Positions 1-64,000 of a DNA stretch of 64,000 nucleotides are shown piece after piece (the first letter of the stretch is position 1; every line of letters begins with the position of its first letter). A model generated the notes under the pieces. It made no database searches and had not been told where the DNA came from. It saw only the letters and a program-made list of their open reading frames with translations. The stretch covers positions 138,926,962 through 138,990,961 of the forward strand of contig CM077644.1 of assembly GCA_039707465.1 (NCBI GenBank), given 5' to 3'. Origin of the DNA: Rhabdophis nuchalis (Eukaryota > Chordata > Lepidosauria > Squamata > Natricidae). Position numbers and translations under genes: made by a program.

Positions 1-240
<240 letters not shown>

Positions 241-459
241 TCTGGCTGGTCTTTGGTCTTCTGAAGATGGTAAAAATGGATTTATGAGCACTCGGTATAT
301 ATAAAGGCAGCCCATGACTCTTTGGGATGCTGGTTTGAATCCAGGAAATGACTCAGAGGATGTGATTCCTTTGAAATGACCCCTGGGAGAAAAATAGATC
401 TTTAACCTGGTTAACCAAAAAGGTAGCTTGAGGTGGAAGGAAATAGGAAAATAGATTTC

Positions 460-543
460 TTCCTTTCCTTTCCTTTCCTTCCTTCCATTGCCTCCCTCCC
501 CCTTCCTCCCTTCTTTCCTTCCCTCCCTCCTACCCTCCATCCC

Positions 544-593
<50 letters not shown>

Positions 594-800
594 TTCCTTC
601 CTTCCTTCTTTCACCCCTCCCTTCCTCCTCCCTCCCCCTTCTTTCCTTCACTCCCTCCCTCCCACCCTCCATTCATCTTTTTCTATTTTTCTTTCTTTCT
701 CTTTCTCTGTTTCTCTCTCTCTCTCTCTCTCTCTCTGTATCTGTCGCTCTCCTCCCTCCACCCACCTCTGTCACTCTGTGTGTGTGTGTGTGTGATTACC
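460..800. repeat. polypyrimidine low-complexity tract
   Basis: CCTT/CCCT-rich sequence with (TTTC)n at 543-590, (TC)n at 714-736 and (TG)n at 777-794. The long frames seen here on both strands are products of the repeats. Confidence 0.9.
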
Positions 801-891
801 TTTCTCCCTCTCTCTCTCTATTTCTGTCTCTCTAAGTCTATCGCTCTGTGTGTCTGTCATTCTCTCCCTCCCTCCCCCCCCCGAAGCAGCA

Positions 892-1108
892 GAGGGGAGG
901 TTATCCCGCAATGAGCGAGCCGAGCGAGTGGACGGGCGGGCGGAGGACCCGAGCTGCTGGTACCTTAAGCGTCGCCGAGGCCGTCTGGGCGCCACACGTG
1001 GCTGGAAGGGAGGTGGGCGTGCGCGCCTGGATGGTGCTTAAGGTAGCCGCAGCTCGGGTCCTCCGCCCGCCCGCCCGCCCGCTCGGGATGAGGCAGCCGT
1101 AACCTCCT
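892..1108. repeat. GC-rich fold-back sequence
   Basis: GGGCGGGCGGAGGACCCGAG CTGC..TACCTTAAGC (about 934-970) recurs inverted at about 1036-1072, with about 65 bp between. Outside the core the arms remain loosely similar (GAGGTTA..CCCG). The segment is CpG-rich in an otherwise AT-rich region. Confidence 0.65.
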
Positions 1109-1179
1109 CACTGACATGCGGGCCCCTCCGGGTAGCCCCGGAAAGTGTGTTGCGGTGGCCGTCGGAAGGAGCTGGTGGA

Positions 1180-1302
1180 GGCGCGCTCGGCCATCCTCTG
1201 CCCAGGGGGCTGCTCCCTCCTCCTCCTCTCCGGCCCTGCGGCACGGTTCTTATGAAGCCGCGGACCAGCACCAGTCCGCGGACCGGGGGTTGGGGACCCC
1301 TG
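1180..1302 (+). mobile_element. GC-rich hAT right end
   Basis: CTCCGGCCCTGCGGCACGGT and CGGGGGTTGGGGACCCCTG match the right part of 10905-11214. The left part is replaced by the fold-back sequence at 892-1108. Confidence 0.55.
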
Positions 1303-1452
1303 CCCTAATGGGAACAATTGATTTCAAGAAGGTTGAGTTTTGATAATGTTAAACAAATGGCTGTGTTGATATTCAAAGGCCATAGCATCTACAATTAATA
1401 CAGTAATCTGAAATTGCATGTTACCATCAAACAGATCAAGACTTATTCCTAC

Positions 1453-1752
1453 CTTTCACAACTATTAGGTTGATGGTTTTACTCAAATTTCCATGTTTAA
1501 ATCCAAGATGGCATTGGTACTGTCCAGCATCTCCAGAATGGACATTGGATATATTTTTGATTGAGAAAGACTGATTGATGTTGTTTATGTTATGCTCCTT
1601 TATGACAATATTATTCTTAAGCCATTTCCAAGACTGGACTTTTGGAATCTCCTCATCTCTGTTTTCTTGCAGGTTAATATTCAAAGGACAGGAAAGGTGG
1701 ATGCTGCTGTTGATAGTGGCAAAATGGAACTCATCCAATGGATTGGAAAAAC
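1453..1752 (-). CDS. CD4: CD4-like exon: Ig domain 3
   Basis: The acceptor ATAAAATCAG ends at 1753 and the donor GTGAAAG|GTAGGAATAAG is at 1453. The 300-nt exon (phase 1-1) encodes a V-like domain with B-strand LSCPL, core WKWLKN, and F-strand GDAGQYQCHLG, ending TINLIVVK (mouse VNLVVMK). Mammalian CD4 D3 lacks both canonical cysteines (EFSFPL and GNLTL); here both are present, so D3 probably keeps the ancestral disulphide. Several N-x-S/T sequons are present (NSS, NQS, NIS, NLS). Confidence 0.8.
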
Positions 1753-3248
1753 CTGATTTTATGTCCAACCAAAATAGAAAGTAACATATGATCAGAATTG
1801 TGTGTATTGCTGCTTTTCTACTGTAGAAAAAGACTATGGCTCTTTCCCCTCCACAGTAGTGAGTTAAAATGCTACCCTTGAGATGGCAGAAAACATTTGC
1901 TTCCCTCCAAGCTAATCCCTACTCTGCGGCTGGTTCAGGTTACTGCTGAAAGGGATATTCTTGTTTTGTGAATGTGACACTCATTGATGGAAAAGTCATC
2001 AAAATAAAGAACGGGGAAATTGTTTTTAAAAAATCAACACATTCCAAGTTCAAGCTCCCTCATTGTTTTTGTGATGGCACAAGGACCACTGAGAAGTGTA
2101 ACAATATTTTTGCTTGGGCATACTGGAAGAAGAGATTCTGAAGTCTTTACTGAAACATTTGGCAAAAAACATATCTGATAAAATCACTATAGAGTCAATG
2201 GGCAGTAGTGAACTGAGAACAATAGCATTCTATCCAATCTGTAAAATAAATGTGAGTTAACATAGGATGTAAATTCCAGAAAAAGAGTCAGTGATGAAGT
2301 AACCTTATCTTGGCACAATGCAGTGATAGTGGAAGCAGTTGGCAGAGCTAATGATGCTTGATTCTGAACTTTTTATGAGGAAAGACTTTGAGAGTACCCA
2401 GGTTTCCAGGCTTTTTGAACCAAATTTAATGACTTCTCTTACCTAATACCTTGACATGGTAGAATAGGTTGATGTTATAATGAGAGATGTGACATTTCCA
2501 TATTCCATTATCCTCAACTGTAAGGTTTAATATCTGTAAGCTACCCGTTTGCAGTTTCCATCGTGGATCATTCTCTGATACTTTGGTTGTGTGGGGTTTA
2601 AACCATTCAATCCTGGTATCTTTGACAGGAGATAGAAGCAGCTTTAAAGTGTCACCTTGCAGGAGGTATCCCGTTTTAGATCCAGTAACTGTGAAGGAAA
2701 GAAAGAAGGCCTGCTGGTCAATTTTCCTTCCCATGCCTCTTCCCAAGGTTTATTTATTTGTTTAATTACTCCTTCAATAGCAGGGAGGAGAAGAGATAGA
2801 CAGAGACAAAGAGGCAGATTTCATGATCTCTGTTCCATCATTCACCTGTCCACACTTCAATATCATAAGTAGCCACCTGCTTTCCCTCCACCTCACAGAC
2901 ATATAGTCCAGGTTCTGCTTTTCGCAATTCTAGAGAAAAAGTCTCCTCATCCTTCAATATGTATGTTTCAGACCTGTCACCTTTGAAGAAAAAAGAACTG
3001 GATGAAATTAAACCTTAAACACAAAGACTCATATCTCTTTTTAATGGTTATTTGTGGAAGGGTTCCACCAGTTTCACCTTTATATAGGTTGCCGTTCATT
3101 TTCTTTACCAGAAGTTTTCCATTATATTTCCACATCATTCTTTTTGGAGCGTTTTCACCAGTTTCACTTTGACAGTGAAGGAAGACAGACTTGCCAGCAG
3201 CCACATTTATCTTCTCAGCCCTTGTGGAAAAAGTTGGCCCCAGAAGAG
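1453..3248 (-). CDS. CD4: CD4-like T-cell co-receptor, partial gene (D1-D3 exons)
   Basis: Four minus-strand exons (3248-3078, 2980-2846, 2688-2443, 1752-1453), all joined through phase-1 introns of 97, 157 and 690 bp, splice into one open frame of 284 codons. The product would be a surface glycoprotein that binds MHC class II on helper T cells. CD4-type signs are the intron inside the first Ig domain, the F-strand motif YVCEVEGKQ (human YICEVEDQK), the D2 opening YLLQGDTLKL (human HLLQGQSLTL), and the D2/D3 joint VKVLGF (mouse LSVLGF). Exon lengths (57, 45, 82, 100 codons) suit CD4. D4, transmembrane and LCK-binding tail exons are not in bases 1-1452, so the gene runs off the left edge. The leader exon must be above 3250 and was not identified. 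LAG3, the paralogue next to CD4 in mammals, is the alternative; D3 has some LAG3 flavour, but D1 and D2 fit CD4 better. No stop or frameshift breaks the frame. Confidence 0.82.
2443..2688 (-). CDS. CD4: CD4-like exon: Ig domain 2
   Basis: The acceptor CTTTCTTTCCTTCACAG ends at 2689 and the donor GTATTAG|GTAAGAG is at 2443. The 246-nt exon (phase 1-1) encodes a short C2-type domain that starts TGSKTGYLLQGDTLKL and ends with VEDNGIWKCHIS and FYHVKVLG. Only one cysteine (in WKCHI) is visible. Where mammalian D2 has its other cysteine (human SVQC), this protein has RIEW, so the D2 disulphide of mammals appears to be missing. Confidence 0.82.
2846..2980 (-). CDS. CD4: CD4-like exon: second half of Ig domain 1
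   Basis: The acceptor TTTTTTCTTCAAAG ends at 2981 and the donor GGACAG|GTGAAT is at 2846. The 135-nt exon (phase 1-1) encodes strands C'' to G of D1. It shows the L-E-L-R-K E strand, the A-E-P-G-L-Y-V-C F strand with the second disulphide cysteine, and the G strand VATYDIEVW leading into D2. The usual D-x-G/A-x-Y-x-C motif has E in place of D. Confidence 0.82.
3078..3248 (-). CDS. CD4: CD4-like exon: end of leader and first half of Ig domain 1
   Basis: The acceptor TTTCTAG ends at 3249 and the donor AAAG|GTGAAA sits at 3078/3077. The 171-nt exon starts and ends in phase 1. It reads from the end of the signal peptide (LLGPTFS...) into strands A to C of a V-type domain: GKSVFLHCQS carries the B-strand cysteine and MMWKYNGK the core tryptophan. 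It ends at NLYKG, the same place where human CD4 D1 (FLTKG) is interrupted. The splice sites were chosen because both neighbouring exons then join in frame. Confidence 0.82.
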
Positions 3249-3639
3249 CTAGAAAGTCAAAATAATGGAAGAATAAATAAAATCAACAACGAGAAACAAA
3301 TGAGATTTCATCAACACTGAATTATGGACAAGTCAGCCTCTGCTTCGCTTGCTTGCTATCGGCTACCATAGAAACGGGGAGGGAGGGGGCTTGAGTTATT
3401 TGGGAGGGGGAATTCCTGCTGCTGGAGGAGTTATGAAGAAGGGAGTTTGGTTCTCACCATCTTCTGCGCATGCTGGTGGCCTGTGTTTGGACTTGGTCAA
3501 GCCCAACCGTCTCGCATACCAATCTGATGAGGCTTTTTGAAGATGCGCCCCACATGACACCTTAGGGAGTTGCAGATTGGACACTGGGTTGGGGAATCGG
3601 GGGGAGGGAGCTGGGTAAACGTTTGATATGTACATGTTC

Positions 3640-4290
3640 GAGCCTTTCTGGTTCAGATCTTGCTTTCCTTTTTGCTGCTTTCATTTCATATCTAGTAAAA
3701 GTACTTTATATCTATTCAAATGGAGTTGAGGTTTTTCTTTCTTGGATACTGAAGGAGGCATGCCTGACAGGATGTTTCTGAGCCCGAAGTGTGTAATCTG
3801 AGTCACTGTACTCAGTCACTATATTGGCCTTATATTTTATGTAACTCATTACATTTTAATGTGACTGTTGATTTTTGGAAAGTCTGTAATTTGCAAAAAA
3901 ATTGTCACTGTACAAGGCATTTGTTTTGAAGTAAGGGCAAGGAGAAATGAAGAATAAATTGATCAGCCGCCGGACAAAGAAGAGAAATGTGCACATTGTT
4001 ATTTTTATAAACTATCATGAAAGGTTATATCTAGATTTTTAAACCAAAGGAGAGTAATTGGATTTAGTAGTGATATAGCAAACCTGCTGATAATGTAAAA
4101 ATTTTGTTCTTCATTGTGAGCATAGATATCAGTGCACCAAAAAATAGTAGCTCTACTTCTCAGTGGACCTTTTCACACTAAGGCCATAGAAAAAGATTAA
4201 AAATTAGAGATGTGCTGCATTTTGGATGTGAAGTTACAGAGGTAGTTCAGAGTGGACATGCCCCCACACACCATATCAATCAGTGGCTGC
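3640..4290. other. unassigned AT-rich DNA, probably CD4 intron or upstream flank
   Basis: No ORF, repeat or splice pattern stands out. The CD4-like leader exon should be somewhere on the minus strand above 3250; no short hydrophobic frame with a phase-1 donor could be found here. 3340-3640 is G-rich with GCGCATGCTGG but unassigned. Confidence 0.4.
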
Positions 4291-4294
4291 TCTG

Positions 4295-4575
4295 AGAACC
4301 TAGCTTAGTGGTTAAGACATTGGGCTTGTCAGCTGGAAAGCCATCAACCCAGGTTTGAGACCTAAGCATCGTGTGATGGGATGAGCTCCTATCCTCCTCC
4401 CGGCTCCTGTCAACCTAGCAGTTAGAAAGCATGCAAATGTGAGTGGATAAATAGGTACCACTTTGTTAGGAAGATAACAACGCTCTGTGATGTCATGCTG
4501 GCCACATGATCGTGGAAACGTCTTTGGACAACGCTAGCTCAATGGGCTTGAAATGAGCACTGCCACACATAGTAG
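4295..4575 (+). mobile_element. Sauria-type SINE, old copy
   Basis: It shares CTTAGTGGTTAAGACATTGG, CAACCTAGCAGTTAGAAAGC, GATAAATAGGTACCACTTTG and CATGCTGGCCACATGATCGT with the family. The 3' tail is lost after GAAATGAGCACTGCC. Confidence 0.75.
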
Positions 4576-5153
4576 GCAGCAATTAGTGGGCTAAAAATAT
4601 CCAAAGAGATTCCCATGCAATCCCAAAAAATTTGGAAGTTCGATTTAAGGCGACACCAACAAGTGAGTTTTAACTGATGGCTAGAGTCCATTGCATTTGG
4701 TCAAAAACTCTGGGTTTTTGCAACTGTTTTATATTTCTGTACTCTACATTGTGCTACTTTTGAATATGAGTTTATTTCTGTTGCAGAATATCAGGGGAAT
4801 ACCAGCTGATATTAGGCTTCTTTTTAGACAGAAATTTCAGGGAGAAAGTTAAACTCGTATTGGCCAAAACCAGTAATGGGTAAATTCACATTCCTCTCTC
4901 TGGTCACTTCTTTCTTTCTTTCTCTTTCTGCCTCTGAAGTAATTGTTTTAGTTATGCTTCTGTTGAGGGTTGTATGTTGGTCTCATAATAATTTAAGAGG
5001 GGAGGTGGATAAAGTTGGAAAAGAAGCAAACCTGAAAGAGATTTGTAAGGATAAAATAGTGTTTATAACTTTACTTTATAAAGGAAAATTCAAGGGAAAA
5101 ACCAATAAATAATTAAATTAAGTAAACATAAAGGACAGTCCTTTACATTAAAG

Positions 5154-5345
5154 CAGGGGTTCCCAACCCCCGGTCCATGGACCAGTGCCGGTCCGTGGTT
5201 TGATAGGAACCGGGCCGCAGTGAGCAGCACAACTCTTAGAAAGGGCGGAGAGGAGGAGGAGGGAACAGCCCCCTGGGCAGAGCGCGCACCGGGGGCGGGA
5301 GAGCACAGGTGCGGCCACTTGCGCCGTTGGGGGCCCGAGAGGGGC
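5154..5345 (-). mobile_element. GC-rich hAT half element
   Basis: CAGGGGTTCCCAACCCCCGG, then CGGTCCGTGGTTTGATAGGA, is the reverse of the right half of 10905-11214. The other end is not visible; sequence after 5350 is unrelated and AT-rich. Confidence 0.6.
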
Positions 5346-6109
5346 GAGTGAACTGACTCACCCTCCCCTGCGCGTGCATGCGATGCCTGTTAGAATGAAG
5401 ACAGGAAAATAAGAGATCAAACAACAATTCCATTGTGCCACAAATATATCTCGTGATAAACTCACCCATATAAAGAACAAAGGCAAGAAGAATGCTGTTT
5501 AAAACCATTTTCACCAATGCACCTTTTCACCTGGACAATTGACAGCTGCAATGAGCTCCTGGCAGAAAAAATAAAAATAATCCGGAAAAGTCAGCATGGT
5601 TTATTCTAAAAATATCTTGTAGCATTCAATATGTAGGGCAAAAGCAACTAGGAGAAGTTTATCTTCAACTGAACAAAAGAAAAATTAATTACAAGCTTAA
5701 AAACTGAAGGAATTTGAGATAAACAGCAAAAATTAAAGAAGATTTGATCTATGAAGTTTAGAAGTGAATTAAGAGGTCAGTTAGAAATCAGAGTTATTTT
5801 GTCTGCCTTGGTTCATAATAAAAATAAACAACTTTATGATTTTAGAAACTGGATATCGGAAGGGACTAAAGATTCTAAGTAAAAAGGAAAAAATATAAGA
5901 CCACTTTTGGTGTTGGTTAACTGAAACTTATAAAATGATACAAAACATTATAACATTGGAAGTATTAAAGGAGATGCTTGAAGAATGGAGCAATGGTGGG
6001 TTTCTATTTTTTTTTAAATCGGTTTGCTCATGGGCGCGCACACTTCTGTTTGCCAAATCTGGGCTGAACTGGGAGCAACCCACCTCTGGAATGGAGTCAG
6101 AAATTAGTA

Positions 6110-7245
6110 GTTACAATAATAATAATAATAATAATTTTTATTTATAACCCGCTCTCTCTCCCCGAAGGGACTCGAGGCGGGGCACAGGGAATTAAAAACA
6201 GAAAAAATACAAAATTTAAAACAATAAACATACATAAATACTAACTAAAAGGCATATTAAACAGAAAACCCTGCGCTAAAATTCCCAAATATTTACTAAA
6301 AATCCCTAAACAATCAGAAGAGACTATCCTAGGCCGGCCAAGCGAAAAAGGTGTGTTTTTAGTTTCAGACGGAAGGAGCGGAGGTCCGTGGTAGTTCTAA
6401 TATCGGGGGGAAGGTCGTTCCAGAGGGCTGCGCCCGCCACAGAGAAGGCCCTTCCCCTGGGCGTCGCCCGCTGACAAAGTCTAGTGGACGGCACCCGGAG
6501 AAGTCCCTCTCTGTGGGAGCGAATCGGCCGTGAGGATGTATGGGGCAGGATCCGATCCCGCAGGTAGCTAGGTCCCGAGCCATGGAGCGCTTTGAAGATG
6601 ACAACTAGCACCTTGAAGCGCACCCGGAGGACGACAGGCAGCCAGTGCAGCTCGCGCAAGAGCGGTGTTACGTGGGTGAATCTAGAAACACCCATAATTG
6701 CCTGCGCGGCTGCATTCTGGACTAACTGAAGTCTCCGGATGCACCTCAAGGGGAGCCCCATGTAGAGAGAGTTACAATAGTCCAGTCGGGATGTCACGAG
6801 AGCATGAGTGACTGTGCGAAGGGCGTCCCGATCCAATAGGGGGCGCAATTGGCGAACCAGGCGAACCTGGTAAAACGCCCTCCTGGCCACGGCTGTCACT
6901 TGATCTTCCATGGACAGCCGGGCATCCAGGAGGACACCCAAATTGCGCACCCCATCCACAGGGGCAAGATGTTCGCCCCCTATGGCCAGCGATGGAGTTA
7001 GCTGGTTGAATCGGGCAGCCGGAAACCACAGCCACTCGGTCTTGGTCGGGTTGAGTCTGAGTCCGTTACTTCCCATCCAGATCCGCACGGCTTCCAGGCA
7101 CTGGCACATCACCGCTACGGCATCGTTGGGGTGGTTTGGGGTAGATATATACAGCTGAGTGTCATCAGCGTAAAGATGGTACTCTACCCCAAAACCACGG
7201 ATGATCTCACCCAGCGGCTTCATATATGTGTTAAACACATATATG
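6110..7245 (-). mobile_element. L2-type LINE 3' part with open RT C-terminus
   Basis: The minus-strand frame 7238-6324 (304 codons) is the C-terminal half of the same L2 family as at 54578-56680. It starts at FNTYMKPLGEIIRGFG, keeps the YADDTQLY catalytic box, and ends LKTHLFRLAGLG. The 3' tail reads AGTCCCTTCGGGGAGAGAGA then CGGGTTATAAATAAA and ends in (ATT)n near 6114. The copy is 5' truncated inside the RT palm, and its 5' junction carries a fold-back (7221-7245). Confidence 0.85.
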
Positions 7246-7762
7246 TGGCTTCATATCAATAGCAGCAGTAATGAGGTGTGATTCTGCCCTAGTTATGTGT
7301 CCTTCTTAGGTGCTACTAAGCTGTCCCCAGTTATTGTTTATATTCCTTGTTTCTTAAGCAAAGTTGCAAAAAGCAGCAAAAGTGCCCAGACTGCATAACT
7401 GCATTATGTGGTCATCTGCTGCCATTCTTAAGGTTCCTGGCATATGGAAGGGGCCATGATTGTAATAACTGCTAACTTTCTTTTTTATTAATTCAATACA
7501 TTCCTCTTTGACATGTCATACTGGCTTGAACTTATTGTCTTCGAATCCCAAAGAACCCACTGACTGCCAGGATGCCAAGTTGGGCCTCCTTCCTGTTTGT
7601 GGAAGACAGAGAGATAATAAGCATACTATAATAGAGCTGCAAAAATACAGGTGACCAGTAGATGGCAGCCCAGAGATACAGAATATGTTTAACTCTTCCT
7701 TATCTGAAAGATTTGCCAGAGAGCTCAGTGTCCTATTTATGACCCAGACAACATGCATTTTC

Positions 7763-8395
<633 letters not shown>

Positions 8396-8539
8396 GGGCA
8401 TATGCAAGCAGGCTAGTTTAATGTATATTTCATTGATTTAAATTATATGTCATACATATTCATGAACCACCTTTAAAACATGTGACTCCCACCAAATTCT
8501 CCAAGCTATGCCAGCAAATCTGGAGAATGACATAACGCA

Positions 8540-9300
8540 CAACCAATGGAGGAGGTCAGTCTACACTCTAATACAAAGAAAAAAGAAAAGAAAAGAGGAG
8601 ACTTAACAGAGTGTGCAAACTATTATACAATAAGCTTAATTTCACATGCTAGCAAAATAATGCTTAGCATCAGATTAGAGCACTGCATGGAAAAAGAGAT
8701 GCCAGATGTTCAAGCTGGCTTTAGAAAAGGCCAAGGAATACATTAATGCTAATGCATGCTGGATAATTGAAAGAGCCAGAGAGTATAAAAAAATAAGTTA
8801 CTATGTGTTTCATTGATTATAGAAAGGCCTCTGATTGTGTCAATCATGCCTAGTTCTAGAATATGCTCAGAAAAATGGGACTCCCAGAACATCTAATTGT
8901 CCTTATGAAAAAACAGACCAACACCAGGTTGGGAAAGGAGTGTCACAGAGCTATTAAAAGCACCCTGCTTTCAATTCAAACTATATGCTGAATATATTTT
9001 ACGGGAAGCTGGATTGGAAGAAGATGAGCATATTTCAAAATCAGAGGAAGAAACATCCACACCTTTGTGCTGTGCTGATGATACTACCAATAGCTGAAAA
9101 TGCAAAGGATTTGCAAACCCTAGAACTAAATGTCAAAGAGCAAAGTGAAATAATGGGACTAAAAGTAAATATAATGAAGGAAAAATATGACTATGGGTAG
9201 AATTATTAATCTTAGAATTGATAATGAAAATATCCAAGTGGTGGAGATCTTCTTCCCTTTAAGGATTAACCATCACTAGTAATGGAGCAAGCAGTCAAGA
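8540..9300 (+). mobile_element. RTE-BovB LINE fragment, decayed
   Basis: The frame at 8600-8750 reads RGDLTECANYYTISLISHAS, then EKEMPDVQAGFRKGQGI. Following frames give WIIERAREYKK and, with frameshifts, remnants up to KEQSEIMGLKVNIMKEKYD (9190). These are the BovB reverse-transcriptase signatures. Both ends are missing. BovB matters here because Sauria SINEs in this window use a BovB-derived 3' tail. Confidence 0.75.
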
Positions 9301-9324
9301 TATACATTGCACATAAACACTAGG

Positions 9325-9470
9325 TTAATAGAGCTCAAGGTTTAAACAGTCTTCCATCCTTCCAAGGTTGGTAAAATGAGGGCCCATATTGTTGGGGGCA
9401 AAATGCTGACTCTGTTACCTGTTTAGAGCGAGAAGCTATATGTCTAAGTGCTATTGCTATTTTATAATAA
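9325..9470 (+). mobile_element. SINE remnant, possibly MIR-like core with L2 tail
   Basis: CTTCCATCCTTCCAAGGTTG GTAAAATGAGGGCCCA, then GTTGGGGGCAAAATGCTGAC and CTAAGTGCTATTGCTATT, resembles the core and L2-related tail of MIR-type CORE-SINEs. The family assignment is tentative. Confidence 0.45.
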
Positions 9471-9479
9471 ATAAAATAT

Positions 9480-10255
9480 ATTTTACAATAAAAGCTCTGG
9501 ATATAATACGGAGAGATGTACTGCTAACAAATGTCCCGAATAGCTAAATATAGGAAGCAACAATGCAGTAGATAAATAGTAATATATAGCTATCTCGAAA
9601 AGTAAAAAAAAGATGAAATGTGCTGAACTGCTCAGTATCAAGATAACAGTGAGATTTTAAAAAATGCAAACTTCATTTGTTATATATATCTTTCAAATTC
9701 TGTAATATCAGAAATAGAGACTTTGCTCCTTAGAGACTTTTTGCGTGAAGCTAAAAAAAATGAACTTATGACTTTTGGATTTGATGATTAGAAAACAGAT
9801 TATTTTTTAAAAAATTACATGTAACAAAAGAGTAGGTGGTAAGTTTCCATTTACATATCCTTTGCTGATGTTGAGCTAGAGAGAAAAGTACAAATATGCA
9901 CTTGAGAAGAAGGGATGAGTGCTGGGAACCGAAACCAGAAGAGAAGAGGACTTCCAGGAATGCAGAAGCAAACTGAAGACAGCTCCACTAAAAGAAAGCA
10001 ATGATTGCAACGAACAAGGAGCCAGCAAATGCGCCAGCTTCTCAGAACTCCTCCCCAGACAAGCAGGTGTCACTCGCACAACCTCTAGACAGCAGCTCCT
10101 CACAAGGAGACCCCCAGGTTTAAAACTCTGGGAACCAAGGGATCACAATCTTGACCAAGCCGCAGTCAGCACCTTCAAAAGGACACTGAATTCATAGACT
10201 ACCTTTCTTAATCACTTCTGGAAATGGTTAACTTTTCTTGTTTTGCATATTAAGA
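9480..10255. other. unassigned DNA
   Basis: AT-rich at first. 9916-10195 is less AT-rich and holds a 92-codon plus-strand frame without recognisable motifs (it could be a repeat). Confidence 0.35.
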
Positions 10256-10265
10256 CCCTTCAGAT

Positions 10266-10347
10266 CAGTTTCTCAACCATGGCTGGCTGGGGAATTCTGG
10301 GAGTTGAAGTCCACTCATTTTAAACTCGCCAAGGTTGAGAAACACTG
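10266..10347 (+). mobile_element. palindromic hAT MITE, internally deleted
   Basis: Ends CAGTTTCTCAACC and GGTTGAGAAACACTG; flanks CTTCAGAT and CTTCAGAA (7 of 8). The left arm is mostly missing. Confidence 0.7.
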
Positions 10348-10904
10348 CTTCAGAAGATATTGAAATTAAGTATAAGAAATCTTCCTGTGGAGAAATGCTG
10401 TTGGTTAGGGGGGACCATGATAAGTTGGAACTTTCACAATTGGATACTAGAGGGAACCAGAAGGAATTAAAGATTACAATTTTTAAAAAAGAACCGTTAA
10501 TATCGCTTAGGGGTCTAAATGAAGAAACTAATGATAATTACATGATTGTTCAGCATTGTGGCTGAAACAGAGAAATGTTATAATTTCTAGTCATATTTGA
10601 GTAAGTTTCAGAGAAACTGGAACACGTTTATAGCAACAATCAGAGACATAGAAGCAGAGGAGAAATTGAGAAAATTGGATATAGCCAGCCTTGGAAAAAT
10701 AAGAAAGGTGGGAAGGGGTAATAAGAGCACTGTTCAAATACTTAAAGATAATTTCCATTGAAGAAGCTGTTTCCTGTTCTACGTCATCCCAGAATATTGG
10801 ACATAGAATAATAGTCTTAAATTATAGCAACAATGGGAACAACGTTTATATTGAATTCCTCCGCTAAACAAGGAAGGCAAACAAGACCTAAAGTCCCAAG
10901 AATG

Positions 10905-11253
10905 TCCCCAACCTTTTTGGCACCAGGGACCAGTTCCATTTTAAAGAAAATTCTGCGGACCAGTGGGATGGCTCGGCCGGCATAGAGGGGGAGCAGGGGG
11001 GAGGGGGAACAGGCGGCACCTGAGTGTGCGGGGGAGGTGAGTTGGCTCACTCACCCCTCTCGGCCCCCAACGGCTTGCGCTCTCCCGCCCCCGGTGTGCG
11101 CTCTGCCCGGGGAGCTGCCCCCTCCTCCCTCCTCCTCCTCTCCGGCCCTGCGGCCCGGTTCCTATCAAGCCACGGACCGGCACCGGTCCGCAGCCCGGGG
11201 GTTGGGGACCCCTGGTCTACAGGACTTAAAGTCGCCAAGGTTGAGAAACCCTG
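10905..11253 (+). mobile_element. two adjoining hAT remnants
   Basis: 10905-11214 starts GTCCCCAACCTTTTTGGCAC CAGGGACCAG and ends CCGGGGGTTGGGGACCCCTG, a GC-rich hAT family with C/G-rich inner arms. Directly after it, 11223-11253 is the right arm of a palindromic element (GACTTAAAGTCGCCAAGGTT GAGAAACCCTG). Target duplications are not clear. Confidence 0.6.
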
Positions 11254-11530
11254 CTCTAAGAACTCATTTTGAATAGTTCTCAAGAAAAATCAGCAACTTG
11301 GCTTATGCTTTAATTGCAGTTATAGACTAATCACAAAGATCAGCTTTGTTAGAGTCTACATTTTTAGGCCCTAAGACCAAAAGTTTGGAATCTGAGTTCT
11401 TTCTTTACCCTTTTGCTATGATGGACCACTAGCAACTCATTGACAACAACTGTACTGTCTAACAAAAAGATATTTTTTGACCCTTGGATATTTGTTTTCC
11501 TACTGTGCCAGTCCATCTCTTATACTACTC

Positions 11531-12039
11531 TGTTGTCCCCAATTCGGGTCTGAGCCTTGTGCCGAAGCCAATGATGGACGCCAGACATGAGGTGCAGGTT
11601 TTCTGATTGCTTTTTATTGGAGTACTCCAAGGAAAAGGGTTCCTGGTCAAAAGGCCAAGAACCAAGAACAAAGGATTAAGAAAGCTTTATACATTTTCAC
11701 TAAAGAAGAAGGCGGTACAAGGTGAAATAATAAGAAATATCCTCTAATATAACATTTTAGCAATAATTCTGCAATTCTTTCTATTGGTCTACAGCTGTCC
11801 CATTCCTAAGCTTTGGCTAATGAATGCCCCAGGAGTTATCTAATAGACATTTCATTTGTTGCCGACCATCTCTATTCCTAACTTTTAGCTGAGGTCTGCA
11901 AGTTGTCTAATTCTTGTTGCTTTTATCAACTTTCCAACTACCCATAATTGCTACAAGCTTTACACATGCATATTTCCTGTTGATAAGCCTTTTTTGTTCT
12001 TGTGAGACAGACAGACAGACAGACACTCCCCCTATTACA
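11531..12039 (-). mobile_element. probable solo LTR of an endogenous retrovirus-like element
   Basis: Read on the minus strand the segment begins TGTAATAGGGGGAGTG and ends TTGGGGACAACA (TG...CA). It has a TATA-like TGTATAAAGC near 11690 and, about 75 bp further, CCAATAAAAAGC (poly(A) signal near 11615), the order expected of U3-R-U5. No primer-binding site, coding remnant or clear short target duplication is seen, so a solo LTR is inferred and the limits are uncertain. Confidence 0.45.
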
Positions 12040-12317
12040 GTCTTCCTAATTTACTTTCAAGTGTGTGCCATGACCTTGCTTTAGCAGCCAATCCATCAAC
12101 TCTATACTTATAACGTTGTAATGTAGTTGGGAAACAAGAAATATACAATGATAGTCATAGCATTTAAAAAGATATTGGAATACAATTTTTCTTGTGGATG
12201 GTGCTTTAAACAGGTAGATTTAGTACAATAAAAATTATTGTTCTGCATAAATATTTGTTGAATTTAAACCTAATATTTTATCTCTGCATTTTGGTTTGAT
12301 TTTATAAACCTCTACAG

Positions 12318-12448
12318 CAGGAGTGTCAAACTTAGATGACACATTATGATCACATGATGTATCACGATTTCCCCCCTTCACTAAAATGGGATGGGGTTGG
12401 CCAGCGCATGATGCATCCAGCCCACAGGCTGCGGATTTGACACCCCCG
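12318..12448 (+). mobile_element. hAT MITE (TGTCAAAC-type ends)
   Basis: Ends CAGGAGTGTCAAACTT and GATTTGACACCCCCG; flanks CTCTACAG and CTCTACGG (7 of 8). Same family as 35888-36011. Confidence 0.72.
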
Positions 12449-12459
12449 CTCTACGGAAT

Positions 12460-13410
12460 TAAATGTGGCTGGCTTATGGGCATGTTATTTCAAATGTTTA
12501 TATTTATTTTGAAGGACAGTCATCGTTTTAATGAAACTTGGAAACTACACTATGATAGTAGTATATGAATACAATGGATTTCATAAGATCAATGTATGAT
12601 TGTTTCATAAAAGGTCATTGTATGGTCAGATCAGTTGGATGTCTTTCCAAAGAAAATACTGTACATACGAGGCGGTGAATGTTACTCTGTGTTCAATTAG
12701 CTGCATATCTAATCATATAGTATTGAATTATAACATGCCTCAATAGCTAAACTGTGTACAGAGCTGGTCATGCTATTGAATGAACTGTAATCTGCAAACT
12801 CCAAAAGTGCCCCCCCCCCTTTTTGAAAAAAAGTTGCTTTATGGTTTTCAAGAGCAACTTTAGATGCACCAAACTTTTCATGGCAAATGGAGGCTTAGTG
12901 CAATTTTCTACACTTAAACTTAAATTCACTTTTTAATTATCTCTTAACGTTAGCATAAACTAATAATGGCTATGGAGTTGCATCTTGTGTGGCAAAATGT
13001 CTTATGTGAAAATGTTTGAGGCATAATTTGTACACTATTGTTTTTCTTTCTCTTCCTTCTAAACTTAATTCTTCTTCATTGTTTATCTTCTCATAAAACA
13101 ATTACATTTTATGAATGCTGTGAGATGCAAAAATGCAACGTTAATGACAATAAATACTTTTTAAAACACAGGAAATAGGAGTCTTAAGACAACTCACTGT
13201 CCGGGCGAAAAAACTGTGTGTGTGAAGGAAGCTGCGCCTGTACAGATTTTATGAAGATTAGGTGATGATCAATGGCGCAATTTAATGAATAAGTAGGAAA
13301 ATATAGTGAGAAATTTACAGTAATAATGAAACTTATTTTTTATGTATTATATATTTCCATATGTGATAAACATCATCTAGAATTCTTAAATGTAGAACTG
13401 AAATATGTTT
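12460..13410. other. unassigned AT-rich DNA
   Basis: Nothing recognisable between the hAT element and Helitron A. Confidence 0.4.
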
Positions 13411-13413
13411 TGA

Positions 13414-15245
13414 TCTATATAAATAAAAATGTAAAATAGTTTGTACAAATCCACTAATCTCAAAAACTACTGGACCGATTTACACCAAACTTTCACACAA
13501 TGTTCACAACGACTTCCGATAATAGAATACGTACTCATTTTGTGCCTAGCACACGTGTGTCATGTGCAAGGTACACAAATGTAAAATGCACCCACTGATC
13601 ATGTTTTCACCTCCCTGTAGCCCCGCCCATCAGACTGTTTTTCAACTGTCATTGTTGGAACAGGCCTCATATGGAGGCCTCTTAGGGCCAAAAAGGCACT
13701 GGGATAGCAAACTCCCAGGTGGCCCATAGAGAGGGGGGGGGGGAGAGAAATACAGTTTAATAAAAGAGGGACTAGAGGAGACAGGATAGCAGCCTTCCAA
13801 TATCTCAGGGGTTGCCACAAAGAAGAGGGAGTCAAGCTATTCTCCAAAGCACCTGAGGGCAGAACAAGAAGCAATGGGTGGAAACTAATCAAGGAGAGAA
13901 GCAACTTAGAACTGAGGAGAAATTTCCTGACAGTTAGAACAATTAACCAGTGGAACAGCTTGCCTCCAGAAGTTGTGAATGCCCCAACACTGCAAGACTT
14001 CAAGAAGATGTTGGATAGCCATTTGTCTGAAATGGTATAGGACTTCCTGCCTAGGCAGGGAGTTGGACTAGATGACCTCCAAGGTCCCTTCCAACTCTGC
14101 TATAGTATTATTATAGTATTATTGTATTACAGAACAGCTTGCCTCCAGAAGTTGTGAATGCCCCAACACTGCAAGTCTTTAAGAAGATGTTGGATAGCCA
14201 TTTTCTGAAATGGTATAGGGCAGTGATGGCTAACCTTTTTTGGCTCGCGTGCCAAAAGCAGGGGGAGTGCAGGGGCGATGTGCACAGGTGTGCCACATCC
14301 ATAATGCTATGTGCATGACCCCCTGCATTTGGCATGCTTTTTACGTCCTCCCCAGGCTCCAGAGGCTTTATAGGAGCCTGGGGAGGGTGAAAACAGCCTT
14401 CCCCCACCTCCAGAGGGCAAAAAACGGCCTCAAAAGAAGGCCTAAATCAGCTGGCCAGGGCACACATACACACTGAAGCTGACAGGGCAATGCCTCACGT
14501 GGCCTAAGAAATGGTTCCGTGTGCCACCTGTGGCACCCATGCTATAGGTTCGCCATCATGGGTATAGGGCTTCCTGCCTAGGCAGGGAGTTGGACTAGAT
14601 GACCTCCAAGGTCCCTTCCAACTCTGCTATTGTATTATTGTATTACAGTAGGTAGGTAGATAGAGGGATAGATAGAGAGGGAGAAATAAGGTAGGTAGGT
14701 AGGTGGATAGATAGATAGGGAGAAAGACAGTAGGTATGTAGGTAGGTAGGTAGATGGAGAAAGGAAGAAATATAGTAGGTAGGTAGGGGGATAGATAGAG
14801 AGGGAGAAATACAGTAGGTAGGCAGGTAGGTAGGTAGGGGGATAGATAGAGAGGGAGAAATACAGTAGGTAGATAGGTAGGTAGGTAGATCGAGGGAGAA
14901 AGCAAGAAATACAGTAGGTAGGTAAGTAGAGGAATAGACAGAGAGGGAGAAATACCGTAGGTAGGTAGGTAGGTAGGTAGGTAGGTAGGTAGGTAGGTGC
15001 ACAGATAGATAGCGAGAAATACAGTAGGTAGGTAGGTAGAGGAATAGAGAGAGAGGGAGAAAGGAAGAAATACAGTAGGTAGGTAGGTAGGTAGAGGGAT
15101 AGATAGAGGGGGAGAAATACAGTAGATAGGTAGGTTGGGGGTTATATGGTGGTTGTGTGTATGTGTGCAGGTATAGATCTACACACAGATTGGTTGGCCA
15201 TTTAACTAGACTGGGCCACAGCAACACATGGCCGGGTATAGCTAG
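13414..15245 (+). mobile_element. non-autonomous Helitron, copy A
   Basis: The 5' end TCTATATAAATAAAAATGTA is followed by CAAAAACTACTGGACCGATT, typical of Helitron left ends. The 3' end has a small hairpin (GGCCACAGCAACACATGGCC) and ends GGGTATAGCTAG. Insertion is between A (13413) and T (15246), the Helitron target, with no duplication. Inside are CR1 3' fragments (13767-14118, 14133-14212 plus 14570-14640), an hAT element (14221-14561) and about 480 bp of GTAG/GATA/GGGA minisatellite. No Rep/helicase gene is present. Confidence 0.75.
14221..14561 (+). mobile_element. hAT MITE in a CR1 fragment inside Helitron A
   Basis: It starts CAGTGATGGCTAACCTTTTT and ends AGGTTCGCCATCATG(G). The duplication GTATAGGG is perfect (14213-14220 and 14562-14569). 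The interrupted CR1 reads on across it (TGGTATAGGG|CTTCCTGCC). Confidence 0.8.
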
Positions 15246-15649
15246 TATCTAAATAAAAAAGGTTAAATTTTCTGCTAAGCTGACCCTGTTGCTCCACACA
15301 AACAAAATAAATTCTATCTGAGTCAGGAAATCCTTTTGTCCACTATATTGGTATACCATATAGACCTCACTTTCAAAGAGACAACATTAAAACATATCTG
15401 TACATTTGCAGCACCTGAAGGCAGAATTCTATTATCTCTTGACATGAACTCAAACAGTAAATCAGATAATAGCACATTTTTCCATCAAAGAGGGTAATGC
15501 ACACAGCCTGTACATTCCCATCTGATTCTTCTTATTATTGTAGAGTTAAGGGCTAAACAATCCAGCAATTGCATAGTGCTCCCAAGATTCTGGATTGCTT
15601 CTCCTCTTACAAGCCAAAATTGTAAATAAAATCTTGTTTTAATATACAG

Positions 15650-15893
15650 AAAGTCCTCAACTTACAACCTTTCATTTAGTGACCATTCAACGATACCATA
15701 GCACTGAAAAAAGTGACATGACCATTTTTCACATGACTGTTTTTTTCACATGGCAACTGGCTTATGTTTATGACAATTGCAGGGGCCCCGGGTCAGGTGA
15801 TCATCATAAAATGGAGCAAAACTGTCTCACTTAGCAATAGAAATTTTGGGCTCAGTTGTGATCGTATGTCGAGTGGCTTATCTAAATACCTGT
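15650..15893 (+). mobile_element. MITE with ACAGGTAGTCCT-type ends
   Basis: ACAGAAAGTCCTCAACTTAC AACCTTTCATTTAGTGACC, then CCCCGGGTCAGGTGATCATC and TATGTCGAGTGGC ... ACCTG. Same family as 19290-19640, 30725-30981, 33194-33550 and 63095-63175. The TA at the tips suggests Tc1/mariner. Confidence 0.55.
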
Positions 15894-15899
15894 ATTTAT

Positions 15900-18040
15900 T
15901 TAGTATTTTTAAAAACAAGCCACTGTTTTAGGTTTAGAGGAAATGCTAAATAAATTATTTCTGATTTGTTCAATTACTCATGCTAAGAGAGGAGCCAAGA
16001 AGAAGTGAGTGGGTAGTCTGCAGCTTTTCAAAATACATTTCACCAAAATCCTAGTTTATATTTCCACAGAGAGACATTGAATTTTGCATATAAGGCAAGA
16101 AAAACAACATGGGTGGTTCAAAGAGAAACATAAAAGAAGCTTTGCTAGATCAAATCCATACTACTGAATAACCAAGAAAAGATAGTTGATCAACAGAGAT
16201 AAAGACAATCTACTGATACTTTTAGTGCATTTTAAGAAACCCATAGAGCCATGCATCTTTGGGAGTTACAGAATAGAGGAAATCAGGAAAACTGAATGTG
16301 ACCATTCAATCTCTTCCCATCTTTGAGAAGAGTTAGAGAATGCTTGCTCCTTTTTGCTACTATGTGCAAGGGTCAAAGAACAAGGAGTAGAGAAAGCATT
16401 AATTTGCAGTCTCTGTGGAAGTAAATCAAATGTGTATTTGCAATCTCACTGCCTATCCCCAGAAGCTTAAAAGCCGTGAGGATAAGGTGAGATAAAGGAA
16501 GACAATGGGAGATTCTCTGGGTCAGGCTGTCTGATTACGTCACACCAACAGCTCCAATGGGTCAACTGTGGAAGAACCTCTGACTGGGCCCTGCTGCAAG
16601 ACAAAAAAGACCAGCTAAACCTCATAAGCTAACATTGGTATTGAAGACTATTGGGGGGGAGGGGAATAAGGAGGACCATGATAGCACTTTTTCTGACAGT
16701 CTACAAGTTTTACTCAAACATCTAAGTTTTTGTGAACTTTAAAGTGGCTAGGCTAATATAGGATTTAAATTAGGTTGAAAGGGGAGAGGAGGGGAGAAGA
16801 CAGGTTGATTATTCAGGTTACATATGAGACCGTTTAGAAACACCTTATCAGTTAACTATTGTAATGTATTAAAAAACCACTTTCTTTGCTGAATCCTTTT
16901 GAAATTGCCTGAAATCTTTTGATATATATGAATTCAACCATTTCCTGCTCAGCGGTGCTGTTAAAGTTCTGTTTCTCTTAAGCTATTATTTTGAAGTCTG
17001 CCACAGAGTGTTCCGGGAGGTTAAAATGCCCTGATATGTCTTTGTGGGTTGTTGTTTTTTGAGTCCTCATGTCAACCTTATGTCCATCTGTTCTTGTGCA
17101 AAATGTGTTCGATTTGTTGGAATCCAAAAGGACATTAATACCTCACATTAGAGAAATTGCATGTGAAGAGAGCTCTAATTTTACCTGTACATGTTTTGGG
17201 ACCATTGATGTAGATGTGGGGACAAAGTAAACATTTGGGTTTCTTGTAAGGTCTCATGTTAGCATCTTTGTCCTGGGTCTTTGGTTTTGCTTCTTATGAC
17301 AATTTGCTTCAGGTTGGATGGCTGTCAGTAGGCAACTATGGACCAGCCACTCAGGGCCTCAGGAAGTATGGTGTCATATGGGCTGTGGCTTGCCGATAAA
17401 GCATTTGAGTGGCTTGTGCTCAGAGCTATAGATAACTACTGTTACGTTGCTCTCTTTCTGTGGTATCTTTTAACAGATCTGCCCTGGGAATTGATCTGGA
17501 ACTATTGATGGGTATATTGCTCTCATTGGGTGGGCAATTCAGTTTTCCTGATTGCCTGGTTTAACTCCATCAATTGAGTATCTCTGTCAAGTGGATCAGA
17601 ACAAATGCAGCATAAAGCCTGGGATACAAAAAGGACTTAATTCCTTGCTGGCTTGGTTTACCTCCTTAGTGAAATCATAGTTTGACCTCTAGTTCGACAG
17701 TCTGAAGCTTCGGAACAGCTTGCATTTGATCTGACTCATTTGACCAGCTTGCCTCAGTGTGAACACAGGCCACTAACTATTTCTTGAAGTCAAAAATGCA
17801 TGACATCATCTTCTACTCATCCACAGCCCACTGGGAATGCAATCTGTGACTGGCTTTTTCTGCTATGATCCAGAAGTATTGTTTTCTGACTCGAGTTGTA
17901 CTGTCCAGTTTGCCTGCTGCCCTTCCTTTCATCATAGGCAATCCCTTGACTTGGCTACGGGGGAAGGAGCACTGCATACCTCCCATCACTGGTTGCTGCC
18001 CCACAGTTTTGTTTTACAACTTAATTTGTGAAATGTTGGA
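15900..18040. other. unassigned DNA, possibly an old transposon at 16860-17450
   Basis: 16860-17450 (CAACCATTTCCTGCTCAGCG, CTGCCACAGAGTGTTCCGGG) has a base composition unlike the flanks and may be an old element; no coding frame is preserved. Confidence 0.3.
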
Positions 18041-18050
18041 CAGCTAGATC

Positions 18051-18283
18051 CTTCCTTCCTTCCTTCCTTCCTTCCTTCCTTCCTTCCTTCCTTCCTTCCT
18101 TCCCTCCCTCTCTCCCTCTCTCCTTCCCTCCCTCCCTCCTTCCCTCCCTCCCTCTCTCCTTCCCTCCCTCCCTCCTTCCCTCCCTCCCTCCCTCCCACCC
18201 ACCCACCCACCCACCTACTTACCTACCTACTTACCTACCTACCTACCTACCTTTTTTCATTGATCAAGAAGTTAAACTATGGG

Positions 18284-18323
<40 letters not shown>

Positions 18324-18341
18324 TCATTCTTTCTTTCTTTT
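18051..18341. repeat. TTCC, CCCT, CCAC, CTAC and TTTC arrays
   Basis: A cascade of related tetranucleotide arrays (TTCC to TCCC to CACC to CTAC at 18051-18261, then TTTC at 18286-18341), consistent with stepwise mutation and expansion of one ancestral array. Confidence 0.95.
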
Positions 18342-18510
18342 AAAAAAACGCAATATGCATAAGAGTTTTGCCACATCCTCCTCTAGTCAAGTGATAGGAA
18401 AAAAAAATGATAAAACTGATGTTTTTTCTTTTACCAGCCCAGGAGGTTTGTGGAAGCAGGGGAATGCATCTATTGGGGGCTGTGGTTAATGTGATCCAGA
18501 CAGAACTTTA

Positions 18511-18840
18511 TCACCTTGCTGAAAATAGAAGAGGGGTTTGAAATCCAGAAAGAGGCACCTTAAGTTCATTTCTAGCCAGTTTACACACAGGAATCAAGCA
18601 GCTCGTGACTATAACAAAGTAAAGTTTTTCTTTGTGGTAGAAAAAAAAAAGGAAAATATTTACACTTTCCAAGAGTGATTGTCCTGTCAAAGTCACTCCA
18701 AGAACACAGCCCAGAATCATATAAGAAGTCATTAAAAAGAAAAAGAAAACTATCCAGGGATCAGCAGGTTTGTATAGTAAAATCAGTGCCCATGATCCCA
18801 CTGTCAGAAAAGTGTTGATTGAATTGGATCTTTTCCCCAC
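18511..18840 (-). CDS. hydrophobic ORF, possible exon of a membrane protein
   Basis: A minus-strand frame of about 109 codons lies in repeat-free DNA. It includes two strongly hydrophobic segments, V-G-S-W-A-L-I-L-L-Y and W-I-V-F-F-F-F-L-M-T-S-Y-M-I-L-G, separated by KPADP. An acceptor-like TTTTCTGACAG precedes VGSW (about 18805). A possible donor GAAA|GTGTAA lies near 18664. The two helices and a short turn resemble tetraspan proteins in general, but I cannot name a family. The part beyond the possible donor is low-complexity. Confidence 0.2.
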   Translation of the reverse strand: MGKRSNSINTFLTVGSWALILLYKPADPWIVFFFFLMTSYMILGCVLGVTLTGQSLLESVNIFLFFFYHKEKLYFVIVTSCLIPVCKLARNELKVPLSGFQTPLLFSAR

Positions 18841-19151
18841 AAATACATTGGGGCAACTTGCAAGTTCAAAATTAGGTTAAAAGTCCTTCCTGTATATGTC
18901 AGAAAAAGGAACAAGAGCCTTTCTATTGAGACAGATGCACATTGGGGGGAATTAATTTCCTCTTACAGTGGAGTTATTTCAAAGTTCCTTCTTTGGCTGA
19001 TAGTTTTTCCCAGAAAAAAAGATCACAAAACAAAAAGCTTGAGTCCACAGTTAGCTTTGTCAAGGAGCAAGGAGATTGAGGCTTTCTACTATCTCCAACC
19101 ATGGAAGCTTATTGAGTTATCTTATGATGGGATGAGTTGAATTCTATACAG

Positions 19152-19286
19152 CAGGGGTCTCCAACCTTTGCAACTTTAAGTCTGAAGGACTTCAGCTCCC
19201 AGAATTCTCCAGCCAGCAAAGCTGGCTGGAGAAGTCTGGGAGTTGAAGTCCTTCAGACTTAAAGTTGCAAAGGTTGGAGACCCCTG
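19152..19286 (+). mobile_element. palindromic hAT MITE
   Basis: It is a 135-bp near-perfect palindrome of the 35745 family with duplication CTATACAG (19144-19151 and 19287-19294). The target appears to be the end of another MITE (TACAGGTAGTCC). Confidence 0.85.
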
Positions 19287-19289
19287 CTA

Positions 19290-19640
19290 TACAGGTAGTC
19301 CTCAATTCACAGTTCATTTAGTGGCTGTTTGAAGTTACAAGGGCATTGAAAAAAGTGACTTATGATTGTTTTTCGCACTTTGTTACAGCATCTTCATGAT
19401 CACATATTTGAAATTCATACACTTGGCAACTGACTCATATTTTTAACAGTTACACTATCCTGGGGTCATGTGATCACCTTTTGGGATCTTCTGAAAAGCA
19501 AAGTCAATGGGGAAGCCAGAATCATTTAACAGCCATGTTACTGTAACTTAATAGCTGTGGTTATTCACTTAATGATTGTAGCAAAAAAGAATGTAAAATG
19601 GAGCAAAATTTACTTAACAACTGCCTCACTTTTCCTGGTG
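19290..19640 (+). mobile_element. MITE with ACAGGTAGTCCT-type ends
   Basis: TACAGGTAGTCCTCAATTCA, then CTGGGGTCATGTGATCACCT and CTTAATGATTGTAGC. Its first bases were split by the palindromic hAT element at 19152. Confidence 0.55.
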
Positions 19641-19684
19641 ATTACTTATGCATGTGATTAAAAACTTCAATAAAAGTGAGGGCA

Positions 19685-20460
19685 ATCATTTTTGTTGAGA
19701 AATTAGAATAGAATAGATTAAGAGTTGGAAGGGACCTTGGTGGTCATCTAGTCCAACCCCATGCTTAGGTAGGAAACCCTTATCTTATTTATTTTATTTA
19801 TTTATTCGATTTGTTAACTGCACCAATCTCCGTTGAGACGGACTCTGGGCGGTGCACAGGACATTAAAATTTACAATAAATAACAATATACAAAAGTTAA
19901 AAAGAAATTAAATAGAAAACCTGTGCTAAAATCCCATTAAAACTTGGCTGAGGCTCTATTGTTCTAAAATTCAAGTCATCATTTCAGACAAATTCAAGTC
20001 ATATCATTTCAGACAAATGGTTATCCAACATCTTCTTTAAAACTTCCAGTGTTGGAGCATTCCCAACTTCTGGAGGCAAGTTGTTCCACTGATTAATTGC
20101 TCTAACTGTCAGGAAATTTCTCCTTAGTTCTAAGTTGCTTCTAGTTTCCACCCATTGTTTCTTGTCCTGCCCTCAGGTGTTTCGGAGAATAGCTTGACTC
20201 CCTCTTCTTTGTGGCAGCCCCTGAGATATTAGAAGACTGCTTTTTCCCCTAGTCCTTCTTCTCATTAAACAAATACCCAGTTCCTGCAACCTTTCTTCAT
20301 ATGTTTTAACCTCCAGTCCTGTAATCATCTTTGTTGCTCTTCTCTGCACTCTTTCTAGAATCTCCACATCTTTCTCATATCGTGCTGATCAAAATTGATT
20401 GCAGTATTCCAAGTGTGGCCTTACCAAGGCATTATAAAATGGTATTAACACATCACGTGA
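19685..20460 (-). mobile_element. CR1 3' fragment, interrupted by L2
   Basis: The reversed CR1 3' end (AGTTGGAAGGGACCTTGGTG) begins after a short AGAAT repeat. Coding remnants run to MEILERVQRRATKMITGLEV (20367) and beyond to about 20460. An L2 3' end splits it at about 19786-19985. Confidence 0.8.
19786..19985 (-). mobile_element. L2 3' end inserted in a CR1
   Basis: The segment contains the reversed L2 tail (TTATTTATTTATTCGATTTG, then GACGGACTCTGGGCGGTGCA) and interrupts the minus-strand CR1 between 19785 and about 19986. Next to the junction, a unit around TTCAAGTCAT plus TTTCAGACAAA is repeated in tandem, probably produced during insertion. Confidence 0.7.
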
Positions 20461-21055
20461 TCTTGTAGGCCTTCATTTCAGTTCAACAACAACATTTAGA
20501 ATATCTTAAGGGTCTTCTTTAGTTTTTGCTTCTGAAATTTTTGTGATGGGTTCATGTTTTAATTTTGGGTTTAGTATGTAAAATTTATTTTAAGCAGATA
20601 ACAGAGGTGGGCAGAAGAAGATCAAGATTTTTTTCTGTTTAAAAGGTGGAGATTGGGAAGAATGTCTTTCCACTTATCATGAATTTATCCCAAAGTTTCT
20701 TCTTTTAGTTGAACTTCAAGACAAAATACTCTGAATAACCAGGCAAGGTCAAACTGTGTAAAGAGTAAGTTCAATAGGCAACAGGTCGCAATCGGATCAA
20801 ACTGAGCAGCTGAAAGTGAAAGAAGAAAAATTGCTTCTGTGCAGAGCAGAACAACATACCATGACATTTAGAATCTGCTTCCGCAGGTCCTCATGGCCAG
20901 AAGCAAGACGTGCGGTGCTCTTGTGGACCATTTAACTTGGATGTTGCTGGCAACTGAATAGCTGGAGGCTTTGTGTGACTTGATACAGGAATTGTAACAT
21001 TTATGAACTGCACTTTCATTCTGATTTGTAGGAATATGACTTTCGGACCTGCAGC

Positions 21056-21625
21056 AGGGGTGGGTTCCTGCCAGTTCTAACCTCTGCTATAGAAGAGGTT
21101 CCACAAATCTACAGTGCAGTTTAGAACCGGTTCCAACTCCCTCCCTCCGCCCTTCCGCACATCATCAAGATGAAGAGCGAGGGAAGGAGGAATTCTGGGA
21201 ATTGAAGTCCACAAGTCTTAAAGCTGTCAAGTTTTAGATGTCAAGCTGGGGTTTTTTTTCTAAAGGGTTAGGGGTGCAAGGGTCTTGTAACTGGAGAGCT
21301 TTAAGATTTGCGTGCTTCAAATGCCAGAGTTTCTGAGCCAACATTTTGGTTGCTATGCAAGAGCATTGTTAAGTGAGTTTCATCATATTTTACAAGTTAG
21401 CCACGCCCACACAATTACGTGACTGTCAAGCCACTCCCACAAAGCAGGCCACACCTACACACCTAAGGGGTTTTAGGGACAGTTTTTAGTTTTTATAGAT
21501 GTTTTTAGCGCAGGATATGTTTAATTGTGTTTTTAAATTTTGTACTCTGTTTGTGTTTATTGTTTTTTAATTCTCCTGTGCCCCGCCTCAAGTCCCTCTG
21601 GGGAGAGAGAGCGGGTTATAAATAA

Positions 21626-21718
<93 letters not shown>

Positions 21719-21754
21719 AGAAGAGGTTCTAAAAAAATTTGAAACCTACCACTG
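21056..21754 (+). mobile_element. hAT MITE, same family, hosting an L2 tail
   Basis: It begins CAGGGGTGGGTTCCTGCC and ends TTTGAAACCTACCACTG, with a perfect 8-bp duplication ACCTGCAG (21048-21055 and 21755-21762). The inner text AACATTTTGGTTGCTATGCA and CCACGCCCACACAATTACGT matches the copy at 32023. Confidence 0.78.
21475..21717 (+). mobile_element. L2 3' end with long (TTA)n tail
   Basis: CCTGTGCCCCGCCTCAAGTC, then GGGGAGAGAGAGCGGGTTAT AAATAAA, is the L2 3' end of the 6110-7245 subfamily. It is followed by about 90 bp of (TTA)n (21628-21717). It sits inside the hAT element 21056-21754, showing the order of insertion. Confidence 0.75.
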
Positions 21755-21812
21755 ACCTGCAGACACAGATTACTTGTGAATGATTATAATAAAATATGGT
21801 TATCCTCTATTT

Positions 21813-21946
21813 CAGGGGTCACCAACCTTTCGGATCTCAGGGACCACTAAATTCATAATTTTAAATCCCGTGGACCAGTAATATGAATTTAAAAAAAAAA
21901 GATAATTAGTATTTAGTAGTCATGGAACACTAGTTGATGACCACTG
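21813..21946 (+). mobile_element. hAT MITE (CACCAACC-type ends)
   Basis: Ends CAGGGGTCACCAACCTTTC and TAGTTGATGACCACTG; duplication CTCTATTT (21805-21812 and 21947-21954). Confidence 0.75.
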
Positions 21947-22348
21947 CTCTATTTGAAACCACTGTGTAAAACTTTATATACATATATAAAACGCTAACAC
22001 GGTCTCTCACACACACAATATTGTTTTGCTTTTTAAATATTTCCCTTTTTCTATATTTTTGGGGGTTCTGTTTATTTAAATAAATAAAGACAGAAAAACA
22101 AATTATAAACTAAAGACAAGGGGAGGGCAACACTTTCTCCATTAGGTCTTCTCTCTCTCTTCCCATTCTTAAAAGTCTTGCTTACATAAGGGCTTTTGCT
22201 AATCTTTCTACGGCTAAATCCTGCTTTCCTCTTGCTTTTAGGAGTATCTGTCCCTCATGCTCTTTATTTAAAAGCAGAGCTGTGATTCTAACTCACAGGT
22301 TAGAAGGCAGCATTGAAATAAGAACTTAAGTTTCATGCTCCTTTGGAG

Positions 22349-22480
22349 CAGCATTTCTCAACTTTTGCAACTTTAAGAAGTGTGGACTTCAACTCTCAGA
22401 ATTCTCCAGCCAGCATGGACTGGGGCTTCCTGGGAACTGAAATCTATACATCTTAAAGTTGCCAAGGTTGAAAAACACTG
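22349..22480 (+). mobile_element. palindromic hAT MITE, diverged
   Basis: Ends CAGCATTTCTCAACTTTTGC and AAGGTTGAAAAACACTG; the flanking octamers CTTTGGAG and CTTTACAC agree at five or so positions, suggesting an old insertion. Confidence 0.65.
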
Positions 22481-23595
22481 CTTTACACCACTAGAAAACA
22501 TCCAAAAATTAGATTCTTTCATTTCCTACTTTGAAGGAACCAGAATCTGTTTTGCACCAGGGAGCTGGTTTAGGATCTGCTATTTTTCTGTGGAATGTGG
22601 AGTGGTTACAGACATGGGAAAGATCTCCCATTCAGTTCCATAGAACAGTTCTTCAGTCATGGCTTTAATGTGCCCATTCAGCAACAAAATTAAACTGTTG
22701 TTCCATTTCTTCTTACTTTTGAAAGAGCAACATCTCTTGGTAAACAAGAAAGCAAAATATTAGTCAGAGCTACTGACAATTTCTCCTATATACTGCAGAT
22801 AATTGTAATTACTGTAACATCTTTCAACAGAAAAATCCTATGTCATTGGTGATGCTCTCAGTTGAATTACATAATTGTGTTACCTTCAAATCATGCCTCC
22901 ATCTGCTTCTAACAATTCCAGTTACAATGATAGCATTGCAGAATTAGAACAAGAGGATGAGCTTCAGTATAGACCAGACTTGGGCATTTTATGGCCACTT
23001 TGGCTATCCCTTTTTTTTCAATTTACATATGTATTTGTGTGCGTGAATTCATAGCTGCACACCTTCACAGCCCTATTGGTTCTCCCTCCACAACAATCCC
23101 AGTTTCTCATGTGCACCCTTGGGAAAATTAATCGCTCATCCCTGGCATAGACAAAAGTGAAAATATTTTTTAATAGAGATGCCACATTTTGACATAATCA
23201 GAATTTCTATAATATCTTTATGATTGACATGTATCATTTTAAAAATTCTTCTAATTGCCCCAGGTGTGTTTGGAATTGTTATAGCATATTTCCGCTTTGA
23301 TCGTTCAAGTTATGAAATACATTTTACTGCATTAACTTATTCAAAACAGGAAACGCTGTTTCTGTTTGTGATATACTATCCTTTCATATGGATTACTGGA
23401 AATGCCTTATTTATTCAAGCACTATCATTGGTTTTTCCCAGCTGCTGAGTTGAAAGGATCTCTACTCCATCTTTGAGTCAGCAGAAAGACAGATGTTGCC
23501 TCCATTGCTAGCCTTTGATCTGCCCTTGTAGCCTCTATTCCCAGGCACTGGGGAACTCCTGGCTTCCTTCCAAGGGTCAAAGGTGACAATGCCTA

Positions 23596-24086
23596 CTCAG
23601 TGTCAAAAATAAAACCTCCCAGGATAATAAACCCAAGTGGGCCTTTGAGTGCATGTGCTAAAATAAGCCCTCCCCAAACCTAAGCCCTCCCCTAAAATAT
23701 TTAAATGCATGCACAGCCGGTCCCTGCCATTTCCTGGGGGAAAGGGAAGGTACATGCCCCACGCACCCCACATGCACCTGCCATCCATGTGGAATGGCCG
23801 TGCGGAGGCCGCTCTTGCAAACCCTAGCTACCACGCCCCTTCTCTTAGTGGCAGCCACAAAAAGAGTGGCAGGCCCAGCGACACTAGGGCTGGCAAGAGT
23901 GTGCCAGAAACAGAGACAAGTTCTGACCATCTCTGGATCAGCTGATCTGCGGACCGTGGGCAGAGGTTAAGGGGCCTCCTGCACCTCAAAAACAATAAGA
24001 CCTTCCCAAAAATAAGGCCAAGCGCATATTTGGGGGGGGGGTTTCAAAAGAAAATAAGACCCTGTCTTATTTTCAGGGAAACACGG
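23596..24086 (+). mobile_element. Tc1/mariner-like MITE, full length
   Basis: The ends are CTCAGTGTCAAAAATAAAAC (decayed left) and GTCTTATTTTCAGGGAAACA CGG (right), inverted repeats flanked by TA dinucleotides (23594-23595 and 24087-24088). Near each end are further short repeats (AATAAGCCCTCCCC and AATAAGGCC). The 490-bp body encodes nothing recognisable. It is the same family as the split copy at 37768-41079. Confidence 0.65.
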
Positions 24087-24252
24087 TAATGGATTTTATA
24101 TACCTTAAAGGTCATTTTTGAATAGGGTCAGAAAAAGGGGGATGAGGGGAAAACAATGGAAGGACTAAGGGTGATTTTGTCCTGTCTCACAGCAATCGGG
24201 GATCAGATGAAGACAACCTCATGAGGAACGTGTAAGAACAAAAAGTTCTTAG

Positions 24253-24452
24253 TGCAAAGCAATCGAAGTAACCGTTCTCTTTCAGAAGCCAAAGCTCAGA
24301 AGCCAGAAAGAAAGCCAGTAAGGCTTTCCAAAAGGAAGCCACAGGATTATAAACAACACAGAATGTTCTGCATCAATTTCAACTACATTAAAGATGAATT
24401 GGAAATAAATCTCAGTTCTTCAACACTACTGACATCGTGGAAGTAAGAAGCC
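24253..24452 (+). repeat. 200-bp direct repeat, copy 1
   Basis: Almost identical to 25427-25626 (GCAAAGCAATCGAAGTAACC to CATCGTGGAAGTAAGAAGCC). Followed directly by an L2 tail and poly(A). Confidence 0.9.
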
Positions 24453-24510
24453 GCCCTGGGTCCGTTTTAGGAAAAGGTGCGGGGTATAAATTTGAAAAAA
24501 AAAAAAAAAG
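24453..24510 (+). mobile_element. short L2 3' tail with poly(A)
   Basis: GCCCTGGGTCCGTTTTAGGA and GGTATAAATTTG are followed by about 15 A. It directly abuts the first copy of a 200-bp direct repeat (24253-24452). Confidence 0.55.
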
Positions 24511-25160
24511 CATCACCAGGACTGTAGTTAAGTGCCAGTGGGCATATGGTTTCTATCTAGGCTGGACTCTAGATGGCAAATCAGGTCAAACTGGTGAAAC
24601 AGTAATTACGCCACAAAGGATATCTACGTCTCTAAAATTGAGATGGATTTAAAAGCTTCCTGAAGCTACACATGTAATCCCTTAACAAACTCTCAATCCC
24701 CACAAGATTGGTTCAACTGTTTACTCAGACTATCCACTCACCCTCTGTCTTGTTTGGTCTAAGCTCACTGAACCTTTAACTGCATCAAGATACCCCCTAA
24801 GCATTTCTGCTCTTTCCCCTAGATCTGTTGAAGGGAAAAAAGGGTGACCTCAAGGAATGATCTAATATTCACATTAAATAGCCTGGGGCTTAAGGCAGAA
24901 TCCTGTAGAATGCCATAATATCTTCTTATTGAACAAAGTCATTCATGTAAGCATGAGGTCATGGCAAAGAGGGATCACATATGACTCATAGTACTTCCAC
25001 ACTGCTATTTTTACTCCTCGCACTCTGAGAAGCAGGTTGAAGTTAGCGACCCATTATTGTTGGAATTTTGCTGATTTGAATGGCTGAGAACAAGGAACAT
25101 AGATCATTGCCTCAAAATGAAAACATTTAAAAAAATACATCAATCTTACTCCATCTACAG

Positions 25161-25280
25161 CAGTGTTTCTCAACCTTGGCGACTTTAAGTCCTGTGGACT
25201 TCAACTCCCAGAATCCCCCAGCCAGCACAGCTTCTGTTGAAGTCCACAGGACTTAAAGTCACCAAGGTTGAGAAACACTG
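25161..25280 (+). mobile_element. palindromic hAT MITE
   Basis: Ends CAGTGTTTCTCAACCTTGG and inverse; duplication ATCTACAG (25153-25160 and 25281-25288). The right arm lacks part of the centre. Confidence 0.83.
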
Positions 25281-25426
25281 ATCTACAGTAATAGGCAAAG
25301 GAAAAGAAAGAAACACAGTTCAAGGGATGGTTGATCTATGGCTGAAATAGGAGTGACAGACAAAATTCTTATCTGTTTCAACCCCCCACCTCCACCCCGG
25401 TCCCCAATTCCTTTCACTTTGCCTGC

Positions 25427-25626
25427 TGCAAAGCAATCGAAGTAACCGTTCTCTTTCAGAAGCCAAAGCTCAGAAGCCACAAAGAAAGCCAGTAAGGCTT
25501 TCCAAAAGGAAGCCACAGGATTATAAACAACACAGAATGTTCTGCATCAATTTCAACTACATTAAAGATGAATTGGAAATAAATCTCAGTTCTTCAACAC
25601 TACTGACATCGTGGAAGTAAGAAGCC
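25427..25626 (+). repeat. 200-bp direct repeat, copy 2
   Basis: Differs from copy 1 at about one or two positions (CAGAAGCCACAAAG versus CAGAAGCCAGAAAG). Neighbouring sequence is unrelated on both sides. Confidence 0.9.
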
Positions 25627-25629
25627 TAG

Positions 25630-28540
25630 AGCTACTTTGAAATTGGCATAGGATCTTTGAGTGGAACTGCCTTCTTACAAATTCTTCGGAAGGATGCATG
25701 ATCGACATTGCTGAACCAGCTGAATTTCTGGGAGTATCCAAATAGCTTTACTGTACTGCCATCGCTCCCCTGGCAAGGTCATCCTCAAGGGTTGCAAGGC
25801 AACTCCAGTGACAAAGCCATGGCTAAACGCTACTTGAAATGAAAATTTCAACTTTCATTTCATCCAAGAATTTCTAGATCTGATAATTTATCAAACTGGC
25901 CATCCTTTTCACCATCGATAGAAGGCAAATAATTATTAACTCAAATTTACTTGTCCACCTTTTGGGATTTATGAGTGCTGGAGATTACTAAAGAATCTGG
26001 TTTCCTATATCTACCACAACCACAGACTAATTGCCAGATCTGAGAAACATGCAATTAATTTTATCTTTGCATTTTGTAAATATGCGGCTAAACTCTACCA
26101 GACCTTAGAAGATTGAAGAATGCATTAGTTGATAATGCAGCTAATTTCAAAAATTAATGTTCTGATGAAACCAGATTTTTTTAATTAGGATTTATGGAGA
26201 CACAATTAAAAAGGACTTGTGGATGATTAGTTTTCTACATGGTAATTGCAGCCAAGTTCCCATATGCACTAAGATGGAAAAACACTCCCAGATCCACAAT
26301 GGAAGAGTTAAATGTGAGGATGACAGAGCTTGCAGAAATGGCCAAATTGTTTGATTAGGAACAAAGTAATAAAAGGTTGGAAACTTTTTATGGACTTCTT
26401 GCTGAGAGACAAAAGTGAACTAGTAATCTCTAGATTTGCAGATGAAAAAGGATAGAAAGGAACTACATAATGCAATTCTGAAGAGGCAGAAATGGTAACA
26501 TTTTGTTTGTAACTACTGTATAAATAATTCTGATGACGTGTGAGTCGGGGGAAACTGGGAATGGGGCTGGGGGAGCCAGCACAGGCCATTTGGCAGTCGG
26601 TGGGTATTGCTGTGGTGGATATTGCTATTGATGGTCTGCAGCTGCTTTGGACAAGGACCCATTAAAAAAATCAAAATATAATTTTGAATTACTTTCAGCT
26701 TTAATATGCTTTTTGTATTATTTATTTATAAAATTGGCTGAGGGTAGTGGACTATTGTAATTTATTTAAACAAGTCATAAATATATACTTCTGCTGAAAC
26801 CTCTTCAAATTACAAGCTAAGTGAAAAGCTCTATGCTCTTGCCCAGTTCCTTCTCGTTTCAGCAGACTCTACATAGAAAATCTTCCTAGTTATTAAAGGA
26901 TTCTCTAATAAGAGAATCGCTCTGGTTTTCCAAAGGTAGATTCTACATAAAAGGATAATCCAGAGTTTGAAATATACCATTGTAGAAATCTTCTCTGCTG
27001 AATGAAGGAAGGGTGCATGGGGTGGGAAAGAACCAGGGCTCTGTTTGATCAATAAATTAATGTGAACTTGGATAAATATTAGTCTCATTTTTCAGAGATG
27101 GGAGTAAAGGGCAAGACAGACCAAAATGACATATATCTATATTATTATTTTATATATATTATTATATTATATCTATCTATATTAGATATCATGGAGTTTG
27201 GGGGAAAGGGGTAGGAGAAGCATATTTCATCTAAATTCTATGTTCCCAGCCTCCATTTGTCTATCAGAAGGATTATTCTTGGTGTTTTTTTTAAGTGTCC
27301 AAATTATTTAGCTTTCCAGATGAGTGCTTGAAGACAGGGCAGGGAGATGGCAAGTCCAATCATCTTGAACGGAAGATAGAAGAAGCAAAAAATGGTTCTG
27401 TGAGCTGCCATTACCAACTCCACATGGTAGTCTCTATTCCGAAAGCCATTTTGGAAAAACTACTGTGCCCTTGAGGGGAATGGTAAAGAAGCAGACAAGG
27501 CTTAAGAGATGAAAAGGAAAACAAAAGAGAAGACAAATAATGGCGAGGGGCGGGGGGGGGGGGGGAAGAGATCAGTAATTTGAAAAAAAGGCATGGCAAT
27601 AAATGAATAGGCAGAGAACTAATTCTGAGAGGTAATACAGATATTTCTATTCATCTGGACAAGTCCATAAGCAACTATTACCATATCTTTTTCTGTTTCC
27701 AAACCTTCTGTTTCTGTCTTTTGCCTCTTGGAAAGTAAATGTTAGGAAAGGGATGTTTTATGCTTGACTCTGGGATGCTTTTGTAAAGGAAAAGATGAAG
27801 AAGAAAAAATACTTCCGATACATAAAGAAGAGAATTCCAATTTCCCTCTCCCTGTTTCCAAGCACTATAGGAAACTGGGTCACAGATATAAGAATTAGTA
27901 TATAGTAATAGTCTGAACTAAGAAAGGTGAAAAATAGGCCCCCAAATTCTAGTAAAAAGAGAGAAAACAACATAAAAATAATATTAACGTAGTCCAGCAA
28001 TGTCCGTTACAAAATATAGCCTACTTTTAAAAGAGGGGGGGAAAATTGATCTTTTATAAGCAAATAGGAGGTTGAGGATGGATTCACACTAGTCTGAGGA
28101 TAAAGTGAAGTAGCACTAAATGTCAGAGAGCACATCATATTTTTAGGGCATTTTAAAGATATGGGTTTAAAATATTTGTTAGCAGGCCTAATAGAAAACT
28201 ATTTGGGGTGGCAACATAAATATGTTTTTTTTAATAAAACAAGTAAATGAATTAGTGTATGTTGCTAAAGAGTAAAACTTTGCCCTTACCTTGCTCCGTC
28301 TCTCTTTTTCTTCTCTGTTCTTTCCTTTTGCATGAATCTTTTGCAGATGTCACCTAACCTACAGACAACAAGAACTGAAGGAAGAAGCATAGAAAACCAA
28401 ACCAAAGAAAGAAACCGCCTTCCTCTTACAAGCAAGGAGAGAACTTGACATTTCTTGTTTTCCCCCCCTCCTTACCTCACACAGATACATATCAGGCACA
28501 CTATTCCCTTTTCAGTATAAGCAACTTAATGGAAATTGCA
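25630..28540. other. unassigned DNA
   Basis: AT-rich, with a C/G run near 27550 and short TATA/ATTAT repeats near 27130-27190. No feature is supported. Confidence 0.4.
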
Positions 28541-28574
28541 GAATGAGGGGGGAGGGAGGGAGGGGGAGAGGGGA

Positions 28575-28634
<60 letters not shown>
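28575..28634. repeat. (GAAA)n
   Basis: About 60 bp of perfect GAAA repeat next to the fold-back element 28634-28823. Confidence 0.95.
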
Positions 28635-28823
28635 CAGTCCCAAAGGTGCTTTTTCAAGAGGCATTTGGACTTTTTGGTTTTTCTTTGAAGATGGTTCTCT
28701 TCTTATCCAAGAAGCTCCTTCAGCTCTTCTTCTTCAGCTGAAGAAGCTTCTTGGATGAGATGCAAAATGTCTTCAAAGAAAAACCAGAAAGTCCAGTTGC
28801 CTCTTGAAAAAGCACCTTTGGGG
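28634..28823. repeat. fold-back element next to (GAAA)n
   Basis: CCCAAAGGTGCTTTTTCAAG AGGC and CTTTGAAGAT recur inverted (CCTCTTGAAAAAGCACCTTTGGG, at about 28800-28822). The centre GAAGAAGC/GCTTCTTC can also pair. About 80-bp arms. Confidence 0.6.
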
Positions 28824-29072
28824 CAACCATGACCTGGATGACTGAGAATCTCCGTGGACAAAAGGCAGGCAATATGAAGAAAAAGAGGGAAATCAAATTA
28901 GGGTTAGATTACACTAACATCCTTGTACTTTCTGAACCTTTCCATGTGTAAATTATCTTTGCTTCTGCCATATCTGTACACCACTTAATTATCCTTTATT
29001 CTTGAAAATTTTTCACCGCTCTCTTTTTGAGGATCTGATCAATTTAATCCAACCATGATTTTCTCAGTCTTT

Positions 29073-29076
<4 letters not shown>

Positions 29077-29141
<65 letters not shown>

Positions 29142-29182
29142 TATTACATTTATAAACCGCCCCCTCTCCCCGAAGGGTCTTT
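29077..29182 (-). mobile_element. short L2 3' tail with (TAA)n
   Basis: About 60 bp of (TAA)n is followed by TTTATAAACCGCCCCCTCTC and CCCGAAGGG, the reverse of the L2 3' terminus seen at 6110 and 21475. Only the last 40 bp of the element remain. Confidence 0.6.
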
Positions 29183-30047
29183 TTCCACTCCCAGCCCATT
29201 TATTCTTCTTTCATGTATTTATTTTGCAATGCGGCCCTCGTTCCTACATTCTATAGGATCCAATAACTCAATGTATTTCTTTCATACTAATTGTCACTTT
29301 CACATTCAACCCATATTCATTCAGCACTCATTCATTCCTGACCTTGTTTTCTTTTATCACATACATTTTTCAATCTCGTCCCACTCCATTCCCCTTAGAG
29401 TGAAACTTTGTGTCTAAATAGTCTTCACCACTGATCAAATTCTCACTGCAATTTATGTCACTTGCATGATATAATCATAGAAACGGTGCAAATGATGCCA
29501 AATTTCATAATTTGTGTAGTGATACCACAAAAATCTACATTACTCTATCTCTTATTCAACAATAATGACCAGTGGTTAATGCCTTCTCTCTAGGAAAGGT
29601 CGTAACTAACAGATGTTGTTAGTCTGGAGAAAGTTTAAGAAGCAAACTCTATTAAAAGGAATTAATTTAAAAAATACTTTTGCAGGTTTTTGCAAGTTCC
29701 CATGTATTTTGTACTTATTTGAATAATAAAGCCTTTAAAAAGTCTCATCTCTGCAGAGCTGCCATTATCCCCTTTTAAAAAGGAACTGCCTCAAAAGCAC
29801 TGCCTTCTTCAGTCAATACCTCATTTTGCTTCTCTTAGAATTTATTATAACTTGATCTTCTATGTTCCGTAATCCTATCAATTTCAAGGTATTCATTCTA
29901 TGTTACGAGTTGAATTTAGTGTCGCTGATGCTTCAAAAATTCATGACCTATTGAGTGAGCACAAGGTGGGGGGCAAAAGGGTGTGGATAGAGAATTAAGA
30001 ATTCCCTTATTTTAGTTGCTCTTTGTCTTAGAGATTGGAAGGAGATT

Positions 30048-30106
30048 ACTTACTTACTTACTTACTTATGTACTTACGTACTTACTTACTTACGTACTTA
30101 CTTATT
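30048..30106. repeat. (TACT)n with TACG/TATG variants
   Basis: TTACTTACTTACTTACTTAT, then GTACTTACGTACTTACTTAC; imperfect. Confidence 0.92.
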
Positions 30107-30724
30107 TCATCAAGCATGTATTAGATAACATATATAAGTAAAAACATGATTTTGAATACATGAAATGGATACAAATAAAAAGGAACATCAGGACAGGGAC
30201 CGTAGGCATGTTGGTGTGCTTATGCATGCCCTTTACAGACCTCTTAGGAATGGAGTGAAGTCAACAGTAGACAGTCTTAAGATTAAAGTTTGGGGGGGTT
30301 GAGGAAGAAATTGCCAGATGTACAAATAAAGCACATATGTATTCTTTATCTTTGACATTCTCTGGGCAGGATGTGGCTAGCTAAGTGCTGGGCTTTGCCC
30401 ATCCCTATAATGCACTTCATGTAAATAAAACTCATTTCTGTTACAGTGACATCAGCTTCACTAATCATTGCTCAGGTCAGATTGTCACTTCCTGGAATAT
30501 TTACAAGCAATAATAGACTACATGAACTGTAAAAAGAAAACTTGTTGACTTGATTTTTCTCCTTGTTAGTTTGAAAATTAGTAATTTACAAAATCCTTCT
30601 CCCAGTTTTAATGCAATAAAGCTGCCTTTTTTGTCTTATTTTCTCCTAATTGTGGAATAAAAAGGAAGAATGACAATAATGAAATTGCCCTGTTAAATAA
30701 CTAATGAACATGGGCGTGGTAAAG

Positions 30725-30981
30725 GCCATTTTGATCACATGACCATAGGGATGCGGCAATGGTCATAAGCATGAAAAGCAGTTATTTTAACTTCAAATAG
30801 TCCAGTGCTTCTCAACCTTGGCCCACCTGAAGATGCGTGGACTTCAACTCCCAGAATTCCCCAGCCAGCTCTGCTGGCTGGGGAATTCTGGGAGTTGAAG
30901 TCCACGCATCTTCAGGTGGGCCAAGGTTGAGAAGCACTGAAATAGTCACTAAATGAATGATTGTAAGTCAAGGACTACCTG
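30725..30981 (+). mobile_element. MITE with ACAGGTAGTCCT-type ends, split by hAT
   Basis: The left part has TGATCACATGACCATAGGGA and GGTCATAAGCATGAAAAGCA; after the hAT element it continues ACTAAATGAATGATTGTAAG TCAAGGACTACCTGTA. Confidence 0.6.
30803..30939 (+). mobile_element. palindromic hAT MITE, second subfamily
   Basis: Ends CAGTGCTTCTCAACCTTGG and its inverse; centre CCAGCCAGCTCTGCTGGCTG; duplication AAATAGTC (30795-30802 and 30940-30947). Inserted in a MITE of the ACAGGTAGTCC type. Confidence 0.85.
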
Positions 30982-31925
30982 TAGTGGATTAAAAAAGGAG
31001 GTCTTAGAATTCCCTAGAATTCCCTTGAATTGCCCTAGAATTCCAATCTGGAGTCCACTTCTTAATTTGCCTTTGAATCAAAATGTCTTTATTCATAAAC
31101 TGACAATCTGGGCCCCATATCTGAACCGGGAAGTTTACGACCACTGAAGTGTTTGTGAAATGATTTCTTAATTATTTATGTTTCAGAGCATTCAGGATCT
31201 CTGGATATTGTATGTATGAAGGACAAGAGAATTTCAAAACATAGAGCTAATATATCAGGGCTACAAAACTCCAGACAACTGGTGGAGAATGATACAGTGA
31301 TGCAGAAAACCCTTAATGCTTTATACAATTCTGATTTCCCCCCAGCCCTGATAAGGTAACTATTGGAGACATTCAGCTTCTTATGGCTTGCGTTAAGTGG
31401 CAATGCTCATAGCCCAATCAAATAGTTCAGTATGCCACTGTAAAATGAAGATATCTCATAATGATGTTGAATTGCAATGATTTTTTCTTCTTCTTTAGAA
31501 GAATAAGGAGGGGCTTTGTGGTTTCTCACCCACATTTTGTTGGTTGCTTTCTATGAGATCCAGCCATAGGTTAAGACAGAGGAAACCCACCAAGTCCTAT
31601 ACACTGCTGAGATTTCATCTCCCTCTGCCACCCACTCTTTCCTTGCTGCTTGTAACCCTCTCTGGAGTTGGGGGCATAGCTTTGATTTATAGGTGAAGTG
31701 TCAAATAGACATGTACTGTGGGGAAGACAGTGAATACCGCAAATCTGAACTGATAGTAAATATGCAGTATATATCTTATTTCATACTCCAGTTCCTAGGT
31801 TTAATGTGAGACAGGGTAAGGTAGGCTAAAGCAATAGATTTTTTGAGAGTCAATAAATTTGAAAGCAAATTAATATTGGAAATTAACAGGAATTATATGA
31901 ATATATGGCAGGCACATAAGTAATA

Positions 31926-31926
<1 letters not shown>

Positions 31927-31961
<35 letters not shown>

Positions 31962-32022
31962 TGTATGTATGTATGTATGCATGCATGCATGCATGCATGC
32001 ATGTATGTATGTATGTATGTAT
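31927..32022. repeat. (GTAT)n with a (GCAT)n block
   Basis: ATGT repeats with an inner ATGC block (31977-32002). It continues after the hAT element (32435-32464), so that element was inserted in the array. Confidence 0.95.
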
Positions 32023-32202
32023 CAGTGGTGGGTTTCTGCAGGCTCGCACCTACTCACGAGAGCCAGTTGGTGAAATTTAGAGAACCGGTGAGAGGGGGTT
32101 CCACCAGTGTACCTGGAAGTAAATCTGGCCCGCCGCTGCCAGTGACCCAACGGGAAGGAAAGGAAAGTAAAGGAAGGAAGGAAGGAAGGAAGGAAGGAAG
32201 GA

Positions 32203-32258
<56 letters not shown>

Positions 32259-32434
32259 ATTTATTATCACAATTGAGTCCAAAATTTTGGTTGCTAAGCA
32301 AGAGTGTTGTTAAATGAGTTTCACCACATTTTAAAAGGTGGCCACTCCCACCCTGTCACATGACTGCCAAGCCACGCCCACAAAATAGGCCACACCTACA
32401 GAGTAGGTTCTAAAAAATTTGAAACCCACCACTG
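32023..32434 (+). mobile_element. hAT MITE inside a (GTAT)n tract, with GAAA array inside
   Basis: The ends CAGTGGTGGGTTTC and GAAACCCACCACTG are perfect 14-bp inverted repeats, flanked by GTATGTAT on both sides. The middle holds (GGAA)n then (GAAA)n (32160-32258), followed by CAATTGAGTCCAAAATTTTG GTTGCTAAGC. Confidence 0.78.
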
Positions 32435-32714
32435 GTATGTATGTACGTATGTATGTATGTATGTTACGTTTTTGAGCTGTATGAACAGTATGTCTCCTCC
32501 CTTAATTGGGGCCTAACAGGGTGTTGTGGAACAAAGTATATATATATACTTTATGTATTATATATGTATTATATATATATAATACAGCCCCGGTTCAAAT
32601 CCCAGTAAGGGTATGGCTAGCTGATGAGGGCTAAAAAGCTTGAAATAGATCTATACTAGTCTCTCTGATTTATTTATTAATCAGCTCAAAAACGTAACAC
32701 ACACGCACACACAT

Positions 32715-32790
32715 ATGTCGCCCTGGGTCCTGGGTCCTTTTGGAGAAGGGCGGGATATAAATTGAATAAAATAAATAAAATATATATATT
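32715..32790 (+). mobile_element. short L2 3' tail
   Basis: GTCGCCCTGGGTCCTGGGTC, then GGAGAAGGGCGGGATATAAA and (AATA)n, is the 3' end of the 54578 L2 subfamily. Confidence 0.6.
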
Positions 32791-33193
32791 TAAAGAATTT
32801 ATAAATTGATAAAATTAAATTAAAGTATAATAAATTAATTTATTATAAATTATAAGTTAAATTTTAGGTAATCTGTTATGATTACTAATTTATTTTTATA
32901 TAATTCTTCCTAATGAACAAGCCCAGAGAGGTTATTTTTTAAAAAGTGGTGGTTATTTATTTTTCCCATTTCTATCTGCCAGAATCCAACGAATCCAGAT
33001 AGTTATAATAATAAAAACATAAAAGAAACACTATTTAAAAAATATTATACAATATTATAAAATATATCATGAAATATAGACATCAATTTAATAAAAAAAT
33101 AAAGCCACAATACAGTAATTTTAGCTTTAGAATTTCATAAAAATAAATGAACTCGATAATGAAATAGATTCTATGAACTCAAACAATAAAATA

Positions 33194-33550
33194 CAGGTCG
33201 TCTTCGACTTTCAACTACAATTGAGCCAAATATTTATGTTGTTAAGTGAGAAATTTGTTAAGTGATTTTGCCCCATTTTATGCCACATTTGTTAAGTGAA
33301 TCACTGCAGTTCATAATTTAATAACATGGTTGCTAAGTGAATCTGGTTTCCCCATTGACTTTGCTTGTCAGGTCACATGACCCCGGGACAATCATTATAA
33401 ATGTGAATCAGTCATCATGCATCCAAATGTAAATCACATGACCACAGGATGCTGCAATAGTCATAAGTGTGAAAAATAGGTCATAAGTCACTTTTTTCAG
33501 TACTCTTGTAACTTCAAACGACAATTAAGTGAACTATTTTTGTTGTTCAT
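33194..33550 (+). mobile_element. MITE with ACAGGTAGTCCT-type ends
   Basis: ACAGGTCGTCTTCGACTTTC, then TTGTTAAGTGAATCACTGCA, GTCAGGTCACATGACCCCGG and AAACGACAATTAAGTGAAC. A longer, better-kept member of the family. Confidence 0.55.
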
Positions 33551-33842
33551 CTACTGATTCCAGAAATCAGTTTCAAACCAGCCCATTCAAATCTAGCATC
33601 ACTGGAATCTGTAGATTTCATGATGTTCATGTCATACATTTCTATAGAGAAATTTGGAAAGTGGGTACAGTAGTCAATAGCCTATGTTCTTGAAAATAAA
33701 GATTTATTGAAAGAATGTTGCAACTCAAAAAACATTTTCCCCCTGAAAAACCATATTTTTCCTGATGTTGGAAAAAGTAATTACATATACATATAAGCCT
33801 AAGTACATTTTTTAGAATTTTTCAATGTAATTTTATCATGAA

Positions 33843-35574
33843 CTAGCTAGACCCGGCCACGCGTTGCTGTGGCCCAGTCTGGTTAAATGGCCAACCAATC
33901 TGTGTGTAGATCTACACCTGCACACATACACACAACCACCATATAAGCCCCAACCTACCTACCTACCTACTGTATTTCTCCCTCTCTATCTATCCCTCTA
34001 CCTACCTACCTACTGTATTTCCCCTTCTCTATCCCTCTACCTACCTACCTACCTACCTACTATATTTCTCCCTCTCTCTCTACTCCTCTACCTACCTACC
34101 TACTGTATTTCTCACTATCTATCCATACACCTACCTACCTACCTACCAACCGAATGTATTTCTTGCTCTCTATCTCTCCCCCTATCTACCTACCTACCTA
34201 CATACATACCTACTGTCCTGTTCCCTATCTATCTATCCCCCTACCTACCAACCTACCTACCATATTTCTCCCTATCTATCCCTCTACCTACCTACCTACC
34301 TACTGTATTTCTCCCTATCTATATATTCCCCTATCTACCTACCTACTATAGTACAATAATACAATAGCAGAGTTGGAAGGGACCTCGGAGGTCATCTAGT
34401 CCAACTCCCTGCCTAGGCAGGGAGCCCTATACCATTTCAGACAAATGGCTATCCAACATCTTCTTGAAGACCTGCAGTGTTGGGGCATTCACAACTTCTG
34501 GAGGCAACTTCTGTTCCACTGACTAATTGTTCTAACTATCAGGAAATTTCTCCTCAGTTCTAAGTTGCTTCTCTCCTTGATTAGTTTCCACCCATTGCTT
34601 CTTGTTCTGCCCTCAGGTGCTTTGGAGTTTGACTCCCTCTTCTTTGTGGCAACCGTCTCTCTCTATTCCCCTATCTACCTACCTACTGTAATACAATAGC
34701 AGAGTTGGAAGGGACCTTGGAGGTCATCTAGTCCAACTCCATGCCTAGGCAGGAAGCCCTATACCATTTCAGACAAATGGCTGCCTAACATCTTCTTGAA
34801 GACATGCAGTGTTGGGGCATTCACAACTTCTGGAGGCAATTTCTCTTCCACTGGTTAATTGTTCTAACTGTCAGGAAATTTCTCCTCAGTTCTAAGTTGC
34901 TTCTCTCCTTGATTAGTTTCCACCCATTGCTTCTTGTTCTGCCCTCAGGTGCTTTGGAGAATAGTTTGACTCCCTCTTCTTTGTGGCAACCCTCTCTCTC
35001 TATTCCCCTATCTACCTACCTACTGTAATACAATAATACAATAGCAGAGTTGGAAGGGACCTCGGAGGTCATCTAGTCCAACTCCCTGCCTAGGCAGGAA
35101 GCCCTATACCATTTCAGACAAATGGCTGCCTAACATCTTCTTGAAGACTTCCAGGGTGGGGCATTCACAACTTCTGGAGGCAAACTGTTCCACTGACTAA
35201 TTGTCCTAACTGTCAGGAAATTTCTCCTCAGTTCTAAGTTGCTTCTCTCCTTGATTAGTTTCCACCCATTGCTTCTTGTTCTGCCCTCAGGTGCTTTGGA
35301 GAATAGTTTGACTCCAGTGCCTTTTTGGCCATAAGAGGCCTCCGTAGTTAATGACTGTTGGTGGGCGGAGTTACAGGCCGTAAACACATTTTTCAGTTAG
35401 TACTTTTTTGTGTTTACTTTACACACAATACAAGTGTGCTAGGCACAAAATGATTAGCTATTCTATTATCGGAAGTCCTTGGCTACGTTGTGTCAAAATT
35501 TGAGGCAAATTGGTCCAGTAGTTTTTGAGATTAGTGGATTCGTACAAACTATTTTACATTTTTATTTATATAGA
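33843..35574 (-). mobile_element. non-autonomous Helitron, copy B, with tandem CR1 units
   Basis: In reverse orientation it has the same 5' end (TCTATATAAATAAAAATG, from 35574) and the same 3' end (hairpin, CCGGGTCTAGCTAG, to 33843), again between A and T. Bases 33953-34350 are TACC/CTAT/CTCC minisatellite. Bases 34350-35320 hold three tandem units of about 330-345 bp. Each unit is a reversed CR1 3' end plus a TACC-type linker (CTATTCCCCTATCTACCTAC). Confidence 0.75.
34350..35320 (-). repeat. three tandem CR1-plus-linker units inside Helitron B
   Basis: The motif CAGAGTTGGAAGGGACC recurs at about 34368, 34700 and 35045, spacing 332 and 345 bp. Each unit holds the CR1 C-terminal coding region in reverse, from the 3' end to TTTGTGGCAACC, followed in the first two by CTCTCTCTATTCCCCTATCT. 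Small differences separate the units. Confidence 0.75.
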
Positions 35575-35744
35575 TGATAAGAAAGTTAAACAGTGTCTTT
35601 CTCTTTCCCCACTCACCCCATTTGTTCTCCTTTCTAATTCTCCATGTCTTCCTTTCCCTATCCAGTCATGTGGTAACTCTAGGTTTCCATATCTCTTGTT
35701 ATCTACTAGATTTTACTATGAATAACCAGTTTTATCCTGTAAAG

Positions 35745-35879
35745 CAGGGGTCTCCAACCTTTGCAACTTTAAATCTGAAGGACTTCAGCTCCCAGAATTC
35801 TCCAGCCAGCAAAGCTGGCTGGAGAACTCTGGGAGCTGAAGTCCTTCAGACTTAAAGTTGCAAAGGTTGGAGACCCCTG
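35745..35879 (+). mobile_element. palindromic hAT MITE, first of two at one target
   Basis: CAGGGGTCTCCAACCTTTGC and its exact inverse GCAAAGGTTGGAGACCCCTG bound a near-perfect 135-bp palindrome (AATTCTCCAGCCAGCAAAGC at the centre). The flanks are CTGTAAAG on both sides. Confidence 0.85.
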
Positions 35880-35887
35880 CTGTAAAG

Positions 35888-36011
35888 CATGGATGTCAAA
35901 CTTGATTGTGTCACGTGACGTACTGCGACATTTTTTGCCTTTGTGGAGCCGAGGTAGGTGTGGCCTGCACGTGACATATCTGGCCCACAGGCCGCCAGTT
36001 TGACACCCCTG
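35888..36011 (+). mobile_element. hAT MITE, second insertion at the same target
   Basis: Ends CATGGATGTCAAACTTG and CAGTTTGACACCCCTG; flanks CTGTAAAG at 35880-35887 and 36012-36019. It shares the left octamer with the neighbouring palindromic element. Confidence 0.82.
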
Positions 36012-36019
36012 CTGTAAAG

Positions 36020-37440
36020 CTACCTCAAGCTTGGCCCTAATAATAATTCACATAGCTGTAAATCAGAGTAGTTCAAGAAAAGCCAAACTGCCCAGTCAGC
36101 ACACTTCTGCCGTTGTAACCAGCTTCAAAGGCCAAATACTCTCCAGTTGCAGCTGGAACACCTGACTTCTGTGGCAGTTTGTTGACTGAGCCTCAGCTGG
36201 CATCAAGGGACTTGCGTGTGGCCTAGAAATAGAATGTAAAGCTTTGCAAATGACTTTCAGATGATTGACTCTGCTGGGACAAGATCTGTAGTGAAAAAGA
36301 CAGAGTTAGAACAACTCTTGAGGGATCAGATAGAAGTCAGGTATAATACAAGAAGATGGGGAGTGTGAATGGCTGGTTGTACAAAGCAGTTGTAGCAGTT
36401 CGTAAAACACAACAGTTCAAATCTGATGCAGCCAAGTTTGAGAATAGTGTCTTGTTGATGTACTAATTCAATTTAGACAGTTATTTTCCTCACTGAAGAT
36501 CCCATAGTTAGCAATGCAATCAAAACAACAAAGTTGCTGACATTAAGGGCAGGATTAAGCACCAAAACTACATTCCATCCATACTTTGTACATACTTTCT
36601 GCCAGAATTAAATGCTGTAGAAACATCTTCAGTATGTAGTTAGCTAGCTTCAGTACTGACAACTAGTTTCCAACAAGTACAGTAAGGCATGAAGCTCTCA
36701 GATATTTTGCTATTAGTTGGGGGTGGGGGGAGAAACCCACTTTTAGCTTGAAAAGAGAGGCTCCATTCCAGCTTGGCAAAGAGACTAGATACAATAGGTC
36801 TTGTGGAGAATGGGAATCTGTGCTAATTTATCTCTGGCTTAAGTGTAATACAGTTTTGCCATTGCAATTAAGATTGTTCAAACATTGAAGGGAACTTATG
36901 CCTCATACTTCCTCCTGGCTTTTGAGCTTCAACACCTGTAAGGAAGATACTGGCCATAGTGCTGAGGGCTTTGCAAGTCTCTTTCAATACTCCAGAAGGA
37001 GCAAAACTATTGACAATTTTTTTTAATTTCCTTCTTTCAGCACCTGGCAGTTGGTCTTTCTTTGGGAAATGAAAATAATGGCAATGAGAAATGCCTGATT
37101 TAAAATAGAAAGATACTATACTTATACTAAACATATTTCCAAATGTGTTTGCTAAGAGCTACTGTTTTCTTTTAATACTTCAATTTCTCCCTTCAATAAT
37201 TGTATAATTGCAGACCTAAAGATAAAACCTAGTAGCCATCAAAATTATATTAATCTTGTATAAGCCAAAAAATGGGAACATTGTTTTTATCTTTTACCTC
37301 TCTGTACAGTGTATCTTTCATAATACACAAAATATTTGAAAGACGCCTAAGAAAAGACAGTAGCTCAAAAATAAATTCCAAATTTTAGCAGTAATAATTG
37401 GCTTATTTTTGGTCAGAGTGAGTTATAGTTAAAACAGCTA
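36020..37440. other. unassigned DNA
   Basis: One minus-strand frame (37134-36868) is open but not recognisable. A G-run lies near 36720. Confidence 0.35.
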
Positions 37441-37449
37441 TGAAACTGT

Positions 37450-37766
37450 GTGTATCTTTTAGTCCAACCCCCTGCTCAAGCAGAAGAACCTATATATTTC
37501 AGACAAATGGTTCTCCCATCTCTTCTTAAAAACCTCCAGTGATGGAGCGCTCACACTTTGCCTTGAAGGCAAACCATTCCACTAATTAATTGTTCAGGGA
37601 ATTTCTAATTAGTACTACCGTAGGTTGCTTCTCTCCTTGATTAGTTTCCATCCATTGCTTCCTGTCCTGCCTTCAGGTGCTTTGGCTGATTCCCTCTTCT
37701 TTGTGGCAGCCCCTTAAGTATTGGAAGATTTTATGATGACACTCCCAGTCCTTTTTTTCATTAAGC
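37450..37766 (-). mobile_element. CR1 3' fragment, older copy
   Basis: CCAACCCCCTGCTCAAGCAG, then TTTCAGACAAATGGTTCTCC, through GCTGATTCCCTCTTCTTTGT to AGTCCTTTTTTTCATTAAG, is the reversed CR1 C-terminal region with several small deletions. It ends exactly where the MITE at 37768 begins and does not resume after the MITE. Confidence 0.75.
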
Positions 37767-38581
37767 ATCCTGTTTCCCTGAAAATAAGACCTCCCTGGAT
37801 AATAAGCCCAATTGGGCTTTTGAGTGCATGTACTACAATAAGCCCTCCCCGAAAATACTGCAACATAGCAGCAGCTATGAGGTGACCCTGCTCGCCGCCC
37901 TCCTGCACCTCAAAAATAATAAGACCTTATGAAGGCATCACCATCAGATGGATTCGCAACTGGCTGACCAACTGCACTCAACGTGTAGTCCTCAATGGAA
38001 CTGCATCTACATGGAAGGAAGTATGCAGTGGAGTACCCCAAGGCTCTGTTTTAAGCCCAGTACTCTTCAACATCTTCATCAATGATTTGGATGAGGGGAT
38101 AAATGGGGAACTCGTCAAATTTGCAGACGACACCAAGCTGGCAGGAATAGCCAACACTCCAGAAGATAGGCTTAAGATACAGAAGGATCTTGACAAACTT
38201 GAACATTGGGCACTATCTAACAAAATGAAATTCAATTGTGAAAAAAGTAAGGTTCTACATTTAGGCAAGAAAAACGAAATGCACAGGTACAGTATAGGTG
38301 GTACCTTGCTCAATAGTAGCAACTGTGAGAGGGATCTTGGAATCCTAGTGGACAACCATTTAAATATGAGCCAGCAGTGTGCAGCAGCTGCCAAAAAAGT
38401 CAACACAGTTCTAGGCTGCATAAACAGAGGGATAGAATCTAGATCACGTGAAGTGCTAATGCCACTGTATAGTGCCTTGGTAAGGCCACACTTGGAATAC
38501 TGCATACAGTTTTGGTCGCTATGATGTAGAAAAGACGTGGAGACTCTGGAAAGAGTGCAGAGAAGAGCAATCAAGATGATT

Positions 38582-40564
38582 CCGGTTCCGGCTCCGGCGG
38601 CGACGGGCAAACTTAGGGTTCGCTCGCCGCTTTGTTCCTTTTCCTGCCCCCCCACGGGGGCGAGAAGCCCCTTGTTTGGGGCTTCTCCCGTAAAGCCGGC
38701 TCGACAGGGAAGCCCCCCCCCACGGCAGTGGGGCGAGCGACCCTGCTCCTCGGCTTAGGCGGAAGAGGACATGCTGCGGGGGGTCTTCCCTTCGCCAAAG
38801 GTTGGCGGCACCATTTAATTCCATGAAGAGAGACGATCGGAAGAGTCGGGAGGCTTTTCGGGACCTCAGCTGCGAGCGGAGAGTGAGCGTTTAAAACTTT
38901 TTTTTTCTGTACTGTCAGCCGGGCTGAAAGGGACAGGAGGGGGGTGTTTGTTTCCAAAAACCCCCCCTTGGACTAAAAGCGGCACTCGGAAATGCCTCGT
39001 TGAGAGGAATCGGAAACTTTTAATCTGGATGGTCTTTAACAAGGGAAAGTACTTTGCGGCTTGTTGCAATTATGTCTCTAGGTCTGGCTGAAACAGTTTC
39101 TTTTTTGCTTTTTAACCGCTTTCTCCCTCGGGCTCTGAGTTTGGGCGGAAAATGGCTTCTCTTTGTCCCCGACTGACTATGACCTATGGAAAATTACCAG
39201 TGTCTCTTTGTGATTTGGACTTCCTCTAATTATTGATGAAGAATTTTCTTTTTTTGGATTTGTGTTTTCCTTTCTGGATTGCCTTCGTTATTATACCTAT
39301 GGAGTTGGAAAAGTGTTTCTCTACTGGTTTCTGAATTTTGCAGCTATACAACTTTAAGAACTTTGGACTCCTGATCTGCCTACCAGCCCCACCCTAAAAA
39401 CGCCATTTTATTGGCACGGATTTTAACAGCTAAACATGGCACAAGAAGAAACACTGGCACGCCTTGAACAAAGAATGACTGCCCTTGAATCTGTTATACA
39501 AAATTTGGTATTAGAAATTAAGGCCCAGAGGGCAGAAAATGTCAACTTTAAAAAGGAATTATTGGACACTCGAAAACAAGTGTTTGAGAATACACAGAAG
39601 AATGAAGAATTGAAAGGGGGGCTGGAGGGGGCTAAGGGAGAGATTAAAAATGTTTCTAATGAGGTTGTGGAAATAAATGGGCACGTGACTAGGATAGATA
39701 TGGAAAGGATGACATATTTTTTGAGATTTCAGAATGTTTCTGAGATGGATGGTGAATGTCTCCCTGATCTTATGAGTACAATTATTGCAGACTATTTACA
39801 TAAACCTAAAGATGAGATCAGAGGGGACATTGACCTAGTCTACAGAATAAATTCTGCATATGCCAGGATGAATGAAGTACCCAGAGAGATACATGTAAAA
39901 TTTGTTAGAAGGTCAACCAGAGAGGAGATCTTGAAGGCGCAAAGAGGGAGTCCTATGATTTACCAACAAAAGGAGGTTACCATCTTGAAGCAGATTCCAA
40001 GAAAGATTAGAGAAGCTAGAAGGAAATTTTCCTTCTTGTCTAAAACATTGTTTGATCATGGGATCTGGTTCAAGTGGGTGATACCCGAAGGGATGCTGGT
40101 GTTCTGGGAAGGAGGTAGAGTGAAGATTAAAACAGTTGCTGAGGCGGAAGCCTTTCTTAAAAAACATTCCTCTGTCCTGGGAGAAGATCCAGGGGGGGCA
40201 GGGGGAGCCATGGCCCCGTCCGCTGGGGGCCCGGGGGAGAAGGGGGAAGATACAATTGCCAAGAGACTTAGATCTAAAAAATAACTTTGCCCTTGGTTTT
40301 TTTTGAGTAATATTGTATGATATTTGTAATCTGGATTTTTGTAATTGACTGACAGTATATAACTGAAAAATTTAGGAATATGTACTTGCTCCCAGCTTGT
40401 AGTGTTATGTGAAATGTTTTTTTTTTCTTTCTTTTTAATAATGTAACTTGAGGTACCGGAGGAGCCGACGACTTTGACGTGACTACTCTCAAAATTTCTA
40501 TGTAACCCTTACCCTACCCCACAAAAAATGTAAACTCAATAAAACTTTTTCAATATAAAAAAAA
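38582..40564 (+). mobile_element. ORF1-only L1-like retrotransposon (half-LINE)
   Basis: A 1,983-bp insertion is flanked by 9-bp target-site duplications AAGATGATT (38573-38581 and 40565-40573) and ends in AATAAAACTTTTTCAATATA plus an A-run. The 5' 250 bp are GC-rich (CCGGTTCCGGCTCCGGCGGC), as expected of a LINE promoter. One intact ORF (39436-40284) is followed by only 280 bp of 3' sequence, so the endonuclease/RT gene ORF2 is missing. This matches the layout of mammalian HAL1 elements. The insertion splits CR1 exactly. Confidence 0.82.
39436..40284 (+). CDS. L1 ORF1p-like RNA-binding protein
   Basis: The 282-residue frame is intact. Residues 1-95 form a heptad-rich coiled coil (LARLEQRMTALESVIQNLVL). 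Residues about 96-180 resemble the L1 ORF1p RRM: TYFLRFQNVSE, then DLVYRINS and PREIHVKFVRRSTREEIL. Residues about 185-255 match the C-terminal domain (ILKQIPRKIREARRKFSFLS, GIWFKWVIPEGMLVFWEGG). The tail is Gly/Pro-rich and ends in basic RLRSKK. In the L1 family such proteins trimerise, coat the element's RNA and act as nucleic-acid chaperones. The ATG context is AAACATGG. No ORF2 follows, so retrotransposition would depend on RT from another element. Confidence 0.82.
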   Translation: MAQEETLARLEQRMTALESVIQNLVLEIKAQRAENVNFKKELLDTRKQVFENTQKNEELKGGLEGAKGEIKNVSNEVVEINGHVTRIDMERMTYFLRFQNVSEMDGECLPDLMSTIIADYLHKPKDEIRGDIDLVYRINSAYARMNEVPREIHVKFVRRSTREEILKAQRGSPMIYQQKEVTILKQIPRKIREARRKFSFLSKTLFDHGIWFKWVIPEGMLVFWEGGRVKIKTVAEAEAFLKKHSSVLGEDPGGAGGAMAPSAGGPGEKGEDTIAKRLRSKK

Positions 40565-41396
40565 AAGATGATTAGGGGACTGGAGGCTAAAACATATGAA
40601 GAACGGTTGCAGGAATTGGGTATGTCTAGTTTGATGAAGAGAAGGACCAGGGGAGACATGATAGCAGTGTTCCGATATCTCAGAGGGTGCCATAAAGAAG
40701 AGGGAGTCAAACTATTCTCCAAGGCACCTGGGGGCAGGACAAGAAGCAATGGGTGGAAACTAATCAAGGAGAGAAGCAACTTAGAACTAAGGAAAAATTT
40801 CCTGACAGTTAGAACAATTAACCTCTGGAACAGCTTGCCTCCAGAAGTTGTGAATGCCCCAACCCTGGAAGTCTTTAAGAAGATGTTAGATAGCCATTTG
40901 TCTGAAATGGTATAAAGTTCCTGCCCACACAGGGGGTTGGACTAGAAGACCTACAAGGTCCCTTCCAACTCTGCTATTGTATTATTGCATTATTGTACCT
41001 CCCCGAAAATAAGGCCAAGCACTTATTTCGGGGGGGTCAAAAGAAAAGAAAATCCTGTCTTATTTTCGGGGAAACACAGTACATTAAATATAGAAGAAAA
41101 GTCTCCTCCCCTCTTCATTCTATATAAAAAGGAGAAAAGCAATTTCTCACTTTTATTTTTTTTTGTCTGACACATTAAAATGTGTTCCCAAATCCAGTAG
41201 CCATCCAGGAGGGATGGATTCCTTTTATTTTATTCTAATTAGTAAGTCTGGTGAGGAGCAGATAATTTTAAAAAACCCTTCATTATTTCCAAGATTTAAA
41301 GGATTCTTTCAACTCAGAAAAGATTCTTGTGTAGTACCTGGTGCCTAACTGAGTAAACCCCTTTCTTTATTTTTCTTTCCTCTCCTTCTGCAAAAG

Positions 41397-41442
41397 ATGT
41401 TGATCCAACTGCTACTGCATCCAGCTTAACAGAAAAGGACAG
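41397..41442 (+). CDS. candidate small internal exon, gene unknown
   Basis: A long pyrimidine tract (ctttatttttctttcctctc, continuing) ends in CAAAAG at 41396. The next 46 nt read x|V-D-P-T-A-T-A-S-S-L-T-E-K-D-|xx and stop at AG|GTATCC. The entry phase is 1 and the exit phase 2; the other frames hold stops or are short. The exit phase fits the entry phase of the candidate exon at 63559, with a serine formed at the joint. The donor is weak after GTA. I do not recognise the peptide. It could be chance. Confidence 0.3.
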
Positions 41443-41648
41443 GTATCCCTTTACAATAACCTCTATATCTTCTCTGTGACTAAATCATGAATCTTCTCTA
41501 TTACTGTATTCATATAAGATACAATCTGAATCAAGAGGGAAAGGAGGATTAATACGGTATGCAAAACACCCCCAGGGCTGTTGTGTCAGAGAGAATCATC
41601 TCTTTCTTTGATTGACATAGAGAAAAAGTTCTAGGAATTCCCCTATAA

Positions 41649-41783
41649 GAGGGGTCTCCAACCTTTGCAACTTTAAGTCTGAAGGACTTCAGCTCCCAGA
41701 ATTCTCCAGCCAGCAAAGCTGGCTGGAGAAGTCTGGGAGCTGAAGTCCTTCAGACTTAAAGTTGCAAAGGTTGGAGACCCCTG
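41649..41783 (+). mobile_element. palindromic hAT MITE
   Basis: Same family as 19152 and 35745; duplication CCCTATAA (41641-41648 and 41784-41791). The first base is G instead of C. Confidence 0.85.
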
Positions 41784-41866
41784 CCCTATAAAACAAGGGA
41801 TGCTGAAGGAATCTCACTGTCTTCTTAATATAGAGTAGTAAAACAAAGGGAAGATAGGGATGTAAG

Positions 41867-42289
41867 CAGTGATGGGATTCAAATAATTGAACAATCGGTT
41901 CTCTGCCCTAATGATTTCTTCCAACAACCACTTCACCAAACTGCAAGTAGAATTCTTACACCACGTAAAAATGCAAGTAGAAAAATAGCTTTGGTGGGAA
42001 GGTAATAGCGTTCCGTGCACCTTCGGCGTTTAGTCATGCCAGCCACATGACCATGGAGATGTCTTCGGACAGCGCTTTGAAACAGAGATGAGCGAAGGAG
42101 GAGCCTACATTGTGATGACACAACGCTTGATCTCGCTGCTGCTGGACAGTCCAACTGAACTTAAATTGTCCTGCAGGGACAGTGAAGAGGAAGACGAATC
42201 TTTCTTCCAACAACCACTTCACCAAACTGCTCAGAAAGTTAACAACTGGTTCTCCAGAAGTGGTGCGAACTGGCTGAATCCCACCACTG
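41867..42289 (+). mobile_element. hAT-like element containing a templated insertion
   Basis: The ends CAGTGATGGGATTC and GAATCCCACCACTG are inverted repeats. The flanking octamers GATGTAAG and GATGAAAA match at six of eight. A 30-bp direct repeat (41915-41944 and 42201-42230) brackets 256 bp copied from the SINE/LINE-element junction at 43438-43705. Confidence 0.7.
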
Positions 42290-43295
42290 GATGAAAAGAG
42301 TAGGTAAAACAACTTCTACTGTTCTGCCAGCATTTAAAAAACAAACAAACAATAAGCTGAACCTTTTTCAAAGATGGACATCTCCCATTGACCAGTGTAG
42401 TATTCCAGAATGCTACCATTGATTCACTGGTGTAAGAATTTACCTCCAGCAATAGCAGACTTGGTTAGTTTTATTTACAAACACACCTTGTGTCTTTTTA
42501 ATGTTTTATTACAATCTGAATAACTCTTACTTTCAATAAGTTCTCCTCAGCTAAAGTTGCTTTTAATTCTTTTCTACCCTTCTTTTCCTCATCTTCTCTC
42601 CCAAAATCTAGGCAAAGGTTAAGCAATCTGAACTTTTTTTTCTTTACTTCTCTTCCCTTCCAAAAGTAGCAAGACTTTCTGAAGAAATTATTTGGTTGGC
42701 ATTTTTCTTCTTTCTTTAGTTTAGAGCTATATACTATTCGGTAAGAAATTTGGCTTTTTTAGTCACACTGTTCCACAAATCCAGATGTTTTCACTGATTG
42801 TTGTATTGCTGTTGTTTGCATACTGGTTGTATTTTATGTTTAATTTTTATTTCCTTGATCTATTAATAAGAATAGTCCCTGAAGAGAAAGTCCTGAAGGA
42901 GCATGACTCTGAACTGCATCTAATTATTTTAATGGGGAAATTATTCTATCTATATCACCTTACAAATACAATAATTTTTCAGATCCTTGCATCTGAGAGA
43001 AAAGCCACAGGCAGTCACACAGATGGCAAATAAAAATGTTGTAGCACTCTAACAAAAAAGGGTAGCTCGAGAAAGGCTCTGCAAAGCTTCTAAGAAATGA
43101 TGTCTAGACAATCATGTGACTGACTGCCAAACAACTGAAAATTGACAACTTGCTGACATCTGAAGCCTCCGTAAGCACTCAAAATGATTTAAATTTGCTA
43201 TCATTGAGCAAGAGATACGGGGAGTTAGCCTTATTAGAAGAACAAGTTGAATTTAGATTCTAGGAAAAGGAATAATCGCAGTAATAACTATAGAA

Positions 43296-45775
43296 GGGAT
43301 GCAGTGGCTCAGTGGCTAAAATGCTGAGCTTGTCGATCAGAAAGGTTGGCAGTTTGGCGATTCGAATCCCTAGGGCCGCATATCGGAATGAGCTTCCATT
43401 ACTTGTCCCAGCTTCTGCCAACTTAGCAGTTCGAAAGCACGTAAAAATGCAAGTAGAAAAATAGCTTTGGTGGGAAGGTAATAGCGTTCCATGCACCTTC
43501 GGCGTTTAGTCATGCCAGCCACATGACCATGGAGATGTCTTCGGACAGCGCTTTGAAACAGAGATGAGCGAAGGAGGAGCCTGCGTTGCGACAACACAAC
43601 ACTTGATCTTGCTGCTGCGAGGTCATCGTCGATTCTTTTGCCGCTGGATGGTCCAACTGAACTTAAATTGTCCTGCAGGGACAGTGAAGAGGAAGACGAA
43701 TCTTTGCTGATCTTAGGGACACCGCAAAGTCCCTGATCGATGCAAAGGAAGCGCTTCTATCAAGTGGTAAACAGACAGCCCCTAGTCTGGCGAAGCTGCT
43801 GACGGCTCCAGAAGGAAGGAAGTGAAAAGAGAAATTGGTTTCAGCTGGTGAGATTTTTATCATTTTTAAAAGAGTTTGCCCATAAAAAACCTAAAATCAA
43901 GTTAAAAATTTAAGAACAGAAGAAATAATCGTCGGAATTAAGATTTGGAAGACCCTGGTCAGTGTGTTATCATAATTTTCTAAGCGTGATTTTTATAAAT
44001 GGAACCTATGCAGAACTTTTAAAAAGGAATGGATTAGTTTTCTTCTTCTATATTCTTTTTTTTATACTGCTCTTATAATTCATGGACTAAACCTTTTTTT
44101 CCATTACTACATGTGATCTTTTTTACTTTATCTAAGAATTTGATTCTTTCTAACTTGAAGCAATTAAGATACAAAAAGAAATAAAGAACTTGTAATAATT
44201 ATAACAACAGAGAGAAAGATGGCACTGCTACTCGAAAGCTGAAGTGTGTGTATTGAAAATAAAACACTTTTACTTTCATTACTGATTATCCTGGTATGGA
44301 ATCTCAAAGACCTAAAATGTGAAAAGTGAATTGTTTTTCACAGAAGTTCTTTTGAAACTTATCTTTACCCAGAGATTTTATTGCGAACTTATGTGTTAAC
44401 TTGTTAAAAACCTCTTTAAGCTAGAGTAGCAGCTTTTCTTCTTAACAACTGGAGACAAGGGCTGATTTTGAAGAACAGAAAGAAACTGATACTTTACAAG
44501 AGATAATGTCTGCAATACAGGAATTTTCTAATTCATTTGAGAAAAAATTAGATTACTTAATTGGACAATACGATGGAAAGGATGGAGATGCATATCAAAT
44601 CGAAAAAACAGAAGCTAGCGTCCCAAGCACCAAAGAGAATAATAACAACAAAAGAATTAAACCTGCTGTTTTTTTTCTGATGAATGGTTTATATCTGGCA
44701 ATGGAAAAAGTGGAACATGGAAAGAGGAATCAGATGAATGGGATCTCCACCTCAGATGGCAAGACACAGACGAAGAAACAACAAAAGAACTTATGGTATC
44801 AAAGAAAGAAACTTTATTATTAACACCACTGATAACAAATCTGACAATTAAAGACAAGCTGATTAAGGAAGAAGAAGAAGGACATCGAAATGACATGAAG
44901 GAATCAATAAATAATGAAATGCAAAGAGAAGACCACACAAACTTGATTAAGGATAAGACTAAAGGACTTATTCCACAAATAGCAGAGGACATGAGACTGT
45001 TTTACTACTGGAAAGAAACAGGTTAATAGATGAAAGTTTAATTCAAAATTAGTTAAGCTTAGGAAAATTTAGTGACAAAAGACATGATTAAAAAACAATA
45101 ACAACTGAAAATGATAAATAATGTATATATATATATGTATTGTTATAATAAGTAGTAACAGGATATGAATATTGAATGACAACTATGAAAGGAAGATGAG
45201 TAATTGTTTGGCTATATATAAAGACTAATAAAAAAGAAACTGTGATAATGGATATAGATAAATAAAGAAGAGATAATGATAATAATATCTATATAGGTAT
45301 GGGTATAACATGGGAAAATTGGATATAAACTTTAAACAGTGGTTGGAAAAGGACGACTAGAATTTTTTTGTCACTAAATATTATTGATGTTTAATTAGAA
45401 TAGACATAAGGAACAGTATTGTTGGAGGATATTAGAATTAATAAATGAGATGCCAATATATGGTTATGTTTTAAGTTTTGATATGTTTTATGATGAAGGA
45501 TGTGTAAACAATTATAGTTAAATAAGAATGGAAGTATGACATTTGATTCAATATACTTGAAATAATATGAACCGATTGACTATGGAAGAGTTGTATGAAA
45601 ACATTTTGCAACCAACATACACTTTCTATGTAAGATGGAGGATTTTGTGTTGTGTATAAAATAAAAATAAAAATAATTGTTAAAAAAAAAAAGAAACAGA
45701 GATGAGCAACGTCCCCTAGAGTTGGGAATGACTAGTACATATGTGCGAGGGGAACCTTTACCTTTATCTTTAACA
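43296..45775 (+). mobile_element. Sauria-type SINE, split by LINE-like copy 1
   Basis: The tRNA-derived head has an A-box-like GTGGCTCAGTGGCTAAA and a B-box GATTCGAATCC. The core has CTTCTGCCAACTTAGCAGTT CGAAAGCACGTAAAAATGCA, then CCAGCCACATGACCATGG. After the insertion at 43570-45692 the SINE resumes at 45708 with AACGTCCCCTAGAGTTGGGA and ends in CTTTACCTTTATCTTTAAC. The 3' part is the BovB-like tail. Confidence 0.82.
43570..45692 (+). mobile_element. non-autonomous LINE-like element, copy 1, inside a SINE
   Basis: It is flanked by 15-bp duplications GAAACAGAGATGAGC (43555-43569 and 45693-45707), and ends in AAAATAATTGTTAAAA and a longer A-run. The 5' 300 bp match copy 2 (46529-50211): TGGTCCAACTG, then CTGCAGGGACAGTGAAGAGG and GACACCGCAAAGTCCCTGAT. 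A short frame at 44506 (MSAIQEFSNSFEKKLDYLIG) looks like the start of an ORF1-type coiled coil, then breaks. No RT is present. The rest is AT-rich. Confidence 0.7.
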
Positions 45776-46528
45776 ACTATAGAACAGATAAATGAGCCTG
45801 AGCGCCAACCAGAAGAACCTCCAAGGGAGCATAAAGTAGCTACTGGTTTTATAACTTATACTTATTGAACAGCTAGGTTGTCAGAAAGATTATAAACAGA
45901 TATGGCTTATGACAAAGTAGAGAAGATAACTTTTGGATTGGTTTATTCATAAGTATTCAAACAATGAGGCTACAAAAAAAAACCCAGGTATATTGAAGTT
46001 ATCAAAACTGGTTTAGAAAAAGATGTGATGCAGAAAGTAAAATCTTGAGTAAAATCAGCAAGGAAAGACTGAATAAAAGAAAGAGAACAAAAAAAGTGAA
46101 ATGGCAGCTCAGAGAACCTTATCAACTCCATCAACCCTATTAACTCAACTCTTTAATAAGAACAGCTTTGGGATCAGGTAGACTATGATTAAACTGATGG
46201 ATCCTGCAAATTAGAAGGGTCAGCTTTAAAATAGTAAAAGAGTCCACATAAAGCAATTCTAAAATCAATTTTGTGAAACAATTGTGCAATGTTAAATTTA
46301 CCGTGAACATGTGGGGATCAGAGAATAGTTACTATCTTATTATGGTGGAGATAAATTACCATTGGGTTTAAGAAGACCGGTTTTCTTTCAATGATTTTTC
46401 ACTTAAAAGACTTTTTGTGAGTCTTGTTTTCAAATAACAGCAATTACAGACTTCCAAGATAGCTCTACTATCACGTTTTTCTTGCAAATGGAGAGAAGAT
46501 ACTTGTGAATCAGAAATAACAGTTGGCA

Positions 46529-49500
46529 AGAGGAGGAGCCAATGTCGCGAAGGTACGGTCACGTGGTCTCGATGCTACGGGACCACTGCCAATAATTTTG
46601 CTGCTGGGTGGTCCAACTGGACCTAAACCATCCCGCAGAGACGGTGAACAGGAAGATTAATCCTTGCTGATCTCAGGGACACTGCAAAGTCCCTGATTGA
46701 TCCAAGGGAAGTTCTTCTAGCCAGCTGGCAAACAGGCAGTCACCAGGCTGATGAAGTTGGGATAGCTCCAGAATGGAAGGAAAGTGGAGAGAGAAAGAGT
46801 GTCCATCTGGTGAAGAATTTTTACTATTTTTGAGAAAGACTGCCCTAATTTTTTTTAAGTTAAACTAAATCCCTAGTAGAAGAAACAAGAAAATTAACTT
46901 GTATTGGATTGCTTTGGAAAGTGTTGGGTTTTTTTTTGTAACTATACTTTGTGGATTGAAGTACCCACAACGGTCTTTTTCCCCCTCTTTTTAATTTTTC
47001 CTCTTCTATTTTCTGCTATTCTATTTTATAATCTATGGATTAAAACCTTCTTCTTCTTCTTTTAAACAATATTATTATTACTTGTTTCTAAAATTTCATT
47101 CAAGAACTTTATTTCCTTTAAGTTTGAAATAAACATCAGAGAGTGAAAGGAAGTAATAATGGCCAATTGGAGGCTAGAGGCTGGAGATTTTTCTGCTTTT
47201 TACTTTGATCTTATTAACTCTGTAGCTTAAGGGTCTGTAACTTGTGTATAGAAAGTGATAAGAGCCAAGGGCACTTATTGTTTACACAGGCGATCCTTGA
47301 GAGCCATGCTGGCAGTGGAAAAGGAAGAAAAAAAAACAGAGCCCTTTTCTTTTGAAGATCATAAAATAAATTTTGCCTGGAAAGCTAGAGTGGCTATTAG
47401 TTCTTTTTTCTTTTTTTTGAAAGATGGATCAATATCCAGAAGAGGAAACTCTAAAGCTACAAAACATTTTGGCTAGAATCCAAAATTTACTGGAAATAAC
47501 TGGGAGAATTGAGAAGAAGTTAGAAAAACTAGAGTCCTTTTCAACAAAATATGATGGGGTTGGAGCACCCAAAATTGAAGGGAAGAATGAAGATAAAGAT
47601 AAGATAACTGATGATTTTACCAATGAGCAAACGTGGGTGAAAGTGGAAAAAGGAGAGTATGGAAAAGGAAATCTGGGGTAGAGCTCAAGTTCATCAAATT
47701 CTAAGATACAGAAGAAGAAAAAAGAGAAATGACGATGGATCTGAGGAGAGAAATTTTATCAGAAGCACGACTGACAACCAAAGACAAGCTAATTTTAATG
47801 GTAGGTGGAGGGCAACGAGACTACTTGAGAGAGGCTACAAGCAACAAAGTCCATAAAAACCTAACTAAGGAGATAAATAGAAGATTAATACCACAAGATT
47901 TTTAACCTCTCCCTGAAACAGGCTAGAGTCCCATCATGCTTGAAAGCAGCCACCATTATCCCAGTTCCAAAGACAGCAGCCATAAAAAGCTTGAATGACT
48001 ATAGACCCATTGCACTGACGTCTATAGTGATGAAGTGCTTTGAGAGACTGGTCCTACAACACCTCAGGTCCTGTCTTCCACCAAGTTTTGATCAACACCA
48101 GTTTGCGTATAGAAACAACAGGTCGACAGGGGATGCCATCACCACTGCTCTCCATATCGCACTGAGCCACCTTGAGAAATCGGGGAATTATGTCAGAATG
48201 CTTTTTATAGATTATAGCTCGGCCTTTAACACCATCCTACCAGGCATTCTCATTGAAAAGTTGACTGACCTGAATTTCCCTCCCCTTACTTGTGAATGGA
48301 TCAAAGACTTCCTGACCGATCGTCCACAAACAGTAAGGGTTGGGTACTTTACATCTTCCCCACTGAAGCTCAGCACAGGCTCCCCTCAGGGCTGTGTGCT
48401 CAGCCCCTACCTCTACTCACTGTATACATATGACTGTATATCCTCTGATCCATCCAACATCATAATAAAGTTTGCAGATGACACAACGGTGGTGGGTCTC
48501 ATAACTGGAGGGGACAAATCAGCATACAGGGAAGAAGTCCAGAAGGTATCCACATGGTGCTCAAGAAACAACTTACATCTAAATACTAGCAAGACAAAGG
48601 AGATGGTGCTAGATTTCCGGAGGCACAGAGAGGAACCTGCCCCACTGTATATCGAGGGGGGCTGTGTGGAGAGGGTTTCCTCTTTTAAATTCTTAGGAGT
48701 GCTTATTAGCCAAGATCTCACCTGGAAAAACAACACGTCTCTGGTGATTGGAAAAGCTTAACAAAGACTTCATTTCCTTAGAGTCCTGCGGAAAAATCAG
48801 GTGGAACAACGGCTGATGACCTCTTTCTATCGGTCCATCATAGAAAGTGTCCTCACATATTGTATCACAGTGTGGTATGCTGGTTTAACAGTTGCGGAGA
48901 GGAAGGCACTACAGAGAGTGATCAATTCGGCACAAGAAACCATCGGTTGCCCTCTGACATCACTGGATAACATCGCCAGATCTCGCTGCTTTAGCAGAGC
49001 AAGGAAGATTCTCAAAGATGATTCACACCCTGGTTGGTATCTCTTTGCCCTTCTACCATCAGGCAGAAGATATCAAAGTATAGCCAGCCAAACGAACAGG
49101 TTTAAGGGTAGCTTCTATCCATGGGCTGTGAGACTTTTAAATTCAACCGCAATCACTCCATGCACATGCTAGGTTTTTTTTTCTTTTCTGTCTTTTTTGT
49201 TTCTGTTATAATTTTGCACCAGTGAAGTTAAAACCAATTTCATTGTAATTTTTACAATGACAATAAAGATTATTATTATTATTATTAAATGGCAAAAGAA
49301 AGAAGACTGTATTGTTATAGGAAAGATAGAGGTTGATAATGAAAGTTATAATAAAAAAACTAGTTAATCTTTATAATTAATAAGCAGTAATTTAGTAATT
49401 TTAGACTGCCTTAGATTGTTATGTTAAATAGTTAATTGATAATGGTGACAATGTATAAAAATCTATTGGTTTGATGAGAGGAAGTTGGGTAATAAATAGT

Positions 49501-50211
49501 AAATGTTTTTTTCCCGTTAGTAAATAAATAACTACAACAACAATAATGAAATGACAATGGGTATAGTTTAATAATATATATAGGTACTGGTTTAGTAAAA
49601 GAAATTTGGATACAAATTATAAACAGCGATTTGGAAACAAGATCTAGAAATGTTATTAATTAATTTTTATTCAGAACTTGCCATAAAGGTGAAATGTTAT
49701 TGGGTTTGATGAAAGAAAGTTGGATATAAATAGTAAATGATTTTCTGTTAACAAATAGTCAATTATAACAATAATAATGAAATGATAATGAATATTGTTT
49801 AATAATATATATATATGCACTGGTTTTGGTAAAATAAATTTGGATACAAATTCTAAATAGCGAGTTGGGAAAAAAGGCGAAATTTTATTAATTAACCTTT
49901 ATTTAATTAAGGATTTTTGAAATAGCAATGAATGCCAATATGTGGTTGTGTCTCTAAGTATGAATTATCTCATTTAAAAGGACGTTTAAATAATTGTAGT
50001 CAAATGAGAATTGTGGTACATAGACAGTAAGATATATAATGTTTTTTGATTTAAAATACACAACTTAATATGAACCATAAGTAATGACTGTGGAAGAAAT
50101 GCACAAAAGTTATCTGTAACCAATTGACACACTTTCTACAAGATGTAATGAAGGATGATTCTTTTTTTGTGTTTTTGTTTGATTAAAAACTTAAAAAAAA
50201 CTTTAAAAAAA
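46529..50211 (+). mobile_element. non-autonomous LINE-like element, copy 2, hosting a Rex1-type LINE
   Basis: It is flanked by 17-bp duplications AGAAATAACAGTTGGCA (46512-46528 and 50212-50228), with an A-rich 3' end (ACTTAAAAAAAACTTTAAAA). The 5' part is homologous to copy 1. A frame at 47424-47681 (MDQYPEEETLKLQNILARIQ, then IEKKLEKLESF) is a short coiled coil like the N-terminus of L1-type ORF1p. Bases 47900-49288 belong to a later LINE insertion. The 3' parts of both copies share AAAGGAAGATGAG/GATGAGAGGAAG-like AT-rich text. Confidence 0.72.
47900..49288 (+). mobile_element. Rex1/Babar-type LINE, 5' truncated, RT with one stop
   Basis: The frame from 47901 reads [20 protein letters not shown], then [54 protein letters not shown] and catalytic FADDTTVVG. 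It continues past a single in-frame TAA (48760-48762, where QQRLHFLRVLRK would be expected) to YRSIIESVLTYCITVWYAG and LFALLPSGRRYQSIASQTNR. It ends near 49172. The 3' end is TTTCATTGTAATTTTTACAA TGACAATAAAG plus (ATT)n. The family call rests on these motifs. Apart from the stop the frame is open, so it is fairly young. Confidence 0.72.
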
Positions 50212-50574
50212 AGAAATAACAGTTGGCACAATGCAGAGGTTAAATCAGAGGGAAGAACAAAAATTTGCTCAATGTCATGAAATCCATTTGTCTTTTTCAA
50301 GGTCATATTTAAGCAAATACTCTCTGAGAAGGGAAGACATAACTTTCAGAGCCCTGGTTAGGATAACTCCTTTGCTTGGCCTTTGATAAATGAGTAAGAA
50401 AAATATCATCCTTACTTTGATCTATGATTCTCTTTTGAATCTGTTTTGAATTTATTTAATTCTTTAAACCATTACTTGTAAGGACTTTTGCTTGTACTCT
50501 TTTGGAATAGTCAGCCTTAAAACCTATTGCTCAAAATTACAAGTTCCTGTGGCATGTGTTCAGCTTACTGTCAG

Positions 50575-50850
50575 TTTCCACTGTTCAGTCATGTCCAGTA
50601 CTACAAGGTGGTGCTCATCTCCAGTTCTTAGCTTGTCCAAAGACATTTCTATGGTCATGTGGCAAGCATGATTATACGCAGAGGCACATGGAACACACTG
50701 TTACATTCCCACTGAAGTGATATCTATTTTTCTACTCACATTTGCATTGGCAGGAGCTGGGAAAAGTGACAGGAGCTCACCTGTTGCATGGCACCTGGGC
50801 TGTCACTTTTCCAGTTGACTAGCTCAGCATCTAACCACTGAGCCATTGTA
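50575..50850 (-). mobile_element. Sauria-type SINE, old copy
   Basis: In reverse it shows GGTGGTGCTCATCTCCAGTT, ATGGTCATGTGGCAAGCATG, TCTATTTTTCTACTCACATT and TCTAACCACTGAGCCATTG. It is diverged, with an internal rearrangement (the segment CTGTCACTTTTCC occurs twice in opposite orientations). Confidence 0.7.
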
Positions 50851-50984
50851 AATTATGTACTTGCTTATATGGAAATTAACAGATAGAATGAACTGATCAA
50901 TAGCCATGTATGCAAGCAGCTACTGTATTAGTAACTGTTATTAGTAACTTTCATGCTCTATTTTATATTGTTTATATAAAACAG

Positions 50985-51242
50985 ATATTCTTCAATTTTC
51001 TTGCTGATAAACTAAATGATATTGATTTAAAAAGTGTAACTGTGAGGGATGGTGCTTATGAAGGGGGAGATGGTGTTGATGAACAGCAGTGAAGCAGCAG
51101 TTTCCCAGGAAGGAGGGAGCATATCCCAAGGCGCAGGACATAAAGCAGCCACTCCTTAGAATCTTCCAGGGTGTATCTGTTAAGGTAAGAGAAGCATTGG
51201 TTTAGTCTGGCAAGATTCTGATATTAAATATAAGCAAATAAA
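50985..51242 (+). CDS. candidate terminal exon with poly(A) signal, gene unknown
   Basis: After tttatataaaACAG (50984) the frame runs 35 codons to TGA at 51092. It contains ADKLNDIDLKSVTVRDG and ends in the acidic tail G-G-D-G-V-D-E-Q-Q, the sort of end expected of a real C-terminus. A short untranslated stretch follows and AATAAA lies at 51237-51242. The acceptor has only a moderate pyrimidine tract. The region is free of recognisable repeats. The protein is not recognised. A chance frame or retropseudogene remnant is possible. Confidence 0.35.
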
Positions 51243-53071
51243 GAACTGAACTTTGACTGACTTCTGTTATACTTGGGCTGGATGCTTGAAGAAACCTCGA
51301 GTATCTTTATTAATACATATGCTTTTTGGACAATAATATATTTAACTAAGGCAATACTACTTCAAAAGTCTTTTGTGGGATTTATACACAGACATAAAAA
51401 TTCAGCAGCAAGTGCTGGAATGCTGAAACATCAATGATGATGGATCTGATCAAACTTGCAGGCTAAGGGTTAAAGTATTCCATGCAAAATATTTTCTAGC
51501 AACCTTGATGGACAGCCAATCACATCTATGCTTAGTCAATTATGGTCCTTCCAGATGACTAGACTTTCAATCTCCTAATCCTTCTGATTCTAATTTAGAA
51601 TGTGCCCAAGATTGACTTGAACTGTTTTGATTATTTGCAGCTGCAAGATATAGGATTAAAGACATGTTTGCCTGCTTGTAAAGGAAGCAAGCAGAGGAAA
51701 CAGACAGTTGGTGCCTTGTCCTTCTGGTCAGTAGTTGAGCGCAGAGAACTATAAGCCAATCGGTGCTTATTTGCGGACCAATAGCTCAGTTACTCATGCT
51801 GGCCTCCCACTCATTACTTCCTCCTCCTTGCCAGTACAAGAAAACACATTGCTAGCACGCCCCCATTTTTGACTGTCATGAAGGCATTTGAGCAATTCTG
51901 ACTGTTTACATCTTATATGGTCATGCCACTCTGCTGCACTGCAGGATTTCAGGACCTAGAAAGTGGTGTAAGAGAAATCAGCATCTCCTCTCCTGCAGGA
52001 ACTCAGAGCGGAGCTTCAAATCCAAGGAAGTTCAGTATAGCCATTTCTGACTTAGCAATCGGTTTTTGAAAAACAGAGTAAGTTCTCCATCCACAGAAAG
52101 AAGGGACAGATGAAGCACTCACACAGTTGCAGAGTGTGAGGCACAGGGTCTGTTGGATCACTTGCCAAAACTAGTCATGCATCTCTAATTGGTTGGCCCC
52201 TTTGTTAACTTTCTAAATTTCATACTCCTGATAGGAGATTGTTCTGCATTGTTTTTTAAAGATTTATAGGTTGGATGTGCAGGGCCTCCAGCTTGTTGAT
52301 GTGTGATGACCTTTGGGGGAAGCAGGAAAGATCAAGCTTCTTCAGAGGCTCTGTGATGGTAAAGTACCACATTACCTGCAATTGTGAGATTTTTATTATG
52401 ACATTGTTTGCAATCATTATTAATTTAAAATGTTGTAGCTGAGTGTTTGTATTTATTGTTTTGGTTATTATGGTGACTTTTAGTCACCAACATCCAATTG
52501 CTGTGGATGTTTTGTGGTTTTATATTTTTTATTGTATACTATAGATGTTTTAACTGTTGCTCTATAATTTCTCTTGATGCTCTTGATTTCCTGATTAGAT
52601 TTGGAAGCATTTAAATTGAAACAATGATGCTGGTGATGACAATGACAATGATATACTCAGCCATTTCTCCTGAAGTGAAAAGATGAAATCAAAAATACAA
52701 TATAAAAATGCTTTGGTTTTGGTTTATATAACTTTAAACTGTTTAGGACTTTCAACATGCTAATTAGAAAACTTTTACAGAACTGCAGGGGGTGGGGAAG
52801 GCTGAATTATTTTAAGTATTTAATCCACTACTGTAATGTTTGCCAGCCATGTAACCATGTGTCAGACACACTAAAACTGTCATATCTGATAAAAAAATAT
52901 GCTGTCCTTGGCAGCAACTAAATTATTCAAGTGTCATTCTCCCCAGAATTAACTCATTTGTTCTACATATCCATTTGTGTGGAACAGATAGAAGGCAAAG
53001 TGCCCTAAAAATTTAACATTAAGATGGTTGCTTAGCAATATTAGTACAGTAACTAAAAATATTGATGCAAT

Positions 53072-53108
53072 CTCTCTCTCTCTCTTTCTGTGTGTGTGTG
53101 TGTGTGTG
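53072..53108. repeat. (TC)n(TG)n
   Basis: Short compound dinucleotide repeat. Confidence 0.9.
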
Positions 53109-53207
53109 ACCTATATGTAGAACTGAACAGAATATGAGTATGGAACTGAATGCTGCATCCACCAGGATATACTGTTGTAAAAGACACTGAATGCTTTTCA
53201 TTTTCAG

Positions 53208-53257
53208 GACGAAAAGAAAACAGCTGATGAACAAATGCTTCCTAAAGAAGACACCTA
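53208..53257 (+). CDS. weak candidate terminal exon
   Basis: The sequence tgcttttcattttcag ends at 53207, a very good acceptor. The following frame reads D-E-K-K-T-A-D-E-Q-M-L-P-K-E-D-T then TAA. The next 600 bp lack recognisable repeats and could be 3' untranslated sequence. Only 16 codons support it, and another frame is open for longer, so this is a prompt for RNA evidence rather than a call. Confidence 0.18.
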
Positions 53258-53974
53258 AGAAATTGAACATCCCAAGACTTCTCTGCTTTCCATACAAACT
53301 CTGGGCTTTTCCCTTCTCATCCTGACTATTGACCGATACTTAACAAGTACAATACTGTGCCAGCATGAAACTTGTTATTTCCCATTGCTGATCTTTATTC
53401 TGCTTCTATTTTCTCTATTCTCCTTCACTGCCAGTTGTCTGAATATGCCCGTTTCAACTCTTGAAGTGATGCAGGTTAAGGCATGCACAATGCACAGATG
53501 CTAAAGCAGTTGTTTTTTTGCCCTCTTCAGCTTTCTTGCCCTCTTCCGTGTATCCCCAGCTGGTGTGTGTGTGTGTATCACCAATCATGGCCCTGCAGCA
53601 GGTCTATGAGTCACAAGCAGCACCGTTATTTCCTTTCTTTTCTTTATATCTGCAACAAAAGCAGACTTTCATATTCCTCTGTGCTCCATTAAGGAAACAA
53701 TGGGAAAGAGGTTGTTCCTGGAATTCCATTCTTACAGTACTTCAGTCTTGTCCTAAACTGGTAAGGGCTGCAGAGTTAAAACACAATAATGCTGGCTGAG
53801 CAACCTACCATTACTGTGTAACTCTAATAGACTGTCTTTTAAATTACCAGCTGCCAGTTACTTGGGCAATGCCATAAAGGATACTAAATGACAACCACTA
53901 TGGTGCTAGCTAAGCACTCATGAACTTGTGACAGGCGTCATGTGCCTGCAGCAGCTAGAGTTGTGTTTCTAGAG

Positions 53975-54324
53975 CAGTGCTTCTCAAATAGTGGGGCGGG
54001 CCCCCCAGGGGGGGCGCGAGGCTCCGTAAAGGGGGGCGCGTTTGACCTCGGCAGTTTAGTTTAATTAAGGATTTAATTTTTTTTTAATTTCTAATGCACT
54101 TTAAATCTTTTCTGCTACAGTTAATAAAGCTATTCTTTGTTGTAAATTGATCCACATTTCTTTCTTTTTTTATTCTCTTATACGTTAATAAGGATACAGT
54201 GTTATGCAGAGGTGTACTTATAACAATTTTATAGACAAATGATACTATTTACAGTCGCGCGGGGGGCGCGAAATGTTTTCTTCTTCCTAGGGGGGGCATG
54301 ACAGAAAATAATTGAGAAGCACTG
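53975..54324 (+). mobile_element. hAT element, full length, GC-rich ends
   Basis: The ends CAGTGCTTCTCAAATAG and ATAATTGAGAAGCACTG are inverted repeats with a perfect 8-bp duplication TTCTAGAG (53967-53974 and 54325-54332). Subterminal G-rich stretches (GGGGGGGCGCGAGGC and GCGCGGGGGGCGCG) flank an AT-rich middle. It has no coding capacity. Confidence 0.8.
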
Positions 54325-54577
54325 TTCTAGAGGGATGCAAAAACAACCCTTGTGTTAGGAAGTTCATTTTTACCTTTCTTATTGAAAGCTAAAAGAAGAT
54401 TCACACAAAACAGCCAAATTATGATCAGTAGAATTAACTGAAAGAGAAGGGGTTAGCTTGAAATTACCAGTGCGCTTCTGATTCCAACCACTATTAGACC
54501 TGTCTTTGCTTCCAGCCTAATTGTGGTAAAAGTGTATCACCACTGGGGGTGGGGGTGGGGGGTTGCTAATGGGTACT

Positions 54578-56680
54578 TATTTATTTATTTTATTTTATTT
54601 TATTATATTTATACCCCGCCCTTCTCCAAGCGGACCCAGGGCGGCGCACAGGGATGTTAAAATACATACAAAACATAATAAAATTTTAAAAAACATATTC
54701 TAATAAAATCCTGTGCTAAAACCGAATTAAAAATCCCAAATTTAAAACTATCTAGGAGTCAGTAATGGAGGTTACGCTAGGCCGGCTAGATGGAATAGAT
54801 GTGTCTTCAGACACTTGCGGAAGAGGCGGAGGTCGGAGATGGTGTGGAGTTCAGGGGGTAAGTCGTTCCAAAGGGCTGGTCCCGCCACAGAGAAGGCTCT
54901 TCCCCTGGGTGTCGCCAGTCGGCATTGTCCAGCCGACGGCACCCTGAGGAGACCCTCCCTGTGGGAGCGTATCGGTCTGAGGGATGTATGGGGCAGGAGG
55001 CGGTCTCGCATGTAACTAGGCCCCGAGCAATGGAGCACTTTAAAGATGGTCGTTAAAACCTTGAAGCGCACCCGAAAGACCACAGGAAGCCAGTGGAGCT
55101 CGCGCAGGATAGGTGTTATGTGGGAGTGTCTAGGCACTCCCGTAATCACCCGCGCGGCTGCATTCTGGACTAGCTGCAGCTTTCGGGTGCACCTCAAGGG
55201 AAGCCCCATGTAGAGAGCATTACAGTAGTCGAGTCGAGAGGTGACGAGTGCTTGAGTGACTGTGCGTAAGGCACCCCGGTCCAGTAAGGGGCGCAATTGG
55301 CGCATCAGGCGTACCTGATGGAACGCCCCCCTGGCCACGGCTGCCACATGGTCCTCCATAGACAGCCGGGAATCCAGGAGGAGACCCAAATTGCGCGCCC
55401 TCTCCACGGGGGCCGGTGTTTCGCCCCCAATGGCCAGAGTTGGAATAATCTGGCTGAACCGGGGCGCCGGAAGCCACAGCCACTCAGTCTTGGACGGGTT
55501 GAGCTTGAGTTTGTTACTACCCATCCAGATCCGTACGGCCTCCAAGCACCGGGACATAACCTCGACGGCATCGTTGGGGTGGTCTGAGGTGGATATGTAC
55601 AACTGAGTATGATCAGCATACAGATGATATCCCACCCCAAAACCACGGATGATCTCACCCAGCGGCTTCATATATGTGTTGAACAGTAGGGGCGAGAGGA
55701 CCGACCCCTGAGGAACCCCACATATGAGGGGCCTCGAGGCCGACCTCTGCCCCACTGCCAACACATATTGCGACCGACCAGAGAGGTAGGACGAGAACCA
55801 CCGCAAAACGGTGCCTCCCAGCCCCAACCCCCCCAGTCGGCGCAATAGGATACCATGGTCGATGGTATCAAAAGCCGCTGAGAGGTCTAATAGGACTAGG
55901 ATAGAGGAATATCCTCTATCCCACGCCCTCCAGAGATCATCAACCAACACGACCAATGCCGTCTCAGTGCTGTGCCTGGGTTGGAAGCTGGACTGGCGCG
56001 GGTCTAGATAATCAACTTCCTCCAAGTGTCGCGGAAACTGTTGAGCCACCACACTCTCTACAACCTTCACTAAAAAGTGGAGGTTGGAGACGGAACGATA
56101 GTTCTCTAATAATGCTGGATCCAGGGACAGCTTCTTGAGGAGGGGCCTTACTACCGCCTCTTTCAAGATGGTAGGCAAGGACCCCTCACTCAAAGATGCG
56201 TTGACAATGCCCTGGAGCCAGCCTCGTGTCGTCTCCCAGGGTGCCAGTACAAGGCAGGAGGGACACGGGTCCAATAAACATGTGGTAGCCCTAAGTCTCT
56301 TTGACAACTTGTCCATATCCTCGGTGGTAATAAAATCAAACTCCTCCCAAGATGGTGTCACAAGAACAGCCTCGGCCCGCTCGACTGGACCACTGTCGAT
56401 GGAGGGTAGCTCGTTCCGAATCCGAGTGATTTTCTCCTGCAGATAAATCCCAAATTCCTCTGCTCGACCCTGTAAAGGGGCTTCCTGCGGCCTCTGTTGA
56501 AGGAGGGAGCGGGTCACCCTAAACAGGGCGGCAGGGCGGTTATCTGCAGATGCAATAAGAGTGGCACAATACTCATGTTTGGCCACTCTTATCGCCACTA
56601 AGTCCTAATATGGTCTCTCACTAGTGTTCGGTCAGCTTCGGAGTGAGAAGATCTCCATCTAGAACATAGTTCACCACTGA
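54578..56680 (-). mobile_element. L2-type LINE, 5' region missing, long RT ORF
   Basis: A 608-codon minus-strand frame (56598-54772) encodes the reverse transcriptase of an L2/CR1-group LINE. Fingers and palm motifs are in order: LLKKLSLDPALLENYRSVSN, then LLDLSAAFDTIDHGILL, GVPQGSVLSPLLFN, and the catalytic box. The C-terminal part has RELHWLPVVFRVRFKVL and LWNDLPPEL, typical of L2 tails. The 3' end (54740-54578) carries the CCCTGGGTCCGCTTGGAGAAGG-type tail ending in TTTAT-rich repeats. The catalytic YADD reads YADH (codon near 55610), so this copy should be inactive although otherwise open. The endonuclease domain is absent; the 5' limit is approximate. Confidence 0.85.
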
Positions 56681-56786
56681 CTGGGCAAAGGGCATCTTAA
56701 GGCTGGTGTGCTCACAAACTGGGGATGAGATGAGGAAAGACAACATCACAGTGATATAGCTAAAAGATGTTGCCAGAGCATCTTGT

Positions 56787-57273
56787 CAGAGCCGTCTTTA
56801 CACCATTTTGGGCCCCTGGGCATAGAAATAGTGTTGGGCCCCCGGGCAAATGCCCAACGGGCCTATGCGTTAAGACGGCACTGCCGCCGCCGCCGGCTGC
56901 AGAGCTTTCCTTGCTCCTCTCGCTCCGACCAGCCCGCCCTGGCTCCCCTCCCACCCACCGGCTTCCCCTGCCCTGGCGGAGGGAGAACGTGTTCGCCTCT
57001 GGGCCGGCAAGATGGCGGCATCGGCGGGGTCCGGGGAGCCTGACCTGGGGGCGGGCGGGGAGCCCCGCGCTCTCTCCCCGGAGGAGATCGCCCGCCGGCT
57101 GCAGAGCACAAGGCGGGAGCTGAGCAACAGGCGCAAGATTCTGCTGAGGAACCTGCCCGCCGAAAGCAGCAGCCAGGTGGGTGGCGAAGAGGCAGAATAA
57201 TTTGCCCGGGGGCCCCTATGATCGTGGGCCCCCGGGCAAATGCCCAACGGGCCTATGCATTAAGACAGGATTG
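56787..57273 (+). mobile_element. composite hAT-type element carrying a captured host first exon
   Basis: The 487-bp unit is flanked by perfect 8-bp target-site duplications CATCTTGT (56779-56786 and 57274-57281). Its left end CAGAGCCGTCTT is matched inversely by CAGTGCCGTCTT at 56884 (reading back) and, more decayed, by the outer right end (reading back CAATCCTGTCTT). A complete short MITE (56787-56884) is followed by 300 bp of very GC-rich DNA and then a second copy of the MITE right half. Bases 56835-56880 and 57225-57270 are a 46-bp direct repeat. The layout suggests that the outer left end of one copy and the right end of another mobilised everything between them. Confidence 0.75.
57012..57200 (+). 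pseudogene. captured RAVER2-like first coding exon with splice donor
   Basis: Inside the composite hAT unit an ATG at 57012 (context GCAAGATGGCGG) opens 55 codons that end exactly at a consensus donor, AGCCAG|GTGGGT (57176/57177). Read-through adds seven codons to TAA at 57200. The C-terminal half reads P-E-E-I-A-R-R-L-Q-S then R-R-E-L-S-N-R-R-K-I-L-L-R-N-L-P. This closely resembles the N-terminus of raver-2 (PEEVAARLQ, RELSNRRKILVKNLP), the segment leading into the first RRM of this PTB-binding protein. Upstream GC-rich DNA (56885-57011) looks like the matching 5' untranslated region. No second exon follows, so it is a fragment, but the frame and donor are undamaged. Raver-1 is a less similar alternative. 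Confidence 0.7.
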
Positions 57274-57624
57274 CATCTTGTTTAAGTGCTGTTGGGGACA
57301 CAGTCTATCTACAGTACTATTCTATCATTAAACAAAAAGTCAAGCTCTTCTAACAACAAATATTTGTCTATTTGATTCCATTTTTCAAAGCAGTGGCTTT
57401 ATTTTATATGCAATAGCAAATATGTGTTTTGTTTTTGTGCATATTTTAATTAATTCCCATTCGAAAAAAATATTAGAATTGCAACTGGCCCATGGGGGCA
57501 ACCAAACAATAGTTGAGACTACCAAATTGGAATATTTTTTTTATTTGGCAAGTTTGATTTGACACACAAGGAATTTGTCTCCAGTGAATTAGCTCTCAGA
57601 AACAACAATGCTGAAATTCATAAC

Positions 57625-58440
57625 AATGCTTTTTATCATGTTCGCCTGATACGCCAGTTGTGTCCCTTTCTGGATCGTGACGCTCTACGCACGGTCACTC
57701 AAGCCCTCGTTATTTCCCGCCTGGACTATTGCAATGCTCTCTACATGGGGCTCCCCTTGAGGTGCACCCGGAGGCTCCAGCTGGTTCAGAATGCGGCTGC
57801 GTGGGGGATTCTGGGGGCCTCTAGATGCTCCCATGTAACACCTCTCCTGCGTGAGCTGCAGTGGCTGCCTGTGGCCTTCCGGGTGCGCTTCAAGGTGTTA
57901 GTAACAACCTTTAAAGCGCTCCATGGCAAGGGATCTAGGCATCTGCAAGACCACCTCCTACCAAATACCTCCCTCCGACCAGTCCGCTCCCACAGAGAGG
58001 GCCTCCTCAAAGTGCCGTTGGCCAGTCAATGCCGGCTGGCGACCCCTAGGGGGAGAGCCTTCTCTGTGGCAGCTCCTGCCCTCTGGAATGACCTACCCCC
58101 TGACCTACGCACAACCACGGACCTGCGCCTTTTTCGCTGAGCCCTGAAAACCCATCTATTTCGTGCGGCCGGCCTGGCATAGTTTTTTATTTGTTTTATT
58201 AGAGGTTTTATAGGTTATTTTAGAGCAGGCCCATTGTTTAATTTAGTTTTAGATTTTTAGTATATTTATTGAATTATTGGATGTTTTATTGTGGTTTTTA
58301 TTATTGCCTGTTCACCTCCCTGAGTCACGCAAGGGAGAAAGGGCGGTATACAAATGTAATCAATCAATCAATTAAATAAATAAATAAATGAATGAATGAA
58401 TGAATGAATGAATGAATGAATGAATGAATAAATAAATAAA
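57625..58440 (+). mobile_element. L2-type LINE 3' fragment with tetranucleotide tail
   Basis: The frame from about 57630 reads AFYHVRLIRQLCPFLDRDAL, then LQWLPVAFRVRFKVL and LWNDLPPDLRTTTDLRLFR. A TGA at 58138 replaces one codon before ALKTHLFRAAGLA. The 3' tail contains GGGAGAAAGGGCGGTATACA followed by (AATC)n, (AATA)n and (AATG)n to 58440. It is a different subfamily from the two minus-strand L2 copies, to judge by its tail. Confidence 0.8.
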
Positions 58441-58614
58441 TAATAAATCATAAGAAACAATAATAAGTTACAAGATAGAAACAAGGGATAATTCATGAGA
58501 TGCCAATATGATACGTTAATATGAAAGATGAGAAGGATAACAGCAATACCCTCCTACCAAGTGGGTAAATATCTTTAGGCATAAGGCAGTGCTGTGGGAG
58601 TTAGTTGTTTAGAA

Positions 58615-58688
58615 CAGGGGTCTCCAACCTTTGCAACTTTAAGTCTGAAGGACTTCAGACTTAAAGTTGCAAAGGTTGGAGACCCCTG
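58615..58688 (+). mobile_element. palindromic hAT MITE, centre deleted
   Basis: Only the outer arms remain (74 bp), joined at GAAGGACTTCAGAC; duplication GTTTAGAA (58607-58614 and 58689-58696). Loss of the centre is typical of palindromes that form hairpins. Confidence 0.82.
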
Positions 58689-59595
58689 GTTTAGAAGAGT
58701 GATGACATGAGGGGGAACTGTCTTTTTGCCTAGTTGTTTTGGCATGCAATGCCCTGAAGTGGAGTCCTGAGGGTGGGGAGGGAGTTTATGTCCAGGATGT
58801 GAGAGGTCTGTAGATATTTTCACAGCCCTCTTTCTGGCTCATGCCAGGCAGGCTAGTTACAAGTGAGTTTTTTTTCTGCAGTCCTAACTATCTGTTTGGT
58901 TGCTGTGCAAACCAGATAATTATAGAGGAACAAATGACAGTCTCAATCAAATGCACTACTTATCATCAACTGTCCTGATTTTAGAGCTTCCCCTACTTTG
59001 TTTAGCTGTTCCTGAAGAAGCTTGTTTCAGTCTGTGAGGAAAACTTTAATTAGCATTTATTTGAACCATTGTCCCTCAGCTTGTCTGTTTGGAAACATAC
59101 ATGGCTACTACTTTACAAAAAAAAAACCCAGGTAGTTTATGGTCTGATGGCCAAATGATTTTTTTAATTAAATAACTTCTTTCATTAAAAACCTGAAATA
59201 ATGTAGATTTACCCTTGACAAGTAAGTTAATTAGAATCAGTGCTAGCTGACCCAGTGAGAAAGGGCTTTAGCTCTTAGGAGATTTAAGATAAATTTTAAT
59301 GAGGTCATATAAAGGTCTAGTCATATTTAGTATCCCAATAAAGCTGGAAAACTACCATATAGTAGTGAAATGATCCAGAATGAAATATTTAGTCTACTCT
59401 CTGACTGCTCAGGAATTGGAAAGACCTAGGGAGAGATATTTAGAATCCTTGCTGAGTGATTGATTGGCCTTAGTGATTAATGCTGTTTAATGCTGTCCAT
59501 CATCTTTGCTATATACTATAGTATGCACATGCTGTTTCATTGTTGCTTTCAAGGATGTAGCATGCATTATGCTTAAATATTGATTTGGATGTCTG

Positions 59596-59596
<1 letters not shown>

Positions 59597-59679
<83 letters not shown>
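59597..59679. repeat. (CTAT)n, a GATA-type array
   Basis: About 20 perfect units of TCTA; the opposite strand is (GATA)n as at 7764. Confidence 0.95.
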
Positions 59680-60214
59680 ATCATGTATCAGCTCTCTCGA
59701 TATCTCTCTCTAAACTCCACCCCCATTACCCCCAAGGAGCAGTCATAAGTACTGTGCAAAGCTTTTTCACTCAAAACCAAAGCCTCCCCTTGAGACTGAA
59801 TTAAGAATAGTCCCCTATGTGGTAGGGACTATTCTGCTATTCATGCTGTTCCTGCCTGCAGTCCTGCATAAGAATAAAAAAGGGATAAACTCATGAATAT
59901 CAACACTGGAGGAAAACATAAACATGTTTTATACAAATATAATTAAAATATTGAAAGGAGTTCAGTTTTATCACATATATGTAACATATGTGAGGGATGG
60001 AGGAATGGATAAATCATCTTTCTTTTTTGCTCTTTCTGTGTAGACTCTAGATGGCAGTGTCACTTTAGCAAACTTCTAGATAAATCAATGGAGGCAATGA
60101 GGAATACACCGACAGCCAACAATTGTGCTGCCCTAGTATTTTGAAGGATCCTAATTGTTAGGATCCATCAAAATACTTCACAAAGAATGAACAGGAGCAG
60201 CCTAGTGCCTATGG

Positions 60215-60349
60215 CAGGGATGTCCAAACTTGGGAACTTTAAGATTTGTGGACTTCAACTCCCAGAATTCCCCAGCCAGCTATGCTGGCTGGGGAATTCT
60301 GGGAGTTGAAGTCCACAAGTCTTAAAGTTCCCAAGTTTGGACATCCCTG
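60215..60349 (+). mobile_element. palindromic hAT MITE, third subfamily
   Basis: Ends CAGGGATGTCCAAACTTGGG and inverse; duplication GCCTATGG (60207-60214 and 60350-60357). The arms are almost identical over 65 bp. Confidence 0.85.
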
Positions 60350-61714
60350 GCCTATGGCCACTTCAGACTGATCTGGTGAATATGATCCCTCCCCCATGTT
60401 CTCTTGTCCTGTCAATCTTGTCCCCTTTTCTCTGCATGGGAAAGAGCTGGACCATTTTCAGCCACTGCTGTACATGCAGCTCCTTATAACTATTAAGAGG
60501 GGTGGGGAAGCTGCTTAGGTTTTGAGCACAGGTTTCATACTCTTTCAAAACACTGCACTTTTGTGGAGTTTTGAAAAAGTTCAGCAGGTTGGAGGAGCTG
60601 GTGCAATAAAGTAGGAAAACTGTCTCTCTCAAAATCACTTCTCTCGGCATGGACTGGAGACACTGGGTTTTTAAGACAGCCAGCTCTCCGAATGGACGTT
60701 ACTACACCATTCTGCCCAGTTGCTATTTGGCAATCATCTTTTCAACCAGCATTAGACCAGAAATAAAGCAAGGAAAGTCATTCTCTCAAAACATGGCAAC
60801 CTGTGTGAGTTGGCCATCCCACCATATTCACATTATTGTGCAGTTTTTCCACCCCGGCAGAGAACTGGTGGGATTTCAACATAATAGTGTTCTGAAATGT
60901 GTTTGACTTTTAGTATCTCAGGTTCATAGTTAGGTTGTTGGTTTGAGACCCGAGCTTGGCAATTTGGTTGCAAACATTTCATCACCATTCAAGGAGACAC
61001 TGTCAGTGCATTTTGAGTTGTGCTCATCAGTCAGAACACAGGTCGTTAAATAGTTTTTTATGAGATGCAAATTAGTCTGAATGTTGTTTGTTCAGACATT
61101 TCTGAGTCATAGTCCAATTTCGGACTGTAATAATCGTGTTCTGTGATACAGAATGTGGATAGAGGCAGTCACCCACTTTGATGGATGCAATAAAGGGAGC
61201 TATAGAACCTATTAGATACATGACAAGCATTGGCCCAATTGAAGGGGCGGTCTTTTCTCTGCAAAGTAACCAATCCACTGCTGAGGTTAGCCTACAAAAA
61301 ACCCTGAAATGCTTTAGCCCAAATGAAGCACTTAAGGCAAATCAGAGTACAATTCAGAAATGGAAGATAGACATGTACTCTGAGTTCCATTATCTAATAG
61401 GGACAGTAATGATCGCTATGTGCTTAAATGGGGCAATGGTTCTTAATCTCTGCACCACTGATCAGAACATAAGCAGACCAATCAAAGGTTGCCTTTTCTT
61501 GGTAAATTGTAATAAATTACAACACTCCAACGTCAACATTTGAAAATATGCTACATTTGTTCAAAAGTTGGAACAATAAAACAAATACAATTTTAGCGGT
61601 TTTTAACTTGTTTCACCTGTGGCTACATCAATTAATTAGACCACAGATGTCACATTTCACAGTATTAACAAAATGTAATCATAGCTATGATTATGAGGAT
61701 CATCATGCGGAAGC

Positions 61715-62163
61715 CCTAGAAAGCGTGCAGAGAAGAACAACAAAAATGATAAGGAGTCTGGAGGCTAAATCGTATAATGCCCGGCTAAGGGAACTAGGCA
61801 TGTTTAACCTAATGTAGAGAAGGCTCAGGGGAGACATGACAGGTGCCTTCCAATACTCGAGGGGCTGTCACAGGGAAGAGGGAATTGATTTATTGCCCGT
61901 AGCACCTGAGGGCAGAAGAAGAAGCACTGGGTGGAAGCTCTTCAGAGGGAGATTCAACCTGGGAATGAGGGATTACCTGACAATGAGAATGATTAATCAA
62001 AGGAGCATCTTACCTCACAGAGTTGGGGGTTCTCCATCGCTTAGAGGTTTTCAAGAACAGATTGGAGAACCGTTTGTCTGAGTTGATATAAGGACTCCTA
62101 CCTTGAACAGAGGGTTCGACTAGAAGACCCACAAGGTTCCTTCCAGCCCTAAGATTCTATGAG
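61715..62163 (+). mobile_element. CR1 3' end, divergent subfamily
   Basis: The segment reads ALESVQRRTTKMIRSLEAKS, then FQYSRGCHREEGIDLLPVAP and a C-terminus near FQEQIGEPFV. It ends GGTTCCTTCCAGCCCTAAGA TTCTATGA, the canonical CR1 terminal octamer. It differs from the other CR1 copies here at many positions, so it is an older or separate lineage. Confidence 0.78.
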
Positions 62164-62169
62164 TTGCGT

Positions 62170-62665
62170 TTTAATTACTTATTTTTAATGTAATAGTTTT
62201 AAAAGACCAGTCTTTAAAGTCTAAGCAAAATGAGTTTATTGGAAGATTTGAGCTTTCAGAGATAATTATTTCTGTTTATAGAACTGTGGATTACAAACTG
62301 AAGAATAACAACTGGGTTCTGCAAAGAAATGAAGCTGGAAGGAAAGGCCATCTGGGCAAATGAGTGCTTGCTGGCACTGGCTGGGGCAGCCGAGGCTTTC
62401 TGAGTCATGGCAAGCAGCCTTGCAGACATGCAGCTCTGGGGCTGCTTGCCACCTTACAAGGCAGATGAGCAGGGGGCCTAAACACACAGATGGGGGAGAT
62501 ACAGGCGGGTGGCAGGGAGTTGGAGGCAGTCCCTTATCTTACTGAGGTTCTGGACTGGGAGGGAGAAAGTTTGGAAAGGTTTGGACTGAAATGGGTACCT
62601 GCAATTCCTGATTAATAACCACAACATAGAATGATGGGATTGCTGCTGTAAGGTGGCATGGCCAC
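62170..62665. other. unassigned DNA
   Basis: Moderately GC-rich, no feature recognised. Confidence 0.35.
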
Positions 62666-62669
62666 ATGA

Positions 62670-62730
62670 TGTCTTATTTTTATTTATTTTATTAAATTTA
62701 TACCCCGCCCTTCTCCTTGTTAGGACCCAG
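62670..62730 (-). mobile_element. short L2 3' tail
   Basis: TTTATTTATTTTATTAAATT TATACCCCGCCCTTCTCC is the reversed L2 tail. It abuts a Sauria SINE. Confidence 0.55.
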
Positions 62731-62736
62731 TCTCAC

Positions 62737-63086
62737 TTTAAAGGTAAAGGTTCCCCTTCCACATATGTGCTAGTCGTTCCCGACTCTAGGGAGTGGTGCT
62801 CATCTCCGTTTCAAAGCCAAGGAACCAGCGCTGTCCGAAGACATCTCCGTGGTCATGTGGCCAGCATGACTAAATGCTGAAGGCACATGGAACGTTCATT
62901 GTTACCTTCCTACCAAGCTGGTCTCTATTTTTCTACTTGCATTTTTACAAGTTTTCGAACTGCTAGGTTGGCAGAAGCCAACCAGTAATGGGAGCTCACT
63001 CTGTTATGCAACACTAGGGATTCAAACCGCAGACCTTTCTGATTGAGAAGTTCAGCATCTTAGCCACTGAGCCACCGCATCCCTCT
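62737..63086 (-). mobile_element. Sauria-type SINE, nearly full length
   Basis: In reverse it starts with the tail TAAAGGTAAAGGTTCCCCTT, passes GTGGTCATGTGGCCAGCATG and AACTGCTAGGTTGGCAGAAG, and ends with the tRNA-like head (GGGATTCAAACC, CTTAGCCACTGAGCCACCGC). Confidence 0.8.
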
Positions 63087-63094
63087 GTCTCACT

Positions 63095-63175
63095 TTATGA
63101 CATAACAACTTAAAATGGCAATTCCACCCAGTCCCAATTGTGGTCATATGTTGAGCAATGCCTGTACTATTTTGT
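63095..63175 (-). mobile_element. end of an ACAGGTAGTCCT-type MITE
   Basis: GGCAATTCCACCCAGTCCCA ATTGTGGTCATATGTTGAGC AATGCCTGTA resembles the terminal part of 15650-15893. Confidence 0.4.
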
Positions 63176-63558
63176 GTAAAAATCCATGGATCGGGACATA
63201 CAACAATAGACTTGAGAAAGGGACAGAAATGAACAAGACTTTCTAAACTTGCACAAAAGATGGAGGGGGGAGGGAACATATAAGGGACTACCAAGCAGTT
63301 AAAAGGAGGAGCAATCATCTGAGAAATTCAGCAGATTTTAAAGGTGACTTCTGTGAAGAAATTGGCTGTACATCCGGTCCCTCAACAGATTACTATACAT
63401 TCAGGTTTCACTGTTTTCAAGGTCTATCTTGCAGTTCAAAACACAGTAAACTTACTGATCCTTGACCCAAACCAACATAAATCTATTCAAGGGTTGAGTT
63501 GGCCAGTCCTGGCAGTTCTCATATAAATAATCTCCCTCTTTGTTTTCTTTTCCTTTAG

Positions 63559-63674
63559 TATTCCAATTGTAGAGTCTTCTTCTGGCTTCCATTCTTTTCT
63601 ACTTTCCCAGGCAAAGCATCCACAATCCTATCCAACGCTTGGAAGTTCAGGGAATGCATCTAAAATTAATAGTG
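63559..63674 (+). CDS. candidate internal exon, gene unknown, Ser-rich
   Basis: A strong acceptor (ctccctctttgttttctttt then CCTTTAG, ending at 63558) is followed by 116 nt open in one frame. It reads I-P-I-V-E-S-S-S-G-F-H-S-F-L-L-S-Q-A-K-H and goes on through YPTLGSSGNASKINS to AGTG|GTAAAAG. It enters in phase 2 and leaves in phase 1. The composition is Ser/Pro/Gln-rich, as in unstructured or stalk regions. No family is recognised. It lies close to the right edge, so further exons may be outside the window. Confidence 0.4.
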
Positions 63675-64000
63675 GTAAAAGAAATTGTAGTTAGTCTTTT
63701 CCTTTATGAACAACTTTATCAGATGTTCTTCAGGGAAAAAGAGTAATCACAAAGAAACCATACTATCTTCATATCGTTTGGAGAGGAGGGAGGCCTCCAG
63801 CTGGGGCTAAAGCTAACGCTGAAGCGCCACCGTGCTCACCAATCACATTTACCCCAGTGGGTAATTGAGTTGGTAGCGGATGGTCAAAAGAAGGGCAGGA
63901 CCTCGGCCTCAAAGGAGAGGGATTTTAATTAAATTGTACCCTGATGATTTGGTTTCCCACTGATTTTGAAAAGAAAGATAGGCAAGAACAGCAAAAACGG

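Follow-up and report, generated by a model that had tools for sequence, protein, structure and literature searches.

A putative non-autonomous Pack-type transposon with hAT-like ends carries the RAVER2 first exon in the genome of Rhabdophis nuchalis

Host gene fragments captured by DNA transposons have been surveyed in animals by Tan et al. (2021; PMC8277862), who counted 370 Pack-TIRs across 100 animal genomes, with 208 of these residing in hAT elements. Four multicopy Pack-TIR cases, from frog and alligator, are given there; the discussion names a frog case with five copies and the worked hAT example has three insertions. In the plant literature, the Pack-TYPE elements (PMC8903248) are likewise non-autonomous DNA transposons that capture gene fragments, the difference being their plant hosts. 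In bats, Helitrons offer a further likeness as vertebrate transposons that have captured and mobilised gene fragments (PMC4778049).

The window analyzed here is a stretch of 64,000 nucleotides (C2:138926962-138990961, C denoting a contig), and the genome searched, which contains it, comprises 1.92 Gb. A sequence-only reading of the window had proposed a vertebrate Pack-type hAT element in which two MITE copies flank a raver-2-like first exon and move it as one unit. The unit was found to span 56787-57273 (487 bp), with hAT-like ends and, as that reading had held, a perfect 8-bp target duplication on either side. Its features in window coordinates are:

56779-56786, no strand: left target-site duplication CATCTTGT, an exact 8-mer repeat
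56787-56883, + strand: 97-bp left terminal unit with paired ends; its 40 best of 292 genome matches all lie in Pack units
56884-57011, + strand: captured RAVER2 5' leader, a portion of the native CpG island, gaplessly colinear with the native locus
57012-57176, + strand: captured RAVER2 first coding exon of 55 codons, intact, from frame and protein matches
57177-57197, + strand: splice donor GTGGGT inside 21 bp of RAVER2 intron 1; the native intron is identical up to 57197
57198-57208, no strand: junction scar of two filler bases and ATTTGCCCG, part of an inverted pair; not in the non-Pack right end L099
57209-57273, + strand: right terminal fragment of the hAT-like element; 62 of 65 bases the same as L099, 218 core-pattern matches
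57274-57281, no strand: right target-site duplication CATCTTGT, an exact 8-mer repeat

Identical 8-mers at a spacing of 495 were present at only 7 of 63,497 window start positions, two of the seven being the CATCTTGT pair. The host-derived stretch between the 97-bp unit and the scar (56884-57197, 314 bp) is GC-rich, with 0.61-0.80 GC per 100 bp across 56900-57199 and 0.30 from 57300 on. This agrees with the GC-rich cargo proposed earlier, as do the 55-codon frame at 57012-57176 with GTGGGT behind it and the second copy of the right half, which lies at 57225-57274 with 92% identity over 50 nt and a spacing of 390 bp from the first. The proposed complete MITE held in part: the termini of the 97-bp segment pair at 13 of 15 bases, but no free 97-bp element was seen among the 40 best of 292 genome matches: 39 of them coincide with right junctions, and the remaining one, on C19, with a left junction. 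We read the 97-bp unit as a left end fused to a right end, such as would remain of a hAT-like element after deletion down to a minimal form. On either side of the unit, at 54772-56604 (-) and 57517-58140 (+), frames resembling LINE reverse transcriptase were recognized by eye. Elsewhere in the window, an immunoglobulin-domain-like frame at 1436-1918 (-), with contactin-5 as its best PDB match (E 6.2e-7), may possibly be an exon of a host gene.

The origin of the cargo was investigated by protein searches and by comparison with the native gene. Against the PDB, the 55-codon frame matched chains of raver-1 (E 1.1e-5), and a search scored on the 55 residues alone returned 160 proteins. Among the 120 listed, the best match was RAVER2 of Thamnophis elegans, with 93% identity over the full frame; the alignment showed one substitution and a 3-residue gap. 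The top five of those 120 were snake proteins. Homology ended at Q55, where EIH continues in 8 of 10 aligned proteins, and as GTGGGT follows directly after Q55, this break corresponds to the exon-intron boundary. Searches against Rfam, for tRNA and against Pfam (55-aa frame) gave no match, and viral contigs gave no exact-pattern match.

The native RAVER2 exon 1 was located at C2:76807987-76808151, with further exons up to 76858597, and is flanked on either side by continuing CpG island. It lies 62 Mb from the window copy on the same contig, so the exon in the window is not contiguous with its gene, and the comparison with the true RAVER2 locus that had been suggested came out in favor of a displaced copy. 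All 314 bp of the cargo (unit positions 98-411) are colinear with native exon 1 and its surroundings at 97.5% identity without a gap. The cargo is derived from the RAVER2 gene of this genome, and its earlier assignment to a raver-2 first exon was correct. The native sequence and the family consensus differ at five positions. No transposon was present at either of the native junctions in the one reference allele, and nothing in the surrounding 30 kb (C2:76798000-76827999) matched the 97-bp unit better than a stretch of 27 bp (85%, E 0.019). Both the Pack and the native gene are without residues that are retained in five other aligned snake RAVER2 proteins; therefore, capture probably took place in this lineage. 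One Pack copy (C2:76775872-76776349), oriented oppositely to the native gene, is located ∼32 kb upstream of its exon 1. A 16-bp perfect repeat in the cargo (56890 and 57092; the longest in 200 shuffles was 12) was considered as a capture signature and rejected, because the pair also exists natively, with one mismatch, and was made perfect by a single substitution in the window unit.

Copies of the unit were searched for by similarity and by junction patterns. In the first DNA search the best 40 of 253 candidates matched the unit over nearly its whole length at 96-100%. The pattern joining captured intron to right end was found at 84 genome sites (67 exact, 16 with one mismatch and 1 with two) and its reversed control at none; the left-junction pattern occurred at 72 sites, again with a control of 0. 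The lack of any other copy, earlier named as grounds for giving up transposition, was thus not what the search of the unit against the genome returned. A total of 79 of the 84 right-junction sites was examined, in a first set of 59, all within the 84, and a later set of 20. The sites outside the 79 are C4:165493861, C4:173020141, C5:11793464 and C6:44057191, where the left junction is also present, and C1:246189079, a candidate right-junction site with 2 mismatches. At C19:13380114 the 97-bp unit and left junction occur with no right-junction match. Full-length copies, some with deletions, were found at 75 of the 79 sites, the truncated ones (2 of 59 and 2 of 20) being left out of alignments. 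Two copies (L080 and L094) contain extra internal sequence, with spans of 919 and 531 bp, and still have perfect target duplications. A 1863-aa open frame around one Pack copy was an artefact of an assembly gap of N beside it.

The flanking 8-mers of the 75 full-length copies agreed at 8 of 8 positions in 65, at 7 in 8 and at 6 in 2 (for L052 the end was shifted by 1 bp before comparison), and displaced controls had identical flanking 8-mers in 4 of 675 cases. Among the 65 perfect target duplications, 62 were distinct. Two copies, L027 and L037, are inserted inside repeats, and relatives of these repeats flanking L036 and L032 are uninterrupted and have one 8-bp site. In each case 2 of the 8 bases are not the same in the empty and the filled site; these are paralogous repeats in the same genome and not orthologous sites in relatives. 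The distinct duplications together with the empty sites show that the whole unit transposed: over 60 independent insertions, marked by 8-bp duplications, took place. The sequence-only reading, which had exon and ends moving as one unit and had suggested a look for empty sites, is supported on the first count by the 62 distinct perfect duplications and on the second by these two counterparts within the genome.

Terminal inverted repeats of hAT elements are short and begin with CA(G/N). The termini of the family consensus are CAGAGCCGTCTTTAC and, reversed, CAATGCCGTCTTAAC, a hAT-type inverted-repeat start, and the 8-bp length of the target duplication, perfect in 65 of 75 full-length copies, is that of hAT elements. 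It has a copy of a host locus inside, transposon sequence at both ends and multiple copies by transposition, as Pack-TIRs do. By its ends, duplications and RAVER2 cargo, the unit qualifies as a putative non-autonomous vertebrate Pack-type transposon with hAT-like ends, much as had been suggested.

The manner of capture was examined at the two junctions. The last 65 bases of the unit match L099, a single ordinary right end, at 62 positions, beginning at the palindrome GGGGCCCC. Inward of GGGGCCCC the Pack has a 16-nt inverted copy of element sequence (57200-57215, beginning with ATTTGCCCG and pairing with 57226-57241) and, ahead of the RAVER2 intron, two filler bases, where L099 has unrelated sequence. 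A palindromic MITE as the source of the right end was rejected because the inverted part is missing from L099; on the evidence of this one element, that part was treated as a scar, which suggests template switching at the palindrome. At the left junction the 97-bp unit is complete to its terminal base, and this would fit a clean insertion with bypass of the inner end better than template switching. We lean slightly toward a capture that would have arisen once, the RAVER2 piece being joined to an element end by template switching or else by aberrant repair there.

The principal alternative is that two independent MITEs flanked RAVER2 exon 1 at the donor locus and that their outer ends mobilized everything between them. 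It draws on the left junction, where the captured sequence starts directly after the final base of an entire 97-bp unit, as it would after a clean insertion, and on the identity of the two right-end copies over 49 bp in the family consensus. We nevertheless consider it unlikely. In the one reference allele, both junctions of native RAVER2 are free of elements; of 292 matches to the 97-bp unit, every one of the 40 best is inside a Pack unit; and the right piece has no left end of its own and carries the inverted scar. The two pre-existing MITEs of the sequence-only reading therefore found no support at the native locus or among these matches, and its second MITE copy turned out to be the terminal fragment of a longer element plus a scar.

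The age of the copies was estimated from their divergence. Mean divergence from the consensus was 0.94% outside CpG and 7.3% at CpG, and CpG sites accounted for 25 of the 27 changes common to at least five of the first 57 copies, a pattern consistent with a burst from few sources. Of the 75 full-length copies, 65 kept the ATG, the frame without stops and the GT donor together; these were 37 of the 40 DNA-ranked, 16 of the 17 protein-ranked and 12 of the 18 pattern-found copies. Such conservation could be expected if the 55-codon peptide or exon had been retained by selection. The first 57 copies also had 105 nonsynonymous changes, below all 400 neutral simulations (an equally low N/S ratio was obtained in 18 of 400), and the 40 DNA-ranked copies had 18 non-CpG nonsynonymous changes vs 28.9 expected. 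However, 17 of the 57 copies had been picked by protein match and were biased to intact proteins, and the deficit over the 57 is owed largely to them; it was rejected as a sign of selection. When every nonsynonymous change is counted, the DNA-ranked 40 had 70 vs 78 expected and were not depleted at CpG; the 18 copies found by pattern, a small set, had 60 vs 46 and so no deficit. Over all 75 copies there were 165 nonsynonymous changes vs 181 expected and 90 synonymous vs 92. The number of intact copies among the 57 (53) agreed with a neutral substitution simulation (mean 52.7). Retention by selection is very improbable on these counts; the copies are young and decay about neutrally, and we take their intactness to reflect youth.

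Spread of the copies through segmental duplication would also multiply the unit, and within contig C13 this did occur. There, the target CTAGTGGG is shared by four copies and, in degenerate form, by a fifth (L069, L071, L073, L095 and L096), and the three that were compared are 97-99% identical into their flanks, so that these C13 copies are later segmental duplicates. The contig itself, judged from these five copies, contains young segmental duplications. For the family as a whole the explanation was rejected and has hardly any probability left, since the remaining perfect target duplications all differ. Moreover, only those three of the first 59 share the full 400-bp left and adjoining right flank, and other pairs share pieces, as expected for flanks in common repeats. 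That the window exon is simply exon 1 of RAVER2 in its native place, next to which MITEs have inserted, would account for the intact frame and donor, but is refuted to near certainty by the native locus 62 Mb off, by the 30% GC just downstream in the window as against CpG island on both sides of the native exon, and by target duplications that enclose the entire unit.

The relatives of the Pack ends were explored with end patterns. Among 78 loci examined, none had an element copy apart from the Packs. A right-end core pattern gave 218 genome matches including Pack copies (control 0, 100 listed), and a left subterminal pattern gave 160, including a tandem array on C5 (control 0, 100 listed). 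Among the 100 listed of the 218 there were 35 non-Pack right ends, and 27 of these 35 had a co-oriented left end within 8 kb. From such end pairs, related non-Pack elements of ∼0.2-4.5 kb were inferred, the long ones extending over ∼4.2-4.5 kb; the Pack ends are thus shared with a broader family, some of whose members are long. The array (C5:6806661-6807124) repeats left subterminal sequence mostly at 26-bp spacing and is away from any Pack. A search for the hAT dimerization domain (PF05699) had 862 candidates, of which 150 were scored, all above cut-off; by comparison of positions by eye, none of the 150 lay in the five longest relatives. These five span C1:53943117-53947481, C5:48093324-48097715, C5:67383420-67387547, C2:209269276-209272898 and C5:115875369-115878159. 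The list was dominated by another abundant hAT family, whose near-identical PF05699 scores and lack of stops in the scored matches suggest recent hAT activity in this genome.

Taken together, the unit would be moved through its outermost ends by a transposase encoded elsewhere. We place the probability of this reading, comprising the steps established above and mobilization in trans, at about 0.95; the figure applies to neither the capture step nor a gene-trap effect. As to the latter, each sense insertion within an intron could work as a gene trap, as the family would spread a predicted CpG-island promoter, an ATG and a donor. It is conceivable, if rather doubtful, that host genes acquire a new RAVER2-derived first exon from some of the sense insertions. 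Proteins matching the frame were RAVER proteins by name or, among those inspected as sequence, mostly read-through of exon 1 into the intron, with one short bird prediction; no snake chimera was recognized among these matches, most of them judged by name and including 120 of the 160 from the 55-residue search. Two hypothetical proteins, P0124 (Lerista edwardsae) and P0001 (Hirundo rustica), have RAVER2 exon 1 followed by other sequence; P0124 reads through the donor, and both are probably annotation errors. So many natural copies of one first exon in one genome amount to a natural replicate experiment, in which the creation of chimeric genes, its frequency and selection against sense insertions can be asked about with ordinary RNA data.

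Helitrons are rolling-circle elements without target duplications or inverted ends and in this are unlike the RAVER2 Pack. No published report of the RAVER2 Pack family was found in the titles and abstract openings of the best literature matches, which included few subscription journals. In PMC8277862, the closest counterpart is hAT-N8_XT of the frog, which is also a non-autonomous hAT-type element with a host 5' gene fragment (291 bp of CAPSL 5'UTR), distinct target duplications and a parent locus elsewhere. Three transposition events are given there for hAT-N8_XT, compared with 84 junction sites for the RAVER2 Pack, whose cargo differs in that it takes in an ATG, a first coding exon and its splice donor. 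The Drosophila Ssk-FB4 of the same source is likewise a multicopy Pack element, but it is described as containing nearly a whole gene, in four polymorphic copies with MULE-like ends, and as having evidence of expression and selection. The template-switch-then-transpose model (FoSTeST), as outlined in that article, fits the right junction of the RAVER2 Pack. Animal Pack-TIRs are thus already known, and the RAVER2 family is unusual among them in its copy number and in carrying ATG, exon and donor together.
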